Positions 1 through 64,000 of a stretch of DNA of 64,000 bases are shown here, one piece after another. A program made the translations under genes and the position numbers. Source of the DNA: an uncultured Pseudomonadota bacterium (lineage in GTDB: Bacteria; Pseudomonadota; Alphaproteobacteria; RF32; CAG-239); contig CAMRWU010000004.1 of NCBI GenBank assembly GCA_947054505.1, forward strand, positions 1 to 64,000, read 5' to 3'. Within the stretch, counting starts at the first letter, position 1. The number at the start of each line of letters is the position of its first letter. The notes beneath the pieces are model-generated. The model had not been told where the DNA came from. It made no database searches and worked only from the letters and a program-made list of their open reading frames with translations.

Positions 1-73
1 AATAGTACTAAACTCCAATCTCTAGTTTAGCAAAGATACCACAAAGTGTCAACAACTTGTTGCGGTGGGAGGA

Positions 74-110
74 CAAAAATAAAAAACTCCGATTATTTCT
101 AATCGGAGTT
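74..110 (-). terminator. Rho-independent terminator of the parvulin gene
   Basis: An 11-bp perfect inverted repeat (85-95 with 100-110, loop of 4) is followed on the minus strand by a T-rich run reaching 74. It lies 22 bp past the stop codon of the minus-strand gene that ends at 133. I see nothing else in bases 1-132. Confidence 0.85.
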
Positions 111-132
111 CAAAATGTTCATAAGAAAAATC

Positions 133-942
133 TTATTTTTTTACTTTACCATCCAAGCCATATTTAGTTACTTTGGCTTTTGTTGATAAATCTTTGAAAA
201 CAGTTGATGCCGCACTTTGTGACAACATAGCTTTAAGCTGAGGTTCAACTTTTTCCAAAGGTAACGGTTTGGCATCGCGGGCATCTTCAACCAAAATGAC
301 ATGATAACCGAATTGTGTTTTGACCGGAGTCTGCGAATATTCGCCTTTTTTCATAGAGAAAGCGGCATCGCCGAACTCAGGAACCATAATATTCTTTGTA
401 AAATAACCGAGATCAGCCGGTTCTTTAGAATATTCTTTGGCTAATTTATCAAAATTTCCGCCTTTTTTCAGTTTGGCAATAACCTCTTTAGCCTTATCTT
501 CAGAGTCGACTAAAATATGCTTGGCCTTAACTTCTTTTTCAGCCTTGAAAGATTTTTTATAATCATCATAAACCTTATTGATTTCGGCTTTGCTGACATT
601 TTTATCGATTTGTTTTTCAAGATAAATTTTACGGGCTAAATCTTCCTTGGCAATTTTTAACTGTAGTTTATATTCGGGAGTATCTTCGATTTTTGCAGCT
701 TTAGCGGCCTGATAAACCATTTTTCCGTTAACAAAAACATCAAGTGTCTTGTCATAAAATTCCTTGAACGGAACTTTTTCTTTAACAGCCAGATTGCTGT
801 TATAGGCTTCTTTGATTTCGGCAACGGTAATGTTTTCACCGTTAACAACGGCGGCAACACCGTCTTTTCCTTCCGCCAAAACATTGCCGGCATTGAGGGT
901 CAACATGCCCATAATAGCCAGAGCGATATATTTCTTCTGCAT
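133..942 (-). CDS. Parvulin-type (PpiC) peptidyl-prolyl isomerase, exported
   Basis: This 269-aa protein has a signal peptide (K3-K4, then a hydrophobic stretch ending in LAEG near residue 25), an N-terminal SurA/PrsA-like helical region, and a PpiC rotamase domain at about residues 138-222. Typical parvulin signatures are visible: KAKHILV, a GYF turn after the Lys-Glu-rich helix, and FGYHVILV at the end of the domain. It should catalyse proline cis/trans isomerisation in the periplasm and help exported or outer-membrane proteins fold. The start is supported by an AAAGGAG box 6-7 bases before the ATG. It is monocistronic, has its own terminator, and is divergent from secA across 172 bp. A PrsA-like chaperone role is inferred; the rotamase domain is clear. 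Confidence 0.9.
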   Translation of the reverse strand: MQKKYIALAIMGMLTLNAGNVLAEGKDGVAAVVNGENITVAEIKEAYNSNLAVKEKVPFKEFYDKTLDVFVNGKMVYQAAKAAKIEDTPEYKLQLKIAKEDLARKIYLEKQIDKNVSKAEINKVYDDYKKSFKAEKEVKAKHILVDSEDKAKEVIAKLKKGGNFDKLAKEYSKEPADLGYFTKNIMVPEFGDAAFSMKKGEYSQTPVKTQFGYHVILVEDARDAKPLPLEKVEPQLKAMLSQSAASTVFKDLSTKAKVTKYGLDGKVKK

Positions 943-1114
943 AAATATTCTCCTTTGTTAAAGAAATTGTCTGTGATTGTTATATAATAAAATTGATTAT
1001 ATTTCCAATGTTATTTTTTACGGCGTTTATAACTTTATATCAGTGTCTTGACTTCTGGATGTTAAAACACTAAATGTAGACTAATGAATATATTTAAGTA
1101 AGGAAAAAAAACAC

Positions 1115-3835
1115 ATGATAGGCGCAATCGCACGCAAAATTTTTGGCAGTGCCAACGACAGATATATTAAAAGATTAAGCAAAACCGTCCAACGTATTAA
1201 TGCTTTAGAACCCTCCATAACCCCTTTGACTGATGAGGAATTGCGGAATAAAACCGAAGAGTTTCGCAAACGCTTGAAAGAAGGGGAAACCTTGGATGAC
1301 ATTCTTCCGGAAGCCTTTGCGGTTGTTCGTGAAGCCGCCAAAAGAACCTTGGGTCAGCGTCATTATGATGTTCAGCTTGTCGGTGGTATTGTTTTGCACC
1401 GTGGACAGATTGCCGAAATGAAAACCGGTGAAGGTAAAACCTTGGTTGCTACATTGGCCGCTTATCTGAATGCTTTGGAAGGAAAGGGCGTTCACATTGT
1501 AACGGTTAATGATTATTTGGCTAAGCGTGACGCGGAATGGATGGGACAAGTATACCGTTTTTTGGGTATGACTGTTGACTATATTATTCATGAAAAAGAT
1601 GATGATGCCCGCCGTGCCGCCTATAACAGTGACATTATATATGCCACCAATAACGAACTGGGCTTTGACTATCTGCGGGATAATATGAAGTTTAGCCTCA
1701 AAGAGATGGTTCAGCGGCCGTTTAACTTTGCTATTGTCGATGAAGTCGATTCTATTTTGATTGACGAAGCCAGAACGCCGTTGATTATCTCCGGTGCCGC
1801 AGAGGATAGTTCTGAAAAATATATTTTGGTCAACAAAATTATTCCGTTTTTGGTGGACAGCGACTATGAAAAGGATGAAAAAGCCCGTAGTGTGACTTTG
1901 ACCGAAAGCGGTATGACACATGTTGAAGCCTTGTTGAAAGATGTGGGACTGATTAAAGAGGGCGGTCTGTATGATATCGCCAACGTCAGCTTGGTTCATC
2001 ACGTCAATCAGGCTTTGCGTGCGCACAAAATGCATATCCGTGATGTTGACTATATTGTAAAGAATGACAAGGTTGTCATTATTGATGAGTTTACCGGCCG
2101 TATGATGGAGGGACGTCGCTATTCTGACGGTTTGCATCAGGCGATTGAAGCCAAAGAAGGCGTGACGATTCAGTCAGAGAACCAAACCTTAGCTTCAATC
2201 ACGTTCCAAAACTATTTCCGCCAGTATCCGAAATTGTCGGGTATGACGGGTACAGCTATGACCGAAGAAGCCGAATTCGGTGATATTTACAATTTGTGCT
2301 GTGTTGAAATTCCGACCAACAGAGGGATTCAACGTCAGGATCTGCACGATGAAATTTATCGGACGGAAAAAGAAAAATACGAAGCGATTATCAAAACTAT
2401 TCTTGAATGTCATGAAAAAGGACAGCCGGTTTTGGTCGGTACAACATCTATCGAAAAATCTGAGCTGGTTGCCGACTTGTTGCGTTCCAAATCCAAAGTC
2501 AAGTTTGAGGTTTTGAATGCTCGTCACCACGAAAGAGAAGCATCCATCGTTGCACAAGCCGGTGTTCCGGGAGCCATTACCATTGCGACTAATATGGCCG
2601 GTCGCGGAACGGATATTCAGCTTGGCGGTAACGTGGACATGCATTTGAAAGAAATACTCAAAGGGGATGAAACCGAAGAGCAAATCGCCGAGCTGCGTGA
2701 AAAAATCAAGAAGAAAGTCGAAGAAGATAAGCAAAAGGTTTTGGCCGCCGGTGGTTTGTGCATTATCGGTACCGAGCGCCATGAAAGCCGTCGCATTGAT
2801 AACCAATTACGTGGTCGTGCCGGTCGTCAGGGTGACCCCGGAACCTCCAAGTTCTATTTGTCTTTGCAAGATGACCTGATGCGTATTTTCGGTTCGGAAA
2901 GAATGTCTGTGATGTTGCAGCGTTTAGGCTTGCCTGAAGGTGAGGCGTTGGTTCACCCATGGATTAGCAAGGCTTTGGAAAAAGCTCAGCAAAAGGTTGA
3001 GGAGCGTAACTTTGACATTCGTAAAAACCTGCTCAAATATGACAACGTGATGAATGATCAGCGTAAGGTTATTTATGAACAACGCAAAGAACTGATGGAA
3101 GCTGATGATGTTTCCGACACAATTCTTGATATGCGCCATGAACAGATTCGTTCTGCTATTGCTCGCAATATTCAATATGGTTCATCGCCTAAAGAATGGC
3201 CGGTTGAAGCTTTGCAACAGGAACTTGCCCGTATGACCGGTATCATTTTGCCGATAGCGGAATGGAGCAATGAACCGGAAATGGAATATGAAAAACTTGA
3301 AGAACGAGTTCTTGACGCGGTTGATAGTCATGTTGCCACTAAAAATCAAGATGTTCCGGCGGAGATTATGCGTTTGGTTGAAAAATCCGTTTTGTTACAG
3401 GAACTGGACGGTTTGTGGAAAGACCATATCGCCACTTTGGATTATATGCGCCATACGATTGTTTTGCGTGCTTATGGTCAGAAAGATCCGTTGAATGAAT
3501 ATAAGAAAGAGGCGTTTAATCTGTTTTCTGATATGCTCAATCAATTAGGAGAAAAGGTGACATTTATCTTGTTGCGTACGGTTATTCAAAATAATTCTGC
3601 CGACACGTTGCAAAATCAAACGCCGCGGCATAAAAATGTTCAGGAAATTCACGAAACGCCTGACGCCGTTGTCGGTAATAATGCTGATACAGACGCCGAA
3701 AAAGCGGCGCCTTTCCAATATAATAAAGGAAGTGTTGACCCGAACAATCCCGCAACTTGGGGAAAAGTCTCAAGAAACGACTTGTGTCCCTGCGGCAGCG
3801 GTAAAAAATATAAACACTGTCACGGACAGGTTTAA
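1115..3835 (+). CDS. secA: Protein translocase ATPase SecA
   Basis: At 906 aa this is the usual length for alphaproteobacterial SecA, the ATPase motor that pushes preproteins through SecYEG at the inner membrane. Visible motifs include Walker A (MKTGEGKT, about residue 102), the DEVD Walker B box followed by [15 protein letters not shown], the helicase-type motif [12 protein letters not shown], and the arginine-finger region [13 protein letters not shown]. The C-terminal zinc/SecB-binding tail has Cys891, Cys893, Cys902 and His903 ([13 protein letters not shown]). A purine-rich AAGGA box precedes the ATG. It is transcribed alone and ends in a strong terminator. The identification is certain. 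Confidence 0.99.
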
Positions 3836-3844
3836 TAAAAAAAG

Positions 3845-3872
3845 TCCCTCTCAAACGAGAGGGATTTTTTTT
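3845..3872 (+). terminator. secA terminator
   Basis: An 8-bp perfect stem (3845-3852 with 3857-3864, loop AAAC) is followed by eight T residues. It begins 10 bp after the secA stop. Confidence 0.9.
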
Positions 3873-3967
3873 ATTTTTGTCCTCTGTGTTTGATGCATTG
3901 TTGACTAATGCTGAAATATGTGATATAGTGAAAAAAGTTCCGGAACTATAGCATTTAGAGGTACAGC

Positions 3968-5656
3968 ATGAAAAAATTATTGGCGATGTATATTTGTGTT
4001 TCAGCCTTGGTTTACGGCTTTAATGCAAAAGCTTCTGGTTTGGATATGCCTCCTTTAGATAATTCACACACACAATTCAGCTTAGTTCCGGAATCTGTTG
4101 TTGACAACAGTTCTTCTTATCAAATTGCAAGAACTTATTTTATGCCCGATTATCAACGCAATTTGCTTGGCAGGCAAACAAGAAACCGTGTTAACGACGG
4201 TGGTCGAGATGCTGCCAACAGACAATGTGAGACCTATGGAAAGAAAGGAAGTTGCCCGTCTCCGAAGGTTGGAACCGGCGTAACACATCCTATTCCGGGG
4301 TTGACGTGTTATGCAAACTGCTTATGCCCGGCTGATTATAAGTATCGGACGGTGTCTTCCGTGGCATCTTATTTAGACGGACACTCGGTTTCCTTTTGCG
4401 ACACCAGCTGCGGTGCTATTGCCGGCGGCAATACATGTACAACCGGTAATATTACGCTCTATCAGACATGTACTTGTCCGAAAGGATACACCTTGCAAGG
4501 TAGCTGTTGTCTTAAGAAGAGTTGTTCTGAATATAACTCTGCTTATAGGGATGATATTCCTAATGGTTATAAATGCACAACGGTGTCTTCATCTCAGGTT
4601 GACGGCTTAACCTGTTACAAAGACTGCACTCTGAAAACCTGCGCTGATTACGGATATCTGGCGTCAAAACCGGCTAAAAAAGCTTGTTCGACTGCGACAC
4701 CGCGCAGCGGATTGACTTGTTATTATAACTGTAAATCGTGTTCGGAATACAGTAGCGCTTATAAAGAAGAAATCCCTGCTGATAATAAATGCACACAAGT
4801 TACGGCAAACACCGTTGGTGGTTTGACTTGTTATAAAGATTGCAAACTGAAAAGTTGTACGGACTATAACAGTTCTTATAAAACATCTATTCCTGATGGT
4901 TATAAATGTGACAAAGTGACAGCAAGCACTGTCGGCGGTTTGAATTGTTATCAAAATTGCACACTGAAAAGCTGCACGGATTATAACAGCTCGTATAAAA
5001 CAACCATTCCGGCAGACAATAAATGCACGACGGTTACGCCGAGAAGCGGATTAACCTGTTATAAAGATTGCAGTTTGAAAGGCTGTACGGATTATGGTTA
5101 TGTTGCCTCTATCCCAAGCGGACAATCTTGCACATCAGTTACACCAAGAAGCGGCTTAACCTGTTACAAGGATTGTAAATCTGCCGGATACCAGAAAGTC
5201 GTTATTCCGTATTCGGGAAATAGTATTTTTGCTAATGATGGTCCAAATTTTTTTGATGATGGTGTTAACTCTGTTGGTAGTATAGGAAGCTGTAAATTTT
5301 ATGGTTATTGTGACTGGGATGAGGCACTAAATGGTGCCGATCCGACCACAGGCAGATGGCATGGAAGTATGGTAGGACGTCGCAATAGTGAAGATGGAAC
5401 CTGGGAAATATACTTTACCGGTGGTGTTTGCTACGTTGAAGCAACAAAAGCAGATGGAACTGTTGAAGAAAAAACATTCTACTTAGAAGGAATCTGCAGC
5501 GGTATTTCAGAAAGTTATCTTACGTATTTTCAACGAGCGAAAGCCAATGCCATTTGTCAGGACCAGCTTAATCATTTCAACAGCGGAAATACCGCAGGAA
5601 GTTATGAAATTCCATACAGTACAGACCAAGAGGTTTTGTGCAACAGTATGAAATAG
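3968..5656 (+). CDS. Secreted cysteine-rich tandem-repeat protein, unknown function
   Basis: The 562-aa product begins with a signal peptide ending near NAKASG (residue 23). Residues 24-184 hold a Cys-rich lead-in with CxC and CC pairs. Residues 185-404 contain six tandem units of 33-39 aa with four cysteines each, in the pattern C(S/T/A)(E/D)Y - x11-13 - C - x9-12 - C - x3 - C, and a recurrent GLTCYKDC end. A non-repetitive C-terminal domain of about 155 aa follows, itself with several Cys. The even cysteine spacing suggests disulfide-bonded modules exposed to the periplasm or cell surface. I do not recognise a named family. It is monocistronic and flanked by strong terminators. A surface or adhesin-like role is only a guess from architecture. 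Confidence 0.85.
   Translation: MKKLLAMYICVSALVYGFNAKASGLDMPPLDNSHTQFSLVPESVVDNSSSYQIARTYFMPDYQRNLLGRQTRNRVNDGGRDAANRQCETYGKKGSCPSPKVGTGVTHPIPGLTCYANCLCPADYKYRTVSSVASYLDGHSVSFCDTSCGAIAGGNTCTTGNITLYQTCTCPKGYTLQGSCCLKKSCSEYNSAYRDDIPNGYKCTTVSSSQVDGLTCYKDCTLKTCADYGYLASKPAKKACSTATPRSGLTCYYNCKSCSEYSSAYKEEIPADNKCTQVTANTVGGLTCYKDCKLKSCTDYNSSYKTSIPDGYKCDKVTASTVGGLNCYQNCTLKSCTDYNSSYKTTIPADNKCTTVTPRSGLTCYKDCSLKGCTDYGYVASIPSGQSCTSVTPRSGLTCYKDCKSAGYQKVVIPYSGNSIFANDGPNFFDDGVNSVGSIGSCKFYGYCDWDEALNGADPTTGRWHGSMVGRRNSEDGTWEIYFTGGVCYVEATKADGTVEEKTFYLEGICSGISESYLTYFQRAKANAICQDQLNHFNSGNTAGSYEIPYSTDQEVLCNSMK
4520..5179 (+). repeat. Six in-frame Cys-rich repeat units
   Basis: Units run at residues 185-223, 224-256, 257-295, 296-334, 335-371 and 372-404 of the secreted protein. 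Two length classes alternate imperfectly: 37-39 aa (C-S/T-E/D-Y-N-S-S-Y type) and 33 aa (C-x-D-Y-G-Y type). The DNA is also repetitive, so copy number could change by slippage or recombination. Confidence 0.85.
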
Positions 5657-5670
5657 ATAATTAACACACA

Positions 5671-5705
5671 AAACCCCGAGGTGAATTTATCCTCGGGGTT
5701 TTATT
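5671..5705. terminator. Bidirectional terminator between convergent genes
   Basis: A 10-bp perfect GC-rich stem (AACCCCGAGG and its complement, 9-nt loop) has a T run on the right side and an A run on the left. It can serve both the repeat-protein gene and the convergent prfC. Confidence 0.9.
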
Positions 5706-5724
5706 GTTATTGAAAAATTTTCAG

Positions 5725-7314
5725 CTAAATAACCTGTTCTCTGGTTTTGCTGAAAACAACTTTCGGAAAATCTTCTTTGGTTTTGTTCAAATGCCAAGCA
5801 TTGCGTGCTAAAAATACCTTAGCGCCGTCATGGTCATCAGCAATGTTCATCTGGTTGGCATCCATAAATTTCTTCATTTCCGTTTTATCGTCACAATTGA
5901 TCCAGCGGGCTGTGAAATATTGCGTTGGTTCAAACATAACCGGTAAACCAAATTCATTTTTAATACGATCAGCCATAACCTCAAATTGCAAAATACCGAC
6001 CACGCCGACAATCCATTCTGCCCCGATAACCGGCTTGAAAATGCTGGCGCCGCCTTCTTCGGCGATTTGCTTCAAGGCATCACCAAGGTGCTTAGACTTC
6101 AGCGGATCAAGAGCTCGAACAGATTTCAACAACTCAGGAGCAAAACTCGGGATACCCGTAAAATTGATTTTTTCACCTTCGCTCAATGTATCGCCGATAC
6201 GCAGTTGTCCGTGATTGGGAATACCGATAATATCTCCGGCATAAGCGTCTTCCGCCAATTCACGTTCCTGAGCCAGAAACATAACCGGTGTCGGAACTTT
6301 AATTTCCTTGCCGGTACGAACTTGCAAGAGTTTCATTCCGCGTTTGAAGTGTCCGGAACAAATGCGCATAAAGGCAATTCGGTCACGGTGTTTGGGATCC
6401 ATGTTGGCTTGAATTTTGAAGATAAAGCCACTGACTTTGTTTTCTTCCGGTTTAACTTCTCGTTCTTTTGCCGGTTGTGGACGCGGAGTTGGCGCCATAT
6501 TATGCAAGCCTTTCAAAACTTCACGAACACCAAAATTATTAATCGCACTACCAAAAAAGACCGGTGTCAATGTTCCTTGGCGATAAGCATCCAAGTCAAA
6601 AGCCGGACACAATTCTTTTATCATTTCGACATCTTCACGTAGCTTAGCGGCCATATGCGCCGGAAGCAGTTTGTCAAGTTTTTCGTCATCCAAACCTTTG
6701 CAGGTTTCAATCGTGGCATTGATTTGCGATTTGTCACCGGTTTTGTTCATCAAAATCAATTGGTCGTTAATCAGGTCATAACATCCCATAAAATTGCGTC
6801 CCATACCGATAGGCCAGCTTGCCGGCGTGACGTCAAGAGCCAACGTGCGTTCAATCTCGTCAAGCAAAGCAAAAGGATCTTGTCCTTCACGGTCAAGTTT
6901 GTTGATAAATGTGATAATCGGCACATCACGCAAGCGGCAAACCTCAAACAGCTTTTTTGTTTGGCTTTCAATACCTTTGGCAGAATCCAAAACCATGATG
7001 GCAGAGTCAACCGCCGTCAAAACGCGATAAGTATCTTCGGAAAAGTCTTCGTGCCCCGGCGTATCTAACAGGTTGAAGGTAATGCCTTCGTATTCAAAAT
7101 TCATAACCGAGGAGGCAACGGAGATACCGCGTTCTTGTTCAACTTTCATCCAGTCTGAACGGGCATGACGATTTTCACCGCGTGCTTTAACCGCACCGGC
7201 TTGTTGAATGGCACCGCCGAACAGCAACAGTTTTTCGGTCAAAGTTGTTTTACCGGCATCGGGGTGAGAGATTATCGCAAATGTTTTGCGAATGTTAGGC
7301 GTATTTTCAGGCAT
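5725..7314 (-). CDS. prfC: Peptide chain release factor 3 (RF3)
   Basis: This translational GTPase (529 aa, full family length) removes RF1/RF2 from the ribosome after termination. The G1 box HPDAGKT is at residues 17-23, the switch I region contains RGISVASSVM, G3 is DTPGH at 84-88, and G4 is NKLD at 138-141. The elongation-factor-like domain 2 and the RF3-specific C-terminal domain follow without interruption. It is a single gene convergent with the upstream repeat-protein gene. No anomalies were seen. Confidence 0.98.
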   Translation of the reverse strand: MPENTPNIRKTFAIISHPDAGKTTLTEKLLLFGGAIQQAGAVKARGENRHARSDWMKVEQERGISVASSVMNFEYEGITFNLLDTPGHEDFSEDTYRVLTAVDSAIMVLDSAKGIESQTKKLFEVCRLRDVPIITFINKLDREGQDPFALLDEIERTLALDVTPASWPIGMGRNFMGCYDLINDQLILMNKTGDKSQINATIETCKGLDDEKLDKLLPAHMAAKLREDVEMIKELCPAFDLDAYRQGTLTPVFFGSAINNFGVREVLKGLHNMAPTPRPQPAKEREVKPEENKVSGFIFKIQANMDPKHRDRIAFMRICSGHFKRGMKLLQVRTGKEIKVPTPVMFLAQERELAEDAYAGDIIGIPNHGQLRIGDTLSEGEKINFTGIPSFAPELLKSVRALDPLKSKHLGDALKQIAEEGGASIFKPVIGAEWIVGVVGILQFEVMADRIKNEFGLPVMFEPTQYFTARWINCDDKTEMKKFMDANQMNIADDHDGAKVFLARNAWHLNKTKEDFPKVVFSKTREQVI

Positions 7315-7360
7315 TTGTCGCTCTTTAATTAATTGATTTTATAAGTTATCTGCTTTTTAC

Positions 7361-7425
7361 ACAAAAAAAAGCGCAGTTTCAAGGTTTAATTGCAAAAAAC
7401 TGACTCAAAACCTGAATGCGCTTTT
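7361..7425 (-). terminator. Terminator of the SHOCT-like lipoprotein gene
   Basis: On the minus strand AAAGCGCA pairs with TGCGCTTT across a long arm that itself forms a second stem (CAGGTTT with AAACCTTG). Eight T residues follow. It sits just after the stop at 7435. Confidence 0.8.
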
Positions 7426-7434
7426 ATAAAACAG

Positions 7435-8778
7435 CTAAAATGGACTGCTGACATTGGGAACGGGAGCCGAAGATGCCGGAACCGGAACAATAGAAGCCGG
7501 TGCTTTTGCATCTGAAACGGATACCGGTTGCAATCCCTGCGGAAAAGTAACTGTTTCCACCGTGTTAATTTGTACTTGCGGAGCCGGAAGGGCTTCAACA
7601 GCCTGTTCTTCTTTAACAGTAGCAACTTCTTGTGTTGGAACGGTCACACTGACTGTAACGGGAGCCTGAAGTTCAATGGTTTTGTTTTCCTGAGGCTGTG
7701 CCGAAGCATCTGTTTGCACCGGTTTGTGAACTTCAGTTTTCGGAGTTGCCGGTGCGCGGTTGATGCCTAAATATTTTTCAATGGCTTTTTGTTCGGCCGC
7801 TTTTTCTGATGAGGTAATCAAATTTAAGTCATAAAGAACTTCCAGCTTGCGCAAATCCTTTGCGGCACCGAGAATTGTGCGGGAAGGGGCTTTGCGAGCC
7901 ATTCTTGTTCTGGGATTCGGCGGCAGTAAAGCTTCAATGATAATATCTCTTTCTGCAGAAAATTCTTGCGGTGTAATAGCTCTGGATTCCGTAGCTTCTT
8001 TCAGAACATTAATACGCTCAATAATCAAATCGGGAGACGGAACCGGCAAATCAACTCCCGTTGCGGCCGGTTGATGTGTCAACGGCAACAAACCGCCGAC
8101 ATTAGCCACCCTGCGACTTAAAAATTCATCTTTGGTGATAAGATCTTTTTCAGCCAATTCCTTGAGGGTTAAAAAGCGTGTAATGATGTTTTGTTCTTGC
8201 GGAGTAAACAAATTGCCGACACTGGCTTTTTTTGCAGCCGGTTTTTTCTTTTTCCAAGCTGTATTGATGGCTGCTTTGGATTGCTCTTTACTGGCCGCTT
8301 TGGAAATATCAAAAGACTTTGAACCGTTGGGGTTTTCGATAACCAGTTTGCTCTGTTTGATTGTTAAGGCGCGCAAACGTTTTTTCGCAATGTCGACAAT
8401 CGGTGTCGGCACGCTGTTGTCTGTACCCAAAATAGTTTTCTGGGTGCCGCCGATAACAATAAGATCCTCATAATACTGACGAGCACGGTTGATGCGACCG
8501 AGTTTTTCGGCATTTAACGCACCGACCAATAAAGCCTGTTGGTTGCGGGGATTGTCATGCAATGATTCCAAAACCAACTCTTGAGCTTTTTTGAAATCTC
8601 CTTGAGAATAGGCCACAGTTGCCAACTCGGCATCTTTGTCTCCGGTCTTCTCAAATTGTTGCATCAGCCAGTTTGATTCTTTATCTGTATCTTTTTTATC
8701 AAAAATAGCGCAACCGCCAAGTAGGCTCAAAGCAACGGTACTATACAGGATTTTGGTCATAAATTGGGTTGAAAACAC
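7435..8778 (-). CDS. Lipoprotein with TPR-like N-terminus and repeated SHOCT-like motifs
   Basis: I place the start at the GTG at 8778, because a GAGGAG box lies 7 bases upstream; longer starts lack a ribosome site. The product is 447 aa. A lipoprotein signal ends in the lipobox LLGGC (Cys23), so it should be lipid-anchored in the envelope. A pair of TPR-like helices follows (SQGDFKKAQELV, GRINRARQYYEDL). Three short segments then resemble SHOCT motifs: LKELAEKDLITKDEF, a second around RAITPQEFSAERDII, and LYDLNLITSSEKAAEQKAI. The last 110 residues are Pro/Val/Thr-rich and low in complexity. The function is unknown. It might be an envelope assembly or scaffolding protein, but nothing in the neighbourhood confirms that. 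Confidence 0.8.
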   Translation of the reverse strand: MFSTQFMTKILYSTVALSLLGGCAIFDKKDTDKESNWLMQQFEKTGDKDAELATVAYSQGDFKKAQELVLESLHDNPRNQQALLVGALNAEKLGRINRARQYYEDLIVIGGTQKTILGTDNSVPTPIVDIAKKRLRALTIKQSKLVIENPNGSKSFDISKAASKEQSKAAINTAWKKKKPAAKKASVGNLFTPQEQNIITRFLTLKELAEKDLITKDEFLSRRVANVGGLLPLTHQPAATGVDLPVPSPDLIIERINVLKEATESRAITPQEFSAERDIIIEALLPPNPRTRMARKAPSRTILGAAKDLRKLEVLYDLNLITSSEKAAEQKAIEKYLGINRAPATPKTEVHKPVQTDASAQPQENKTIELQAPVTVSVTVPTQEVATVKEEQAVEALPAPQVQINTVETVTFPQGLQPVSVSDAKAPASIVPVPASSAPVPNVSSPF

Positions 8779-8881
8779 CGGAATACTCCTCGAATTTGCA
8801 AATAAAAGCAGATAACTTTTCCTCATATTACAAAAGATAAAGTTATATTACAATAATTTTGTTTGCATTGTGAATTTGTGC

Positions 8882-8909
8882 TTGATTTATAAAAAAAAAT
8901 CAGTAGTAT
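8882..8909 (+). promoter_or_regulatory. Predicted promoter of tRNA-Leu and tig
   Basis: TTGATT (8882-8887), a 16-bp A-rich spacer and TAGTAT (8904-8909) make a plausible sigma-70-type promoter about 20 bp upstream of the predicted mature tRNA 5' end. Confidence 0.45.
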
Positions 8910-8935
8910 GCAAGAAATTATTAGTGTCACAACCT

Positions 8936-9020
8936 GCGAGCGTGGTGAAATTGGTAGACACGCCAGACTTAGGATCTGGTGCCGCAAGGTTTGAGAGTTC
9001 GAGTCTCTCCGCTCGCACCA
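8936..9020 (+). tRNA. tRNA-Leu (anticodon UAG)
   Basis: The 85-nt gene folds into a class II tRNA. The acceptor stem GCGAGCG pairs with CGCTCGC, and the anticodon stem CCAGA/TCTGG carries loop CTTAGGA (anticodon TAG). A long variable arm and the T-loop TTCGAGT are present, and CCA is encoded. It reads CUA and other CUN Leu codons. Its position 48 bp before tig is a conserved alphaproteobacterial arrangement. Confidence 0.97.
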
Positions 9021-9067
9021 TTCCCAACTTGCGGGAATGAATTTGTTAAAATTTGAAAGAGAAGTTA

Positions 9068-10423
9068 ATGAACGTTACCGAATTAAAGTCTGAAGGCTTG
9101 AAAAACGAATATAAAGTCACGGTTTCTGCCGCTGATTTTGAAAAAAAAGTCGATGATAAAATCAAAAAAATCTCCAAATCTGCTAAACTTCCGGGGTTCC
9201 GCGCCGGTAAAGCTCCTTTTGAAATGATGAAGAAAAAATATAAAGATTCTGTTATGGGCGAAGTTTTGGAAGATACAATCCGTTTGGCAACTGAAGAATT
9301 GGTTAAAGACAAAAAATTGCGTCCGGCAATGCAACCGAATGTTAAAATCACATCTTTTGAAAACGGTAAAGATATTGAATTCGAAGTTTCTGTTGAAAAC
9401 TTGCCGAATGTTGAAATCAAAGATTTCTCAAACATTTCTTTGGATAAATTTATGGCCGAAGTTCCGGCTGAAGAAGTTGAAAAGGCTTTGAAATATTTGT
9501 CAGAAGCTCGCAAGGAAACTCAAGTTGTTGAAGGTCGCGAAGCCGCTAAAGGCGATGTTGTTATGATTGACTTTGTCGGTTCTATCGACGGTGTTGAATT
9601 CCAAGGCGGAAAAGGTAGCAATTATCCTTTGGAACTCGGTTCTGGTTCGTTTATTCCGGGCTTTGAAGATCAGTTGTTGAAAGCAAAAGCGGGTGATCAT
9701 GTTGATGTTAAAGTCACATTCCCTGAAAACTATCATGCCAAAGATTTGGCTGGCAAAGAAGCTGTGTTCGCTGTTGACGTTAAAGAAGTTCGTGAACCGA
9801 AAACTGTTGAAATCAACGATGATTTTGCCAAATCCATGGGTGAAGAAAGCTTGGATAAGCTCAAAGAAACAATTTCCAACCGCATCAAGAGCGATTATGA
9901 AAACGCTTCTCGTATGAAAATCAAACGTCAGTTGTTGGATGGTTTGGATAAAGAATACAGCTTTGAAGTTCCTGAATCTTTAGTTGATGCTGAATACAAA
10001 GCTATTTTGGAACAGTATGAACAGGCTAAAAAATACAATCAGTTGGATGAGAGCGAAAAAGCTAAATCTGAAGACGAATTGAAGAAAGAATATAAAGAAA
10101 TTGCCGTTCGTCGTGTTAAATTGGGCTTGGTCTTGTCTCAAATCGGTCAAGAAGCTGCTGTTTCTATTAAGCCGGAAGATATTAACGAAGCTATCATGAG
10201 AGAAGCTCGCAAATATCCTGGTCAGGAAAAAGTTGTTTTGGATTACTATCTGAAAAACAAGCAGGCTGTAGAAGCTTTGAAAGCTCCGATTTTTGAAGAA
10301 AAAATCATTGATTACGTTATCGGCAAAGCGAAAGTGACAGAAAAAACTGTTAGCGTTGAAGAGTTGTATAACTTCAATGACGAAGCTCCGAAAGCAAAGA
10401 AAACAACTAAAAAATCTGCTTAA
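9068..10423 (+). CDS. tig: Trigger factor
   Basis: Trigger factor is the ribosome-bound chaperone and prolyl isomerase that meets nascent chains. I start it at ATG 9068 (MNVTELKSEG, 451 aa), preceded by a GAAAGAGAAG purine tract, rather than at the TTG at 9053. The ribosome-binding tail carries the signature GFRAGKAP near residue 45. The FKBP-like PPIase domain lies at about 165-250 (VVMIDFVG and later FPENYHAKDLAGK). The helical C-terminal substrate-cradling domain ends in a Lys-rich tail. Normally clpP follows tig directly in this group; here about 4.8 kb of glycan genes separate them. The gene ends in its own terminator. Confidence 0.98.
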   Translation: MNVTELKSEGLKNEYKVTVSAADFEKKVDDKIKKISKSAKLPGFRAGKAPFEMMKKKYKDSVMGEVLEDTIRLATEELVKDKKLRPAMQPNVKITSFENGKDIEFEVSVENLPNVEIKDFSNISLDKFMAEVPAEEVEKALKYLSEARKETQVVEGREAAKGDVVMIDFVGSIDGVEFQGGKGSNYPLELGSGSFIPGFEDQLLKAKAGDHVDVKVTFPENYHAKDLAGKEAVFAVDVKEVREPKTVEINDDFAKSMGEESLDKLKETISNRIKSDYENASRMKIKRQLLDGLDKEYSFEVPESLVDAEYKAILEQYEQAKKYNQLDESEKAKSEDELKKEYKEIAVRRVKLGLVLSQIGQEAAVSIKPEDINEAIMREARKYPGQEKVVLDYYLKNKQAVEALKAPIFEEKIIDYVIGKAKVTEKTVSVEELYNFNDEAPKAKKTTKKSA

Positions 10424-10440
10424 GATTTTCTAGGTAAAAA

Positions 10441-10468
10441 AACGCTCGCAACTGCGGGCGTTTTTTTA
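10441..10468. terminator. Terminator between tig and the convergent GtrA gene
   Basis: The stem CGCTCGC/GCGGGCG with loop AACT is extended by A-T pairs. Seven T residues follow on the right and A residues lie on the left, so it can act in both directions. Confidence 0.85.
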
Positions 10469-10873
10469 TTGAAATGAGTATTTCTTATGCAAAACAAAAG
10501 TTAATATTGTTGAAACAATGATGTAAAGAGCTTGAGTGATAATAGGAGGAAGTTCCAAACAGGAAACGCTAACAAAGAGATATGCATAATTCAATAAAAA
10601 CAAAAACAAATAAACAGACCAAGCTTTAGTATATTCTCGTTTCAAATCGCCGTGACTTTGAAAGACATAATAACGCATAGTGAAAATAGAAATATTAATT
10701 GTGATAATATATTGAACAATCAACACAAAAGAATAATGCCATTTGCAAACGTCTATAAAAAAAACAAACAAAGCGTAAGCTAATAATGTGTTAAATCCGC
10801 CAACCAATAAAAAGCGAATTTTTTGATGGATAGAGAACCAAAGTTTTTCAATTTTTTTATAGAAGTTTATCAT
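10466..10873 (-). CDS. GtrA-family membrane protein
   Basis: This 135-aa protein has four predicted membrane segments and the GtrA hallmark RFLLVGGFNTLLAYALF near residue 20. The C-terminal part has a conserved helix ending in LHKKYSF. GtrA proteins are thought to help flip lipid-linked sugars (for example undecaprenyl-phosphate glucose) across the inner membrane, so that the sugar can be added to O-antigen or another envelope glycan. It is the last gene of a three-gene minus-strand operon and overlaps the preceding stop by 4 nt (ATGA). A GtrB-like partner is encoded on the other arm of this island (14292-15233). Confidence 0.85.
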   Translation of the reverse strand: MINFYKKIEKLWFSIHQKIRFLLVGGFNTLLAYALFVFFIDVCKWHYSFVLIVQYIITINISIFTMRYYVFQSHGDLKREYTKAWSVYLFLFLLNYAYLFVSVSCLELPPIITQALYIIVSTILTFVLHKKYSFQ

Positions 10874-12501
10874 TTCGCCTCAAAAATAGCAAAAAGTTGG
10901 TTTTCATATAAAAGTTTTTCTGACAAAGGAGTTTTATATTGAAACTCTTTTTTATGCAGAACCAAATCATCTTTTTCCGGTTTATCAGCCCATCTGGTGT
11001 TGTGAAAATATGGTGCGCCTAAAGACGGAAGAAAGATTCTGCTTTGGGCATCCAACGGATATTTAAATATTAATTTTTCGTTTGGAAAATAATATTTCAA
11101 AGCGCTGTTCCAAGCTTTAAATTCCCACCATGTCATAGGATTTTCTGCATTTATATAAATTGTTTTATTTTTTCTGTTATTTAAAAATTCAATTAATTTT
11201 TCAGCTGTTTCTCGATAAATTTTTCCGGATTCATTTTTATAGTTTTGATAATCGACATTTCCGGCCAAAGCCAAGAAAATAACAGAAAAGAAGATAATAA
11301 TTTTATTATTTTTAATATTGCAGAAAATATAATACAGGCAGAATACCGTCGGTAGCAAAAGATAATATGTTTTATTTTCATAGGAATAAAAACAAGGAAC
11401 AACCTTTAAAATGCAAATAATAAAGAACATAGAAAAAAAGCAACCAAAGAGAAGCCCTTCCTGAAACAAAAACATTTTTTTCTTTATGTTGAAAAGACTT
11501 GTTAAAAGTGCGATGAAAGCAATTGCTATTTCATAACGGTAAAAATAAACACTTTCTTTCATTGTTTTAATGCGTAAAGCTACATATTCGTTTTGAATTA
11601 TTCCGGATGCAGTCCATAAAAAGAGCAATGCAAAAACTAATGCCGAAAAAAAGATGAGAGTTTCCAAAGGTAATTTTCGCATTGCTTTGAACGGATGGAC
11701 AAAACTGGATAGGGTTATTTTTTCATTCCAAATATCTGCCAAGATGAGCGCAATTAAGATACCAACATACAATAGGATTACTGTTTCTTTCGTATAGAAA
11801 GCAATATTCATAAATAAAACAAAAAGCCAAAGCGCGCTTTTATCTCCAGAAAGTGAGAATTTTTTTGCATAAATTAAACTGCATAAAACCCAAATGAATA
11901 ATAGACGTTCAGGATAAACAATTAAATTAATACCAAAAAAGGATGGCAACATGACAATTGCCGTTAACATCAAAAATCGCTGAAAAACAGGAATAAAATC
12001 CGTTAGGCGATACAGCATATATACAATTAGCAACAATTGGCAAAAGACATAAAAAGCATGCAAATAAAAATGATGTGACAGAGCATATATAATATTTAGG
12101 TCAATGCCGCCAAAGGGAGATAATCTGTCTTTAAGATGAACGTAGGGGGTAACACCATTCTTAAAAATTCCGATGGTGTTAACACTCATCATATCAACAT
12201 TATTAAATAAACTAGCTTCAGATAAAAACATTGCCGTGCCGTAAAGGATGATGGCGACACAACAAAGAGCAAGCCCGAACCAATCAAAAAAATAAGAGTT
12301 GTTAAAAGAAAATTTATCTGTTGGAAAATATGGAGAAACAGGTTGTTTTATGCCAGAATAGAGCAGGCGATAAATACCATATAATACAAACATTGTTCCG
12401 CACCAGATTACAAACCAGTTTTGATAGGTTAGATAATAACTGAAGTTGCGAAAAATAGTTGCTATAATATTTTCTTGAAAGTAGGGGGCGAACGGTATCA
12501 T
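10870..12501 (-). CDS. Polytopic membrane protein, GT-C glycosyltransferase-like
   Basis: This 543-aa protein has about ten to twelve hydrophobic segments through residue 400, followed by a soluble C-terminal part rich in aromatic residues. The shape (large periplasmic loops, multiple TM helices, a soluble C-terminus) matches GT-C transferases that use polyprenyl-phosphate sugars, such as the serotype-specific third gene of gtr clusters. I do not see a motif that proves it. It overlaps both neighbours by 4 nt, so translation is probably coupled. The codon usage is strongly AT-rich. The role as the sugar-adding enzyme of the module is inferred from its place beside GtrA and a GT2 gene. Confidence 0.65.
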   Translation of the reverse strand: MIPFAPYFQENIIATIFRNFSYYLTYQNWFVIWCGTMFVLYGIYRLLYSGIKQPVSPYFPTDKFSFNNSYFFDWFGLALCCVAIILYGTAMFLSEASLFNNVDMMSVNTIGIFKNGVTPYVHLKDRLSPFGGIDLNIIYALSHHFYLHAFYVFCQLLLIVYMLYRLTDFIPVFQRFLMLTAIVMLPSFFGINLIVYPERLLFIWVLCSLIYAKKFSLSGDKSALWLFVLFMNIAFYTKETVILLYVGILIALILADIWNEKITLSSFVHPFKAMRKLPLETLIFFSALVFALLFLWTASGIIQNEYVALRIKTMKESVYFYRYEIAIAFIALLTSLFNIKKKMFLFQEGLLFGCFFSMFFIICILKVVPCFYSYENKTYYLLLPTVFCLYYIFCNIKNNKIIIFFSVIFLALAGNVDYQNYKNESGKIYRETAEKLIEFLNNRKNKTIYINAENPMTWWEFKAWNSALKYYFPNEKLIFKYPLDAQSRIFLPSLGAPYFHNTRWADKPEKDDLVLHKKEFQYKTPLSEKLLYENQLFAIFEAK

Positions 12502-13307
12502 ATATTTTTATCCTTTTTCAAAGAAAGGCGAAGTTTCTGTAAAATAACCAAAAGATACGGATAATGAAAACAAGCCTTTATATTTAAAAACTGTCTGATA
12601 TCATTTTTAACTTTATGGTCAGCTTGCCGCATTTGAGTTTTTCGATGAATGGAACAGTTTTCTCCATGCAAGTTGTAATAAAGGAGAACTTCTTGGATAT
12701 TTGCCAGTTTAAGACCGGACAGCAAAGCATCACTCCATAGTTTGTAGTCTTCTGCCGGAGTATAGTCTTGTTTATAAAAAAGATTATGATTTTTAAAATC
12801 TTTTCCTCTGAGCATGGCGCTGGGATGCATGAGTGGACAGCCTTTGAGAGCATCATATACTGTGGGAGAAGCAGGTTGTTTCCAAATCCAACCAAGATTA
12901 CGGATAAAGTTTTTGAATTTTCCTGCATTCGGATTTTTACAGAATAAACGAATAGCTGTTCCGACAGCGGAAATATCATGGTGCGCATCTAAAAATGAGA
13001 CCTGTTTTTCCAGCCGCTGCGGATGGGCAATATCGTCATGATCTATAATTGCCCAGTATTCTCCCTTGGCTAGCTGTATCAATTGATTTCTACTTTCTGA
13101 GATTCCTATGTTGTTATCAGATTTATAATATCTGATTCTTTTATCATCGAAATTTTTGATTATGTTTTCAGAAGTATCTGTAGAGGCATCATTCCAGATA
13201 ATCAGTTCAAAATCATGGTATGTTTGTTTCAGGATGCTGTTGATTGTGGCTTCTAAAAATTTTTCACCATTATACGTTGGCATTAAAACAGAAACACGTG
13301 GAGACAT
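12498..13307 (-). CDS. Family 2 glycosyltransferase
   Basis: This 269-aa GT-A fold enzyme opens with SVLMPTYNGEKFLEATINSI and continues with ELIIWNDASTDTS. An IIDHDD segment near residue 90 supplies the metal-binding DxD-like acidic site, and PAEDYKLW near residue 185 supplies the candidate catalytic ED motif. It should transfer a nucleotide-sugar residue to an envelope glycan or lipid carrier in the cytoplasm. It is the first gene of the minus-strand operon and is divergent from the methyltransferase gene across 103 bp. The acceptor and donor cannot be told from the sequence. Confidence 0.88.
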   Translation of the reverse strand: MSPRVSVLMPTYNGEKFLEATINSILKQTYHDFELIIWNDASTDTSENIIKNFDDKRIRYYKSDNNIGISESRNQLIQLAKGEYWAIIDHDDIAHPQRLEKQVSFLDAHHDISAVGTAIRLFCKNPNAGKFKNFIRNLGWIWKQPASPTVYDALKGCPLMHPSAMLRGKDFKNHNLFYKQDYTPAEDYKLWSDALLSGLKLANIQEVLLYYNLHGENCSIHRKTQMRQADHKVKNDIRQFLNIKACFHYPYLLVILQKLRLSLKKDKNI

Positions 13308-13410
13308 AAAATTATCCTATAGTTGCTACCTATTCTAATATATGTAAGATTTCTATTTAAAACAAATAAAATTTGTATAAAATAACAGCAATTTATAGAG
13401 GATAAACAAA

Positions 13411-14295
13411 ATGAAACTGGCGAAGCATAAAAATGGAGGAAGTATCTATGATCGGCATCCTTCACTGTGTGGAATGAATGATAGTTTTTCAAAAATTTAT
13501 CCGCTGGTTCCTTCATGTAGTCGAATTCTTGATGTCGGATGTGCTAATGGAGCATTATCTGAACTTTTGTATAAGAACAAAAATTGTGAAATCTATGGTA
13601 TGGATATTAATACGGAAAGTATTAAAAAGGCTAAGGCTAAAAAGGTATTTTCCGCATTGCATCAAGTTGATTTGAATACTCTGAAAGAAAATGATTTTTC
13701 AGAGTATAGGCAGTTTTTTGACTGTATTATTTGTGCAGATGTTTTGGAGCATCTGAACAATCCTTTATCAGTATTACAGATATTATGTTCATACTTAAAA
13801 TCAGGCGGTAATATTATCATTTCTATTCCTAATGTTGCCCATGCCAGCATCAAAGCAAATTTACTGTTAAATGATTGGACATATACAAAAATTGGTATTT
13901 TGGATGAAACTCATCTGCGATTTTTTACAGCTAATTCATTGCCCGATTTTTTTCAAAAGTCCGGATTGGAAATTGTAGAATTGCAATATACCCAATTACC
14001 TCCGGATGGATATCAGCCACATTGTATAAGCGAGCTTCCAACAGCCGTTTCAGCATTTATTCTTAGGGACGCTCATTCTCATATTCAGCAGTACATTTGT
14101 TGTTGTCGGCTCTCAAAGAGAACTGGGGTGAACTTGAAAAAGTATAATACTAAGTTTTTTGATGAAATTAAAACATCTGTTAGCAAAACGGAAATCAAAG
14201 ATAGAGTAAAAAGATTTATATTAACTCGCTGTCCATCATTAACAGAAAAATTAATGGCTTTAAGAAATATTTGGAATAAAGGGTTATTCAGATGA
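13411..14295 (+). CDS. SAM-dependent class I methyltransferase of a glycan cluster
   Basis: This 294-aa protein has a Rossmann SAM-binding domain. Motif I is RILDVGCANGALSELLY near residue 38, motif II has an acidic strand end (YGMDINT), and the post-motif is FDCIICADVLEHL. The following SIPNVAHAS and LDETHLRFFT segments are typical of methyltransferases found in O-antigen and glycan clusters. It overlaps the downstream GtrB-like gene by 4 nt, so the two are probably made together. The C-terminal 80 residues are not part of the methyltransferase core and are basic. A GAGGA box stands before the ATG. The substrate is unknown. Confidence 0.82.
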   Translation: MKLAKHKNGGSIYDRHPSLCGMNDSFSKIYPLVPSCSRILDVGCANGALSELLYKNKNCEIYGMDINTESIKKAKAKKVFSALHQVDLNTLKENDFSEYRQFFDCIICADVLEHLNNPLSVLQILCSYLKSGGNIIISIPNVAHASIKANLLLNDWTYTKIGILDETHLRFFTANSLPDFFQKSGLEIVELQYTQLPPDGYQPHCISELPTAVSAFILRDAHSHIQQYICCCRLSKRTGVNLKKYNTKFFDEIKTSVSKTEIKDRVKRFILTRCPSLTEKLMALRNIWNKGLFR

Positions 14296-15233
14296 AAAAG
14301 TTAGCAATTATCTTGCCGTGTTATAACGAAGAAGAAATTTTGTCGCAAACAATTAAAACAATGTCTGCGTTACTGGCAAAAATGATAAAGACCGGCAAAA
14401 TAAGCAAAGAGAGCTTGTTGTGTTTTGTGAATGATGGTAGTCGAGATAAAAGCTGGGATATCATTAAAAAAGCGTGTCTAAAAAATCCTAATATATCCGC
14501 TGTGAATCTATCTAAAAACTTTGGACATCAAGGGGCAATTCTGGCCGGAATGTATGAAGTATCTGCAGATGTATATGTAACTATTGATGCTGATTTGCAG
14601 GATAATCCGAATTGTATTCCTGAAATGTTGAAAAATATTAATTCTGGGTGTGATATTGTCTATGGTGTTCGGGATTCTCGTCAAACAGATAGTTTTTTTA
14701 AGCGAACAACGGCAGTTATATATTATCGTTTGCTAAAATTATTGGGAGTAAACATTGTCTATAATCATGCTGATTTTCGAATGATGACAAGGCGAGCCGT
14801 AGAAACATTAAAACAGTTTCCGGAACGTAATTTGTTTTTGCGTGCAATAATCCCTCTGTTGGGCTTCAAATCTGCAACAGTTTATTATGATCGAACCGCC
14901 AGACAGGCTGGTGAAACCAAATATCCTCTATCTAAAATGATGGCATTAGCTTGGAATGGGGTATCTAATTTTTCGATTATTCCTTTACGATTGGTGACAT
15001 TTTTAGGTTTTGCGATTTGTTTTCTAAGTTCGGTTTTTCTTTGTTATGTCGTCTATCGATGGTCTATCAAAGGGACAATTGTCGGTTGGGCATCTTTGGT
15101 AACAATTATTACTATTTTCAGCGGTGTGCAACTTTTATCATTAGGCATCATAGGGGAATATTTGGCTAAAGTGTTTGTAGAAGTCAAAAAGCGTCCATTG
15201 TTCATTGTTGATGAAAAAATCAATCTGTCATAA
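14292..15233 (+). CDS. GtrB-like polyprenyl-phosphate glycosyltransferase (GT2)
   Basis: This 313-aa protein has a DPM1/GtrB-type GT2 domain. LAIILPCYNEEEIL is at the N-terminus, VNDGSRDKSW near residue 46, NLSKNFGHQGAILAG near residue 75, and YVTIDADLQDNP near residue 95. Two C-terminal membrane helices (about 235-290) follow, with a final FVEVKKRP. Relatives move glucose or a similar sugar from a nucleotide carrier to undecaprenyl phosphate on the cytoplasmic face. With the GtrA-type flippase and the GT-C-like protein it completes a gtr-type triad, although here split over two divergent transcripts. Confidence 0.88.
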   Translation: MKKLAIILPCYNEEEILSQTIKTMSALLAKMIKTGKISKESLLCFVNDGSRDKSWDIIKKACLKNPNISAVNLSKNFGHQGAILAGMYEVSADVYVTIDADLQDNPNCIPEMLKNINSGCDIVYGVRDSRQTDSFFKRTTAVIYYRLLKLLGVNIVYNHADFRMMTRRAVETLKQFPERNLFLRAIIPLLGFKSATVYYDRTARQAGETKYPLSKMMALAWNGVSNFSIIPLRLVTFLGFAICFLSSVFLCYVVYRWSIKGTIVGWASLVTIITIFSGVQLLSLGIIGEYLAKVFVEVKKRPLFIVDEKINLS

Positions 15234-15315
15234 CCCTTTTTATTTTGTTAATGATTTATTGAATATTAGTATGCTACACATATATCAAAATAGTGTTTAA
15301 TATAAGGAAAAGACG

Positions 15316-15945
15316 ATGCAATACAGAAGTCCGTTAGAAATCTATGACAATACTTTGGTGCCGATGGTTATTGAACAGACATCAAAGGGCGAACGTTCTT
15401 TCGATATTTATTCCCGCTTGTTAAAGGAAAGAATTATCTTTTTGACAGGACAAGTTAATGATGAGGTTTCATCTTTGGTCTGTGCTCAGTTGCTCTTTTT
15501 GGAGTCAGAAAATCCGAAGAAAGACATCTTTCTGTACATCAACTCCCCCGGAGGCGTGGTGACATCCGGTATGGCTATGTATGATACGATGCAGTACATC
15601 AGCTGTGATGTAAACACGCTTTGTATTGGTCAGGCTTGTTCTATGGGGTCTTTGTTGCTGGCTGGCGGAGCTGCCGGCAAGCGTTTTTCCTTGCCCAATT
15701 CTCAGATTATGATCCATCAACCGTCTGGAGGAGCTAAGGGACAGGCAACGGATATCGAAATTCAGGCTAACCTGATTTTGAATATGCGTAAGCGTTTGAA
15801 CCAAATTTATGTCAAACACACCGGTCAAAAATTGAGTGTTATCGAAAAAGCGATGGATCGTGATAATTTTATGACACCGGAAGAAGCTAAAAAATTCGGA
15901 TTGATTGACCACATTGTAACTTCTCGCGAAGAACTCGTAAAATAG
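15316..15945 (+). CDS. clpP: ATP-dependent Clp protease proteolytic subunit
   Basis: This 209-aa serine peptidase forms the tetradecameric chamber that degrades substrates delivered by ClpX. The catalytic triad is visible: Ser109 in GQACSMGS, His134 in MIHQP, and Asp183 in the MDRDNF segment. The N-terminal axial-loop sequence and the hydrophobic tripod region are intact. An AAGGA box precedes the start. clpX begins 10 bp downstream. Together with the tmRNA and SspB genes near 61 kb it forms part of the trans-translation disposal route. Confidence 0.98.
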
Positions 15946-15955
15946 GAGATTAAAT

Positions 15956-17224
15956 ATGAGTGATAAACACGATCATCAGGACGAGATTTTGCATTGCTCT
16001 TTTTGCGGCAAAAGTCAGAATGAAGTAAAAAAATTGATTGCCGGCCGCGGCGTCTATATCTGTGACGAGTGTATTGAAGTTTGCATCAATATCGTTGCCG
16101 ATGAAATGGTTGAAATGAATAAATCCGAATTAGGTGACAGCTATGATGGGTCTTTACCGTCACCCTCAAAAATCAAGGAGTTTCTTGACCAATACGTAAT
16201 CGGACAAGAACGGGCAAAGCGAGTACTGTCTGTTGCTGTTTACAATCATTATAAGCGCTTGAACTGCCAAAAAGCAAAAAAAGATGTTGAGATAGCCAAG
16301 TCTAACGTTATTTTAATCGGTTCGACCGGTAGCGGGAAGACATTGTTGGCTCAAACCTTGGCTAAAATTTTGGATGTGCCGTTTGCCATTGCCGATGCAA
16401 CAACTTTGACCGAAGCCGGTTATGTTGGTGAGGATGTCGAAAATATTATCCTCAAATTGGTACAAAATGCCAATTACGATATTGAAAAGGCTCAGCGTGG
16501 TATTGTTTATATCGACGAGATTGATAAAATTACTCGCAAAACGGATGGACCGTCCATCACTCGTGACGTATCGGGCGAAGGCGTGCAACAGGCTTTGTTG
16601 AAAATTATCGAAGGTACGGTTGCCAATGTTCCGCCGCAAGGTGGACGTAAACATCCTCAGCAGGAATTTTTACACGTCGACACAACCAATATTCTGTTCA
16701 TTTGTGGTGGTGCGTTTGCTGGTTTGGAAAAAATTGTCAGCCGTCGCGGCAATGAAACGTCTATCGGTTTTGGTGCTAAAGTTGCTCCTAAAGAAGAGCG
16801 TAATGTCGGAGATATCATCAAAGATGTTCAGCCGGAAGATTTATTGAAATTTGGTCTGATTCCGGAATTTGTCGGTCGTCTGCCGATTATTGCTACTTTG
16901 GGTGATTTGGACGAAGAAGCTTTGGTAAAAGTTTTGACAGAACCGAAAAATGCTCTTGTGAAACAATATATCACTATGTTTGATATGGAAGATGTAAAGT
17001 TAACCTTTACAGAGGGAGCATTAAAAGCCATTGCGAAAAAAGCCATTGAGCGCAAAACCGGAGCGCGTGGTCTGCGTGCGATTATGGAAGACAACTTGCT
17101 GGAATTGATGTATGAAATTCCGGATAAGAAAGATGTTGCTGAAATCGTTATTGATGAAAAGGTCATCAATAACGGAAAGGAACCCAAGTTTATTCTTCGT
17201 AAGGAAGATAAAAAAGCATCATAA
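15956..17224 (+). CDS. clpX: ATP-dependent Clp protease ATP-binding subunit ClpX
   Basis: This AAA+ unfoldase (422 aa) feeds tagged proteins to ClpP. The N-terminal zinc-binding domain has Cys14, Cys17, Cys36 and Cys39 and is the docking site for adaptors such as SspB. Walker A is GSTGSGKT (122-129), with Ser where most ClpX proteins have Pro. Walker B is VYIDEIDKI, sensor and arginine-finger segments are present, and IGFGAKV supplies the IGF loop that grips ClpP. A TAGGAG box precedes the ATG. A terminator follows, so lon, often the next gene in relatives, is not here. Confidence 0.98.
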
Positions 17225-17226
17225 AA

Positions 17227-17253
17227 AAAGCGGCTGTATAGCCGCTTTTTTTA
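17227..17253 (+). terminator. clpX terminator
   Basis: A 7-bp perfect stem (AGCGGCT and its complement, loop GTAT) is followed by seven T residues, a few bases past the clpX stop. Confidence 0.9.
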
Positions 17254-17283
17254 TTGTGTCGTTTCCAAAGTTGCGCAGTTACC

Positions 17284-17338
17284 TGCAATCATAAACGAGG
17301 CTTTCAACAGCCGCTTAATTGTTGCCACCGGCGGCTAG
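17284..17338. repeat. Short dispersed repeat, copy 1 (core GCTTAATTGTTGCC)
   Basis: A CTGCAA...GAGG segment leads into CCGCTTAATTGTTGCC, a short variable stretch and GCTAG. It is shared with two copies near 51.2 kb. It overlaps the stop codon of the minus-strand TPR gene by the palindrome CTAG. On the plus strand the core reads RLIVATGG then stop. Confidence 0.6.
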
Positions 17339-19131
17339 TCATCAGATTTTTGAATAAGGCGAATTTGTTTTTCGATGACTTCCTGATTGTATGTGAGTTT
17401 TGGTTCTTGTTTTAGACCTTCTTGTATCTTTTTCTGAACGGTATCTTTGTTAAGTTCTTTGCTGTCATCTTTGAGGCGAAGGGCGTGGCGCCATTGGAAG
17501 CCTGCTTCGTTTTTGCGGTTATTAAACCAATAGGCGTCACCCAAGTGATCGCAGATAACTGCATTGGATGGATCCGCTTCAGCGGCTTTTTCTAGGTAGT
17601 TGATGGACATTCTGTAGTAACCGAGATTATATAAAGCCCAGCCCAAACTGTCGTTAACATTGCTGTCATTTGGAGCTTGGTTATAGGCGTTAACAATCAT
17701 TGTGAATGCTTCGTCAATATTTTCACCGCGCCGCAACCAGCTATATCCCAGATAGTTAAGAACCATATAATGGTTATCGCTGAGTTCCAGAGCTTTTTTG
17801 AAAGAGTTTTCCGCTTTTTTCCACTGATTATCCTGCTCATAGGCAACACCCAAAGCATAATACAATATCCAGTGTTGGCTTTCGGGGTTGGAAAGTTTTT
17901 CAAGAGCTTTTTCATAATATTCGATGGCTTCTTCCGGTTTGTTTTTAACACGCAGAATATCGCCGATATTAAAATAGAGTTGATAGTTGTCAGAATCCAA
18001 GGCAATGGATTTGAGTAGTAATTCCGCGGCCGCATAATCCTGAGTTAAAACAAGGTTGTTGGCTTTTTTCAGCTGAACGGTGTAGTAGGCTTCAGAATCC
18101 TTGCCGATAGTGTCATATACATCATTGGCATCAGCATACATTTCTCTGTTTTCGAGAATATCGGCCAATAAAAGTTTTGCCAAATCATACTTAGGATTTT
18201 CGTATATCGACATTGCAATGAACATGTGTGCCAAATCAATCCCACCGACACCTTGGCGTAATGTTGCCGCAATGCTGAACAACGCTTCAGCCGCGCCTTC
18301 ATTCGGCGTTTGAATGATTTTTTTAGTATTGGACATTTTCGCGGAAGCAACATTTTTTTGAAGTTTGGCGAGCATTTCTGCCAATAGCTTTTCATCATTA
18401 TATTTATTGGCAATCGTGACGGCTTTGTCCTTTTGATCCGTACGCAGATAGAAGTTGCTGATGACTTGCAGTGCACGGAAAGACATTTCTAACTGTTCTT
18501 CGTTGACAATAACTTCATAATCGGTTTGAGCATCGCGCGTGCGATTGAAATAATCGTTAATCATCCCGCGATGAAAATGATACAAAGCGCGGAAACTGGG
18601 TTCTTTTTTTAACTTGTCAAGTTGTGCAAGGGCTTGATCCGGATTGTTCATACCGACCTCAGCCCAAGCGTTGAGAAGAGGATTGATAAATTCATTATAG
18701 ACGGGGTTGGTTGTTTTTTTCAGTATCGGAGCAACTTGAGAGTAATTTCCTTGTTTCAGAGCATCAACAGCCATAACCACCTGAATAAAGCTATTGCGGT
18801 CGCCGTTATCCCAAGCTTTTTGAGCATAAACAGCGGCTTCGTCAATGCGACCTTTAGAAACAAGGAGCAGATAGAGGCGGCTGACCAACTCAGGATTATT
18901 GGGATCGATTTTCAGGGCTTCGATATAATAGTCGGAAGCCTTGTTAAAGTCTCTCCGCAAATGTGCGACCCGTCCGGCCAAATATGAACCGTATGATTTC
19001 TGCGGTGTTGTTTTTTCCGAAACCGCCGGTGCTTGCTCTTCAATTTGAGCTTTGCGTCCGATGTTGTTTGAGCATGAACCGAAAAGGGCGATTGAAACCA
19101 ATAAAATGCCTAAAAAACCGAATTTTGCCAT
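17335..19131 (-). CDS. TPR-repeat outer-envelope lipoprotein
   Basis: This 598-aa protein has a lipoprotein signal (lipobox LFGSC, Cys20) and many tetratricopeptide repeats, clearest at residues 48-80 (SYLAGRVAHLRRDFNKASDY), 350-470 and 490-560. The repeats carry the usual A/G and P spacing (for example YEKALEKLSNP and FKKALELSDNH). TPR lipoproteins scaffold envelope or secretion assemblies, but the partner is not indicated here. The end of the gene runs into a short dispersed repeat. It is transcribed alone, divergent from the uracil-DNA glycosylase gene. Confidence 0.88.
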   Translation of the reverse strand: MAKFGFLGILLVSIALFGSCSNNIGRKAQIEEQAPAVSEKTTPQKSYGSYLAGRVAHLRRDFNKASDYYIEALKIDPNNPELVSRLYLLLVSKGRIDEAAVYAQKAWDNGDRNSFIQVVMAVDALKQGNYSQVAPILKKTTNPVYNEFINPLLNAWAEVGMNNPDQALAQLDKLKKEPSFRALYHFHRGMINDYFNRTRDAQTDYEVIVNEEQLEMSFRALQVISNFYLRTDQKDKAVTIANKYNDEKLLAEMLAKLQKNVASAKMSNTKKIIQTPNEGAAEALFSIAATLRQGVGGIDLAHMFIAMSIYENPKYDLAKLLLADILENREMYADANDVYDTIGKDSEAYYTVQLKKANNLVLTQDYAAAELLLKSIALDSDNYQLYFNIGDILRVKNKPEEAIEYYEKALEKLSNPESQHWILYYALGVAYEQDNQWKKAENSFKKALELSDNHYMVLNYLGYSWLRRGENIDEAFTMIVNAYNQAPNDSNVNDSLGWALYNLGYYRMSINYLEKAAEADPSNAVICDHLGDAYWFNNRKNEAGFQWRHALRLKDDSKELNKDTVQKKIQEGLKQEPKLTYNQEVIEKQIRLIQKSDD

Positions 19132-19271
19132 TGAAATAACCTATCTACATACAATCAGGATAATATTAGCCATTTTTTTAAATCATACAATAGTCTTTTA
19201 AATATATTCCAAAAATTGTGTAAATAAATGTTTTGTCTTGAAAAATAAGAGAATTGGTCTAATCTGAAGCT

Positions 19272-20087
19272 ATGATGACAGAAACAAGTTCGTTACAGGA
19301 AATTTTAGAGTGGTATATTTGCGCCGGCGTAGATGAAATCTGTGCGGAGGAGCCCTTTTTTAATATGCCGAAGCAAGCTTCTGCAATGCCTTCTGTTTCT
19401 GCGGAACCTGTCAAAAAAAATACACCGGCGGATACGCCGATGGTTCGTCATGCAACAACAGAACTGGCTCAGGCAACACAGACAGCTTTTCAAAATGCCA
19501 AAGACATATGTAGTAAAGTGACAACGCTTGATGAACTGCGGCAAGCAGTTGAAACGTTTGAAGGTTGTGCCTTAAAAATGACCGCCGCTCATACGGTTTT
19601 TGGTGATGGCAATCCTCAGGCCAGAGTTGTTTTTGTCGGCGAGGCGCCTGGGGCAGACGAGGATCGGATTGGAACACCTTTTGTTGGGCGTAGCGGTCAT
19701 CTTTTGAATAAAATGTTGGCGGCAATCGGGTTGGATAGAACCTCTTGCTATATCTGCAATATTTTACCGTGGCGTCCTCCTGGAAACAGAACGCCTCTGG
19801 ATTCGGAAATCGCCGTTTGTTTACCGTTTTTGAAAAAACAAATTGATTTAATAAATCCTGATTTTATTTTCACTCTGGGCGGAAGTTCTGCTAATGCTCT
19901 GTTGAACACCGCGGAGAGTATTTCCAGAATGCGCGGTCGGTGGTTGGAATATACCAAATCGGATGGTTCTTCTGCAAAGTTGTTGGCCAGTTTCCATCCG
20001 GCATATTTGTTGCGGACCCCCGGACAAAAGTCAAAATCATGGGCCGATTTCTTAAGGTTATCGAAAGAACTTAATAAAAAATCTTAA
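19272..20087 (+). CDS. Uracil-DNA glycosylase, family 4-like
   Basis: The protein is 271 aa, with a non-conserved 85-residue lead. The glycosylase core shows motif A GEAPGADEDRIGTPFVGRSG at 113-132, the WRPPGNRTP loop, and motif B HPAYLLRTPGQ near the end. It should remove uracil from DNA in base-excision repair. Family 4 enzymes bind a 4Fe-4S cluster through four Cys. Here Cys99 (FEGCALK) and the Cys of AVCLPF are present, but the partner positions are Phe95-Glu-Gly (first Cys lost) and Trp in LPWRPP. The cluster may therefore be absent or differently ligated. An expressed enzyme is likely because the active-site motifs are intact. Confidence 0.88.
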   Translation: MMTETSSLQEILEWYICAGVDEICAEEPFFNMPKQASAMPSVSAEPVKKNTPADTPMVRHATTELAQATQTAFQNAKDICSKVTTLDELRQAVETFEGCALKMTAAHTVFGDGNPQARVVFVGEAPGADEDRIGTPFVGRSGHLLNKMLAAIGLDRTSCYICNILPWRPPGNRTPLDSEIAVCLPFLKKQIDLINPDFIFTLGGSSANALLNTAESISRMRGRWLEYTKSDGSSAKLLASFHPAYLLRTPGQKSKSWADFLRLSKELNKKS

Positions 20088-20174
20088 ATGTTATGAATTA
20101 TTTCACTATTTGATAGTAATTTATAAAAATAATATTATTATGAAACAAAAGTTTTAATAATTAAGGGAAGTCAA

Positions 20175-20882
20175 ATGAGAAAAAAAGTAATGCTACCTTT
20201 GTTGGTGTTGGGAGCGTCTTTGGTTGCCGGAAGTGTACGCGCCGAGGACAATGTTTTATTTAAGCTTCAAGATATTGTTCCTGTGAAAAATGCCGATGGT
20301 TTGGTGACCTCTTGTGATTTCGGAGCAACTTTTTATAACCGTTCCAATGTGGAATTGGCTTCTGCGACATTGACACTTGTTTGGCAAGATGATGTTGTCG
20401 CTGACGCCATTGATCAGGAAGCGCGCAACGAGCGTGAAGATCGTCGGTTGAACAAAAACACTTCTTCTCGTTACAAAACTTCCAGTCTGAGCAATAAAGA
20501 CGTCAAGTTGACATTGAAGCTTCCGCCGCTGAAACCGCATCAACAGGTTTCCTTAAAGTCAAAAGTGGCGACGGAACGTTGCTTCCTTTTGTTAAATGAT
20601 GTTGACATTCGCGTTTCCAATTGTCGTACCAGCACCACGAGTGAGAACGGCAATCGCAATAGCTCGAACAGCGGTTGTCAGGATTTATTTAAATTCGTAA
20701 CCATTAACAATCCGGAATACTATTCTGAATTTAAGGAAGTTTCTGATGCAGACTTGCAATCAGCCGAATATTCTCAGCTGGAGCAAAAGAAAAATGATTT
20801 GCAAAGTCTGTATAATGACACCCTTAATGAAATAAACAGAGTGACTTCCAATTTTAATTATGTTAAGGAAAATCTGGATTAA
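20175..20882 (+). CDS. Secreted protein A of a paralogous pair, unknown function
   Basis: This 235-aa protein has a signal peptide cleaved near SVRAED (residue 23) and a GGGAAG ribosome site. The body looks beta-rich: LVTSCDFGATFYNRSN, LTLVWQDD, then LKPHQQVSLKSKV, a Cys (TERCF), IRVSNCR, and a second Cys shortly after. The last 50 residues are a heptad-like coiled coil (LEQKKNDLQSLYNDTLNEI). The order of features matches the next gene: tSCD strand, LvW strand, C, i-V-x-x-C-R, then C. The two are probably paralogs. They sit in one operon with a lytic transglycosylase, which suggests a shared periplasmic or cell-wall-linked job, but no function is known. Confidence 0.8.
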   Translation: MRKKVMLPLLVLGASLVAGSVRAEDNVLFKLQDIVPVKNADGLVTSCDFGATFYNRSNVELASATLTLVWQDDVVADAIDQEARNEREDRRLNKNTSSRYKTSSLSNKDVKLTLKLPPLKPHQQVSLKSKVATERCFLLLNDVDIRVSNCRTSTTSENGNRNSSNSGCQDLFKFVTINNPEYYSEFKEVSDADLQSAEYSQLEQKKNDLQSLYNDTLNEINRVTSNFNYVKENLD

Positions 20883-20894
20883 GCGGAGGTTCTC

Positions 20895-21563
20895 GTGACA
20901 AAAGCATCCCTGAAATATATTCTTTCGGCAATTTTTTTATGCGCGGCATCAGCTGTATGGGCTCAATCTTTTGGCGATTCTGCCGAAGATGCCGTTCCAT
21001 TGTCGGAAGTAAAAGGTGTGCAGGGAATTGCAGAAGCCGTGGATGCCCAACCTCCTGTATCGGAGAAAACTCCTGCCGTTACCAATACAGATAATGTTCA
21101 AAAACCGGACGAAGAAAAAGAGGAAATTTTTATTCCAGAAAATGCTTTCCAAAAGCCAACGTTGGATGGTTCTAAGCGTGGCGGTTCCGTTTTTTCACGA
21201 TTAAATGATGAAGGTCAATCCGTTGTTGTCAAAAACAAGATTTTTCTGTTTTATAAAGACTTTCATATTAACCGCAGTATCTCGGGGATGACTTCCTGTG
21301 ACGTTTCGTTTTTTGTTGTTACAAATCTGGATCGCCGGTTGATAAATCTTGATGTAAAATTAGTCTGGCCGGAAATGACAACCACTGTTTCTTTTACAAA
21401 CGTACAGCCAAACACACAAACATATTACAATTATGCTTTGATGGGGGATGGTTGTTATAGTATGGATAAAATGCCCAACATCATTGTTAACCGTTGTCGG
21501 GTTAAGGGGATGACTTCCGCCGAATGTGCTTCTAATATCGTGTGGTTAAAAGACCTGAAATAA
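20895..21563 (+). CDS. Secreted protein B of a paralogous pair, unknown function
   Basis: This 222-aa product starts at a GTG with GGAGG 5 bases upstream, 12 bp after the previous stop. A signal peptide ends near AVWAQS (residue 24). A Pro/Glu-rich linker of about 80 residues follows, then a domain with GMTSCDVSFFVVTN, DVKLVWPEMTT, a Cys in GDGCYSM, IIVNRCRVKG and a final Cys. These elements align in order with the preceding protein, including the LVW strand and the conserved Cys positions. It lacks that protein's coiled-coil tail. The even Cys number in the domain suggests disulfides. Confidence 0.78.
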   Translation: MTKASLKYILSAIFLCAASAVWAQSFGDSAEDAVPLSEVKGVQGIAEAVDAQPPVSEKTPAVTNTDNVQKPDEEKEEIFIPENAFQKPTLDGSKRGGSVFSRLNDEGQSVVVKNKIFLFYKDFHINRSISGMTSCDVSFFVVTNLDRRLINLDVKLVWPEMTTTVSFTNVQPNTQTYYNYALMGDGCYSMDKMPNIIVNRCRVKGMTSAECASNIVWLKDLK

Positions 21564-21573
21564 GAGGTTGGAA

Positions 21574-23325
21574 GTGCTAAAAAAAACGTCAGCCGTCTGT
21601 CTGTTTGTTTTGTGTTGCCTGCAAGTTTTCTGCGCGCAAGCAGAAGAAAGTTGCAATTTGGACGTTATCAACCCGACAGTCTATAATAAAATTCTTGACT
21701 ATCTGTTGATTGATAAGAAAGACGTCACCCGTTACAAAAAAGCATTTCGAGCCGTTGATGCCGCAGATTTCTCAAAAGCTGACGATGTGTTGTCTGACTT
21801 GGGAAACAACATCATCTTAGGGCATGTTCTGGCTGAAAAATATCTGCACAAAAATTATAAAGCCTCGTTTGCCGAACTGCAAGAATGGTTAGAGAAATAT
21901 TCTGATTTGCCGCAGGCGAACCGGATTTATAATCTGGCTTTGAAAAAAGGCAAAGCCTCATCACTGACAAAACCCCGTCAAATGTCTGATTGTTCTCGTA
22001 TTTTAGGATGGAAAGACGAGGATCTAGAGCATCTTTTTCCGGCAGATATGCACTATCTTGTGCAACAGGTTGCCAAATTTCGCAAAGCTTTGCGTAGCGG
22101 AAAAACCAAAGCGGCTCGTCTGATTTTGGAGCAAAATAAATTCAGACAAAAAGCGCCTAACAAATATTGGGATGAATTGGCCGCTTCTTTGGCTATGAAA
22201 TATCTTGTTGACAACCAAAACAAATTGGCTTGGGAATGGGGGGTACGAGCCTCCAAAAGGAAAACATCTGCCGTTGCGCCATGGGTAGCAGGTTTGTCTG
22301 CTTGGCGGATGAAAAATTATAAAAGCGCGGCAACCTATTTTTCCCGTCTTGCTCAGTTGGGGAACTCGGATGATTGGCTGGTTTCTGCCGGTGGTTATTG
22401 GGCTTATAGGGCATATACGCGTTCCGGTCAAAAGACTTTGGCGAAACAAATGTTAAAACAGGCCGCGCAATACCGTCACACATTTTATGGCATTTTGGCC
22501 GCTTATAAAGCCGGACAACCCCTGACATATCATTGGGATGCCGTTGCTTATTTGAACAATTTTAATTCTCTGGATTACGTTTATGAGCTTCTGGGATCAC
22601 CATCCATTCGTCGGGCGATTATTCTCTTGCATGCCAAACGAAAAGATTTAGCTGAACAAGAGTTGAAGCGTGGTTATTATGAAATGACGGACAAGCAAAA
22701 AGAGGCAACGCTCTACATTGCCAACCAATATCATATGCATGCGTTGGCAATCAGAGTATGCGGTGATTTGAACCGGCCGGAGGAGGATATGTCCTATGAT
22801 GGTGTTGCTTATCCGACACCGTCGTGGATTCCCGATGAAAACTGGCAGGTTGACAAGGCATTGGTTTTAGCTCTGATAAGACAGGAATCCGGTTTTAAGC
22901 CCGAGGCCAAAAGTCCGGCCGGTGCGCGCGGATTGATGCAATTGATGCCCAATACGGCATATCATGTGACCAAAGACATCACGATAAAAAAAGACAATCA
23001 AAAATTACTCAAACCTGAGGTGAGTATTGAGATTGGGCAACGCTATGTCAACTATCTTTTGAACAAGCCGTTCATTGACGGAAATCTGTTTTATATGATG
23101 GCGGCTTATAACGGTGGTCCGAGTAACCTCTTACGCTGGGAAAAGACCGCAAAATATGGTAATGATCCGTTATTGTTTATTGAGGTTATCCCCTCAGCCG
23201 AAACCCGAATTTATATCGAACGGGTTATGGCCAACTATTGGATATATAACATGAAATTTAATTTGCCCAACCCGACATTACAACAAGTCGCAGAGGGACG
23301 CTGGCCGGTATTGCCCAGAGATTAA
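21574..23325 (+). CDS. Soluble lytic murein transglycosylase (SLT family)
   Basis: I start this at the GTG at 21574, because an AGAGG box lies 6 bases upstream; the TTG at 21568 abuts that box. The 583-aa protein has a signal peptide (cut near FCAQAEES) and a long alpha-helical solenoid resembling the U-domain of Slt70. The C-terminal SLT domain has the catalytic Glu438 in IRQESGF, then GARGLMQLMP and MMAAYNGGPSN. It should cleave the MurNAc-GlcNAc bond of peptidoglycan in the periplasm with 1,6-anhydro formation. It is co-transcribed with two small secreted paralogs. Its stop codon directly abuts that of the convergent recG. Confidence 0.95.
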   Translation: MLKKTSAVCLFVLCCLQVFCAQAEESCNLDVINPTVYNKILDYLLIDKKDVTRYKKAFRAVDAADFSKADDVLSDLGNNIILGHVLAEKYLHKNYKASFAELQEWLEKYSDLPQANRIYNLALKKGKASSLTKPRQMSDCSRILGWKDEDLEHLFPADMHYLVQQVAKFRKALRSGKTKAARLILEQNKFRQKAPNKYWDELAASLAMKYLVDNQNKLAWEWGVRASKRKTSAVAPWVAGLSAWRMKNYKSAATYFSRLAQLGNSDDWLVSAGGYWAYRAYTRSGQKTLAKQMLKQAAQYRHTFYGILAAYKAGQPLTYHWDAVAYLNNFNSLDYVYELLGSPSIRRAIILLHAKRKDLAEQELKRGYYEMTDKQKEATLYIANQYHMHALAIRVCGDLNRPEEDMSYDGVAYPTPSWIPDENWQVDKALVLALIRQESGFKPEAKSPAGARGLMQLMPNTAYHVTKDITIKKDNQKLLKPEVSIEIGQRYVNYLLNKPFIDGNLFYMMAAYNGGPSNLLRWEKTAKYGNDPLLFIEVIPSAETRIYIERVMANYWIYNMKFNLPNPTLQQVAEGRWPVLPRD

Positions 23326-25425
23326 TCAGCCGGCAGTATAAGTCTTAATGGCATTATCTCGTTCAAACAGATAAAGCAAGATACGCAAAGCTTCTCCTCT
23401 GGAAGTTGATAATTGGGGATCGGTGTTGATAATCAATTTTGCATCCTGATGAGCGACATGCAATAAGTCTTTGTGGACGGACATATCCGCCAGACGAAAA
23501 GAACAGAAACCGCTTTGTCTGGTGCCCAATATTTCACCACCGCCTCGTAGCTCTAAGTCTTTTTCGGCAATGAGAAAACCGTTTTCCGTTTCTCTCATGA
23601 TGTTGAGGCGTTCACGGGCTGTTTCACTGAGAGGATATCCGTACAACAACAGACAAGACGATGCCTCAATCCCTCGTTTGATACGACCGCGCAATTGATG
23701 CAGTTGCGCCAAACCAAATCTTTCGGCATGCTCAATAACCATAACGGTTGCCTCAGGAACATTAACGCCGACCTCAATTACGGTTGTTGCAACCAATAGC
23801 TTGATGTCTCCGTTTTTGAAACGTGTCATAACATCATCTTTTTCGGCATCTTTCATTTTGCCGTGAACTAAACCAACATCTTCTCCAAAGATTTTTTGCA
23901 AGCTTTCGAATCTTTCTTTGGCGGCAGCCAGATCTGATTTTTCCGATTCCTCAACCAAAGGACAAACCCAATAAGCTCGGGATCCTGATATGATTTTGCG
24001 TTGCAGGGCATGAACGACATCAGATATTTTTTCAAGAGAGATGACTCTGGTATCAACCGGTTTGCGTTCGGGAGGAACCTCGTCAATCTGCGAATAGTCC
24101 ATATCACCGTATGCGGTCAACACTAACGAGCGAGGGATGGGCGTGGCTGTCATCACCAAAACATCGGCTCGATCGCCTTTTTTACTGAGGCCGAGACGTT
24201 GTTGAACACCGAAACGGTGTTGCTCGTCAATGACCACACAAGCCAAGTCGTTGAATGTTACGTCTTCCTGAAACAAAGCATGCGTACCGATAAGAATGTT
24301 GATGAAACCGTCAGCCAAATCGCTGAGTAGTTTTTTTCGTTCTTTTCCTTTGTTCCGTCCGGTCAAAATTCCGACTTTTAACCCCAATGTGTCACAGATG
24401 GGGGCAATAGTTTCAAAGTGTTGTCTTGCCAGAATTTCCGTAGGAGCCATAATCGCCGCCTGACAGCTACATTCAACGGCATTGAGCATTGCCAGCAGGG
24501 CAACGATGGTTTTACCGGAACCGACATCTCCTTGCACCAGACGCAACATTTTGGTTTCAGTTTCTTGGTCGGCATAGATTTCTTCCAAAACACGTTTTTG
24601 AGCATTGGTCAGCTGAAAGGGCAGTGTGGTGATGACCTTTTGGCGCAGATGCCCGTTTCCTTTAATGATGCGGCCGTTTTTTTTGCGCGAGCGGTCACGG
24701 GCAAAGGCCAGAGAAAGTTGGTTAGCCAGAAGTTCATCATAAGCTAACCGTACTCTGGGCAGTGATGCCGGAGACAAATCGTCAAGGCTTTGAGGATGAT
24801 GTGCAACAAGCAAAGAGCTGTTAAAGCTGTTCCAGCCCTTTTGCTTGAGCAAGTGTGAATCAATCCATTCCGGTAGTTGGGGCAATTTAGCCAATGCCGT
24901 CGGCATCCATTTGCAAATCATTTTATTGGTGATACCGGCCGTCAGAGGATAAACCGGTTCCACGCTTTTCAGTTTTTCAAAATCTTCGGACTTCGCAATA
25001 AAGTCGGGATGTGACATTTGCCAGCCGCCGTTGAAATTGTCAAGTTTTCCGCTGATGACGCGTTCGGCACCGATAGGAAGATTTTTATGAATTGAGTCTG
25101 CATAAACTTTAAAAAAGACCAAAGTCAGTTGTTCGGGGACAACCGCTTGCGGATGAACTTCTTCAACCACCACTCGATAGGGATGCTTTTTTGTTTTTGG
25201 GGGAAGATGATCGATAACTCGTACCTTGAGGGTGTATATTCTTCCGGAAACAGCCTCTCTTAATGAGGGAGACGAGCGGCGATCAATAATGTTAGCGGGA
25301 AGATGCCAAAGCAAATCGATAACTTTGTCGCCAGCCAAGTTAGAAAGTAGTTTCAGACTACGTTCACCCACACCTTTTATCGTGTTAAGCCCCATAAAAA
25401 CAGGATGTAAAATTTCCGGCCGCAT
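23326..25425 (-). CDS. recG: ATP-dependent DNA helicase RecG
   Basis: The start is set at ATG 25425 (MRPEILHPVF, 699 aa), preceded by AGAGAAG; the longer frame adds an unsupported hydrophobic lead. The N-terminal helix-hairpin-like and OB-fold wedge domain contains IKGVGERSLKLL and the Arg-rich RVVVEEVHP region. The helicase core has Walker A GDVGSGKT, DEQHRFGV as the DEQH box, TATPIPRS, and QLRGRIKRG. RecG remodels stalled replication forks and Holliday junctions. It is divergent from mfd, so two fork and template repair motors share a 115-bp intergenic region. Confidence 0.97.
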   Translation of the reverse strand: MRPEILHPVFMGLNTIKGVGERSLKLLSNLAGDKVIDLLWHLPANIIDRRSSPSLREAVSGRIYTLKVRVIDHLPPKTKKHPYRVVVEEVHPQAVVPEQLTLVFFKVYADSIHKNLPIGAERVISGKLDNFNGGWQMSHPDFIAKSEDFEKLKSVEPVYPLTAGITNKMICKWMPTALAKLPQLPEWIDSHLLKQKGWNSFNSSLLVAHHPQSLDDLSPASLPRVRLAYDELLANQLSLAFARDRSRKKNGRIIKGNGHLRQKVITTLPFQLTNAQKRVLEEIYADQETETKMLRLVQGDVGSGKTIVALLAMLNAVECSCQAAIMAPTEILARQHFETIAPICDTLGLKVGILTGRNKGKERKKLLSDLADGFINILIGTHALFQEDVTFNDLACVVIDEQHRFGVQQRLGLSKKGDRADVLVMTATPIPRSLVLTAYGDMDYSQIDEVPPERKPVDTRVISLEKISDVVHALQRKIISGSRAYWVCPLVEESEKSDLAAAKERFESLQKIFGEDVGLVHGKMKDAEKDDVMTRFKNGDIKLLVATTVIEVGVNVPEATVMVIEHAERFGLAQLHQLRGRIKRGIEASSCLLLYGYPLSETARERLNIMRETENGFLIAEKDLELRGGGEILGTRQSGFCSFRLADMSVHKDLLHVAHQDAKLIINTDPQLSTSRGEALRILLYLFERDNAIKTYTAG

Positions 25426-25539
25426 AATATCTTCTCTTATCAAAACTATCCTAAAAATAATATAAATTGCCATAAATGAAAAGTGAAATTTAATTGCGGA
25501 TGTTGACAAACTTTATTCTTTACAATCCTGTAGGTTTGA

Positions 25540-28500
25540 GTGTATAAAAAGCACATGCAGTATGATTTGGAAACATTGCGGAATTATACCGTTTCTTCTG
25601 TTCCTGAGGGCTATGATGCCTTTCTTTTGGATAAGTTTATCCGCACCTCAAAAAAAGATATCTTATATGTAGTGAGTGACGGCGTTGAATTGCAACGTTG
25701 TTCGGAGGTGTTGTCATATTTAAATCCGGCGGTAAAAGTTTTGAGCTTTCCTGCTTGGGATACGGTACCTTATGATCGGGTATCGCCGAATGTCAATATC
25801 ATTTCTCAGCGGATAGACGTTCTTTCTGAATTAGTGTTGAATCCTGCACCTAAACATCCTCGGGTGATTATTGCCAGTGTTGGAGCTGTGTTGCAGAAAT
25901 TGCCCCCGATGAAGATTTTTCTCAATTCATCTCGGGAAGTTCGTGTAGGCGGAAAGCTGAATTTTAATGATTTTTTGCACTATGTGGCAACCAATGGTTA
26001 TAATCGGGTCGAGCAGGTGATTGAACCCGGAGAATATGCTGTCCGCGGTGATATTATAGATATTTTTCCTGTCGGAACAACCGAACCGCTACGAATAGAT
26101 TTATTTGATGACGAAGTGGAGCGCATCCGTACATTTGATGCGATGAATCAACGCACTACCGGTGAAATAAAATCTTATAACTTTAAAGTTATGAACGAGG
26201 TTATGCTTGATGCCGATACCATAAAAAACTTTCGGGCCAAATATCGAGAAGCGTTTGGAGCGGCGTTTAATGAAGATGAGATATACGAAGCTGTCTCCAA
26301 TGGCAAAAAATATCTCGGCATGGAAAATTGGCTTCCGTTCTTTTATGAAGAAAACTTACCCTCGTTATTTGACTATATGCCATCGGCCTATGTGATTGCC
26401 GGTAAAAATGTCGAAGAGGCCGCCACATCAAAGGCGGAAAGTATTGCCGATTATTATCAAGCCAGATTGGAAGCCTTAAGCCTGCCGAATAAAACCGAAA
26501 TCGATGCCTATCGTCCCGTCAAGCCGGAATTGATGTATTTACAACCGCAACAATTTAAGGAACGCTTGCAACAAAAAGGCGTTATCAGTTTAACACCGCT
26601 GAGTATTCCCGCATCAGAAAACGTCATCAATGCCGAGGTTATCCCCGGACGCAATTTTTCCAATGCCAAAAATGTGGCGGCGGGACAAGTCTATGAAGAC
26701 GTTAAAGACTATCTGAATGAAAATAAAAAACTGCGCCGTATTATCGCCTGCTACAGTGAAGGATCTCGAGAACGCATCTTTTCACTGTTGAATGAATACG
26801 GAACGACAGATTTAACTTTTGCAGAAAGCTGGAAAGAATGTGAAGAAAAATCTCGTCGGGTAGCGATGGTGATTATGCCTTTGCAAAATGGTTTCCGCGG
26901 TGAGGGATTTTGTCTGATATCCGAGCAAGATATCTTGGGAGAACGTTTACGCCGTCGCGCCAAAAAAGTGACCGCCAAAGATTTTATTGCCGATGTTTCT
27001 TCGCTGAATATTGGTGAGTTGGTTGTCCATGTGGAACATGGTATCGGACGTTTTTTGGGGCTGGAAAACATTACCGCCGGCGGGGCACCGCATGACTGTC
27101 TCAAAATCCTGTACGCAAATGATGCCAAGCTTTTTGTTCCTGTTGAAAATATTGAGGTTATTTCTCGTTATGGTATTGAAGACGAAAATATCCAGCTTGA
27201 TGTTTTGGGGGGAACAGCATGGCAGGCTAAAAAAGCCAAAGTCAAAGCCAAGATTCGTGATATTGCGGAGAAATTGATTAAAATCGCCGCAGAAAGACAG
27301 CTGAAAAAAGCAGATTGCTTTATGCCGCAACAAGGCTTATTTGATGATTTTTGTTCCCGTTTTCCTTATAATGAGACAGATGATCAGTTAAACGCCATTT
27401 CTGATGTTATGGCTGATTTGAATGCCGCCATACCGATGGACAGATTGGTTTGCGGTGATGTAGGGTTTGGCAAGACGGAAGTGGCCTTGCGGGCGGCGTT
27501 TGCCGTGGCAGCTTCCGGAGCTCAGGTTGCCTTGATTGTTCCGACCACGCTTTTGGCGCGCCAACACTATATCAACTTCAAACAAAGAATGGCGGGTTTT
27601 CCTGTACGCGTGAAAATGCTCTCCCGTTTGGTTACGCCTAAGGAGGCCGCAGAAACGAAAAAAGGTTTGGAGGAGGGCTCTGTTGAAATTGTCATCGGCA
27701 CACATGCTTTGCTATCCAAGGATATCAAATTTTGTAATCTGGGCTTGTTGATTATTGATGAGGAACAACATTTTGGTGTTGCCCATAAAGAAAAATTAAA
27801 ACAGTTGAAATCAGATGTCCATGTTTTGACATTGACGGCAACCCCAATTCCCCGAACTCTGCAACTGTCGTTGACCGGTGTTAAACAATTGAGTATTATC
27901 GCAACACCGCCGGTAGACAGACTGGCCGCCAGAACGTTTGTCATGCCGTTTGACAAAGTGATGATAAAAGAAGCCATCTATCGTGAAAAATTCCGAGGTG
28001 GTCAAATATTCTTCGTTTGTCCGCGAGTTTCCGATATCTTTAACATTGAAGGTGAACTGCGCGAGTTGGTTCCAGATATCAAAATTCTTGTGGCACATGG
28101 GCAAATGCCCGTCAAACATCTGGAAGAAGTTATGAATGACTTCGCTGACGGCAAGGCGGATATGCTGTTGTCAACAACGATTATTGAGTCCGGAATTGAT
28201 ATGCCTTCGGTTAATACGATGATTGTTTACCGCTCTGATATGTTTGGATTGGCTCAGTTATATCAGTTAAAAGGGCGTGTCGGTCGCGGCAAAACCAGAG
28301 GTTATGCATATTTTACCGTTCCGCCAAAACGTCAACTGAAACCGATTGCCGAACGCCGTTTAAGTATTCTTCAAGCGTTGGATACTTTGGGTGCCGGCTT
28401 CTCTCTTGCCAGCCATGACATGGATATCAGAGGCTCCGGAAATATTCTTGGCGAAGAACAGTCTGGACACATCAAAGAAGTGGGTATTGCTCTTTATCAA

Positions 28501-29040
28501 CATATGTTGGAAGAGGAAATTATGCGTTTGCGTTCCGGAGCTGTTGCTGAAGTTCAAAATCAGGATGCCTCCGGATGGACACCTCAGATTACAACCGGTA
28601 TTCCGATTCTAATTCCCGAAAGTTATGTGCGCGATCTTGGCGTCAGATTGGGATTATATAAACGTATCGGCGAGTTGGCAGATAACAATGCTATTGCCGA
28701 TATGCGGGAAGAACTGATTGACCGCTTTGGTCCGTTGCCGGCAGAAGTAGATAATTTGTTAAAAACAGTTGAAATAAAAACTTTATGCCGTCGGGCGAAT
28801 GTTGAAAAAATAGATGCCGGAAGTAAAGGGATTTTGATAGCTTTTCATAATAATATTTTTGCGCGCCCAGAAAATTTGATTGAAATGATTCAAATGTCTT
28901 TCGGTGTTATCAAAATTCGTCCGGATCAAAAATTGTTTATTGAAAAGAATTTGGAAAGTTACGATGTGCGGGTTGAAACAATTCGCAACTATGTTAAAAA
29001 GTTGAGCGATTTGTCCGGAGGTGCAAATGGCGCAGGATAA
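25540..29040 (+). CDS. mfd: Transcription-repair coupling factor Mfd
   Basis: This 1166-aa enzyme is full length. It has UvrB-homology modules at the N-terminus (SFPAWDTVPYDRVSPN), the RNA-polymerase-interacting Tudor-like domain (LVVHVEHGIGRFLGLE, about residue 490), and a RecG-like translocase with CGDVGFGKTEVALRAAF, DEEQHFGV, TATPIPRTL and QLKGRVGRG. A C-terminal TRCF domain completes it. Mfd displaces RNA polymerase stalled at DNA lesions and recruits UvrAB. The start is uncertain: GTG 25540 has a weak TAGG box, and ATG 25555 has none. It overlaps the next gene by 14 nt. Confidence 0.97.
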   Translation: MYKKHMQYDLETLRNYTVSSVPEGYDAFLLDKFIRTSKKDILYVVSDGVELQRCSEVLSYLNPAVKVLSFPAWDTVPYDRVSPNVNIISQRIDVLSELVLNPAPKHPRVIIASVGAVLQKLPPMKIFLNSSREVRVGGKLNFNDFLHYVATNGYNRVEQVIEPGEYAVRGDIIDIFPVGTTEPLRIDLFDDEVERIRTFDAMNQRTTGEIKSYNFKVMNEVMLDADTIKNFRAKYREAFGAAFNEDEIYEAVSNGKKYLGMENWLPFFYEENLPSLFDYMPSAYVIAGKNVEEAATSKAESIADYYQARLEALSLPNKTEIDAYRPVKPELMYLQPQQFKERLQQKGVISLTPLSIPASENVINAEVIPGRNFSNAKNVAAGQVYEDVKDYLNENKKLRRIIACYSEGSRERIFSLLNEYGTTDLTFAESWKECEEKSRRVAMVIMPLQNGFRGEGFCLISEQDILGERLRRRAKKVTAKDFIADVSSLNIGELVVHVEHGIGRFLGLENITAGGAPHDCLKILYANDAKLFVPVENIEVISRYGIEDENIQLDVLGGTAWQAKKAKVKAKIRDIAEKLIKIAAERQLKKADCFMPQQGLFDDFCSRFPYNETDDQLNAISDVMADLNAAIPMDRLVCGDVGFGKTEVALRAAFAVAASGAQVALIVPTTLLARQHYINFKQRMAGFPVRVKMLSRLVTPKEAAETKKGLEEGSVEIVIGTHALLSKDIKFCNLGLLIIDEEQHFGVAHKEKLKQLKSDVHVLTLTATPIPRTLQLSLTGVKQLSIIATPPVDRLAARTFVMPFDKVMIKEAIYREKFRGGQIFFVCPRVSDIFNIEGELRELVPDIKILVAHGQMPVKHLEEVMNDFADGKADMLLSTTIIESGIDMPSVNTMIVYRSDMFGLAQLYQLKGRVGRGKTRGYAYFTVPPKRQLKPIAERRLSILQALDTLGAGFSLASHDMDIRGSGNILGEEQSGHIKEVGIALYQHMLEEEIMRLRSGAVAEVQNQDASGWTPQITTGIPILIPESYVRDLGVRLGLYKRIGELADNNAIADMREELIDRFGPLPAEVDNLLKTVEIKTLCRRANVEKIDAGSKGILIAFHNNIFARPENLIEMIQMSFGVIKIRPDQKLFIEKNLESYDVRVETIRNYVKKLSDLSGGANGAG

Positions 29041-29692
29041 TTTGCGTTTTTATAACATGTTAGTTCGTCTGGTGCAGAATAACCGCCTGTTTGAAGAAAG
29101 AGCAGCCGTAAAAAAGGTCTGGGAAAAAGACGGCAATATTTTCTTTGATTTTTATTTTTATCGTAATCATAAATCTTATATTTTTGATTCTCATTTTGTG
29201 CGTAATCTGACTGATCTGACGAATGAAAAACTTTATAAAACGCCGCGAATATTTTTTGAGGAATATTTGAAGGAGCACAATCCTGAAGCGGAAAGCGAGA
29301 AGAAAAAGGTTATTATTGATAAAAAGATTTTTGAACCGCTGGATGTTGATATTGTCATTATGCGTTTTCTGTCTTCATGTGAAAAAAATATGACAATTGT
29401 TAAAGAGCAGATAATTTATGATTTTATTTGTAAAAAGCTTCCCGAAACAGGAGGGCTGAGTCGCCAATACATTACCGCTTATCTGTCAGAGATTCAGCCG
29501 AAAGAAGATGATTTTTATCAGGCCTTAAACCGGATAGTCAAAAAGTCTCCCGAAGAAGCAGAGGAACTGGTGCGAGAAACCGTAAAAATATGTCAATCGG
29601 ACGGTCAGCTTCATTATAACGAAAAACTATATCTGGCAGAGCTTTTACAAACTCTGCGGCAAAACGGCGTCACTCCTTCGGTTGGGTTTTAG
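29027..29692 (+). CDS. Uncharacterised protein translationally linked to mfd
   Basis: The start is ATG 29027, with CCGGAGG 6 bases upstream inside the mfd 3' end. The product has 221 aa, no signal peptide or membrane segment, and many charged and aromatic residues. The C-terminal 60 residues form an acidic helical bundle ending in QSDGQLHYNEKLYLAELL, which resembles the second half of a TerB-like fold (an acidic residue, then His and Glu). That similarity is weak. The overlap with mfd suggests co-expression. The 3' end runs 23 bp into the convergent GDYXXLXY gene. Confidence 0.75.
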   Translation: MAQDNLRFYNMLVRLVQNNRLFEERAAVKKVWEKDGNIFFDFYFYRNHKSYIFDSHFVRNLTDLTNEKLYKTPRIFFEEYLKEHNPEAESEKKKVIIDKKIFEPLDVDIVIMRFLSSCEKNMTIVKEQIIYDFICKKLPETGGLSRQYITAYLSEIQPKEDDFYQALNRIVKKSPEEAEELVRETVKICQSDGQLHYNEKLYLAELLQTLRQNGVTPSVGF

Positions 29693-30101
29693 TCGCTTTC
29701 CAATCATTCCAAAGCATTCCTTCCAAGAACAAATCTTTTAATACCGGTTCTTGATTGGGGATAAAGATAAATTGAAGCTGAGCCGAAAGAGCCTGAGAAC
29801 GATTAGCCAACAATACTTCAAGATTTTTAGCTTCATTCTGAGGCAGGAAATAGCGGTAAGATGTTCTAAACAATTTTTTAGGGCAGATGTTGTCTTCAAA
29901 TTGTGTACAGTCTGTGGCATTCCAATCCGGTTGCAACTGAACATAATGCCCTGACAACAAATCGCGGGGATCATATCCGGTAACGGCAATCAGAACAGTC
30001 CTTTTTTCAGAATGATGGTAATAGGTTAGGGACAACGTCCATAACAGCAGAACAATAACCGGAAAAACCAGTGAAAAGATTAAAAGTTTTTTATTTTTCA
30101 T
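29670..30101 (-). CDS. GDYXXLXY-type membrane-anchored protein
   Basis: This 143-aa protein has one N-terminal membrane anchor (residues 6-27) and a periplasmic domain containing YDPRDLLSGHYVQLQPDW, a variant of the GDYXXLXY signature. Proteins of this family are typically encoded next to DUF2157 membrane proteins, as here: the two genes overlap by 11 bp. Their function is not established. The pair of Cys in the DCTQFEDNICPKK stretch could form a disulfide. Its 3' end overlaps the convergent gene by 23 bp. Confidence 0.8.
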   Translation of the reverse strand: MKNKKLLIFSLVFPVIVLLLWTLSLTYYHHSEKRTVLIAVTGYDPRDLLSGHYVQLQPDWNATDCTQFEDNICPKKLFRTSYRYFLPQNEAKNLEVLLANRSQALSAQLQFIFIPNQEPVLKDLFLEGMLWNDWKATKTQPKE

Positions 30102-31248
30102 CGTCGTTTCCTTTCAATCCTCTGTTTTGTTTAAGTTTATACCACAGTTTTATCAGTAATAATAAGATGATGCCAGAGGCAATAAGGCCGATGCCTGTCA
30201 TGGAAAGATCGCCGATAACTTGCAGATAGATTCCAAAAATCCTCAAGGCGATAAGAGCAGAAATAAAATCGGCCAGCTTATAGTTTTGAGATTTGTTGAC
30301 ATGCCATAATGTTACTCCCAAAACAGAAAGCGTCAGGACAATACTCCACAACTCCCGAATAATACTGTTTTGACCAATGAACTGATATAAGAAGACCATC
30401 AAGAACATAATACCCATATTTTGCGCCAGCAAAGGGGAGGAAAGAACTTTGAACGCGGCAAAAGCTGTGATAAGAAAGAAGACGGACGTCAGGCCCGCAT
30501 AAAGATAATTGACTTCTGTCGGCTTGTGAATATATGAAAGGATATTAACCAAGTAGGGATTATTTGCCGACAAGATTGAATATGTCCATACGACAATTAA
30601 CCAAAATTTTGCCGCCGAAACAAGTTGATGGTTGCGTTCATTGAAAGCGTATTTGAATATGACGAAAAAGAAGCAGGCAATCAACGTAGCGAACGACATC
30701 GGAGCCAGCAGGAACGCGGATGAAAAGTTTCTCCACCAATTTTCAAAAACCGACCAGTCTGCCAGACAATCAACGAGAGATACAAAGAACATCGGCAACC
30801 AAACAATCGGCAAAGCAATTTTTTTTGTTTGTACAAGTAACGGAGCCGTAAGAACAGACCACAAGAGGATGGCGGACAGATTATCTGATTGCAGATTAAA
30901 AACCTGAGCGATTAAGCCAATGCTTCCCAGAATAAGCATGGCAAAAAACAGCAACGTTCCTTCAAACTTATTGGAGTGAGGAAGTTTTTCAAATTTAAAT
31001 GCCGCCAAAGCGGTTAAAGACAGCAGAATAAAATCACATAAGATTTTCAATCCTGACGGAAGAGCATCCCAGTTGGCGGCAATAATGGAGATAATGCCCA
31101 ATCCTATCGTAAAACATGCTAAAAAATAAACAATTCTGGACAGCTTATGGGATGATTGGCTATTTTCATAATCCATAATGATTTGTTTTTGTCGGGCATC
31201 GATTAATCCGGCTTTTTGCCAAGATTCCAACTTTTGCAAAACAGACAT
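30091..31248 (-). CDS. DUF2157 domain membrane protein
   Basis: The start is ATG 31248 (MSVLQKLESW), preceded by GGGAGG; the extended frame begins with an unsupported TTG. The 385-aa protein opens with the cytoplasmic DUF2157 segment (WQKAGLIDARQKQII, then a helix) and continues with about ten membrane spans from residue 40 to 375. It ends in a basic tail. Typical FTIGLGIISIIAANWDALP begins the membrane part. The family has no assigned biochemical role. It is paired with the downstream GDYXXLXY protein, as in many other bacteria. Confidence 0.85.
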   Translation of the reverse strand: MSVLQKLESWQKAGLIDARQKQIIMDYENSQSSHKLSRIVYFLACFTIGLGIISIIAANWDALPSGLKILCDFILLSLTALAAFKFEKLPHSNKFEGTLLFFAMLILGSIGLIAQVFNLQSDNLSAILLWSVLTAPLLVQTKKIALPIVWLPMFFVSLVDCLADWSVFENWWRNFSSAFLLAPMSFATLIACFFFVIFKYAFNERNHQLVSAAKFWLIVVWTYSILSANNPYLVNILSYIHKPTEVNYLYAGLTSVFFLITAFAAFKVLSSPLLAQNMGIMFLMVFLYQFIGQNSIIRELWSIVLTLSVLGVTLWHVNKSQNYKLADFISALIALRIFGIYLQVIGDLSMTGIGLIASGIILLLLIKLWYKLKQNRGLKGNDDEK

Positions 31249-31261
31249 AAGCACCCCTCCC

Positions 31262-31295
31262 AAAAAAAAGAGGCCACCGTGTCGGCAGCCTCACG
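31262..31295 (-). terminator. Terminator of the OmpA-type lipoprotein gene
   Basis: On the minus strand GAGGC pairs with GCCTC around a 13-nt loop, followed by eight T residues. It lies just before the DUF2157 ribosome-binding site, so the two genes are separate transcripts unless there is read-through. Confidence 0.75.
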
Positions 31296-31306
31296 GAACA
31301 GAAATA

Positions 31307-31948
31307 TTATTGTTGATTAATCAAAGCGATTTCAACACGACGGTTTTGTTCGCGTCCGGCAGCTGTCGCATTGGATGCAATCGGATTAGATGAACCCAAG
31401 CCATCGGTAATAATGCGGTTGCCGTCAACACCTTTCAGGCGCAGATAATTGGAAACGGCAGTGGCACGACGCAAAGACAAGGCGTTGTTGGTTGCGGCAC
31501 TACCGGTGTTATCCGTATAACCATAAACCTGAACCATAGTCTTGTTATATTCTTTAATAACCTTGGCAATAGAGTTCAAAACCGGTTGGAAACCTGTTTT
31601 GATAACGGCTTCATTGCTATCGAAAGTGATGTTACCTGGCATAATCAGGTAAATACGACCATCAACTTCTTGCACCTGCACACCGGTACCAACCAGTTCT
31701 GCGCGCAACTTGCGGGCTTGAATATCCATATAACCACCGGTAGCGGCACCGGCAACTGCACCAACACCTGCACCGATTAAAGCACCTTTCTTGCCGCCGG
31801 CCAAAGCGCCGATACCGGCACCGGCTGCAGTACCGATACCGGTACCCCAAGCGGTCTTGGAAACTTTGCTTTCTCCTGTATACGGATCAACTGCGCAGGC
31901 ACTGAGCATAGAAACAGCCAAAATACTGCAAATTAAGGTTTTCTTCAT
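31307..31948 (-). CDS. OmpA-family lipoprotein with glycine-zipper domain
   Basis: This 213-aa protein has lipobox MLSAC (Cys18), so it should be an outer-membrane lipoprotein. Residues 33-75 form a Gly/Ala-rich zipper (GTGIGTAAGAGIGALAGG and GAGVGAVAGAATGG). The C-terminal OmpA/MotB domain (about 95-210) has the peptidoglycan-binding elements YGYTDNTGS, NALSLRRATAVSNYL and NRRVEI. It resembles the YiaD group, thought to tether the outer membrane to peptidoglycan. It is monocistronic with a clear terminator. Confidence 0.92.
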   Translation of the reverse strand: MKKTLICSILAVSMLSACAVDPYTGESKVSKTAWGTGIGTAAGAGIGALAGGKKGALIGAGVGAVAGAATGGYMDIQARKLRAELVGTGVQVQEVDGRIYLIMPGNITFDSNEAVIKTGFQPVLNSIAKVIKEYNKTMVQVYGYTDNTGSAATNNALSLRRATAVSNYLRLKGVDGNRIITDGLGSSNPIASNATAAGREQNRRVEIALINQQ

Positions 31949-32095
31949 GTTTTTACTCCTTCAAGTCATATAATCTGCCTTTTACTTTAGGGCATTGCCT
32001 CAAAATTTCAAGTAAAAAAATTGAACATTCACACTTCAAAATTTATGGAAAATATGCTAGGATACAACAGGATGATAATATAGGCGGAGATGAAG

Positions 32096-32653
32096 ATGCA
32101 GTTTCATAAGAAAAAGGTTTCTGACAACAAAACACCGAAGTTTACCATTGGAAAAAAGAAATTGCCGTTCACAATAACACCGGCACGAAAAGTAAAAGAT
32201 GTTCCCGCTTTTCATCAAGGAACAAACATTACGGTTAAGGTGAGGGATGATTTGAAAGATGTGGTGGAAGAGCCTTGCTTGAAAGCCTGCCAACAACTTT
32301 TTGATAAAAACATAGAAACCATGGATTCCGGTTGTAACGGCGAAAATTGTTCGGATCGAGCTTATATTGTCATTAATTATGATACGTTGAATGTTAATAA
32401 TAAGCGGGTTGCTGCTGATATGGTGAAACATAACACCGCTCGTTTTCTTCCCAAAAGTGATGAGAGCATTCGTCATTATTTTAATCAACTTTATGTTCAG
32501 ATTAGCGTGACACCTGAAGATTACGTGCGTTCTGTAGAACAACGGCTCTCAAATGTTCTGCAAGGGTTTGTTCCTCAGCAAAAAATTACAAAAAAAATGG
32601 ATCCTGCTCACATAATGGCGATGCATATGCGGGCACAAAACAGAACCAAATAA
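32096..32653 (+). CDS. Uncharacterised soluble protein with four-Cys central motif
   Basis: ATG 32096 is preferred because GGAG stands 6 bases upstream; ATG 32090 would touch that box. The product has 185 aa, no signal peptide, and a very basic first 30 residues. A central segment reads EEPCLKACQQLFDKNIETMD, then a Gly-Cys-Asn turn, a further Cys and RAYIVINYDTL. The four closely placed Cys could bind a metal in the cytoplasm. The C-terminal 70 residues are helical and basic. I do not recognise the family. Terminators isolate it from its neighbours. Confidence 0.75.
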   Translation: MQFHKKKVSDNKTPKFTIGKKKLPFTITPARKVKDVPAFHQGTNITVKVRDDLKDVVEEPCLKACQQLFDKNIETMDSGCNGENCSDRAYIVINYDTLNVNNKRVAADMVKHNTARFLPKSDESIRHYFNQLYVQISVTPEDYVRSVEQRLSNVLQGFVPQQKITKKMDPAHIMAMHMRAQNRTK

Positions 32654-32686
32654 AAACAGCTCCTGTTGATGGAGCTGTTTTTATTT
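32652..32686. terminator. Bidirectional terminator
   Basis: The stem AAAACAGCTCC with its complement (loop TGTTGAT) has T residues on the right and A residues on the left. It lies between the convergent genes ending at 32653 and 32693. Confidence 0.85.
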
Positions 32687-32692
32687 GAAAGA

Positions 32693-33355
32693 TTATCGTT
32701 TTTTTCGACGTTTTTGATACCAATGATGATAGATGTAAATGATAACCAAAATCAGGTAAAGGATACCGAGCGACCATAATCCCCAGAATTTAAGCTGACG
32801 ATCACTGATTTCTCTCGTAATCTGGTTGACATTCAAAGCGCTACCCTTAACCTCAAATTCGGCATTGGGATTTTCATGCAAAATTGACGCCGCAATTTGA
32901 TAATCGGGATTGAGAATGTCAAACTTAATCACCAAATCACCGTCGGCTTCTTCTAGTTTGGCAGAGATTGCTTCGGTTGTTTCGGTTTCATCTAGTGTGT
33001 AGTGAACGACTTTTGCACCGGCCGGCGTGGTAATACGTATCGGATCGTGACCGATTTTAGACACGTCATTGCCGGACAACGCGGCGGCACCTTTATTGTT
33101 AAGATAAACGCGCGTCATATAAAGATCTTCGTATTCTTTGCCATGGACAGAAACTTTATAATCGTTGTCGTTAAGAGAAGAAATAAAGGTTGCTTTTTCG
33201 GTATGATATTTCAGAATCGGTCGGCTGATATAAAAAATATAATACCCGACGGCAATACCGGAGATGGCAAGAATAAAGGCGCCGGTCGGACTGGTCCAGA
33301 AATTCCACAAGGCTTTGAGAAAGGCCTTCCAATCTTTATGCAAACTGTTTTTCAC
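32693..33355 (-). CDS. Two-TM membrane protein with large periplasmic domain, unknown
   Basis: This 220-aa protein has a basic N-terminus, a membrane helix at about 24-45 (GAFILAISGIAVGYYIFYI), a periplasmic domain of about 140 residues that is probably beta-rich, a second helix near 193-213, and a Lys/Arg-rich end (KRRKKR). No catalytic motif is visible. An AAGGAG box stands upstream of the start. It is preceded by the FtsK-like gene on the same strand but on the far side of a 65-bp gap, so co-transcription is possible. No function is assigned. Confidence 0.75.
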   Translation of the reverse strand: MKNSLHKDWKAFLKALWNFWTSPTGAFILAISGIAVGYYIFYISRPILKYHTEKATFISSLNDNDYKVSVHGKEYEDLYMTRVYLNNKGAAALSGNDVSKIGHDPIRITTPAGAKVVHYTLDETETTEAISAKLEEADGDLVIKFDILNPDYQIAASILHENPNAEFEVKGSALNVNQITREISDRQLKFWGLWSLGILYLILVIIYIYHHWYQKRRKKR

Positions 33356-33420
33356 TATATTTCTCCTTTGGTTTTATATCAGATATAATCTGTGTAGGGG
33401 AGAAATAAAGGGTGAACGAC

Positions 33421-34626
33421 CTAACGTTTTTTTGAACGAGACCCCGTCAGCATTTCAAACAAAGATACGGCTCCATTGATAATTAACTTCCGGTCTTTTT
33501 GGCGCAAAGAAGCCCAAACGTCCCAAACATGTCTCCAAAAACCTTTTTGATTTTTTGTTGGTTCGGTCGTTTGTTTTTTTAAAATGGGCAAAGCCTTGAC
33601 ATCAGCACGAAAAGGTTCCAAAAAAGCGCTGATGTTTTTGTCAGACATAAAAGCCCCGTGAAGACGAACTAAGTTGCCGTCGGAGGCAAGGAAAAGAGCA
33701 TCTCCGCGGCCGAGAAGCTTCTCAGCTCCGGCCACATCCAAGATTGTACGTGAGTCGGCGGCGCTGGCTGTTTTATAGGCTAATCGTGTTGGAAAATTAG
33801 CCTTCAGAACACCGGTTACCACATCGACAGATGGTCTTTGTGTTGCCAAAATCAAATGAATGCCGGCAGCACGAGCTTTTTGAGCCAAGCGCTGAACAGA
33901 AACTTCAACTTTTTTATCTGATGCCATAAGGTCGGCAAACTCGTCAATAACACAGACAATATAAGGCATATGTCCGACATTATCGTTATAATCAACAATA
34001 TTTTTGACCAAATTTTCTTCAAACTTGGCATAGCGTTTTTCCATCTCATCGACCAGATAGGAGAGGGTAGAGGCCGCATCGGTCATTTCCGTGACAACCG
34101 GTGCCAACATATATTTTTGTTGATTGTAGACACTGAATTCAATCCGCTTGGGATCTATCATAACGAACTTAACGTCGCTTGGTTTCTTTTTCGCCATCAG
34201 CGACAGGATAAAGGTATTCAATCCGACCGATTTTCCGGAACCTGTTGTTCCGCCAACCAGTAAGTGCGGCATTTTAGCCAAATCGGCAATAACCGGTTTT
34301 CCTTTGATATCCACGCCAAGAATAAGAGGCAACGCACCTTTGGCATGCGCAAATTCTTGAGAAGAAAGCAGTGAGGCAAAGTCAATTGTCTTCATTTCTT
34401 GAGCAGGGAGTTCAAAACCGATTGTTCCGTTTTCTTCCAAAGCTTCCACCCGCAAAGAAGGAGCGCCGAGTTCACGGGCAATATCATCAAGAGAGGTCGT
34501 AATGTTTTTTATTTTTGTACCGGCATCCGGCAAAAATTCAACCAACGTAACCAACGGTCCTTCGGTAATGTTAACGACTTGTCCGTTCACGCCGTAATGT
34601 TGTAAGACATTCTCAAGTTTTTGCAT
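33421..34626 (-). CDS. Short soluble FtsK/SpoIIIE-like DNA translocase
   Basis: I start this at ATG 34626 (GGAG 7 bases upstream), giving 401 aa. The sequence starts straight in the FtsK alpha domain (LENVLQHYGVNGQVVNITEGP) and contains Walker A GGTTGSGKS, Walker B YIVCVIDEFADLM, and the conserved RPSVDVVTGVLKANFPTR. It lacks the N-terminal membrane domain and linker of full FtsK. In place of the KOPS-reading winged-helix gamma domain it has a short basic tail ending SRSKKR. It could be a second, cytosolic DNA pump, or the sole FtsK in reduced form. A full-length ftsK is not in this window. Confidence 0.88.
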   Translation of the reverse strand: MQKLENVLQHYGVNGQVVNITEGPLVTLVEFLPDAGTKIKNITTSLDDIARELGAPSLRVEALEENGTIGFELPAQEMKTIDFASLLSSQEFAHAKGALPLILGVDIKGKPVIADLAKMPHLLVGGTTGSGKSVGLNTFILSLMAKKKPSDVKFVMIDPKRIEFSVYNQQKYMLAPVVTEMTDAASTLSYLVDEMEKRYAKFEENLVKNIVDYNDNVGHMPYIVCVIDEFADLMASDKKVEVSVQRLAQKARAAGIHLILATQRPSVDVVTGVLKANFPTRLAYKTASAADSRTILDVAGAEKLLGRGDALFLASDGNLVRLHGAFMSDKNISAFLEPFRADVKALPILKKQTTEPTKNQKGFWRHVWDVWASLRQKDRKLIINGAVSLFEMLTGSRSKKR

Positions 34627-34852
34627 AAAACAACTCCGCATTCGTTACAATGTCAATTATTAAACCTGATTCTATTCCCAAAATCAATAACAAAAAAACT
34701 GGTAAAATGATGTTAATTATGATATAATCACTAATGAAAAGGATTATTATGTCAGCTATTGTAAATAGAAGAACTGCAAGGTTTTTTTGATGTGATAATC
34801 TTTCTTGTTTGCTTATAACACGAACAAAATAACATATAACTAACAAACAAAA

Positions 34853-35713
34853 ATGAAGAATTTCGCATTAATTACCGAAGGATTCGGTCATGGCTTCGCC
34901 TGTGTTAACCTCGCCAAAGTTGCTAACCTCACTCCCGTGGCTTTCAGCATGAAGGATACAAAGGAGGCCTTCACCGCTGAAGTTGAGCAGATTTTCAACA
35001 ATCTGTCAGCTTTTGCACCTGAGATGGTCAAGGCTTGCTGGGAGGAACGCGACACCTACCACAAAAACGGATGGGACATCCGCGCCGACTTGCTCGCCGG
35101 AAAAATCACCGATGAGATGTGGCAGGCGTTCGCCACCGGCAAACTAACCCTTGCCGACGAAAACCGGAAGGGGCTTCCTCAGTTCAACGGTTTGGCAGAA
35201 GACGACAACATTCTGTTCATCCCGCAAAAACTGAAAAGTGATGGCCATTGCGGCATCACCGCGGAACAGCAAAGCTTGCCGCTGGAGGTTTTCTATCCGT
35301 TGCAGATGCAGGAAGGACATCAACTGGTGCTTGGACAACATTTTCACAAAGTCAACGACCGTGACAGCGTGGTCGAGCTGGCTAAGGATTTCAACCTCTA
35401 TGTCCCCGGTCTGACCGAGAATGAAGAGGTTTTCGGAATCAGAGGCGTTCAGCACATCAAGTACTGGAACCTCTACCGCCAGCTTTCCGGTTCAATTGGC
35501 ATCGCCGGGACACACACCTGGTATATGCTGACCTGTTTCCCCGAGGTTCCTCAGATCATCCTCTTCAACAAAAATGGAGTGGAAGATTGGAAGGGCATCG
35601 AGAAAGCCTACCAAGCCGCCGGCCGCCAAATCCTTTGTATCGGTTTCGACGATAAAACGAACCTGCAGCAACTCTCCGAAGAGATTATGAATTCGGCTAA
35701 CCGCCTGTTCTAA
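34853..35713 (+). CDS. Uncharacterised 286-aa protein, SD-less and GC-richer than neighbours
   Basis: This is a clean open frame whose codon choice favours G/C third positions (many ATC, GCC and CTC codons), visibly unlike the AT-rich core genes. The 25 bases before the ATG contain no G and no Shine-Dalgarno match. The product has no clear signal peptide or membrane span. An N-terminal KNFALITEGFGHGFACVNLAKVA segment (shown in part) could begin an alpha/beta fold, and His/Cys/Trp residues recur (ACWEERDTYH, SDGHCGI, GTHTWYMLTC). I do not recognise the family. A strong terminator follows. Acquisition from another phylum is plausible but unproved. Confidence 0.75.
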   Translation: MKNFALITEGFGHGFACVNLAKVANLTPVAFSMKDTKEAFTAEVEQIFNNLSAFAPEMVKACWEERDTYHKNGWDIRADLLAGKITDEMWQAFATGKLTLADENRKGLPQFNGLAEDDNILFIPQKLKSDGHCGITAEQQSLPLEVFYPLQMQEGHQLVLGQHFHKVNDRDSVVELAKDFNLYVPGLTENEEVFGIRGVQHIKYWNLYRQLSGSIGIAGTHTWYMLTCFPEVPQIILFNKNGVEDWKGIEKAYQAAGRQILCIGFDDKTNLQQLSEEIMNSANRLF

Positions 35714-35720
35714 CTCTTGG

Positions 35721-35749
35721 CGTCCCGACAACCGTCGGGACGTTTTTTT
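35721..35749 (+). terminator. Terminator of the 286-aa gene
   Basis: The nearly perfect stem CGTCCCGAC/GTCGGGACG is followed by seven T residues, 8 bp after the stop codon. Confidence 0.9.
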
Positions 35750-35816
35750 CTTGCTTTTTATCTAAATTTATCTATACTTCAGAAAATACAAGTCATCATT
35801 TTTAAATTATTATAAT

Positions 35817-36272
35817 ATGGAAAAAGAAAATCTATTGAAGAGAGCTAATCTTTTAGAGGATGCTTATCGTGAGTTTTGTCATGAGTTTAATGCAACACCG
35901 GAAGAAAGTGGTTATCTCGTCCATGCATTCTGGGACAATACGGTCATTTTTGCACCGAGCCAGAAAGAAGCAGATGCTTTTATCAAAGTTCAAAAAATCA
36001 AGTTGCAGATGGCAAGCGGCACAGTCGTTTTTAGCCTGCTGTTTTTAGTGATTCTTTCTTGTCTGCTGATAATAGCGGGAGTGAACGGTAGTTTGATAAA
36101 CAACTGGGACGAAGTCTACATATGTTTCTGGACAGTTTTAGGCATTACCGTGCTTGTCTTCATTTATGAGATAGTCGAAAAAATCCGGTGCCGCAATCTC
36201 GACAAAATCTTTTGTAATAAAATTGTTTGGTATCTTCCTCGTCTCAAAAGTAGTTCTTTTAAAAAACTTTAA
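35817..36272 (+). CDS. Small two-TM protein, paralog of the one at 39893
   Basis: This 151-aa protein has a soluble N-terminus of about 65 residues, two adjacent membrane helices (about 74-95 and 105-127), and a basic cytoplasmic tail. It shares its start (MEKEN / MDKEN), the segment (E)K(D/E)..FIK.Q+I just before the first helix, and the whole layout with the protein at 39893-40324. No Shine-Dalgarno sequence precedes the ATG. The region is T/A-rich. The function is unknown. The shared EKxxxxFIKxQ(K/R)I motif may be a juxtamembrane functional element. Confidence 0.72.
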   Translation: MEKENLLKRANLLEDAYREFCHEFNATPEESGYLVHAFWDNTVIFAPSQKEADAFIKVQKIKLQMASGTVVFSLLFLVILSCLLIIAGVNGSLINNWDEVYICFWTVLGITVLVFIYEIVEKIRCRNLDKIFCNKIVWYLPRLKSSSFKKL

Positions 36273-36312
36273 AAAAAAGCCCCGTGAACAAGATGTTCCT
36301 GGGGCTTTTTTT
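36271..36312. terminator. Bidirectional terminator
   Basis: The long stem AAGCCCCGTGAACA/TGTTCCTGGGGCTT (one mismatch, loop AGA) is flanked by A residues and T residues. It separates the small membrane protein gene from the convergent Nudix gene. Confidence 0.88.
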
Positions 36313-36757
36313 ATAGATCAACAAAATCAATTAATTTGAAATTTTCATCATAATTATAGCGGCGCTTAACATATTTTCCCGCTAAAATATCCGGCAGAAA
36401 ATTGCGATCGGCTTCACGCATTTCCGCATAGGGGATTTTATCTTCATCAACCCAAAAAGCTTCCCCCTCATCATCTTTTCCCTTTAACGAACCGGAGTAT
36501 TTTGTGCTTTTGAAAATATGAACATAGAAATCGAAACGAGGAAATTCCACATATCCAACCTGTATCGGATCTTCAATTATTAATCCTGTTTCTTCCAATG
36601 TTTCACGACGGACACAATCTTCCATGGTTTCACCGTTTTCTTTTTTGCCGCCGGAGAAATTGATGCAACCTTCGTTAATGCCGCGATGATGACGTATCAT
36701 CAAAAATTTATGGCTTTTGGTATCTTCAATAATAGATAACGATGCTTCTTTTTTCAT
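36311..36757 (-). CDS. Nudix (MutT-like) hydrolase
   Basis: This 148-aa protein uses the second of two adjacent ATG codons, because GAGG is better spaced from it. The Nudix box is complete: GGKKENGETMEDCVRRETLEETGLI in two pieces (GGKKENGE and VRRETLEETGL), giving the GX5EX7REUXEEXGU pattern at about residues 36-58. It cleaves a nucleoside diphosphate linked to another moiety. The aromatic-rich FPRFDFYVHIFK strand resembles MutT/MTH1-type enzymes that remove oxidised dGTP, but substrate cannot be assigned. It ends at the shared terminator and starts 76 bp from the hydrolase gene on the same strand. Confidence 0.9.
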   Translation of the reverse strand: MKKEASLSIIEDTKSHKFLMIRHHRGINEGCINFSGGKKENGETMEDCVRRETLEETGLIIEDPIQVGYVEFPRFDFYVHIFKSTKYSGSLKGKDDEGEAFWVDEDKIPYAEMREADRNFLPDILAGKYVKRRYNYDENFKLIDFVDL

Positions 36758-36832
36758 CATAACCTCACATCAAATCAACGATAACAAATGATAGTACCGG
36801 TGAGGAGGCTTGGCAATAAATTTTTCTAATTT

Positions 36833-37885
36833 TCATTGCAAATATGTATTAAAGAAGGTTTCTATTTTATCAAACGGAATTTTTTCCATTTGATCATAGA
36901 GATCAACATGATTGGCATCTTTGATAATTAACAATTCTTTGTTGGACCCTTTGAGGTTTTTGTATGCATCTTCACTAAAATAGCGGCTGTGTGCGTTTTC
37001 TCCATGAATAAGCATAACCGCATTTTGGATTTCAGGGCTGTAGGTTAAGATTGGCATGGTCATAAAAGACAGGGATGATGTCATATTCCAAGCACCGTTA
37101 GAATTGATGGAGCGCTTGTGAAAACCACGCGGAGTTTTATAATAACCAAAATAGTCTTTAACAAATTGCGGTTCATCTCCGCTCAATTCATCAGGGAGGC
37201 CGCTTCCTTCGGCATAAGTTCCGTTTTTGAAATCTTTGGTTCGTTGGTTGTTTAGTTTTTTCCGCAATTCATAGCGTTCTTTTTCACTCATGGCATCAAA
37301 ATACCCATTGGCATTAACACGGCTCATGTCATACATGGTGGATGTAACAGTAGCTTTGATACGGGGATCCATGGCCGCGGCGTTTAGTCCCATGCCGCCA
37401 AAGCCACAGATGCCGATAATGCCGATTTTTTCGGGATTGACATTTTCATGGTTAGCCAAGAAATCAACGGCAGCACTAAAATCTTCAGTATTGATATCCG
37501 GTGAGGCAACATGGCGAGGTGTTCCGTCGCTTTCACCTGTAAAAGACGGATCAAATGCCAGCGTAATAAAACCTCTTTCCGCCATGGTTTGCGCATATAA
37601 ACCGGAAGCTTGTTCTTTAACGGCACCGAATGGGCCACTGACCGCAATAGCCGGCATATCTTTTGCTACATTGTTTTTTGGGGTGTATAAATCACCAACC
37701 AATTCAATACCGTATCTGTTTTTGAAGGTGACTTTTTTTACATCAACTTTATCGCTCTTGGTAAAGACTTTATCCCAGTTTTGTTGTGCCATATCTGCTC
37801 CTAAGGTTGTTGACGTTGAAAGGAATACTCCGATTAATGTGTAGAAAATCAGTTGTAACCGATTTGATTTAAGATGGAACTTCAT
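36833..37885 (-). CDS. Exported alpha/beta hydrolase (dienelactone-hydrolase-like)
   Basis: The 350-aa protein has an N-terminal hydrophobic signal (LIFYTLIGVFLSTSTTLGAD). The alpha/beta hydrolase core has its oxyanion region at AVSGPFGAVKEQ, and the nucleophile elbow is GICGFGG near residue 168, with Cys in place of Ser. Cys nucleophiles are known in dienelactone hydrolases and in YcjY-type relatives. A candidate acid lies in LIHGENAHS and the His in IIKDANHVDLYDQ. The substrate is unknown. It is divergent from a LysR regulator across 123 bp, the usual geometry of a LysR-controlled enzyme gene. Confidence 0.88.
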   Translation of the reverse strand: MKFHLKSNRLQLIFYTLIGVFLSTSTTLGADMAQQNWDKVFTKSDKVDVKKVTFKNRYGIELVGDLYTPKNNVAKDMPAIAVSGPFGAVKEQASGLYAQTMAERGFITLAFDPSFTGESDGTPRHVASPDINTEDFSAAVDFLANHENVNPEKIGIIGICGFGGMGLNAAAMDPRIKATVTSTMYDMSRVNANGYFDAMSEKERYELRKKLNNQRTKDFKNGTYAEGSGLPDELSGDEPQFVKDYFGYYKTPRGFHKRSINSNGAWNMTSSLSFMTMPILTYSPEIQNAVMLIHGENAHSRYFSEDAYKNLKGSNKELLIIKDANHVDLYDQMEKIPFDKIETFFNTYLQ

Positions 37886-38008
37886 CTTTTTCTCCTATAG
37901 CTATCGAATAAAACTATTCTAATTTTAAATTTATCTTTACAAAATAGCAAATACTTATATCCTATAATTGATTATGCCTAAAAAGCATAGCTATGAAGTG
38001 GAGGAAAA

Positions 38009-38899
38009 ATGGAATTCAGGGTATTGCGCTATTTCTTAGCTGTCACACGGGAGGGCAACATCTCCAGAGCCGCCGAAGCTTTACATGTTACTCAACCGAC
38101 ACTTTCCAGACAGTTAAAAGATTTGGAAGATGAATTAGGACAGCAACTGTTTATTCGCGGCAGTCACAATATTTCGCTGACAGCGGAAGGAATGGTGTTT
38201 AGAAAACGAGCAGAAGAAATCATTGATATGGTCCGCAAGACCAAAGATGAGTTTTTATCAATAAAAGATAACATTTCCGGAGATGTTTATATCGGAGGCG
38301 GAGAAACATCGGCAATGCGTTTGATAGCCGAGGTGATTAATAAATTGCGCGCTGATTATCCGGATATTCATTATCATCTGTACAGCGGCAATGCAACGGA
38401 TGTAACCGAGCGCTTAGACAAAGGTTTGCTTGATTTTGGTATTTTGATTCAACCGACGGATTTGTCAAAGTATGATTCTCTTTCTTTTCCGATTAAGGAT
38501 GTCTGGGGAGTGATAATGCCTCAAAACTGTGCTTTAGCAAAGAAAAGATCTGTCACTAAGCAAGATCTGGCAGAGTTGCCGTTGATATTTTCTCGTCAAG
38601 CGATGAAGCAAACATTGGCGCAGAATGATTTTCTCGACTGGTTTGAGGATAATTTAGATGAGATGAACATCATTGCCACCTATAATTTGGTTTTTAATGC
38701 GGCATTATTGGCAGAGCAGGGAGTGGGGTATGTTTTAACGTTGGATAAATTGGTTGACGATATGAAAGCCGATGTTTGTTTTCGTCCGTTATCACCTAAA
38801 TTGGAAGCCGGACTGGATATTGTTTGGAAAAAAAATCAGGTGTTTTCTCCGGCCGCCAGAGTATTTCTCAAGGCTTTGCGTCAAAAATTTAATTCTTGA
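38009..38899 (+). CDS. LysR-family transcriptional regulator
   Basis: This 296-aa protein is of standard LysR length. The winged HTH is at residues 1-62 (FLAVTREGNISRAAEALHVT, then QPTLSRQLKDLEDELGQQLF). A periplasmic-binding-protein-like effector domain follows (about 90-290). A GGAGG box lies 5-6 bases before the ATG. Its divergent placement suggests that it controls the hydrolase gene at 36833. The effector is unknown. The intergenic region carries AT-rich dyads such as ATAGCTAT at two places, but I could not define one operator with confidence. Confidence 0.95.
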   Translation: MEFRVLRYFLAVTREGNISRAAEALHVTQPTLSRQLKDLEDELGQQLFIRGSHNISLTAEGMVFRKRAEEIIDMVRKTKDEFLSIKDNISGDVYIGGGETSAMRLIAEVINKLRADYPDIHYHLYSGNATDVTERLDKGLLDFGILIQPTDLSKYDSLSFPIKDVWGVIMPQNCALAKKRSVTKQDLAELPLIFSRQAMKQTLAQNDFLDWFEDNLDEMNIIATYNLVFNAALLAEQGVGYVLTLDKLVDDMKADVCFRPLSPKLEAGLDIVWKKNQVFSPAARVFLKALRQKFNS

Positions 38900-38974
38900 T
38901 TTTGAGGTTAAAGTTCGTTACTATCCCGTAAAAATGTAAATTACGTAGATATTATTAACCATCAACTCCATAAT

Positions 38975-39307
38975 ATGAGTAAGTTATTTTGTTCTGTTGC
39001 TCCGATAGCATTGCTTTTAGGAGCCTGTTGGGGATTTTCCGCATTTAGTTCTGTTGCGTGGGAACTTGTTATAATGATAGTGGCACTGATGGCTATCAGC
39101 CAGTTTATTATCAATAAAAAATCTCCCCGAAAATTCTACACGAATATTATCTTTCAGACATGGCTTATCATACCGACTTTGGGACGGTGTATAGAATTCA
39201 TATCCCATGGGCCGGAAAACCAAATCGCGCTAATTGTTTTTCGATTTGCGGTTCCTCTCTATGTTTTTTGGGTTGTGAGCGTAAGATCGGAAAAGGTTCT
39301 TGCTTAA
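38975..39307 (+). CDS. Small polytopic membrane protein, SD-less
   Basis: This 110-aa protein has about four hydrophobic segments (residues 6-22, 28-44, 58-72 and 82-100). It has no recognisable family motif. The initiating ATG follows AACTCCATAAT, with no purine-rich ribosome site. A strong terminator closes the gene. It belongs to the group of SD-less accessory genes in this region. It might be a plasma-membrane accessory factor; nothing more can be said. Confidence 0.65.
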   Translation: MSKLFCSVAPIALLLGACWGFSAFSSVAWELVIMIVALMAISQFIINKKSPRKFYTNIIFQTWLIIPTLGRCIEFISHGPENQIALIVFRFAVPLYVFWVVSVRSEKVLA

Positions 39308-39312
39308 AAAAA

Positions 39313-39346
39313 GATGCCTAACATTGAAATGTTAGGCATCTTTTTT
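39313..39346 (+). terminator. Terminator after the small membrane protein gene
   Basis: The 12-bp perfect stem GATGCCTAACAT with its complement (loop TGAA) is followed by six T residues. Confidence 0.9.
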
Positions 39347-39352
39347 ATCTGG

Positions 39353-39420
39353 ATCTGCTACCCAATCCATAAAAAAAACCGCCCTAAAGGCGGATTTTTT
39401 ATGGTCGGGACGAATGGATT
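39353..39420. repeat. Direct repeat, copy 1: tRNA-Pro 3' end plus terminator
   Basis: These 68 bases match 39608-39675 with four mismatches. They contain a terminator hairpin (CCGCC-CTAAA-GGCGG with flanking A and T runs, 39371-39400) and, at 39402-39420, a copy of the last 19 nt of tRNA-Pro including CCA. The rest of the tRNA is missing. It looks like the scar of an integration or tandem duplication at the tRNA. Confidence 0.85.
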
Positions 39421-39607
39421 ACTCTACGAGTTGCACTGCGCTCATTCGCTTTGCTCACCGGCGTACTCTCGTCCGCCTTTCCACTGCTATGGAAAGTTTC
39501 ACTTTCCTACCAGCGGGAACAACTAAGTGTTGCCGTGTTCGCTATGCTCGCTTGCAACACTAAGAGAAGTTTCGCTTGTAGTCGAACCAGCTTCTTCGCT
39601 GGTTCTT
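39421..39607. other. Non-coding, palindrome-rich spacer between tRNA-Pro repeats
   Basis: I see no credible gene here. Several short hairpins are packed together: GTGTTGC...GCAACAC, CTTTCCA...TGGAAAG, and GAACCAGC-TTCTTC-GCTGGTTC. A motif like TTCGCT(A/T)TGCTC occurs twice. This is probably remnant DNA bracketed by the direct repeats. Confidence 0.6.
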
Positions 39608-39675
39608 ATCTGCCGCCCAATCCACAAAAAAAACCGCCCTAAAGGCGGATTTTTTATGGTCGGGACGACTGGATT
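39608..39675. repeat. Direct repeat, copy 2: intact tRNA-Pro 3' end plus terminator
   Basis: This is the partner of 39353-39420. It contains the genuine tRNA-Pro terminator (minus strand, stem CCGCC/GGCGG with T run, 39625-39655) and the last 19 nt of the intact tRNA gene. Confidence 0.85.
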
Positions 39676-39733
39676 CGAACCAGCGACTTCTTGCACCCCA
39701 TGCAAGCGCTCTACCAGGCTGAACTACGTCCCG
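39657..39733 (-). tRNA. tRNA-Pro (anticodon GGG)
   Basis: The 77-nt gene has acceptor stem CGGGACG/CGTCCCG, D-arm GTTC/GAGC, and anticodon stem CTTGC/GCAAG with loop ATGGGGT (anticodon GGG). The T-arm GCTGG/CCAG has loop TTCGAAT, and CCA is encoded. It reads CCC and CCU. It ends the conserved fabH-ihfA-merR-tRNA-Pro block, although an accessory gene now separates it from merR. Confidence 0.97.
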
Positions 39734-39746
39734 AAATAACATCTCT

Positions 39747-39775
39747 TCTATATAACGGCTACATCCAAAATGCAA
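39747..39775 (-). promoter_or_regulatory. Predicted tRNA-Pro promoter
   Basis: On the minus strand TTGCAT (39775-39770), a 17-bp spacer and TATAGA (39752-39747) lie 14 bp upstream of the tRNA 5' end. Confidence 0.45.
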
Positions 39776-39892
39776 GCAAAAAAAAACGGTTTTCAAGTTA
39801 AAATACGGAATATAAATTTATATTGCTTTATTAACAGGTGATTGTTATAAAGAAACAAATAACATTATTTACGTATTATTAAACTTACGCTT

Positions 39893-40324
39893 ATGGATAA
39901 AGAAAATGATGACTTATTGCTCAAAGCAATCCGTTGGTATGTTCGCCAATATGGGGACACACCTGAAAGGAATGGGCTAAAGCATTCCGCAATTTGGTAC
40001 AAGCCCATTATGAAATACAGCCTGCGAATATGCAAATTGCCGGAGGTGGTTTTCGGAGAAACAGAAAAAGACGTCCGTCTTTTCATCAAAGCTCAAAGAA
40101 TACTCCGCTGGGGTGTGAATCTTTTTATCTTTTTGATGCCTTTGCTTGGGATAATGTTATTGTCCTTTGTTTTTCTGTTTAAGCCTGAAATGTCTCTCTA
40201 TTTCTGGGGCGTTGAAGCGGTTTTGCTAATTGTTTGTGTGGGATATTTTATAATAGGAAGATATACAAGCGGTTTGCAGAAGCAAATCAATAACGACCGG
40301 ATAGTAACTTTTATGGATCACTAA
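39893..40324 (+). CDS. Small two-TM protein, paralog of the one at 35817
   Basis: The protein is 143 aa. Residues 1-75 are soluble and basic (RWYVRQYGDTPERNG), followed by the ETEKDVRLFIKAQRI juxtamembrane motif, two membrane helices at about 80-103 and 107-128, and a short tail. Layout, start sequence and the FIKxQ motif match the 151-aa protein at 35817. No Shine-Dalgarno precedes the ATG (TTAAACTTACGCTT). It is inserted between merR and tRNA-Pro, which are adjacent in most relatives. The function is unknown. Confidence 0.72.
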   Translation: MDKENDDLLLKAIRWYVRQYGDTPERNGLKHSAIWYKPIMKYSLRICKLPEVVFGETEKDVRLFIKAQRILRWGVNLFIFLMPLLGIMLLSFVFLFKPEMSLYFWGVEAVLLIVCVGYFIIGRYTSGLQKQINNDRIVTFMDH

Positions 40325-40326
40325 AA

Positions 40327-40361
40327 ATAAAACCTCTTTCTTTTGAAAGAGGTTTTATTTT
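40327..40361. terminator. Bidirectional terminator before merR
   Basis: The stem AAAACCTCTTTC/GAAAGAGGTTTT (loop TTTT) is followed by T residues on the right and A residues on the left. It serves the two-TM protein gene and the convergent merR gene. Confidence 0.88.
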
Positions 40362-40774
40362 TACAAATCTTTATTTGCTTTTGCCAACGAGATACTCAAC
40401 TCTTCTCGCATGCTTTTCAGTTGTTCCAACAAAGAAGAAACCAGTTTCCGTGATTCTACATCGATTTTTTCTGGCAACACTTCTTCAAAAAAGTCTTTTT
40501 GAATTTCTTCACCAACAACGGCTTTAACACCTTTTTCTTTGAATAATTTCTGTACACCCTCAATCGTATAACGCTTATCGTACAGATAATCACGAATGGT
40601 TTTTACCAATTCAACATCATCCGGACGATAATAACGACGTCCGCCACTGCGTTTCATCGGTTTTATTTGCGGAAATTTTGTTTCCCAAAAGCGCAGAACA
40701 TGGGTAGCAACCCCAAGTTCTTCAGCAACTTCGGCAATGGTACGAAATGCAGCTTTGCTTTTATTGACGACCAT
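40361..40774 (-). CDS. MerR-family transcriptional regulator
   Basis: This 137-aa protein has the MerR HTH at residues 12-70: [20 protein letters not shown], then ETKFPQIKP and the wing [13 protein letters not shown]. It is followed by a coiled dimer helix. The ligand end lacks the Cys cluster of metal-sensing MerR proteins. It lies 15 bp downstream of ihfA, which is the conserved alphaproteobacterial order (fabH, ihfA, merR, tRNA-Pro). The regulated genes are not known. Confidence 0.92.
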
Positions 40775-40789
40775 TATCAGCTAATCCAA

Positions 40790-41074
40790 TTAGGCGTTGA
40801 TGATTTTGCGCATTGTTTGCGAGGGTTTAAAAGAGATGACACGTCTTGACGAAATAACGGCTTCCACACCGGTTTTGGGATTACGACCGGAGCGTTCTTT
40901 CTTATCGCGCAAAGAAAAAGTGCCGAAAGAAGACAATTTAACGTCATTGCCGTTGCTCAGTTCTTTAACAATCTCATCCAAGATCATATCCAAAATATCA
41001 TTGGAATCCTTACGGGAGAGACCGATTTCCTCATAAATAGTTTCAGCAACGTCAGCACGTGTTATTGTTTTCAT
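40790..41074 (-). CDS. ihfA: Integration host factor subunit alpha
   Basis: This 94-aa DNA-bending protein of the HU/IHF family contains the signature VKLSSFGTFSLRDKKERSG, in which GRNPKTG follows and carries the intercalating Pro on the beta arm. It pairs with IhfB to bend DNA in recombination, transcription and replication control. Assignment to alpha rather than HU rests on the ARRV-like SSRRVISF segment and on its place between fabH and merR. Confidence 0.95.
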   Translation of the reverse strand: MKTITRADVAETIYEEIGLSRKDSNDILDMILDEIVKELSNGNDVKLSSFGTFSLRDKKERSGRNPKTGVEAVISSRRVISFKPSQTMRKIINA

Positions 41075-41173
41075 TTTAATCCTCTTACATTACAAACATC
41101 GAAAAGATATGCCAGATATTTAACCCAGATTCCTGTTTATGACAAGACATAATCCACAGTTTTTATCAGTTAT

Positions 41174-42148
41174 TTACAAACGAATGACTGCGCCACCCCA
41201 AGTAAAACCGGCTCCCATGGCTGTTAAAACAATCAAGTCGCCTTTTTTCAATGTGCCATCTTCAATTTTTTCGGACAAAGTCATGGGAATAGTTGCCGCC
41301 GATGTGTTTCCATGGTTGGCAATGTTGACGATTGCTTTTTCTTCCGGCAATTCCAATTTTTTTGCAACGCCTTCAATAATTCTGATATTAGCCTGATGCG
41401 GAATAATCCAATCAACGTCATCAATAGTGATATTAGCCAATTTCATAGCTTCTTCAGCGGCTTGCGGCATACTTGTAACAGCAAACTTAAAGACTTCCTT
41501 ACCATCCATTGTTACAAAACCGGCGTTTTGCGTTGTTGAAACGCCGCCTGTTGTACGCAAATTGTCATAATGTGTGCCATCAGAGAACAAAACAGTTGAT
41601 AAAACACCGGTATCTTCAGCTGTTCCTTTTCCTTCTGTTGCGCGCAAAACAACAGCACCGGCACCGTCACCAAACAAAACGCAGGTGTTGCGGTCTGTCC
41701 AGTCTGTAATCTTGGATAAAGTTTCCGAGCCGATAACCAGAGCAGTCTTTACTTGTCCCAAACGAATCATATTATCAGCCATTGTCAGCGCATAAACAAA
41801 ACCGGAGCAGGCAGCAGACATATCAAACGCAGGTACCCCAGGGTTAACGCCGAGCATTGCCCCCAATTTGATGGCTGTTGCCGGAGTCGTATTATCAGGT
41901 GTTACGGTGGCCAAAATGATTAAATCAATTTCTTTTGGTGAAACACCGGCCGTTTTCATAGCCATTTCAGCCGCTTTAGCCGCAATGTCAGAATTGAGTT
42001 CGTCTTCGACAACGGCACGAGCTTTAATTCCGGTACGGGTTGTAATCCACTCATCATTAGTATCGACGATTTTTGCCAAATCATCATTAGTTAAAACTTT
42101 TTTGGGAGCATAGTGGCCGTGGCCGATAATTTCAGATCTAATAGACAT
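41174..42148 (-). CDS. fabH: 3-oxoacyl-ACP synthase III (FabH)
   Basis: The start is ATG 42148 (MSIRSEIIGH, 324 aa), with AGGAAG upstream; it overlaps plsX by 11 bp. FabH condenses acetyl-CoA with malonyl-ACP to start fatty acid synthesis. The catalytic triad is visible: Cys114 in SAACSGF, His in WIIPHQANIR, and Asn in NIANHGNTSAA. The operon order plsX-fabH-ihfA-merR links phospholipid and fatty acid initiation. Nothing is unusual. Confidence 0.98.
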   Translation of the reverse strand: MSIRSEIIGHGHYAPKKVLTNDDLAKIVDTNDEWITTRTGIKARAVVEDELNSDIAAKAAEMAMKTAGVSPKEIDLIILATVTPDNTTPATAIKLGAMLGVNPGVPAFDMSAACSGFVYALTMADNMIRLGQVKTALVIGSETLSKITDWTDRNTCVLFGDGAGAVVLRATEGKGTAEDTGVLSTVLFSDGTHYDNLRTTGGVSTTQNAGFVTMDGKEVFKFAVTSMPQAAEEAMKLANITIDDVDWIIPHQANIRIIEGVAKKLELPEEKAIVNIANHGNTSAATIPMTLSEKIEDGTLKKGDLIVLTAMGAGFTWGGAVIRL

Positions 42149-43202
42149 CGTAAAACACTTCCTGTGATAATTCGTCAAGGTCAACTTTTTCAATTTCTTC
42201 GCGGATTGTTGCAACAAAGTTTTGGCGAACCAGCATCAATGCATTATTAACGGCAACCGAAAAACCAAGAGCATCTGTTCCGCCGTGGCTTTTAACAGAC
42301 AAACCGTTCAGTCCGACAAACATTGCCCCATTGTAAAGGCGAGGATCCATCGTCTTTTTGACACGGAGCATAACTCCGAGCATAAAGGGAAGCCCCAACT
42401 TTGCCATAAAAGATTTTTTTACCGCATTTTTCAGCAGGCGGATAACCAAACGAGCTGTTCCCTCGATTGACTTCAGAGCAATGTTTCCAGTAAAACCGTC
42501 TGCCACAATCACGTCTGCCACATTGTTGGGAATCTCGTGAGGTTCAACATAGCCGCGAAAATCCAAGTTCATATGTGAGTTTTTAATCATATGAGCGGCT
42601 TGTTTAATTTCTTCTTTGCCTTTCATTTCCTCTGCACCGATGTTCAGCAGTGCGACACGAGGTTTTTTCAGGCCGAGAGCATGACGAGCCAAAATATCTC
42701 CCATCAAAGCGAATTCCGCCAAATTGATGGCGTTGCATTCTGTATTGGCACCCAAATCAAGCATAACATATTTGCCGTTTTGATGCGGCATAATGCTGAC
42801 AATTGCCGGACGGTGGATTTTTTGAATGGTTTTCAGTACCAGTTTTGAAATCGCCATCAAAGCACCGGTATTTCCGGCCGAGACGATAGCCTGCGCTTCA
42901 CCTTTTCTGACGGCATCAATAGCCATATACATGCTGGTATTGCGGTTGCGGATAACGGAAGACGGTTTGTCTTCATTGTGAACCATTTCTGTTGTATGAC
43001 GCAATTCACAAACTTTCAACAATGCCGGATATTGATTCAAAATCGGCATAACTTTGTTTTCATCACCAAATAACAGAAATTTAGCGTCAGGATTCTTTTT
43101 TGCGGCAATAGCCAATCCCTCAATCACGATTCGGGGGGAATTATCCCCCCCCATAGCGTCAATGGATATAACCAGATTATTAGTAGACAAAACCTGCTCC
43201 AT
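42138..43202 (-). CDS. plsX: Phosphate acyltransferase PlsX
   Basis: This 354-aa protein begins ISIDAMGGDNSPRIVIEGLA and continues with the family segments ARKGEAQAIVSAGNTGALMA-like (here KGEAQAIVSAGNTGALMA), MLDLGANTEC and VADGFTGNIALKSIEG. PlsX makes acyl-phosphate from acyl-ACP for PlsY in the first step of phospholipid synthesis, acting peripherally at the membrane. It lies between rpmF and fabH, as in most Gram-negative bacteria. Confidence 0.98.
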   Translation of the reverse strand: MEQVLSTNNLVISIDAMGGDNSPRIVIEGLAIAAKKNPDAKFLLFGDENKVMPILNQYPALLKVCELRHTTEMVHNEDKPSSVIRNRNTSMYMAIDAVRKGEAQAIVSAGNTGALMAISKLVLKTIQKIHRPAIVSIMPHQNGKYVMLDLGANTECNAINLAEFALMGDILARHALGLKKPRVALLNIGAEEMKGKEEIKQAAHMIKNSHMNLDFRGYVEPHEIPNNVADVIVADGFTGNIALKSIEGTARLVIRLLKNAVKKSFMAKLGLPFMLGVMLRVKKTMDPRLYNGAMFVGLNGLSVKSHGGTDALGFSVAVNNALMLVRQNFVATIREEIEKVDLDELSQEVFYDVY

Positions 43203-43248
43203 TCAAATATAAGGCCGCATAAAACGGCCGGTTACAATAGTAATAAAA

Positions 43249-43434
43249 TTATTCAGCTGCTTTCTGAGCAACAACTTCACGTTTGTCGTATTGACCGCAT
43301 TTCGGGCATACGTTGTGAGGTCTTTTCAATTCACCGCAGTTCGGGCATTCCATGTAGGAATTAGCTGTCAACGCATCATGAGAACGACGCATGTTGCGGC
43401 GAGATTTTGAAGTTTTGTGTTTAGGTGTAGCCAT
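43249..43434 (-). CDS. rpmF: 50S ribosomal protein L32
   Basis: The start is ATG 43434 ([20 protein letters not shown], 61 aa); the longer frame is unsupported. The zinc ribbon has CPNC and CPKC, 14-15 residues apart. It is a structural protein of the large subunit near the peptidyl transferase exit region. It is flanked by the DUF177 gene upstream and plsX downstream. Confidence 0.97.
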
Positions 43435-43594
43435 TTTCTCATACTCTAAAATTAATGTTGTTAAGTTATTCAACCGGCATTATTAGCTCATCTTATTTCT
43501 AAAATCAACTAAATAAAACACCGTTTTGCGAAATTCTGCAATCCTTTTACTCAATATTTTATTATTTTGCAAGGACTTTTTGCATAAACCTTGT

Positions 43595-44113
43595 TTATTT
43601 CTTTAGTTTTGCCAAAGCGGCAAACGGATTGGTCTTTTGAGTAGTTTCTTCGTCAAATTCGGATTTGAACTCAAAAACTTCTCCGTCTTGTCGTGGAAAA
43701 TCATCCAGAACCAAGGCCGTTTGCTCCAGTCCGATTTCTGCCAAATCAATCTGTCCGTTGACAATAACATCAGGAACATCATCGTCAAAATCAAACTCCA
43801 TTTCCTCCAAATCTTTTGGGGTGAGGTTGGTGTCATAGACAATTTCAAACTCCGGTTCATAAGTTTTTATGAAGTTTTCCAACGAAATAACGCTTGTTTG
43901 CTCCAACTGGGCACGAACTTTCCCTTTTACCGTTAGTGTGTGTTCTTTTTTGCGCATTTGAACACTCATGTCGGCCTCCCAGCTTTTGGCGCCGGCAATT
44001 TTTAAAACTTCGGCAATATACGCCAGTTGTTTTTCATCGGCATTTAGCTTGTAGTGACGGGTGGCGGCTGTCAGATCTTCAATCTTCAGCGGATAAGAAA
44101 AAAGATTTTGCAT
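43595..44113 (-). CDS. DUF177 (YceD-like) protein
   Basis: The start is ATG 44113 (MQNLFSYPLKIEDL), with AAGGAAA upstream, giving 172 aa. The DUF177 core contains VKGKVRAQLEQTSVISLENF, in which the usual Cys of the family's CxRC segment is not retained. An acidic DFDDDVPDVI stretch and the IDLAEIGLEQTALVLDDFPR helix follow. Relatives are involved in 23S rRNA accumulation or ribosome assembly, and the gene is usually next to rpmF, as here. Confidence 0.88.
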   Translation of the reverse strand: MQNLFSYPLKIEDLTAATRHYKLNADEKQLAYIAEVLKIAGAKSWEADMSVQMRKKEHTLTVKGKVRAQLEQTSVISLENFIKTYEPEFEIVYDTNLTPKDLEEMEFDFDDDVPDVIVNGQIDLAEIGLEQTALVLDDFPRQDGEVFEFKSEFDEETTQKTNPFAALAKLKK

Positions 44114-44178
44114 AAATATTTTCCTTATGTTATAACAAATCAAATTATAAGTTAGGATATAATGTCAAGGATACCCCA

Positions 44179-44655
44179 ATGTCAATAAGCAAAATGATCT
44201 GTACTTGTTCCTGCGTGTTGTTGCTGACCAGCGGCTGTTCAACGGAAAAGAGCAATGAATGGTTTATGACCCATAATGGTAATATGCCGTCTAATGAACG
44301 CATTAGTAAAGTTTCTGTCGGGGATAGCCGAGCCGATGTCCGTCGTGTGTTAGGGGCGCCGTCCACGGTTGTTTCTTTTGATAAAAATACTTGGATTTAT
44401 ATGTCTTCGGATATTAAGCGCGTCGCATTCTTCTCGCCGGACGAGGTCAATCGCGATGTTCTGACCATCAAGTTTAATGATAATGACGAAGTAAAAGAAA
44501 TTATCCGTATGAGCAAAAATGACGGTCAGGATGTTCGTATCAACGATGATGAAACCGAGGCTTATGGACAAGAACCGGGATTCTTCCGCAAATATTTCGG
44601 AGGTGTCGGTATGATTAATCCTTTCGGAGGTCGTGGTAGTAGCTCAAATATGTAG
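44179..44655 (+). CDS. bamE: Outer membrane assembly lipoprotein BamE (SmpA/OmlA family)
   Basis: This 158-aa lipoprotein has lipobox LTSGC (Cys20). The SmpA/OmlA core at about 40-115 contains ISKVSVGDSRADVRRVLGAP and TWIYMSS, then a FNDNDEVKEI strand. It is part of the BAM complex that inserts beta-barrel proteins in the outer membrane. The C-terminal 45 residues are a Gly/Asp-rich extension not typical of enteric BamE. Divergent placement from the DUF177 gene is common in Alphaproteobacteria. Confidence 0.92.
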   Translation: MSISKMICTCSCVLLLTSGCSTEKSNEWFMTHNGNMPSNERISKVSVGDSRADVRRVLGAPSTVVSFDKNTWIYMSSDIKRVAFFSPDEVNRDVLTIKFNDNDEVKEIIRMSKNDGQDVRINDDETEAYGQEPGFFRKYFGGVGMINPFGGRGSSSNM

Positions 44656-44743
44656 CATCGATCCATTCGTTTAACCGCATGGGCTTAATGTTATTTTAAG
44701 CAAATGCTGTTATTTTTTATACCAAATTTTGGGGAGGAAATAA

Positions 44744-46006
44744 ATGGATATATCTGTATTAGCTCTGCCAACGCTCAATCTGGGATATCATAATCAGATA
44801 TTGGGGGCTTTTAGAGGGCTGTCTGATGTGACTGGGTGCGCATATGACGAACAAGCATTTCTTCTTCCTGAAGATGTGGTTCAGACAACCGAGATGAAAA
44901 AATCTTTTTTCAAAAGCCGACATGAAAAATATAAGGACTTGAAACAGCGTCTCTATCCTTTATTGGAAACTTATTTTCAAAAAAACGTAAAAATACCTCG
45001 TGTTTTTGTAACGGTATATGATGCGACGGATAGCAAGTTTTCTCCTGAAAATGTTGATTTGGTGTGTCGAATTGTCAAAGAATATTATCAGGAAAATAAA
45101 CAGGGCGATATTCTGACAACTATTTTAACCAGCCGTTTATACAATTACAAATATGTTGATTTAATTAATGTGCCGAAACATATGTTGACCTTGGCAACAA
45201 GGATTCGGCTTTTGCAGAATAAAAAACTGCGCAGAAAGGTTTTAATAACAATCGGAACTTTGAACAATTTTAAGCAGTCCGTCGTTTTGCAGAAACAACA
45301 AGAATTCTTGAAAAAGCTAAAAACAACGGCAAAGTATTCCAGTGTCAGACAACAATGCGAAAAATTGGAGAAATATCTTTCCTTTTCAAAAAAAGTTGTT
45401 CTGTGTTTAGGCGGGCGTGTCGATGGATCAGAAATTATCTTCGATATAAAATATGCCAAAAAACTTCTGGAGGATGCTCGACACCTGAGCCGTTGCGGAT
45501 ATGGTGTTGTTTTTGTGAACGGTCCGCGAACACCAAATGATGTTGTTGATTTTTTATATGAGAAAACACAGGACGAAGAAAATATCATCTTCCAGAATTG
45601 TAAGAAAATCATCAAAACCGGTGAAGAGCAAGACAATTGGCGCGCCTATTCCGGAAAATATGAAAAACAGTTTACGGAACTTTCTCAGCTGGGAAATATC
45701 TATCCCGCAATTTTGGGATTTGATAATACGTTGGTTGTCCATAGTATGGATTCTTATGCCGCATGTGAGACGGCAAATGCCGGTTTTCCGACAGCTGTAA
45801 GCGGCAAGGGGATATATGTTGATGCCGTTGCCCGTTATGATTGTCACAATCTGAAAGCGTTATTATGTCCTAAATATGCAATTGATTGGGATGACTTTGT
45901 CAAAATGGCCAAGCGTAAAAAAACAGAACCCAAAGATTTAAAATTAAAGGTATTACCTAATTCTTTGCGTGTTTTTGCCGAAGCAGTGATGAAGCGGATA
46001 AGCTGA
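44744..46006 (+). CDS. ELM1-like / GT-B-type protein, uncertain function
   Basis: This 420-aa cytoplasmic protein has no signal peptide or TM segment. The second half reads as a Rossmann-like GT-B domain: VVLCLGGRVDGSEIIFD, GYGVVFVNGPRTPNDVVDFL, then YPAILGFDNTLVVHSMDSYA with ETANAGFPTAVSG. The middle and last segments resemble the C-terminal sugar-nucleotide site of ELM1 (mitochondrial fission-like) family proteins found in Alphaproteobacteria. The N-terminal half is more divergent and Lys-rich. GGGAGG precedes the ATG. I am moderately confident in the ELM1/GT-B relation, and the substrate is unknown. Confidence 0.65.
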   Translation: MDISVLALPTLNLGYHNQILGAFRGLSDVTGCAYDEQAFLLPEDVVQTTEMKKSFFKSRHEKYKDLKQRLYPLLETYFQKNVKIPRVFVTVYDATDSKFSPENVDLVCRIVKEYYQENKQGDILTTILTSRLYNYKYVDLINVPKHMLTLATRIRLLQNKKLRRKVLITIGTLNNFKQSVVLQKQQEFLKKLKTTAKYSSVRQQCEKLEKYLSFSKKVVLCLGGRVDGSEIIFDIKYAKKLLEDARHLSRCGYGVVFVNGPRTPNDVVDFLYEKTQDEENIIFQNCKKIIKTGEEQDNWRAYSGKYEKQFTELSQLGNIYPAILGFDNTLVVHSMDSYAACETANAGFPTAVSGKGIYVDAVARYDCHNLKALLCPKYAIDWDDFVKMAKRKKTEPKDLKLKVLPNSLRVFAEAVMKRIS

Positions 46007-46011
46007 AATTT

Positions 46012-46659
46012 CTAGATTAAAGGCGCTACCAACTCAACGACTTTTGAAAACACAACATCCTCATCAAATGAGGCATCTTTTTCAAACTCAGATAACTTGA
46101 TTTCCAAGCCATAATCTTTTTTCATCAAAGCCAAAGTTTTAATATAGCCGACGGCGGTAAGCATATCTGCAAACGTAGTTGCTTCAATCGACGGCAATTT
46201 CTTTGATCCGTTCAAAGACATTATGAGGGAGTTTGAAGTGTAATGGTGAGTGATCTTTAACCCCAAATATCCCAAAGAGGATAAATCCCTGAATAATGAT
46301 TTAGTATCCATTTCCTGTAACGTGTGAACATACTTTAAGCCGAATGTCAGAGCGATAAATGGTTTGAAAGCTTCTGTAGCGGTAGCCAGATCAGAAACTT
46401 GAATTGCCACACAATTGATGTAATTTTCCGTCCGCAAAGATTCAACGGTCAATGCAATGGCAAAAAGATTAAAATCAAAATTGGGGGGATATTTATTTAT
46501 CACAACAACTTGATCTTGAGAGTGACGCAGAATAAAAGCTCGAGCTTCTTTTGTAAAATCAGCAAAAGACGTTCCCGTAAATTCTTCAATCGCAACGAAA
46601 GGATAATTTTGTTTTTCAAAAGTATCATTTTGATGGTTATAAAGTGCAATTTCAATCAT
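46012..46659 (-). CDS. Uncharacterised 215-aa cytoplasmic protein
   Basis: This soluble protein has no signal peptide or membrane span. The composition is ordinary, with alternating alpha and beta character. Recognisable stretches are FAIALTVESLRTENYINCVA and FADMLTAVGYIKTLALMKKD, with no known catalytic motif. It is convergent with the ELM1-like gene, the stops lying 6 bp apart. I do not recognise the family. The open frame and codon use agree with the core genes, so it is probably real. Confidence 0.72.
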   Translation of the reverse strand: MIEIALYNHQNDTFEKQNYPFVAIEEFTGTSFADFTKEARAFILRHSQDQVVVINKYPPNFDFNLFAIALTVESLRTENYINCVAIQVSDLATATEAFKPFIALTFGLKYVHTLQEMDTKSLFRDLSSLGYLGLKITHHYTSNSLIMSLNGSKKLPSIEATTFADMLTAVGYIKTLALMKKDYGLEIKLSEFEKDASFDEDVVFSKVVELVAPLI

Positions 46660-46725
46660 ACGTAAACTCCATACTCAATATAACCTCAAGCTACAAAACA
46701 TGTATTACAATTTTATTAAAATCGA

Positions 46726-46761
46726 TAAAAAAAGAGCCGATTGTTTTTGAACAATCGGCTC
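46726..46761 (-). terminator. pheT terminator
   Basis: On the minus strand GAGCCGATTGTT pairs with its complement around a 4-nt loop, followed by seven T residues. It begins 8 bp after the pheT stop. Confidence 0.9.
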
Positions 46762-46768
46762 ATGGTCA

Positions 46769-49156
46769 TTATGAACGCAATACAGCATTACATTTTTTAC
46801 CAACCGCCACAATGACTTTTTGCATCAGGGTTTCAATGTCCTGATCACTGTAAGTCGCTTCTTTGGGTTGGAAAGTAATGCTCAATGCCAAAGATTTTTT
46901 ACCTTCCGGAAGATTTTCGCCTTCATACAAGTCAAAAATTCTGACATCGGTAATGTTTTCTCTGTCCGCAGTTTTCGCCGCTGCCAAAACCTCGGCCGCC
47001 GGAACGGACTTATCTAAAACAAAGGCCAAATCCTTATCAACCGGCTGGAACTGTGACAATTCCAACTTCTTTTTACCTTTACCGGCAGTTGTGCGTGGTA
47101 ACGGAATATTGTCCAGATAAACTTCAAAGGCAACCACACGCTGTTTGATGCCGAATTTCTTCAAAATCAGCGGATGAATTTCGCCGAAGTAAGCGATGAC
47201 ATTTTTGCCCAAACGGAATGCACCGCTACGTCCCGGATGATAATATGCCGGAGCATCGGTCGAAATCTGAGCGCTGTCAAATGGGCCGTTTGCCGCGGCA
47301 ATAGCGGCCAGAGCATCTGCTTTTGCATCAAAAACATCATAAGGACGAACCTCTTCCAACCAATGTTTTTTTGCAGTCATGCCGGAACGAACACCAGCGG
47401 CTACCAAAGTTTGCTCAGCAGGTTTGCGACCGTAGAATTCCGGACCGACTTCAAAAATAGCCACATCGGCATAACCTCGAGCAACATTGTTTCGAACTGC
47501 CGACAGCAGGTTGGGCAACAAAGACGGACGCATTTCATCCATATCGGCGGCAATCGGATTGCATACCAAAACCACATCTTGTGAACGACGGAAGTCTTTA
47601 GCCATCTTCGAGTCTGTAAAACTCCAAGTCACGGTTTCCAACATACCGCGGTCGGCCAATTCATGTTTGACAGTAACCGTACGACGTTGAGATGGGGTCA
47701 ATGTTTGTTTGGGGAACATGTCACAGGGCAGGGAAACTGCCGGAATATTATCCAAACCAATCATTCTGACAATTTCTTCCACGAGGTCGTGTTCACCTTC
47801 GATATCGCCGCGCCAACTTGGTGAAACAGCTTTGATTTTGTCTCCTTCGTCACTGGTTTTGAAGCCGAGGTTGTTCAAGATTTCAACAATTTTTTCTTTA
47901 GAAACCTCAATTCCCGCAAAATCTTTCATACGAGATGGACGGATATAAGCTACACGTTCCTGACAATTTTCATCACCGGCGATTTCCAATTCGGAGGCTT
48001 CACCGCCGCAAATTTCCAAAATCAGTTTGGTAGCGTATTCTGAACCGGTAATATTTGATTTCGGATCAACCCAACGTTCATAGCGATAGCGTGAGTCGGA
48101 ATCAATCTGAAACTTGCGTCCTGTACGGGCTATGCATTCCGGTGCAAATAGAGCGCTTTCCAAAAAGACATTTGTCGTATCGGCAGAGCAACCTTTGGAA
48201 GCGCCGCCCATAATACCGCCTAAGCACTGGATGCCGTCGTTGTCACAAATCCCCAAAGACTGAGTGTCTAAAGAGTATTCTTTATCTTCCAACGAAACAA
48301 ATTTTTCTCCGTCTTGAGCCATACGTATACAAATGTCTCCGACCAATTTGTCGGCATCAAAAACGTGTAACGGTCGGGCCATATCAATATTGACATAATT
48401 GGTGATATCGACCAGCGGAGAAATTGAGCGCAGACCGACAGCCGCCAAACGATCTTTCATCCATTTCGGGGTTTCCGCTTTGTTGTTGACATTGCGGATA
48501 TAGCGTCCGACGTAAGTTGGACAAGCTTTAAAATCTTCAACTTTTACTTTAATAGGAGATTTAAAGTTGCTGTTATTGTTTGGAATGTTTAGTGCCTTTA
48601 ATGAGCCGATGCCGGCTGCGGCCAAATCTCTGGCAATTCCTCTGACACCCAAACATTCAGCACGGTTCGGTGTGATAGAAATATCAAATACCGGATCAAA
48701 ATTCAAAACATCAGCCGCATTAAGACCAATTTGTGTATCAGCAGGAAGCTCGATGATGCCGCTATGGTCTTCGCCAATGCCCAGTTCTTTTTCCGAGCAC
48801 AACATTCCGAAACTTTCAATTCCGCGGATTTTTCCGACTTTCAATGTTTCATTATAGCAGGGAATAAGGGTGCCGACCGGTGCAAAAACGCCAATCAAAC
48901 CTTTTTTGACATTCGGTGCACCGCAAACGACCTGCAAAGTCTGTTTGCCGTCATTAACACTCAGGAGGTGCAAGTGATCGGAATCCGGATGCATTCCGCA
49001 TTCCTCAACGCGAGCCGTCACAAAACCTTTAAGAGATGCCGCCGGATTGGATACTTCCTCAACTTCCAAACCGATACGAGTTAATGTCTCGGCAATTTCA
49101 TCGACAGTTGCGTTAGTATCTAAATGTTCTTTTAACCATGATAATGTAAATTTCAT
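46769..49156 (-). CDS. pheT: Phenylalanyl-tRNA synthetase beta subunit
   Basis: This full-length 795-aa subunit begins with MKFTLSWLKEHLDTNATVDE. The EMAP-type tRNA-binding domain lies near 45-150 (VTARVEECGMHPDSDHLHL), the B3/B4 editing domain near 210-380 (VDITNYVNIDMARPLHVFD), B5 near 400-470 and the class-II-like core after it. A C-terminal anticodon-binding FDX-ACB domain ends with IFDLYEGENLPEGKKSLA and the family tail. With PheS it forms the alpha2-beta2 enzyme that charges tRNA-Phe. It begins 11 bp after pheS. Confidence 0.98.
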   Translation of the reverse strand: MKFTLSWLKEHLDTNATVDEIAETLTRIGLEVEEVSNPAASLKGFVTARVEECGMHPDSDHLHLLSVNDGKQTLQVVCGAPNVKKGLIGVFAPVGTLIPCYNETLKVGKIRGIESFGMLCSEKELGIGEDHSGIIELPADTQIGLNAADVLNFDPVFDISITPNRAECLGVRGIARDLAAAGIGSLKALNIPNNNSNFKSPIKVKVEDFKACPTYVGRYIRNVNNKAETPKWMKDRLAAVGLRSISPLVDITNYVNIDMARPLHVFDADKLVGDICIRMAQDGEKFVSLEDKEYSLDTQSLGICDNDGIQCLGGIMGGASKGCSADTTNVFLESALFAPECIARTGRKFQIDSDSRYRYERWVDPKSNITGSEYATKLILEICGGEASELEIAGDENCQERVAYIRPSRMKDFAGIEVSKEKIVEILNNLGFKTSDEGDKIKAVSPSWRGDIEGEHDLVEEIVRMIGLDNIPAVSLPCDMFPKQTLTPSQRRTVTVKHELADRGMLETVTWSFTDSKMAKDFRRSQDVVLVCNPIAADMDEMRPSLLPNLLSAVRNNVARGYADVAIFEVGPEFYGRKPAEQTLVAAGVRSGMTAKKHWLEEVRPYDVFDAKADALAAIAAANGPFDSAQISTDAPAYYHPGRSGAFRLGKNVIAYFGEIHPLILKKFGIKQRVVAFEVYLDNIPLPRTTAGKGKKKLELSQFQPVDKDLAFVLDKSVPAAEVLAAAKTADRENITDVRIFDLYEGENLPEGKKSLALSITFQPKEATYSDQDIETLMQKVIVAVGKKCNAVLRS

Positions 49157-49167
49157 CTCAACATCTC

Positions 49168-50271
49168 CTATCTGGCTGCGCCGCCGTTATTGCTCAGTCC
49201 TCCGGTCATGGAGGCTTCGTCTAATGGCACAAAGCCATAGTGTTTCATCCAACGGACATCCGAGGCAAAAAAGTCACGCAGATCGGGAATTCCGTATTTT
49301 AACATCGCCAAGCGATCCAAACCCAAACCAAAGGCGAAACCTTGGTATTCATCAGGATCAACTCCGCAAGCTTTTAAAACATTCGGATGTACCATACCGC
49401 AACCCAAAATTTCCAACCAGTCGTTACCGGCACCGATTTTCAATTCTGTTTTGCTTTTCAGACAGCCGATGTCCATTTCTGCAGATGGTTCTGTAAACGG
49501 AAAATAGGACGGACGATAACGAACAGGAATTTCATCAAGTTCAAAAAAGGCTTTGATGAAGTCGTACAAACAACCTTTGAGGTGAGCCATTGTCGTGTGT
49601 TTGTCAATAACCAATCCTTCAACTTGATGGAACATTGGCGTGTGTGTAGCATCATAGTCAGAGCGATAAGTACGTCCCGGAGCAATAATGCGAATGGGAG
49701 GCTGTTTCTTTTCCATGGTGCGGACTTGCACGGCAGAAGTCTGTGTACGAACGACATAACTGTCGTCAAAATTATCACTTTCAGGATTGGTAACATAAAA
49801 TGTGTCTTGCATTTGACGGGCAGGGTGGTTTGCCGGTGTGTTCAAAGCGTTAAAGTTATGGAATTGATCTTCAATATCCGGTCCGTCGGCAACTTCAAAA
49901 CCCATTTGTCCGAAGATCGCTGTTACCTCTTCGTAGATTTTGGAAACCGGATGAATACGGCCTTGTTTTTCTTGACGAATGGGCAGGGTGACGTCAATCA
50001 TTTCCGAAGCCAGCCGTGCATTAAGTTCTTTTGTTTCAATTTCGGCTTTTTTAGCTTCAAGCTCTGCTTCAATTTCTGTTTTCAGAATATTTAGGCTTTT
50101 ACCCATTTCTTTTTTCTGTTCAACCGGCAGGGCACCTAATGCTTTCATCATATCGGTAATGCGCCCTTTTTTGCCAAGGATGGCCACACGGGCTTCTTCC
50201 AGAGCCTTACCATCCTGTGCCTTGCTGATTAAGCCTGATAATTCCGCTTTAATACTTTGCAAATCTTCCAT
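49168..50271 (-). CDS. pheS: Phenylalanyl-tRNA synthetase alpha subunit
   Basis: This 367-aa class II synthetase catalytic subunit has an N-terminal coiled-coil arm of about 90 residues. The core contains FNALNTPANHPARQMQDTFY, motif 2 APGRTYRSD, HQVEGLVID and motif 3 GLGLDRLAMLKYGIPDLRDF. It activates Phe and transfers it to tRNA-Phe. A hairpin terminator or attenuator separates it from rplT upstream, so pheST may have separate control. Confidence 0.98.
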   Translation of the reverse strand: MEDLQSIKAELSGLISKAQDGKALEEARVAILGKKGRITDMMKALGALPVEQKKEMGKSLNILKTEIEAELEAKKAEIETKELNARLASEMIDVTLPIRQEKQGRIHPVSKIYEEVTAIFGQMGFEVADGPDIEDQFHNFNALNTPANHPARQMQDTFYVTNPESDNFDDSYVVRTQTSAVQVRTMEKKQPPIRIIAPGRTYRSDYDATHTPMFHQVEGLVIDKHTTMAHLKGCLYDFIKAFFELDEIPVRYRPSYFPFTEPSAEMDIGCLKSKTELKIGAGNDWLEILGCGMVHPNVLKACGVDPDEYQGFAFGLGLDRLAMLKYGIPDLRDFFASDVRWMKHYGFVPLDEASMTGGLSNNGGAAR

Positions 50272-50310
50272 TTTTTCACCTTGTTACACATTCCTGCCTG
50301 AGGCAGAGTT

Positions 50311-50350
50311 TAAAAACAATAAAGAGTTACCCAAGGGGCAACTCTTTATT
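50311..50350 (-). terminator. Terminator or attenuator between rplT and pheS
   Basis: On the minus strand AAAGAGTT...AACTCTTT encloses a CCC/GGG inner stem, followed by an imperfect T run. It lies in the leader of pheS. No Phe-rich leader peptide was found, so attenuation by the E. coli mechanism is not supported. Confidence 0.65.
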
Positions 50351-50398
50351 TTTAATTTGTTTTTTTTCAAACTTAGTTCGACAGTTGTCTGATAAGTC

Positions 50399-50755
50399 TT
50401 AGTTAAGAGCAGCCTTAGCTTGATCTACCAACTTAGCAAAAGCTTCGGGCTCTTTAACAGCGATATCGGCCAACACTTTACGATCTAATTCGATACCAGC
50501 TTTGTTGAGCCCGCTGATAAATCGAGAGTAGGTCATATCGTGCAAACGAGTTGCTGCGTTAATTCTTTGAATCCACAATGTGCGGAAGTTTCTTTTCTTA
50601 GCTCTTCTGTCGCGATAAGCATATTGTAAAGCCTTTTCAACTTTTTCAATAGCAACGCGGAAAACGTTTTTAGAACGACCTCTATAACCTTTAGCCATAG
50701 AGAAAACTTTTTTATGACGTGCGTGAGCTGTTACACCTCTTTTAATACGAGACAT
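50399..50755 (-). CDS. rplT: 50S ribosomal protein L20
   Basis: This 118-aa protein is the normal length. It has the basic N-terminus [20 protein letters not shown], then [13 protein letters not shown] and [19 protein letters not shown]. It binds 23S rRNA early in assembly. It follows rpmI by 12 bp. Its usual partner infC is not upstream of rpmI here. Confidence 0.98.
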
Positions 50756-50767
50756 TCTTCATTCTCC

Positions 50768-50965
50768 CTACAAATATGGTAAAAACTTTTTAACAATCTG
50801 AACGTCAACTGCTGAGAGCAAAGTTGTACCGCGAGCTTGTCTTTTCATTTTCGGAGTTTTGCAGAAGAGGCAGTGTCTCTTGAAAGCAAAGTTTCTTTTC
50901 AGTTTGCCGGTTCCGGTAACGCCAAAGCGTTTTTTTACGGCACTTTTAGTTTTCATTTTAGGCAT
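50768..50965 (-). CDS. rpmI: 50S ribosomal protein L35
   Basis: This 65-aa protein has the family start MPKMKTKSAVKKRFGVTGTG and a basic RHCLFCKTPKMKRQARG stretch. The usual L35 sequence HLLTKKS is replaced by the Cys-containing version. It is the first gene of the rpmI-rplT operon. No infC precedes it within the 280 bp to lolD, so the classical infC-rpmI-rplT order is broken. Confidence 0.95.
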   Translation of the reverse strand: MPKMKTKSAVKKRFGVTGTGKLKRNFAFKRHCLFCKTPKMKRQARGTTLLSAVDVQIVKKFLPYL

Positions 50966-51135
50966 TTTAATCCCTTTCTAAATATCAAAAAATTTGGATT
51001 TATCAGGAGTCGTCAGGCATGCCAATTAGCCCAAACCACTCTTTTCAGCGGCGTTTATACACTTTAAACCCTCAGATTGCAAGCATTTTTTTTAATATTT
51101 TTCACGGCTCGCATTCCTAAAGACGAAAAAACATT

Positions 51136-51249
51136 GTGTCACAACCTTTATACTGCTTAATTGTTGCCTCACCAGCTAGAGGCGTGCCACGACTGCAAAT
51201 GAGGATTCTCCGTCTCCGCTTAATTGTTGCCTCTCCTGCGAGGAGCTAG
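51136..51249 (+). repeat. Short dispersed repeat, copies 2 and 3 (core GCTTAATTGTTGCC)
   Basis: Two copies of GCTTAATTGTTGCC (51155-51168 and 51219-51232) lie 64 bp apart, each followed after a short variable segment by GCTAG. A third copy is at 17313. On the plus strand both copies are in one open frame from GTG 51136 to TAG 51249 that repeats LIVASPAR. The end overlaps the lolD stop by CTAG. Whether the frame is translated is unknown. Confidence 0.6.
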
Positions 51250-51971
51250 TAGAAGTTGGTCTCGCTGACAAAACTGGCGGCGCGCAGGTCGATAAGCTTA
51301 CCATCTTGCAACTGAACTTTGCGATCCATTTTATCGGCCAGTTCAAAGTTATGTGTGGCAATCAGAGCAGAAAGACCTGTTTCTTTCACAATGGAAAGGA
51401 GCTCGGCAAAAACGATTTCCGATGTTTTGGGGTCAAGATTACCGGTTGGTTCATCGGCTAAAAGCAACTTCGGTGTGTTGGCCAAAGCACGGGCAATTGC
51501 CACACGCTGTTGTTCACCGCCGGACATTTCTGCCGGACGATGTTTTAGGCGTTTTTCCAAGCCGAGACGTTTGAGCAACCATTCGGATTTTTCTCTTGCA
51601 AGTTTGGGAGAGATACCTGAAATCAGCTGAGGGAGCATCACGTTTTCCGTTGCATCAAAATCAGCCAGCAGGTTGTGATATTGATAAACAAATCCCAGAT
51701 AATCGCGTCGCAAGATTGTACGCATGGTGTCATTCAATTTGCTACACCTTTGTCCGTCTAAATAGATTTCTCCTTTGGTTGGCTGTTCCAGCAGACCGGC
51801 AATTTGTAGCATTGTTGATTTTCCTGAGCCGGAAGGACCGATGAGGGCGACAATTTCGCCTTTTTCGATATCAAGGTTCACACCGCGCAAAACATCCAGC
51901 GTTTGCGAACCTTGTTTAAAACGACGGTGCAAATTTTTAAGCTCTAATGTCGGAGCTGTTCTTTTATTCAT
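51246..51971 (-). CDS. lolD: Lipoprotein-releasing system ATP-binding protein LolD
   Basis: The start is ATG 51971 (MNKRTAPTLELKNLHRRF), overlapping the lolC-type gene by 8 bp; 241 aa. The ABC ATPase motifs are complete: Walker A GPSGSGKST, Q-loop FVYQYHNLLADF, signature MSGGEQQRVAIARAL and Walker B LLLADEPTGNLD, with the LolD-type switch His in IATHN. It energises release of outer-membrane lipoproteins from the inner membrane to LolA. Several lipoproteins in this window are likely clients. Confidence 0.95.
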   Translation of the reverse strand: MNKRTAPTLELKNLHRRFKQGSQTLDVLRGVNLDIEKGEIVALIGPSGSGKSTMLQIAGLLEQPTKGEIYLDGQRCSKLNDTMRTILRRDYLGFVYQYHNLLADFDATENVMLPQLISGISPKLAREKSEWLLKRLGLEKRLKHRPAEMSGGEQQRVAIARALANTPKLLLADEPTGNLDPKTSEIVFAELLSIVKETGLSALIATHNFELADKMDRKVQLQDGKLIDLRAASFVSETNFY

Positions 51972-53211
51972 AGCGCAAAGCCTCCACCGGATCAAATTTT
52001 GCCGCACGATAAGACGGATACAATGTTGCAAGGAATGATAACAGCAATGATATTGTCGCAACCATAACCACTTCTGTCACGTCAACTTTAGCCGGCAATT
52101 GAGAGAGGAAATAGATTTCGGCAGAGAACAATTCTCTTCCTGACAAACTCTCCAAAAACTGACGAACATTTTCAATATTATAACAGAACAGCAAGCCCAG
52201 AAGCAACCCCAGAGCCGTACCGACCACACCGACAAATGCTCCGTCCATAAAGAACACGCGCATAATCATACCCTTGGTAGCGCCCATAGTGCGCAGGACG
52301 GCGATATCGCGTCCTTTGTCCTTTACCAACATAATCAAAGCCGTGATGATATTGAATGCGGCAACCAAAATAATCAAGGTCAAAATCAGAAACATCACAT
52401 TGCGTTCAACATCAACCGCATTGAAAAAAGCCGCGTTTGATTGGCGCCAATCATAGACATACGCGCCGAGCCCAATGCTTTCTTCGATGGTTTTGCGAGC
52501 GGTTTTTAAGGCATTGTCATCATCAAGGGTGACGTCGATATGGGTAACGGCATCGTTCAACCCCATATATTTTTGCGCCGCTTCTAACGGCATAAAGATA
52601 AAGTTGGAGTCATATTCATACATACCAGCTTCAAAAGTACCGATAACCTGATAGGACTTCATCCGCGGAACCGTGCCGAAAGCAGTAACTTTTCCGTTGG
52701 GGGAGATGAGGGTGATTTTATCCCCTGGAACAACGCCCATCTTGGTCGCCAACCGAATTCCCATAACCACGTTATCATCGTGAAAATCGTTGAGATCAAC
52801 CGTTTGAAATGCCTTTTCCAAAATTGGCTTTTTGACCAAATCTTCGGCAGAAATACCTCTGACCATAGCACCTTCGGCCGCTTTTCCGGCAGAGACCAAA
52901 AGCTGGGTTTCCACTTGTGGAATAACGATTTTGACATTTTCAATATCAGCCAAATCCTGAATGGCTTGTTTGTAATTATTAAAGGGATAACCGAGCGGCG
53001 ACATAATACCGATATGACCGTTGATGCCGAGAATACGGGACAGAAGTTCGTGACGAAAACCGTTCATAACCGACATCACGATAATCAATGTAGCCACACC
53101 GAGAGCAATACCGGTAAAAGCAAAGCCGGTGATTACAGAAATAAAGCCTTCCTTACGTTTTGCCCGCAAATAACGGGAGGCGACAAGCCGTTCAAATTTC
53201 GAAAAAATCAT
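51964..53211 (-). CDS. Lipoprotein-releasing system permease LolC/LolE
   Basis: The start is ATG 53211 (MIFSKFERLVASRYLRAKRK), with GGAG 8 bases upstream; 415 aa. There is one N-terminal membrane helix, a large periplasmic MacB-like domain (about 50-260), and three C-terminal helices with the FtsX-like conserved GMIMRVFFMDGAFVG loop. Only one permease gene is present here, as in lineages that use a single LolF-type homodimer; a second copy elsewhere cannot be excluded. A good promoter lies upstream. Confidence 0.92.
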   Translation of the reverse strand: MIFSKFERLVASRYLRAKRKEGFISVITGFAFTGIALGVATLIIVMSVMNGFRHELLSRILGINGHIGIMSPLGYPFNNYKQAIQDLADIENVKIVIPQVETQLLVSAGKAAEGAMVRGISAEDLVKKPILEKAFQTVDLNDFHDDNVVMGIRLATKMGVVPGDKITLISPNGKVTAFGTVPRMKSYQVIGTFEAGMYEYDSNFIFMPLEAAQKYMGLNDAVTHIDVTLDDDNALKTARKTIEESIGLGAYVYDWRQSNAAFFNAVDVERNVMFLILTLIILVAAFNIITALIMLVKDKGRDIAVLRTMGATKGMIMRVFFMDGAFVGVVGTALGLLLGLLFCYNIENVRQFLESLSGRELFSAEIYFLSQLPAKVDVTEVVMVATISLLLSFLATLYPSYRAAKFDPVEALRYE

Positions 53212-53236
53212 GCATAATTCTCCAATATCTACAGCA

Positions 53237-53265
53237 TTTATATTGTCTTTGAACGTGTTTGACAA
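53237..53265 (-). promoter_or_regulatory. Predicted lolC-lolD promoter
   Basis: On the minus strand TTGTCA (53265-53260), a 17-bp spacer and TATAAA (53242-53237) match the sigma-70 consensus well and lie 26 bp upstream of the chosen lolC start. Confidence 0.65.
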
Positions 53266-53368
53266 CCATTGACACTGTGATGTGCATAAAATAATGCCAT
53301 CGTCCGATATTTCACCGCCGACTAATTAATTATTTTCGCATAAATTATGACATGTCGGCAATACCACA

Positions 53369-53394
53369 CCTGTTGCATTCTATAGGTGATTTTT
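53369..53394. repeat. 26-nt exact direct repeat, left copy
   Basis: CCTGTTGCATTCTATAGGTG followed by ATTTTT is identical to 55385-55410. Homology extends weakly about 14 bases to the left (CGG-AATA). It covers the stop codon of the gene at 53380. CACCT and AGGTG can form a small stem in this copy. Confidence 0.85.
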
Positions 53395-53844
53395 GAATGC
53401 ACGATTATTTTCTTCCGCTAATTGTATTAATTTATGTAAACGATTGCTTTCTTTGTAGGGGATATCAATGTCTCGGGATTTGTTTTCCAAAAACCAAATG
53501 GCAAATCCGTTGGCAGATAATTTGTGTCCGACTTCTTGATGTTCAAGAAATTTTTGCCGTTGAACAGAAGCGAAATACTCCCGAAACGGTGCGTATTTCT
53601 TATCACGAAGCATTCCTCTTTTGATGGCTTCCGCTTTCTTGCTACTGGCGATGGCAGCGTTAACTGTGGTTGTCCGCATATCCTCCCATTCGGCACGACT
53701 TTCAATCAGCATTTCTTTTGCCCAATCGACAAGTTGTTGTTGCAGTTTTTCATCTTGTTGTAGGGCTGGGGATTGCCGAAACAGGCGAGCCAGTTTTCGT
53801 CCGGCTTTAATGGGAATAAAATAGTCTTCATTTTTTAGTGGCAT
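53380..53844 (-). CDS. Uncharacterised basic helical protein
   Basis: The start is ATG 53844 (MPLKNEDYFIPIKAGRKLAR), with AGGA upstream; 154 aa. The sequence is almost wholly helical and charged. It contains WAKEMLIESRAEWEDMRTTT and REYFASVQRQKFLEHQEVGH. No signal peptide or TM segment is seen. Its last codons (KNHL) and stop lie inside the 26-nt direct repeat, which suggests that the repeat has shaped or truncated its end. The function is unknown. It may be phage- or plasmid-derived because the neighbouring gene encodes a muramidase. Confidence 0.68.
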   Translation of the reverse strand: MPLKNEDYFIPIKAGRKLARLFRQSPALQQDEKLQQQLVDWAKEMLIESRAEWEDMRTTTVNAAIASSKKAEAIKRGMLRDKKYAPFREYFASVQRQKFLEHQEVGHKLSANGFAIWFLENKSRDIDIPYKESNRLHKLIQLAEENNRAFKNHL

Positions 53845-54007
53845 ATGAGTTCCTAAAGAGAATAACCTGCTTTTCATATAGGTTTGTTTTTGGAGTGGCG
53901 CAAGTATTCATCTTAAAATAATGAAATATGTTTTCAGAACAACTTTTAATGATTGATTGACTTTATTTTAAGGGTGTTTACTATGTAAAATATGAAAGGA
54001 AACGTTT

Positions 54008-54415
54008 ATGAAAAAATATTGTGTTTTGGTAATGATGTTTATTCTGTCGGCTTGTCACTATAATAAAGAATTTAAAAATCCTATTTTCAATCAACCTTTA
54101 AGACCATTAAGCAGAGGAGGCGGCTATGCTTATCTGACGCCAACATCTATTGATTTTAGAACGCCTTTAGATAAAAATAAAATTGCAGCTCAAGCAAAAT
54201 GCGACCTTATTGAGAACCAAGAAGATCGCATTACCTTAAAATGTATGGTAGATAGTTGGAGCGATAAAATAACAAAATGGTATTTTACCTACGCCATAGG
54301 TGAGTTATTATTGGATAACTGTTTAATCATTTGGGAATATAGTTATGACAGCCCAGATTCTCCATACAAAAACCAATCGACTTATTGTGTCACGCCCCAG
54401 CCCAATAACAGTTAG
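54008..54415 (+). CDS. Small lipoprotein facing the muramidase gene
   Basis: This 135-aa protein has lipobox LSAC (Cys16), so it should be anchored in the envelope with its body in the periplasm. AAAGGA precedes the ATG. The mature part has a GGGYAYLTPTSIDFRTPL segment, a Cys pair (AKCDLI and LKCMV), an aromatic WYFTYAIGELLLDNC stretch, and a last Cys near the C-terminus. It overlaps the convergent muramidase gene by 4 bp at the stops. Protection of the host wall from that enzyme is one possible role, but it is an inference from position and compartment only. Confidence 0.72.
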   Translation: MKKYCVLVMMFILSACHYNKEFKNPIFNQPLRPLSRGGGYAYLTPTSIDFRTPLDKNKIAAQAKCDLIENQEDRITLKCMVDSWSDKITKWYFTYAIGELLLDNCLIIWEYSYDSPDSPYKNQSTYCVTPQPNNS

Positions 54416-55179
54416 AATCTGATTAAGCGCGCCATTCTTTCCGCCCCATCATTCCGTTCTTGCCCCACGTCTTTGCGGTGGATGTTAGCCACAATGCCGT
54501 TCTCTCCCTCCACATCTTGATTGGCGATGGCCTGATATAAGTTGGGCCAATTTTTTCTGTTAAGCCCTCCTTTAACATTATATTGAATGTCCAGTAACAC
54601 TTCTTTTAAGGGATTGGGAAAACGGTCAAAATCCGCAAATTCTTTTCGAACATGCGATAAATCGTTTTTTATATGGTTTTGCGCCATACGATATGCTTCC
54701 TCGTCAGATATTCTTAAATTTGTATCATTGGCAAAGCTTTCTGCAAATTTATTACGGTTTTTATAATTGCCGAACATATCTCTTTCCATACTCATTTGTT
54801 GTAGCTTGTCATAAGCCGCTGTTTTTTGAGTCTCTGTTGCTGGAACTCCATCTGCCATAAAATTGACATTCATAAAATCGTTATAATTATTAACATTAGC
54901 ACCGCCGCCGACTGTGATATATCCCTTAGTGTCTAAATAAGGGTGTCGCATAACTTTTTCAAATCTTTGAACATTCTGCCATGACTTAGCCTGTAGATCC
55001 TCATCGGAAATATAGTTGGGATTGGCTTGTGTGTTACTGTTTTGAGGCATAACATTTTCAATGTTAGAACCAATGTTTGATTGACCGAAACCATAATTAT
55101 TGTCGGCATTTGTTCCCCAAAAATTGGTGGCGTGTTGCGGATAATCTTTGGTAATCCCCTGATTTTTGTACTCATCCAT
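54412..55179 (-). CDS. Phage-type muramidase (T4 lysozyme/pesticin-like), frameshifted start
   Basis: The intact frame gives 255 aa from ATG 55179, but the reading frame is open further upstream to 55290 with protein-like sequence, so the true protein is probably longer. An Asn/Gln-rich N-terminal stretch (residues 1-75) precedes a lysozyme-like domain: RHPYLDTKGYITVGGG near residue 78, a helical middle (LRISDEEAYRMAQNHI), DIQYNVKGGLNRKNWPNLYQ near residue 195, and VGQERNDGAERMARL at the end. These are the landmarks of T4-lysozyme/pesticin-type muramidases. The likely catalytic Glu of the family is replaced by Asp or lies at a shifted position (DTKGY), so activity is uncertain. No signal peptide is visible. 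Confidence 0.7.
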   Translation of the reverse strand: MDEYKNQGITKDYPQHATNFWGTNADNNYGFGQSNIGSNIENVMPQNSNTQANPNYISDEDLQAKSWQNVQRFEKVMRHPYLDTKGYITVGGGANVNNYNDFMNVNFMADGVPATETQKTAAYDKLQQMSMERDMFGNYKNRNKFAESFANDTNLRISDEEAYRMAQNHIKNDLSHVRKEFADFDRFPNPLKEVLLDIQYNVKGGLNRKNWPNLYQAIANQDVEGENGIVANIHRKDVGQERNDGAERMARLIRF

Positions 55180-55288
55180 CAGTTTTTGTTCCCGATTAAC
55201 GCGTGCATTTTGATATTCAAGCTCATCACGCAGTGAAAAGTCCTTATGGTCTACGCCATAACTGTCAACTTCATCTTCATCTGTACAT
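55180..55288 (-). pseudogene. Frameshifted 5' end of the muramidase gene
   Basis: An AAAGGAG box stands 9 bases before ATG 55288, but that frame stops after three codons (ATG TAC AGA TGA). The adjacent frame runs open from 55290 through TDEDEV...FSLRDELEYQNARVNREQKL into the muramidase, with no ATG, GTG or TTG before 55179. Removing one base after the ATG would restore a perfect start. Confidence 0.65.
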
Positions 55289-55384
55289 GTTTATTTTCTC
55301 CTTTTCTTGTTAAAGTTTGTTTTGAGCTATATCCTTTAACAGAAAAGGAAAAGTATTACTATCCCGCATAGACGGTAATAACCC

Positions 55385-55410
55385 CCTGTTGCATTCTATA
55401 GGTGATTTTT
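55385..55410. repeat. 26-nt exact direct repeat, right copy
   Basis: This copy is identical to 53369-53394. The two copies bracket about 2.0 kb holding the basic helical protein, the lipoprotein and the muramidase genes. Confidence 0.85.
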
Positions 55411-55423
55411 CTTTGTTATGAAC

Positions 55424-55455
55424 ATAAAAAAAAGCCGCTTTTTCAAGCGGCTTTT
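55424..55455 (-). terminator. Terminator of the transporter gene
   Basis: On the minus strand AAGCCGCTT pairs with AAGCGGCTT (loop GAAA), followed by eight T residues. It is 17 bp past the stop at 55472. Confidence 0.9.
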
Positions 55456-55471
55456 CGTAAAAGATGAGGCA

Positions 55472-56830
55472 TTACATACCGACAACAAAATACTCAAGAT
55501 AGAGATAACCTGTTGCCATAGCGACCGTCAACAACATGATTGGAATAGACCATTTCATAAAGCCTAGGAAGCTGATTGGGGCACCATGACGTGTTGCCAT
55601 ACCCGCAACAATCACATTGGCTGAAGCACCGATAAGAGTTGCGTTACCGCCAAAACATGCGCCGAGAGACAATGCCCACCAAACAGGCATCATTGCTTCA
55701 CGTCCGCCCATTGAGGCTTCCATTGATTTAATCATCGGAATCATTGTTGCCACAAACGGAATATTGTCAATCGCACCGGATACAATGGCCGATACCCAAA
55801 TAATCAACAGGCTGGCTTTTTGGATACTGCCTTCCGTGATGTCGATAAACTTTTGTCCGAGCATAGATAAGATGCCAGTGACTTCCAAGCCGTAAACGAT
55901 AACAAACAAGCCCGCAAAGAAAAAGATTGTTGTCCAGTCGACCAAATCAAATGCTTTTTCAATTTTATTGTCACGTTCCTCATGGCCATCACCCCAAGTA
56001 TAAAGCAACATCAGGAGTGAGCCGCCGAAAATGGCGATGGTACCGTTGGCAATATGCAGATGTTCAGCCAAGATGAAGCCGATAATCACCATTCCCAAAA
56101 CGCTCAAAGATTTAATCAGCAAGCCTTTATCTTGAATTGCGGCTTTTTCATCCAAAGACATAACTTTATTGCGGCGAGCTTTGGTTGAAACCAAACGACG
56201 CCCCCAGAAAAAGTCAAAGATAGCAATTAAAGCAATCATACACAACGTTACAATCGGTGTCAGCTCATACATAAAGTCTGTAAAAGACAGATTTAAGGCC
56301 GAACCGATTAAGATGTTCGGGGGGTCACCGATAAGGGTTGCCGTACCACCAATGTTGGATGCAAAAATCTCAACCAACAAATAGGGAAGGGACGGAATTC
56401 CGAGCTTTTTGGTAATTTGAAATGTTACCGGCACTATCAACAAAACAGTGGTAACATTGTCCAAAAACGCTGAAAAGACAGCCGTTACAACCGCCAGAAC
56501 GATAAGAATACCGCGCGGACTGGCGTTCACTTTTTTAGCCGCCCAAATAGCAACGTATTGGAAAATTCCGGTTTTTTCGGAAATGCCGACAATCATCATC
56601 ATACCGATGAGCAACGCCAAGGTATTAAAGTCAATACCTTTAATGGCAGTGCTTTGAGTTAAAATTCCTGCAAAAATCATAACTGAAGCCGCCAACAAAG
56701 CAACAACGGCTCTGTTCAGCTTTTCCGTAAACAAAATAACGTATGCTAAAATTACGATAGATGCGGCGACGATTTTCGCGTCAATTCCCCAAACAAGCTG
56801 GGGGACTAGGGATAAATCTGCACCATGCAT
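55472..56830 (-). CDS. ArsB/NhaD-family (IT superfamily) ion transporter
   Basis: This 452-aa protein has about eleven membrane segments. Two family-typical re-entrant motifs occur: FSAFLDNVTTVLLIVPVTF (first half) and GAIDNIPFVATMIPMIKS (second half). Each is followed by NIGGTATLIGDPPNILIGS- or GGNATLIGASANVIVAG-type loops, a duplicated topology. Relatives include NhaD Na+/H+ antiporters and P-protein/ArsB transporters; the DNIPF and GDPPN motifs fit NhaD best. Substrate cannot be fixed, though Na+/H+ exchange is the first hypothesis. It is monocistronic with its own terminator. Confidence 0.85.
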   Translation of the reverse strand: MHGADLSLVPQLVWGIDAKIVAASIVILAYVILFTEKLNRAVVALLAASVMIFAGILTQSTAIKGIDFNTLALLIGMMMIVGISEKTGIFQYVAIWAAKKVNASPRGILIVLAVVTAVFSAFLDNVTTVLLIVPVTFQITKKLGIPSLPYLLVEIFASNIGGTATLIGDPPNILIGSALNLSFTDFMYELTPIVTLCMIALIAIFDFFWGRRLVSTKARRNKVMSLDEKAAIQDKGLLIKSLSVLGMVIIGFILAEHLHIANGTIAIFGGSLLMLLYTWGDGHEERDNKIEKAFDLVDWTTIFFFAGLFVIVYGLEVTGILSMLGQKFIDITEGSIQKASLLIIWVSAIVSGAIDNIPFVATMIPMIKSMEASMGGREAMMPVWWALSLGACFGGNATLIGASANVIVAGMATRHGAPISFLGFMKWSIPIMLLTVAMATGYLYLEYFVVGM

Positions 56831-56910
56831 TTTATTTGTTCCTTATATAAATTAAATAACATTAACCTATATATAAGCAAACATCCTAAAAATACCTTAA
56901 TAAACAGCCA

Positions 56911-57645
56911 TTAATGACTTGAATGTCTCATCAAGCGGTTGATTGCGCCGTAAAGCGTATTTATTTCCTGTTCTGTCATTTGGTTGCGGGTAAAAATATT
57001 ACGCAGGTTGATAACCATTTTGTCGCGTTTTTCATCTTCCTTAAAATTGCCGCAATCATCAAGCTTGTTTTCGAGGTAAGTGCAGAATTGCAGAACTTTT
57101 TCTTTATCGGCCAAATCAGAATGGTTTATGACAAATTGTTCATCAGGAGCTTCAATTTGCAGTTTATGAAATTCATATCCGGCCAAAAGAACTGCTTGTG
57201 ATAAATTAAGAGAACAATGACGGGGATTAAGCGGAATGTTGATAACCGCGTCAGACAGGCAAACATCTTGATTATTCAGTCCGGTTCGTTCTGGTCCGAA
57301 CAAAATTCCGCCTTTGACGCCGGTTGCAATTTTCTCGTCAAGAATTTCCGCTGCTCGGTTGGCGTTTAAAACCGGCTTGACCTGATCACGGTGACGAGAT
57401 GTTGTTGCCAATACATAATTCAAATCGGCAATGGCTTGTTCTGTTGTGTCAAAAACTTCAGCATTATAAAGGATTTCTTCGGCATTGGAAGAGGCTGAAA
57501 TTGCTTTGGCAGAAAGGTGGTCTTCTCTGGGATGAACAAGGCGCAGGTGATAAAGGCCGCAATTCATCATCGCTCTGGCCGCCATACCGACATTTTCTGC
57601 CAGTTGAGGTTCAACCAGAATGATATAGGGTTGTTTTTCGTACAT
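56911..57645 (-). CDS. trmJ: tRNA (cytidine/uridine-2'-O) methyltransferase TrmJ-like
   Basis: This 244-aa SPOUT methyltransferase begins YIILVEPQLAENVGMAARAM. The knot signatures are GGILFGPERTGLNNQDV (about residue 134) and INIPLNPRHCSLNLSQAVLL. The C-terminal helical extension is typical of TrmJ, which methylates the 2'-O of position 32 in tRNA anticodon loops. Its ATG overlaps the stop of the preceding gene (TAATG), so it is the third gene of an operon with two secreted proteins. Confidence 0.93.
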   Translation of the reverse strand: MYEKQPYIILVEPQLAENVGMAARAMMNCGLYHLRLVHPREDHLSAKAISASSNAEEILYNAEVFDTTEQAIADLNYVLATTSRHRDQVKPVLNANRAAEILDEKIATGVKGGILFGPERTGLNNQDVCLSDAVINIPLNPRHCSLNLSQAVLLAGYEFHKLQIEAPDEQFVINHSDLADKEKVLQFCTYLENKLDDCGNFKEDEKRDKMVINLRNIFTRNQMTEQEINTLYGAINRLMRHSSH

Positions 57646-58046
57646 TATTTTGCTTCAGTTTTAGGTTCTGTGGTTGCCGGTTCTACAATGCTTGGGTCGG
57701 TAACGTAGGTTTCTGTAAAATATTTTTTCAGAGCGTTTTTGTCTTTAACATTAATGTTTTTTTCTTGATAACGAACTTGCTCTCCAGCCGGTGCAAAGCG
57801 ATTCTTTTGACGGATTTTATTCTTTTCGATTTGTTCAGAGGCCTTCAAAATTCGTTTCATCTGCTGTGGCTCTCTTGTATTTACCAATGTGTCGATATTT
57901 TGGTTTATGTTTTGTTGAGCTTGGGTTTTCTGCGCTTCCGTAATTTTAGACGGAGGAGGAAGCTCATCGGCTGTCGTGTCTTGGGCATAAACAGGCAACG
58001 CCATTAACATAGATAATGCAAATGCGCAGGAGTGTATTTTAACCAT
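57645..58046 (-). CDS. Small exported protein, unknown function
   Basis: This 133-aa protein has a signal peptide ending near PVYAQDTT (residue 22). The mature part is helical, rich in Gln/Asn/Lys, and ends in a Thr/Pro/Glu-rich tail. No family is recognised. It lies 14 bp after the other exported protein and overlaps trmJ by one base, so the three genes are probably translated from one mRNA. A periplasmic role is inferred from the leader only. Confidence 0.75.
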   Translation of the reverse strand: MVKIHSCAFALSMLMALPVYAQDTTADELPPPSKITEAQKTQAQQNINQNIDTLVNTREPQQMKRILKASEQIEKNKIRQKNRFAPAGEQVRYQEKNINVKDKNALKKYFTETYVTDPSIVEPATTEPKTEAK

Positions 58047-58060
58047 GGTTTTTCCTTGTT

Positions 58061-58894
58061 TTAGTCAATTGACAAAAGGTCTATACTGTTAAACAGCAGG
58101 TTTTCGACATCCAGACCGGAAGCTTCTTCAAATGAGTCCAAAAAGCCGGCAAATACCGTATCAAACGGATTGTTTCCGTGACCGATGCTGTTGTATGCCG
58201 CTCTGAGTTGGCGAGCATAATTTTGTGGAAGATCTCTGATGTTTTGATCGTAGCTTTCCGGAATTTTGTATCCCAAATTACGCAGGTGTTGGGTCAAAAC
58301 AATCATGTTGTGACGATTAACTTCCGGTGCAATCATTTCTTGTCCGTAATTTTCACCAAACGTTGTCGCTTCGCCAATGTAGTTCAACTTACCATGCTGT
58401 CCGCTTCCGCGCCATGTTTTGATGCCGCTTCTGTCGCGTGCGCGAGCCCACGGATCAACAGGAAGAATATCGCTGTTGGCATAAGCCGGAGCTTTTGTCA
58501 GATCAGTGCTGGCTACATTATCTCCCATATAACCGTCATTAGGTGTCAGGTTAATATCACCGCTTCTTGTTGCATTTGCGGCAGAAGCGCGTGTGGCAAC
58601 GGATGTTTCATTGCCCATAATATTGTCAGCGGCTTGATTTTGTGCTTCCAGAACTTGCGGTGTTGCCATATTCGCCGCTCGTTGACTTTGCAATCTGGCT
58701 GAAGCACGTTGAATTTGCGCTTCTCTGACTTGACGAGCCTGTTCAGCCTGAGCCTGCCCCAAAGCCTGAATTTTTGATGTCGGAGCTGGTTGCGGGCTGT
58801 TTTTTTTCCAAGGGTTGGCCGCAAGTTGTGCCTGAGCAGATAAAGCAAAAGCAATGCAGCTAATTCCGGCTAATAAAGGTGCTATTTTTAACAT
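58061..58894 (-). CDS. Exported Ala/Gln-rich protein, unknown function
   Basis: The start is ATG 58894, with GGGAGG 6 bases upstream; 277 aa. A signal peptide ends near LSAQAQLA (residue 22). Residues 25-110 are Ala/Gln/Arg-rich and probably helical or disordered. The C-terminal 130 residues form a more ordered domain (DPWARARDRSGIKTWRGSGQ, then NRHNMIVLTQHLRNLGYKI and NYARQLRAAYNSIG). No known motif is found. It leads the operon with the small exported protein and trmJ. It is likely periplasmic or envelope-associated. Confidence 0.78.
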   Translation of the reverse strand: MLKIAPLLAGISCIAFALSAQAQLAANPWKKNSPQPAPTSKIQALGQAQAEQARQVREAQIQRASARLQSQRAANMATPQVLEAQNQAADNIMGNETSVATRASAANATRSGDINLTPNDGYMGDNVASTDLTKAPAYANSDILPVDPWARARDRSGIKTWRGSGQHGKLNYIGEATTFGENYGQEMIAPEVNRHNMIVLTQHLRNLGYKIPESYDQNIRDLPQNYARQLRAAYNSIGHGNNPFDTVFAGFLDSFEEASGLDVENLLFNSIDLLSID

Positions 58895-58993
58895 GACAGT
58901 CCTCCCGCGTAACATTCCGCTATTATTATAATACTATATATTATAGAAAAATAATAGTTACAAAATTGTTATATTTTTCAAAAAAATATTCGA

Positions 58994-59662
58994 TTAGTTC
59001 TTTTTTTGTGTCTTGGCTTTCAGTGAATTGATTTCTTTCTGCAAAAGCTCCAGCTGACACTCAATAGGATCCTTGTCGGTAGGGCAATAGCCGTAAGCCA
59101 TAAATCCGGCGGGTTCTTTGCGAGAATGCTGAACCGAATGAGCCGGAACGCCGACAACGGTTTGGTTGGCTTCCACATCTTTTAATACAACAGCGTTAGC
59201 ACCGACTTTAACATTATTGCCAATTTCAATCGGGCCTAAAATTTGAGCTCCGGCGCCGACAACAACATCATTGCCGAGGGTAGGGTGGCGTTTGTTGGTG
59301 TTTTTCCCTTTTTTGCTAAAAACGGTTGTTCCGCCAAGAGTAACGCCGTGATAAAGGGTAACATTGTCACCGACAACGGTGGTTTCTCCGATAACGACCC
59401 CCATCCCGTGGTCAATAAAGAAGCCTTGTCCGATTTTTGCCCCAGGGTGAATTTCCACACCGGTAAAAAAACGGGAGATTTGTGACAGCACGCGAGCGGT
59501 TAATTTAAAATTTCGCCGCCACAAAGCATTGGCAAAGCGATAAATAATAATGGCGTGAAGACCTGCTGAGCAAAGCAGAGCTTCAGTTCTGCTCTTGGTT
59601 GCAGGGTCTCTGGCGATAACGGCATCAATGTCGTTAAGAATCATCTTGAATTTTGTTTTCAT
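58994..59662 (-). CDS. cysE: Serine O-acetyltransferase
   Basis: This 222-aa enzyme makes O-acetylserine for cysteine synthesis. The C-terminal left-handed beta-helix has the CysE-type hexapeptide series: [20 protein letters not shown], then [20 protein letters not shown] and [20 protein letters not shown]. The catalytic His is in the DHGMG segment. The C-terminus is longer than the minimal enzyme and ends in Lys-rich sequence. It is monocistronic and divergent from the alpha/beta hydrolase gene. Confidence 0.95.
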
Positions 59663-59747
59663 TTTGTGCTACATTCCTGAAAATGTTAATAATTTATCAG
59701 TATTTAATTTATATAATACTTAAAAATTCTAATTTTAGGTTAAGGTA

Positions 59748-60548
59748 ATGACAGAAATTTTATTTAATGGACACGCTGGTCGTCTTGAAGGACGTTATCA
59801 TCAAAGTGAAAATCCTTCTGCGCCGATTGCTTTGATTTTACACCCTCATCCGCAGTATGGCGGAACCATGAATAATAAAGTGGTTTATACGTTGTTTAGT
59901 TGTTTTCAAAACTTGGGATTTTCCGTGTTGCGTTTTAACTTTCGCAGTGTTGGACGGTCTCAGGGACAATTTGAAGACGGTCCGGGAGAGCTTTCTGATG
60001 CAACCGTTGCGCTTGATTGGTTGCAGTCGGTCAACCCGGATGCCAGACAATGTTGGATTGCCGGCTATTCTTTCGGAGCATGGATTGGCTTGCAGTTATT
60101 AATGCGTCGTCCTGACATCAATAATTTTATTGCGGTGTCACCTCCGGCTAATGAAAAAGATTTCTCATTTTTGGCGCCATGTCCGACATCCGGTTTGATT
60201 ACGCAGGGATGCGTTGATGAAATCGTTACTCCATCAACAGTGACAAGTTTGGTTAAGCGTCTGAACACGCAACGTAACGTGTCTGTTGACTACGCAATGA
60301 TTGAAGGCGCCGACCACATGTATAACAATCACTTGGTTGATTTATACAAGGTAACCGGCAACTATGTTATTGATGCGATGAAACGAAAGGGACCGGATAA
60401 AAAGCGTCGCGGTCGCCGCAAAAAATCAGAGTTGCAGGATGATGAAACAATGCTCCTGACAAATGAAGCGGATGATATCGACAATGATGAAGATTATGAA
60501 GACGATATCGAAAACGATGATTTTGATGAGTTGGATGATGAAGAATAA
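59748..60548 (+). CDS. Alpha/beta hydrolase with charged C-terminal tail
   Basis: This 266-aa protein has an alpha/beta hydrolase core of about 210 residues. The oxyanion strand is LILHPHPQYGGTMNNK, the nucleophile elbow is IAGYSFGAW (Ser near residue 108), and DHMYN near residue 185 carries the catalytic His. Residues 210-266 form a striking tail: a basic block (KRRGRRKKSEL) then a run of Asp/Glu. This family (COG2945-like) is common in Alphaproteobacteria, often with an uncharacterised ester substrate. A terminator follows at once. Confidence 0.87.
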   Translation: MTEILFNGHAGRLEGRYHQSENPSAPIALILHPHPQYGGTMNNKVVYTLFSCFQNLGFSVLRFNFRSVGRSQGQFEDGPGELSDATVALDWLQSVNPDARQCWIAGYSFGAWIGLQLLMRRPDINNFIAVSPPANEKDFSFLAPCPTSGLITQGCVDEIVTPSTVTSLVKRLNTQRNVSVDYAMIEGADHMYNNHLVDLYKVTGNYVIDAMKRKGPDKKRRGRRKKSELQDDETMLLTNEADDIDNDEDYEDDIENDDFDELDDEE

Positions 60549-60551
60549 ATA

Positions 60552-60579
60552 AAAGCGCCGAAAGGCGCTTTTATTTTAA
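60552..60579 (+). terminator. Terminator after the hydrolase gene
   Basis: The 9-bp stem AAAAGCGCC/GGCGCTTTT (loop GAAA) is followed by T residues. Confidence 0.85.
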
Positions 60580-60602
60580 GTTTTTTTCTGATTTTCATTA
60601 AT

Positions 60603-60818
60603 TTAACGAGAAATAGAATTTTGCAACTGTTTGAGGATGTATACGCGAATGGCGCTGGAGAGGTTTTCATTCTCTCTTTCAGCATCTATTTCCGTTACCA
60701 ACTGATTAAGACTGAGGTTGCGTTCTGTAGCAATTCTTTTAAGCTCGGTCAAAAATTCATCTTCCAGAGAAATGCTGGTTGAGTGACGATTGGCGATAAT
60801 GACAGATAGTTTACGCAT
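60603..60818 (-). CDS. Ribbon-helix-helix (RHH_4-type) protein
   Basis: This 71-aa protein begins LSVIIANRHSTSISLEDEFL, a beta strand followed by helix 1, then TELKRIATERNLSLNQLVTE and SSAIRVYILKQL. This is the alphaproteobacterial RHH_4 layout. It probably dimerises and binds DNA. Its ATG overlaps the sspB stop by one base (TAATG), so it is co-expressed with the ClpX adaptor. The target is unknown. Confidence 0.85.
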   Translation of the reverse strand: MRKLSVIIANRHSTSISLEDEFLTELKRIATERNLSLNQLVTEIDAERENENLSSAIRVYILKQLQNSISR

Positions 60819-61282
60819 TATTTTTTTCTGAAAGCATCGATAGAAATAACGGTTGCGGCGCCGGAAGCTTGTTTCAGCTCAGGACTTTCATCAAGCTCAT
60901 CTTCCGCATTTTGAAAAGAAGTATCTTCGCTGTTGCTGAAGCTTAAGCCGAACTTGGCGTATGGATCGGCAAAATAGGTAATGGCATCATAAGGAATGCG
61001 CAAAGTTTGCGGCACTCCGCCAAAGCTCAAATCCACCTCAAAATAAGTCTCGCCAATCATCAAATTGGCAAACTGATGTTGCATAACGATAGTCATCTCT
61101 TCCGGATATTGATTGAGCAATTGTGCAGAAAGACGGGCACTGGGATGATTGGTGCGAAACGTGATGTAATAATGATGTTCACTGGGAAGTCCTTCGTCAG
61201 CGGCAATTTTCAAAGCCTCAATAACCACGTGTTTGAGAGCTTTTTCAACCAGCTTGTCATAATTAATTTCCAACTTTTCCAT
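60818..61282 (-). CDS. sspB: ClpXP adaptor protein SspB (alphaproteobacterial type)
   Basis: This 154-aa protein has a substrate-binding beta-barrel domain at residues 5-110 (INYDKLVEKALKHVVIEALK, YITFRTNHPSA, HQFANLMIGETYFEVDLSFG). An acidic flexible linker follows, and a short C-terminal tail ATVISIDAFRKK is the ClpX-docking peptide. SspB captures ssrA-tagged proteins and hands them to ClpXP. It starts only about 20 bp after the end of the tmRNA gene, on the same strand. Confidence 0.92.
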   Translation of the reverse strand: MEKLEINYDKLVEKALKHVVIEALKIAADEGLPSEHHYYITFRTNHPSARLSAQLLNQYPEEMTIVMQHQFANLMIGETYFEVDLSFGGVPQTLRIPYDAITYFADPYAKFGLSFSNSEDTSFQNAEDELDESPELKQASGAATVISIDAFRKK

Positions 61283-61297
61283 GCATCACCTTTTCAT

Positions 61298-61333
61298 AAA
61301 AAACAAGCGAGCCGTTCTGTTGATAGGTGGCTC
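61298..61333 (-). terminator. ssrA terminator
   Basis: On the minus strand GAGCC (61333-61329) pairs with GGCTC (61313-61309), followed by GCTTG and six T residues. It stands between ssrA and sspB. Confidence 0.65.
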
Positions 61334-61699
61334 AGACCCCACTTACGATTATCCTAAATCATAAGGATTTGAATTTGTTGCGACTACAATTAAGCAGCCA
61401 TTGCAACAGGAGCTACGTTATTATCGTTAGCATTCATTTAAATTTGAACCGATAACGGTGGTATCTCACCGAACACGGCTTACCTGTCTTTACCATACAT
61501 TGTCAATCCTGTGTCACCCCCGTAATAATACATCTCTCGCGATGGTATTTCAGCTTGCTTTTTTGTTAAAATGATCTTTCAACAACCGCTGATGTGCAAC
61601 CCATCATGCTGTGAGTGGTGGAGGTGCCGGGTACTGCCCCCGGGTCCAACATATCTATTTCACAGAGCTTCTAGTGTCATAGTCAGATTGCTCTGACAA
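61310..61699 (-). ncRNA. ssrA: tmRNA, permuted two-piece form
   Basis: On the minus strand the acceptor piece comes first and ends GGCACCTCCACCA at 61616, with T-arm CCGGGGGCAGTACCCGG. After an intervening segment (61615-61522) the coding piece starts GGGGGTGACACAGG at 61521. Its first seven bases pair with the acceptor end (GGGGGTG with CACCTCC, one G-U). The tag frame begins at GCT 61431 and reads ANDNNVAPVAMAA then TAA (61391-61389), followed by a hairpin (CTTATGATT/AATCGTAAG). The ANDN start is typical of alphaproteobacterial tags. The piece ends are approximate. It rescues stalled ribosomes, and the tag ends in hydrophobic AMAA for ClpXP. sspB lies just downstream. Confidence 0.93.
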
Positions 61700-61705
61700 T
61701 TTATT

Positions 61706-61734
61706 AGTATAGGGATAAAACTATAAAATTTCAA
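61706..61734 (-). promoter_or_regulatory. ssrA promoter
   Basis: On the minus strand TTGAAA (61734-61729), a 17-bp spacer and TATACT (61711-61706) form a near-consensus promoter, placing the start of transcription close to 61699. Confidence 0.75.
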
Positions 61735-61824
61735 GTGTTAAGATAAAAAACTTGCAATTTTTGCTAACCAATGCTAAAAGGACAAAAAAATAAATTTTTA
61801 TGTCAAACTAATTTTTACGAGATT

Positions 61825-62736
61825 ATGAATAAACAAAAAATGCTACAAAGCTTAGGGCTTGACGGCTACAACCATCTGATGGCAAAAGTTATCTATACTG
61901 AATGCCGTTCTGATGTTTTTGACCGTCTGAACGAAGGCTATCCGATCACTCCGATGGTGCTCCAGATGCTATTCGAAAGAGGCTGGGAAAGGCAGATTGA
62001 CGATCTCATCCGCAATGGTACGTTCTGGCATCCTATCGACTGGAACAAGAAACTGACCATCTGGTTTCAAGGTTTTTTCGGGGATGATGAATTTACGAAT
62101 CTTTGCCTGTATAAAGGCTGGACATCGTTCCTCACACACATGAACTTAGAAGCGAAACTTCTGGCCGAATATGAGCAATGGAACCTCTTGATTGAACGAG
62201 GCGAGTGGCAGACACTCATCGACCATGACCGTCTGGATAAACTTCCGAGAGAGAAGTGGAGAGAGTGGATACCCTTAGTGCTCAAAAGCGGGAAAAGCGA
62301 ATTCCTGTTTCAAAATAGGTGGTACAAGTTTTTGGATGAGTTTCCCTCGCTAAAAGACTTGGCTTTTGCCGCCTTTGTTAATGGCGGGCATTGGAAAGAA
62401 CTGTTTGAGCATCGTAAGATTTTTTCTAATGATGATGTTCGGAATGAACTACTCAAACACGAGCAGTATGACTTGTTGCTCCAGATGCAGGAATACCGTT
62501 TTTTGGCGACCAACGGTCAGGTCGGGTTTCTGGTCAAGAACAAGTGCTGGGGAATATTAATTCGCTATGGTTACCGTTCTCTGGTTGACTGGGAAGACTA
62601 CTACGACTCCTCTAACAAATATCAGCGCAAGAATGTTTTGGACCAAGCAGTTGAAGCCGGAGCTGTTGATTTTCTCAAGGCAAAGGGACACCGTTTTCTG
62701 GCCTTTAAGGCTGGCTTTTATCGTCATAAGAGATAG
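61825..62736 (+). CDS. Uncharacterised 303-aa helical protein beside ssrA
   Basis: ATG 61825 (MNKQKMLQSLGLDGYNHLMA) is the likelier start. The frame also allows an earlier ATG at 61771, and neither has a Shine-Dalgarno. The whole protein is built of short helix pairs rich in Trp, Arg, Glu and Leu. Recurrent units of about 30-35 residues look alike: WERQIDDLIRNGTFW, WNLLIERGEWQTLIDHDRLD, WKELFEHRKIFSNDDVRNEL and YDLLLQMQEYRFLATNGQVG. It is probably a repeat solenoid. Its codons are richer in G/C than those of nearby core genes. No enzyme motif is seen and no signal peptide. It may be acquired DNA next to ssrA. Confidence 0.72.
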   Translation: MNKQKMLQSLGLDGYNHLMAKVIYTECRSDVFDRLNEGYPITPMVLQMLFERGWERQIDDLIRNGTFWHPIDWNKKLTIWFQGFFGDDEFTNLCLYKGWTSFLTHMNLEAKLLAEYEQWNLLIERGEWQTLIDHDRLDKLPREKWREWIPLVLKSGKSEFLFQNRWYKFLDEFPSLKDLAFAAFVNGGHWKELFEHRKIFSNDDVRNELLKHEQYDLLLQMQEYRFLATNGQVGFLVKNKCWGILIRYGYRSLVDWEDYYDSSNKYQRKNVLDQAVEAGAVDFLKAKGHRFLAFKAGFYRHKR

Positions 62737-62742
62737 TAATCA

Positions 62743-62774
62743 AAAAAGCTGAGGGCAACCTCAGCTTTTTTTTT
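62743..62774 (+). terminator. Terminator after the helical-repeat gene
   Basis: The stem AAGCTGAGG/CCTCAGCTT (loop GCAA) is followed by nine T residues. Confidence 0.9.
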
Positions 62775-62817
62775 GTGTTTCATCAAAAAACTGCTAACAT
62801 CTTTGTGGGAGAAAAAG

Positions 62818-63378
62818 ATGACAAAGGTTGCTGTTTGGTGCCGACATTTCGGCGACAATATTATCGGAATTGGTGATTCGATTCCTTGGCGTGTTCCTTC
62901 TGATTTGAAAAAATTCGGACGAATTGTTGCCGGACAAAATATGGTTGTCGGGCGTAAAACCTATGAAACTTTGCCGCCAAAGTTCGATAAAGAAAAGATT
63001 TTTGTACTGAGCAATCAAACAGAATATGAAACCCGTCATCCGCAACATCAAGTGGTGACAAATCCTAAGCTTTTTAAGGATGTGACCGAGGATTTGTACA
63101 TCTGTGGCGGAGCCGGAATTTATAATCTTTTTGTCGGTAGTGGTAATAAATTAATGCCGGACATTATTGTTGATTGTGTTTATCAGGGAGATATGCAAGA
63201 ACTGGACGGTCAGCCGGCTGATATTTCCGAGGCAGTGGCAGTCATGCAGAAGCAATACCGACAAATCGGCACAATCTATGAGGAAGACAATGTCACGACC
63301 GCGATTTACATCAAGCAAGGCAACTTTGTCGAACAACAGGTTTTGAAGCACATTATCAATGCGATAGCTAATATTTAG
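62818..63378 (+). CDS. folA: Dihydrofolate reductase
   Basis: The start is ATG 62818 ([20 protein letters not shown]), with GGGAG upstream; 186 aa. The Trp-Arg-containing [13 protein letters not shown] segment supplies the active-site Asp and the substrate loop, and [11 protein letters not shown] is the NADPH-binding turn. [12 protein letters not shown] completes the fold. It reduces dihydrofolate for thymidylate and purine synthesis. The C-terminal 25 residues extend beyond the usual length. thyA begins 10 bp later, so the pair is one operon and couples use and regeneration of folate. Confidence 0.95.
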
Positions 63379-63388
63379 GAGAAATTGG

Positions 63389-64000
63389 ATGAAACAGTAT
63401 CTTGATGTTTTACGTGATATCATGGAAAACGGTACCGATAAACCCAATCGTACGGGGATTGATACCCGTTCGGTGTTCGGACGACAGATGCATTTTGATT
63501 TGAGCAAAGGTTTTCCCTTGGTCACGACCAAAAAAGTTTTCTTAAAAGGCATTATCCACGAGTTGATTTGGTTGTTGTCCGGCAATACCAATATCAAATA
63601 CCTGACAGATAATGGCGTTAAAATCTGGAATGAATGGGCTGACGAGAATGGTGATTTGGGGCCTGTCTATGGAGCGCAATGGCGCAATTTTAACGGTGAG
63701 GGCGTTGATCAGATTAGAGATGTGATTGAACGCTTGAAAAAAGATCCTAATGACCGTCGGATGATTGTCTGTGCTTGGAATCCCGCTCAGATTGAACAGA
63801 TGGCTTTGCCGCCGTGCCATTGTTTTTTCCAGTTTTATGTTGCCGATGGAAAATTATCCTGCCAGTTATATCAACGCAGTTGCGATATGTTTTTAGGTGT
63901 TCCTTTTAATATTGCATCTTATTCTTTGTTGACGATGATGATCGCTCAGGTGACCGGCTTGGGGCTTGGCGAGTTTGTCCATACTTTGGGAGATGCGCAT
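63389..64000 (+). CDS. thyA: Thymidylate synthase (3' end outside window)
   Basis: The start is ATG 63389 with AGGAG 7 bases upstream, 10 bp after folA. The first 204 residues are visible and run to the window edge. They begin [20 protein letters not shown] and contain [29 protein letters not shown], the catalytic Cys in PPCHCFF, and [20 protein letters not shown]. The enzyme converts dUMP to dTMP with methylene-tetrahydrofolate, giving dihydrofolate that FolA recycles. The family is normally about 264 aa. Confidence 0.98.

Follow-up and report, generated by a model that had tools for sequence, protein, structure and literature searches.

Gene Organization of the Locus

Are two small exported cysteine proteins encoded just ahead of a wall-cutting enzyme related to each other, and do they take part in its work? 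This question is raised by three genes at positions 20175–23325 of the window, that is, the whole 64,000-nucleotide stretch of alphaproteobacterial DNA analysed here. Genes A and B and the gene for a soluble lytic transglycosylase (SLT) all lie on the + strand at the positions given in the earlier note (Table 1), and the tight gene run described there holds, with 12 bp between A and B and 10 bp from the B stop to GTG 21574 of the SLT gene. Read from TTG 21568, SLT has 585 aa, and GTG 21574 is the more likely start because it gives a cleaner signal peptide. Upstream, 87 bp separate A from a gene for a uracil-DNA glycosylase (UDG), which probably forms a unit separate from the A-B pair. Within the order to which the window belongs, UDG is the constant upstream neighbour of A at every locus that extends far enough, save for a few contig ends.

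The SLT product matched PF01464 at residues 424–529 (93 bits, cut-off 21.3), Slt70 (1qsa) by phmmer at E 1.8e-24, limited to residues 256–576, and NCBIfam PRK11619 at residues 171–564, below the cut-off of that model. E440 and S441 are invariant in 16/16 SLT proteins, and Glu440 is presumably catalytic, as in this enzyme family. The enzyme resembles those of the Slt70 type (E. coli Slt70, Caulobacter SdpA/SdpB) in its PF01464 domain and RQES motif and probably in a long helical N-terminal part, but differs from them in coming after the A-B pair. To our knowledge, no described Slt operon has a comparable pair ahead of the enzyme gene, and in the open-access literature, no paper on the pair or on such an operon was found.

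Table 1. Coordinates in the window of the genes, domains, and motifs discussed in the text.
Feature	Coordinates	Strand	Basis
UDG, family 4 uracil-DNA glycosylase	19272..20087	+	PF03167 E 1.8e-36; TIGR00758 E 2.3e-61
Gene A, exported: signal peptide, Ig-like beta-sandwich, C-terminal helix (predicted)	20175..20882	+	ORF, alignments, AlphaFold2
A beta-sandwich domain (predicted), residues 25–177, with Cys 47, 136, 150, 168 and Trp 70	20247..20705	+	AlphaFold2; hhalign to B
A-specific inserted helix (predicted), residues 73–92, between strands three and four	20391..20450	+	AlphaFold2; missing from B in hhalign alignment
A C-terminal helix (predicted), residues 191–234	20745..20876	+	AlphaFold2, alignment of diverse A
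Gene B, exported: signal peptide, disordered acidic linker, Ig-like beta-sandwich (predicted)	20895..21563	+	ORF, alignment, AlphaFold2
B linker, residues 24–111, mostly disordered (predicted)	20964..21227	+	pLDDT under 50 at 24–75 and 86–96
DGSKRG motif in B linker, residues 91–96	21165..21182	+	Motif comparison among order loci
B beta-sandwich domain (predicted), residues 112–217, with Cys 135, 187, 201, 211 and Trp 158	21228..21545	+	AlphaFold2
SLT, Slt70-type soluble lytic transglycosylase	21568..23325	+	PF01464; Slt70 1qsa match
Predicted catalytic Glu440 (RQES) of SLT	22885..22887	+	Invariant in 16/16 SLT proteins

A and B Are Paralogues with the Same Predicted Fold

Protein A (235 aa, start ATG 20175) carries the series TSCD (C47), LVW (W70), C136, VxxC (C150), and C168, and protein B (222 aa, start GTG 20895) carries TSCD (C135), LVW (W158), C187, VxxC (C201), and C211, so that the common motif order which the earlier note had seen in the two exported proteins is exact. 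The four cysteines are invariant in 32 A proteins and 33 B proteins, and also in sets of 20 diverse A and 17 diverse B proteins; an extra cysteine of B, C16, falls within the signal peptide. Spacing is alike from the first cysteine to the tryptophan (23 residues) and from the second to the third cysteine (14 residues), and between the tryptophan and the second cysteine, A has about 37 more residues than B. The genome encodes two DsbA-like proteins, which would offer an export route for disulfides.

A BLASTP comparison of the raw proteins gave an E of 0.18, which is no proof of kinship, and profiles built within the same genus reached only 8% probability (E 0.0042). Instead of these, the kinship of A and B rests on profiles of diverse members, for which hhalign returned 95.7% probability and an E of 8.8e-9 with all four cysteines aligned. 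In the controls, the real pair obtained 62.8, far above the reversed profiles (12.5 and 13.3) and 30 column shuffles (up to 20.6), and the SLT profile matched neither the A nor the B family. The AlphaFold2 models of both proteins, compared by order and without superposition, present the same succession of strands and short helices (strands of A at 27–38, 44–55, 61–71, 109–116, 124–131, 144–152, and 172–174), and they share their first fold match. Both the proposed paralogy and the idea of a pair of beta-sandwich proteins are therefore upheld, the latter at the level of predicted models, and the difference in folds that the earlier note named as a refuting outcome did not appear.

Outside the sandwich the two proteins diverge. 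The tail of A, previously taken for a coiled coil, is modelled as one single helix, and a conserved YY-EF-K stretch precedes it. The long acidic linker attributed to B is present as described, with 17 D/E and 8 K/R in 89 residues and modelled disorder over residues 24–75, and it leads into a domain predicted with a mean pLDDT of 83–95 per ten residues across 111–220.

Regarding the origin of the pair, cross-hits between the A and B profiles appeared in four genomes (E 3e-4 to 9e-4) and at several loci, and a single-copy protein from another order (L144) fits both profiles, with E values of 4.4e-35 for B and 4.4e-7 for A. In a weakly supported domain tree, the A rows group together, joined by one long-branched single row, and 9/10 single-copy rows fall beside B. 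A is probably the derived copy, because outside the order the gene was found only as a single, B-like copy.

Fold Matches of A and B

No fitting family was found for A or B in Pfam and NCBIfam scans, and the Pfam ApaG family and the LytM (M23) domain matched neither protein. Foldseek with both models returned no match at E <= 0.001, a result that excludes no known fold. ApaG, which is not known to be exported or to have the four-cysteine frame, was among the second-tier matches of the B model, with Z between 6.9 and 7.2 and rmsd between 2.8 and 3.9. The weak matches of both models also include domains that bind cellulose or chitin and the N-terminal part of a GH20 hexosaminidase, which would fit A and B as wall-sugar-binding modules that target SLT or the pair itself to peptidoglycan; with Z values of only 6 to 7, rated as common by the tool itself, and nothing from Foldseek at E 0.001, we consider this improbable.

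The top VIA-align match for both models was E. coli IrmA (5ek5), at Z 8.9; the rmsd was 3.6 for A (110 residues) and 3.9 for B (103 residues), although Foldseek reached only E 0.018 to 0.033. IrmA is reported to dimerise by domain swapping and to have an Ig fold of the fibronectin III-like kind (PMC5810482). As it is a secreted Ig-like protein and the named relatives stem from gut and rumen samples, the pair could be imagined as secreted factors acting on the host. However, the likeness is one of fold level only, with no sequence relation detected: in profile searches of PDB sequences, none of the profiles A1, A2, and A3 found IrmA, A2 and A3 giving nothing up to E 10 and A1 one unrelated chain at 0.2. 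The gene context is also unlike that of IrmA, and A and B are core genes, syntenic with envelope genes, all of which makes a role of this kind very improbable.

Distribution and Gene Order across Genomes

A was found in 145/153 and B in 142/153 genomes of the order, and both are core to it; SLT was found in only 89/153. B never matched without A (0/153), and A appeared without B in three genomes, two of them explained by contig ends (G066, G140) and the third by a divergent B found later (G068). Wherever both were located (111/111 loci), they share a strand, and the gap between them ranges from -1 to 84 bp (median 13). A phylum-wide sample of 398 genomes gave the window's own genome as sole match, although many of the genomes shown belong to the same class and the sample therefore says little about other classes.

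The linkage of SLT to the pair, expected by the earlier note in other genomes, stood where the enzyme exists and failed elsewhere. In SLT-bearing genera of the order, SLT directly follows B at 55 of 57 loci, the exceptions being G104, where the contig ends just past B and SLT was not found, and G090, an assembly with 8% contamination in which the SLT match is on a different contig. G090 is also the only case in the order of an SLT seen well away from the pair. An apparent B-SLT fusion in G152 (an open frame of 818) was discarded, since a TAG stop closes B ahead of the SLT start. Outside the order, a single B-like gene directly precedes SLT at 9/10 loci from six families. In contrast, five genera keep A-B with SLT at none of their 56 loci, and the SLT profile found nothing in their genomes at E <= 1e-20.

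These data bear on whether SLT is a mere syntenic passenger, co-transcribed by chance with an envelope pair that has an unrelated job, for example in outer-membrane or surface assembly. The retention of A-B in the five genera fits such an account and implies that the pair does more than regulate SLT; moreover, UDG, a DNA repair enzyme and surely no partner, is equally conserved beside the pair, so synteny alone proves little. Outside the order, however, UDG lies upstream at just 2 of the same 10 loci, against 9/10 for SLT, and B-SLT is therefore the more stable link across orders; within it, SLT was found almost only next to the pair. On balance, we hold chance linkage to be rather unlikely, and prefer a functional link between SLT and the pair.

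Loss of SLT and Its Consequences

SLT loss is one-way, and the losses number one or two. A UDG+A tree rooted on the f2 row requires two changes, but the branch of this row is very long, and a tolQ neighbour shared by genera g26, g27, and g37 fits a single loss; two independent losses are therefore not put forward as settled.

tolQ lies downstream of B in 22/56 loci of SLT-less genera (3/3 in g26, 16/18 in g27, and 3/23 in g37), followed by tolR-like and tolA-like genes in the two loci inspected (L152 and L113). This would suit A and B as accessories to constriction by the Tol-Pal machine, in which SLT would be an arm for cutting the wall that some lineages dropped. Nevertheless, none of the 57 loci of SLT-bearing genera shows tolQ, though they reach only a few kb beyond SLT, both MotA/TolQ/ExbB genes of the window's genome are on other contigs, g30 and g40 have different neighbours, and deletion of SLT may merely have joined old neighbours. 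A Tol-Pal role in this sense appears quite unlikely.

The possibility that B was freed from constraint on SLT loss was considered and abandoned. Mean pairwise distances hinted at it (SLT-less vs SLT-bearing: B 1.72 vs 1.11, UDG 0.58 vs 0.59, A 1.38 vs 1.52), but the effect largely disappeared when branch lengths were taken from a fixed tree, the rate of B relative to UDG being 0.96 and 1.10 in SLT-less and 0.79 to 0.92 in SLT-bearing lineages. The B domain is still canonical in g26, g30, and g40 after the loss. This lack of a clear change in constraint is a further point on the side of SLT as a passenger.

Mirror-tree evidence of A-B contact also proved weak. Distances of A and B correlate beyond UDG (partial r 0.38), a value reached by 0/2000 label permutations, which ignore descent, but the A-UDG partial correlation given B is 0.38 too, and therefore the A-B co-evolution is not special. 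In the B linker, a motif of the DG[STV]xRG type occurs in 25/57 B proteins of SLT-bearing genera vs 0/54 of SLT-less ones. It was rejected as an SLT docking site, being absent from the SLT-bearing g32, g36, and g38, from f2, and from the other orders inspected, and being confounded by descent, and it may only mark descent.

A Proposed Function for the Pair

In our reading, A and B would act as a pair, as an adaptor in the periplasm: the B half would be a long-standing partner of SLT, and the pair would also have a role in the envelope that does not depend on SLT. Being paralogues, A and B stem from the duplication of one exported, presumably disulfide-stabilised Ig-like protein. Its single-copy B-like form, ahead of a Slt70-type SLT in other alphaproteobacterial orders, would most likely be a periplasmic partner of the enzyme, and in the window's order, the single gene would have become the A-B pair, most likely a heterodimer packed sandwich against sandwich. 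The C-terminal helix of A may be an arm for oligomerisation or docking, and B may reach for partners with its disordered linker. We infer that such a heterodimer binds SLT where it exists, with an effect in either direction, recruiting or restraining it, and that it also binds a second component of the envelope, which is proposed as the reason why the pair stayed after SLT loss. To this reading, a duplicated Ig-like pair acting on SLT and on a second envelope partner, we give a probability of roughly 0.45. A broader version, in which the family would be an obligate heterodimer and a general hub where factors of wall remodelling and constriction dock, with SLT as one exchangeable client and other clients kept by the five genera, is unlikely in our judgement.

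A parallel is offered by DipM of Caulobacter crescentus, described as a non-enzymatic periplasmic protein that binds the soluble lytic transglycosylases SdpA and SdpB and stimulates one of them (PMC10336132). The analogy with the role proposed for A-B would be in the way of working only, as a non-enzymatic periplasmic SLT partner: DipM has an inactive LytM domain, whereas A-B is a paralogous pair with a predicted Ig-like domain that matched no Pfam family.

If the proposal is true, an entire order of Alphaproteobacteria from gut and rumen would have a core, so far unnamed envelope protein pair, on a scaffold unlike that of DipM and with a job perhaps similar, and genes annotated as hypothetical would receive names and a testable role. 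Some lineages have a single copy alongside SLT, others have A-B alongside SLT, and others have only A-B; this constitutes a natural experiment, and the contrast among them lets one ask which of the two proteins touches SLT and what else the pair holds.

Gene Organization Around the A–B Pair

Genes A and B, encoding neighbouring exported proteins with four conserved cysteines, lie between the genes for a family 4 uracil-DNA glycosylase (UDG) and a Slt70-type lytic transglycosylase (SLT), in the order UDG, A, B, SLT along the plus strand. The spacing is 87 bp between UDG and A, 12 bp between A and B, and 4 or 10 bp between B and SLT, depending on the start of the latter. Sec-type signal peptides were recognized by eye in A, B, and SLT, and a promoter-like match was found at 20110, inside the UDG–A gap, in a region where such matches are at chance level (12 found against 8.7 expected, sd 3.9). 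The genome has a size of 1.49 Mb, and its nearest named relatives, uncultured Alphaproteobacteria, come from samples of gut and rumen. A large TPR-repeat protein of 598 aa, with numerous TPR matches, is encoded at 17335–19131 on the minus strand, reading away from UDG, and a large minus-strand frame occupies the same place in most loci of the order RF32.

Coordinates of the genes of the A–B locus in the window
Feature	Position	Strand
UDG, family 4 uracil-DNA glycosylase	19272-20087	+
Gene A	20175-20882	+
Gene B	20895-21563	+
Lytic transglycosylase SLT	21568-23325, likelier start 21574	+

Kinship and Predicted Fold of A and B

Scans of A and B against Pfam and NCBIfam returned nothing credible, and the same was true for family scans of 17 diverse B and 20 diverse A proteins (best stray match E 0.0043, in a single A member). 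In profile searches of PDB sequences, queries A2 and A3 matched nothing, and A1 hit a single stray chain (E 0.2). The raw sequences of A and B did not match each other significantly by BLASTP (E 0.18); profiles of diverse members aligned at 95.7% and E 8.8e-9, with four of four cysteines in register, and reversed and shuffled profile controls scored far below this. Four Cys and one Trp follow an identical order in both proteins, and two spacings are shared: the first Cys and the Trp lie 23 residues apart, the second and third Cys 14. In independent searches, one family's profile also recovered members of the other in four genomes, and single-copy proteins from other orders matched both profiles; the SLT profile matched neither. 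The earlier note had described a paralogous pair, and the profile match, the common Cys/Trp register and the far lower controls bear this out: on sequence grounds, A and B are true paralogues. Its observation was correct in each detail checked.

AlphaFold2 models, built with 17 rows, had a mean pLDDT of 74 for A and 69 for B, with a pTM of 0.55 for each. The sandwich was modelled with higher pLDDT, about 84 to 90 per ten residues across most of 31–90 and 111–150 in A, and 83 to 95 across 111–220 in B. Both models present strands 1–3, then 4–5 and a short helix beginning at the second Cys, after which strand 6 runs up to the third Cys and the fourth Cys sits in another short helix. Model A has two additional helices, one following strand 3 and one of 44 residues at the C-terminus, and model B has a long, disordered N-terminal linker. 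The top VIA-align match of both was IrmA of E. coli (Z 8.9), followed by ApaG, sugar-binding domains, and transglutaminase domains; because Z values below or near 8 are common, the fold is read as an Ig-like sandwich and nothing further. The common strand and helix order agrees with the beta-sandwich proposed for both proteins, whose predicted fold is the same. Mature B proteins of the order start with a conserved Gln-x-Phe(-Gly) right after the predicted cleavage site (20964–20975 in the window), preceding the disordered linker; this start was not seen among the single-copy proteins read from other orders.

Distribution and Linkage to SLT

A was detected in 145 of 153 genomes of the order (107 of 109 of high quality) and B in 142 (105 of 109). 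All eight genomes without A also lacked B, and the three with A and initially no B are explained by contig ends in two cases and by a divergent B, detected later, in the third. In the class sample, B was present in 15 of 385 genomes, five from the order and ten from six other families, and the phylum sample (398 genomes) gave no match except the window's own genome. Therefore, A/B characterize a single order, with scattered occurrence among its relatives in the class. In genus g31 (G091, G092, G095–G097), the open frames that contain A are about 400 to 460 aa long, compared with about 235 aa in the window, and the A of locus L123 carries a Pro/Ala-rich C-terminal extension.

In the window's genus, A, B, and SLT appeared in this order in 76/76 loci, which overlap and represent about 34 genomes, with UDG upstream in 75. 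The order-wide set comprised 113 loci, 112 of them fetched and the last being the window, which stood alone for its genus; A and B were co-retained in 111, always on the same strand and separated by −1 to 84 bp (median 13). In SLT-bearing genera, SLT was found directly 3' of B in 55 of 57 loci; of the exceptions, the G104 contig stops after B, and the SLT match of G090 is on a different contig. In the nearest relative (L061:4888–6672), SLT is broken into two open frames, which may stem from a frameshift or from an assembly error.

The earlier note also suggested that the pair might guide or regulate a wall-cutting enzyme. A pair dedicated to SLT alone is contradicted by five genera that carry A and B (g26, g27, g30, g37, g40), where SLT was found in 0/56 loci, so the note's interpretation holds only by half. 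The SLT profile at E <= 1e-20 matched 89/153 genomes of the order (70/109 of high quality) and none of these genera; the loss of SLT runs one way. Some SLT domain was present in 36 of their 39 high-quality genomes, nearly always in a short protein, about 200 to 290 aa long, that resembles the second one of the window's genome (626 aa in G129); G061, G070, and G169 had no SLT domain of any kind.

A tolQ gene (MotA/TolQ/ExbB family) lies downstream of A–B in 22 of the 56 SLT-less loci. This hints at a constriction-related setting, or the adjacency may be no more than a by-product of the SLT deletion, tolQ having been the next gene along. The tolQ-bearing loci of g26, g27, and g37 include L113, L114, L117, L152, L155, L158, and L159; a small membrane-protein-like frame separates B from tolQ, and tolR-like and then tolA-like genes follow in both loci that were read throughout. 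In one g40 locus, an AMIN-domain amidase (PF01520), another wall-cutting enzyme, adjoins B on the opposite strand (L115:3983–5245).

Proposed Mechanism and Evolutionary History

A and B would pair, and B, and so the pair, would contact SLT where it exists, with a second partner keeping the pair after SLT is gone. Whether SLT loss altered the constraint acting on B, and whether A and B co-evolve, was tested with weak or negative results. The genome encodes two DsbA-like proteins, which could make the disulfides of A and B. By analogy, DipM of Caulobacter, described in PMC10336132 as binding and stimulating soluble transglycosylases, shows that non-enzymatic transglycosylase partners exist in the class.

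Ten loci from outside the order had one B-like gene apiece, directly followed by SLT in nine (split into two frames in L149) and preceded by UDG in two. The domain tree, in which support is weak and branches are long, placed A rows together and grouped nine of the ten single rows with B. With the distant f2 row as root, the UDG plus A tree requires two SLT changes; one suffices if the root falls between the SLT-bearing and SLT-less groups. The simplest reading is that a single B before SLT is the old state, that a duplication within the order gave rise to A, and that SLT was lost later, once or twice. The protein family to which A and B belong is unnamed, and its history is instructive.
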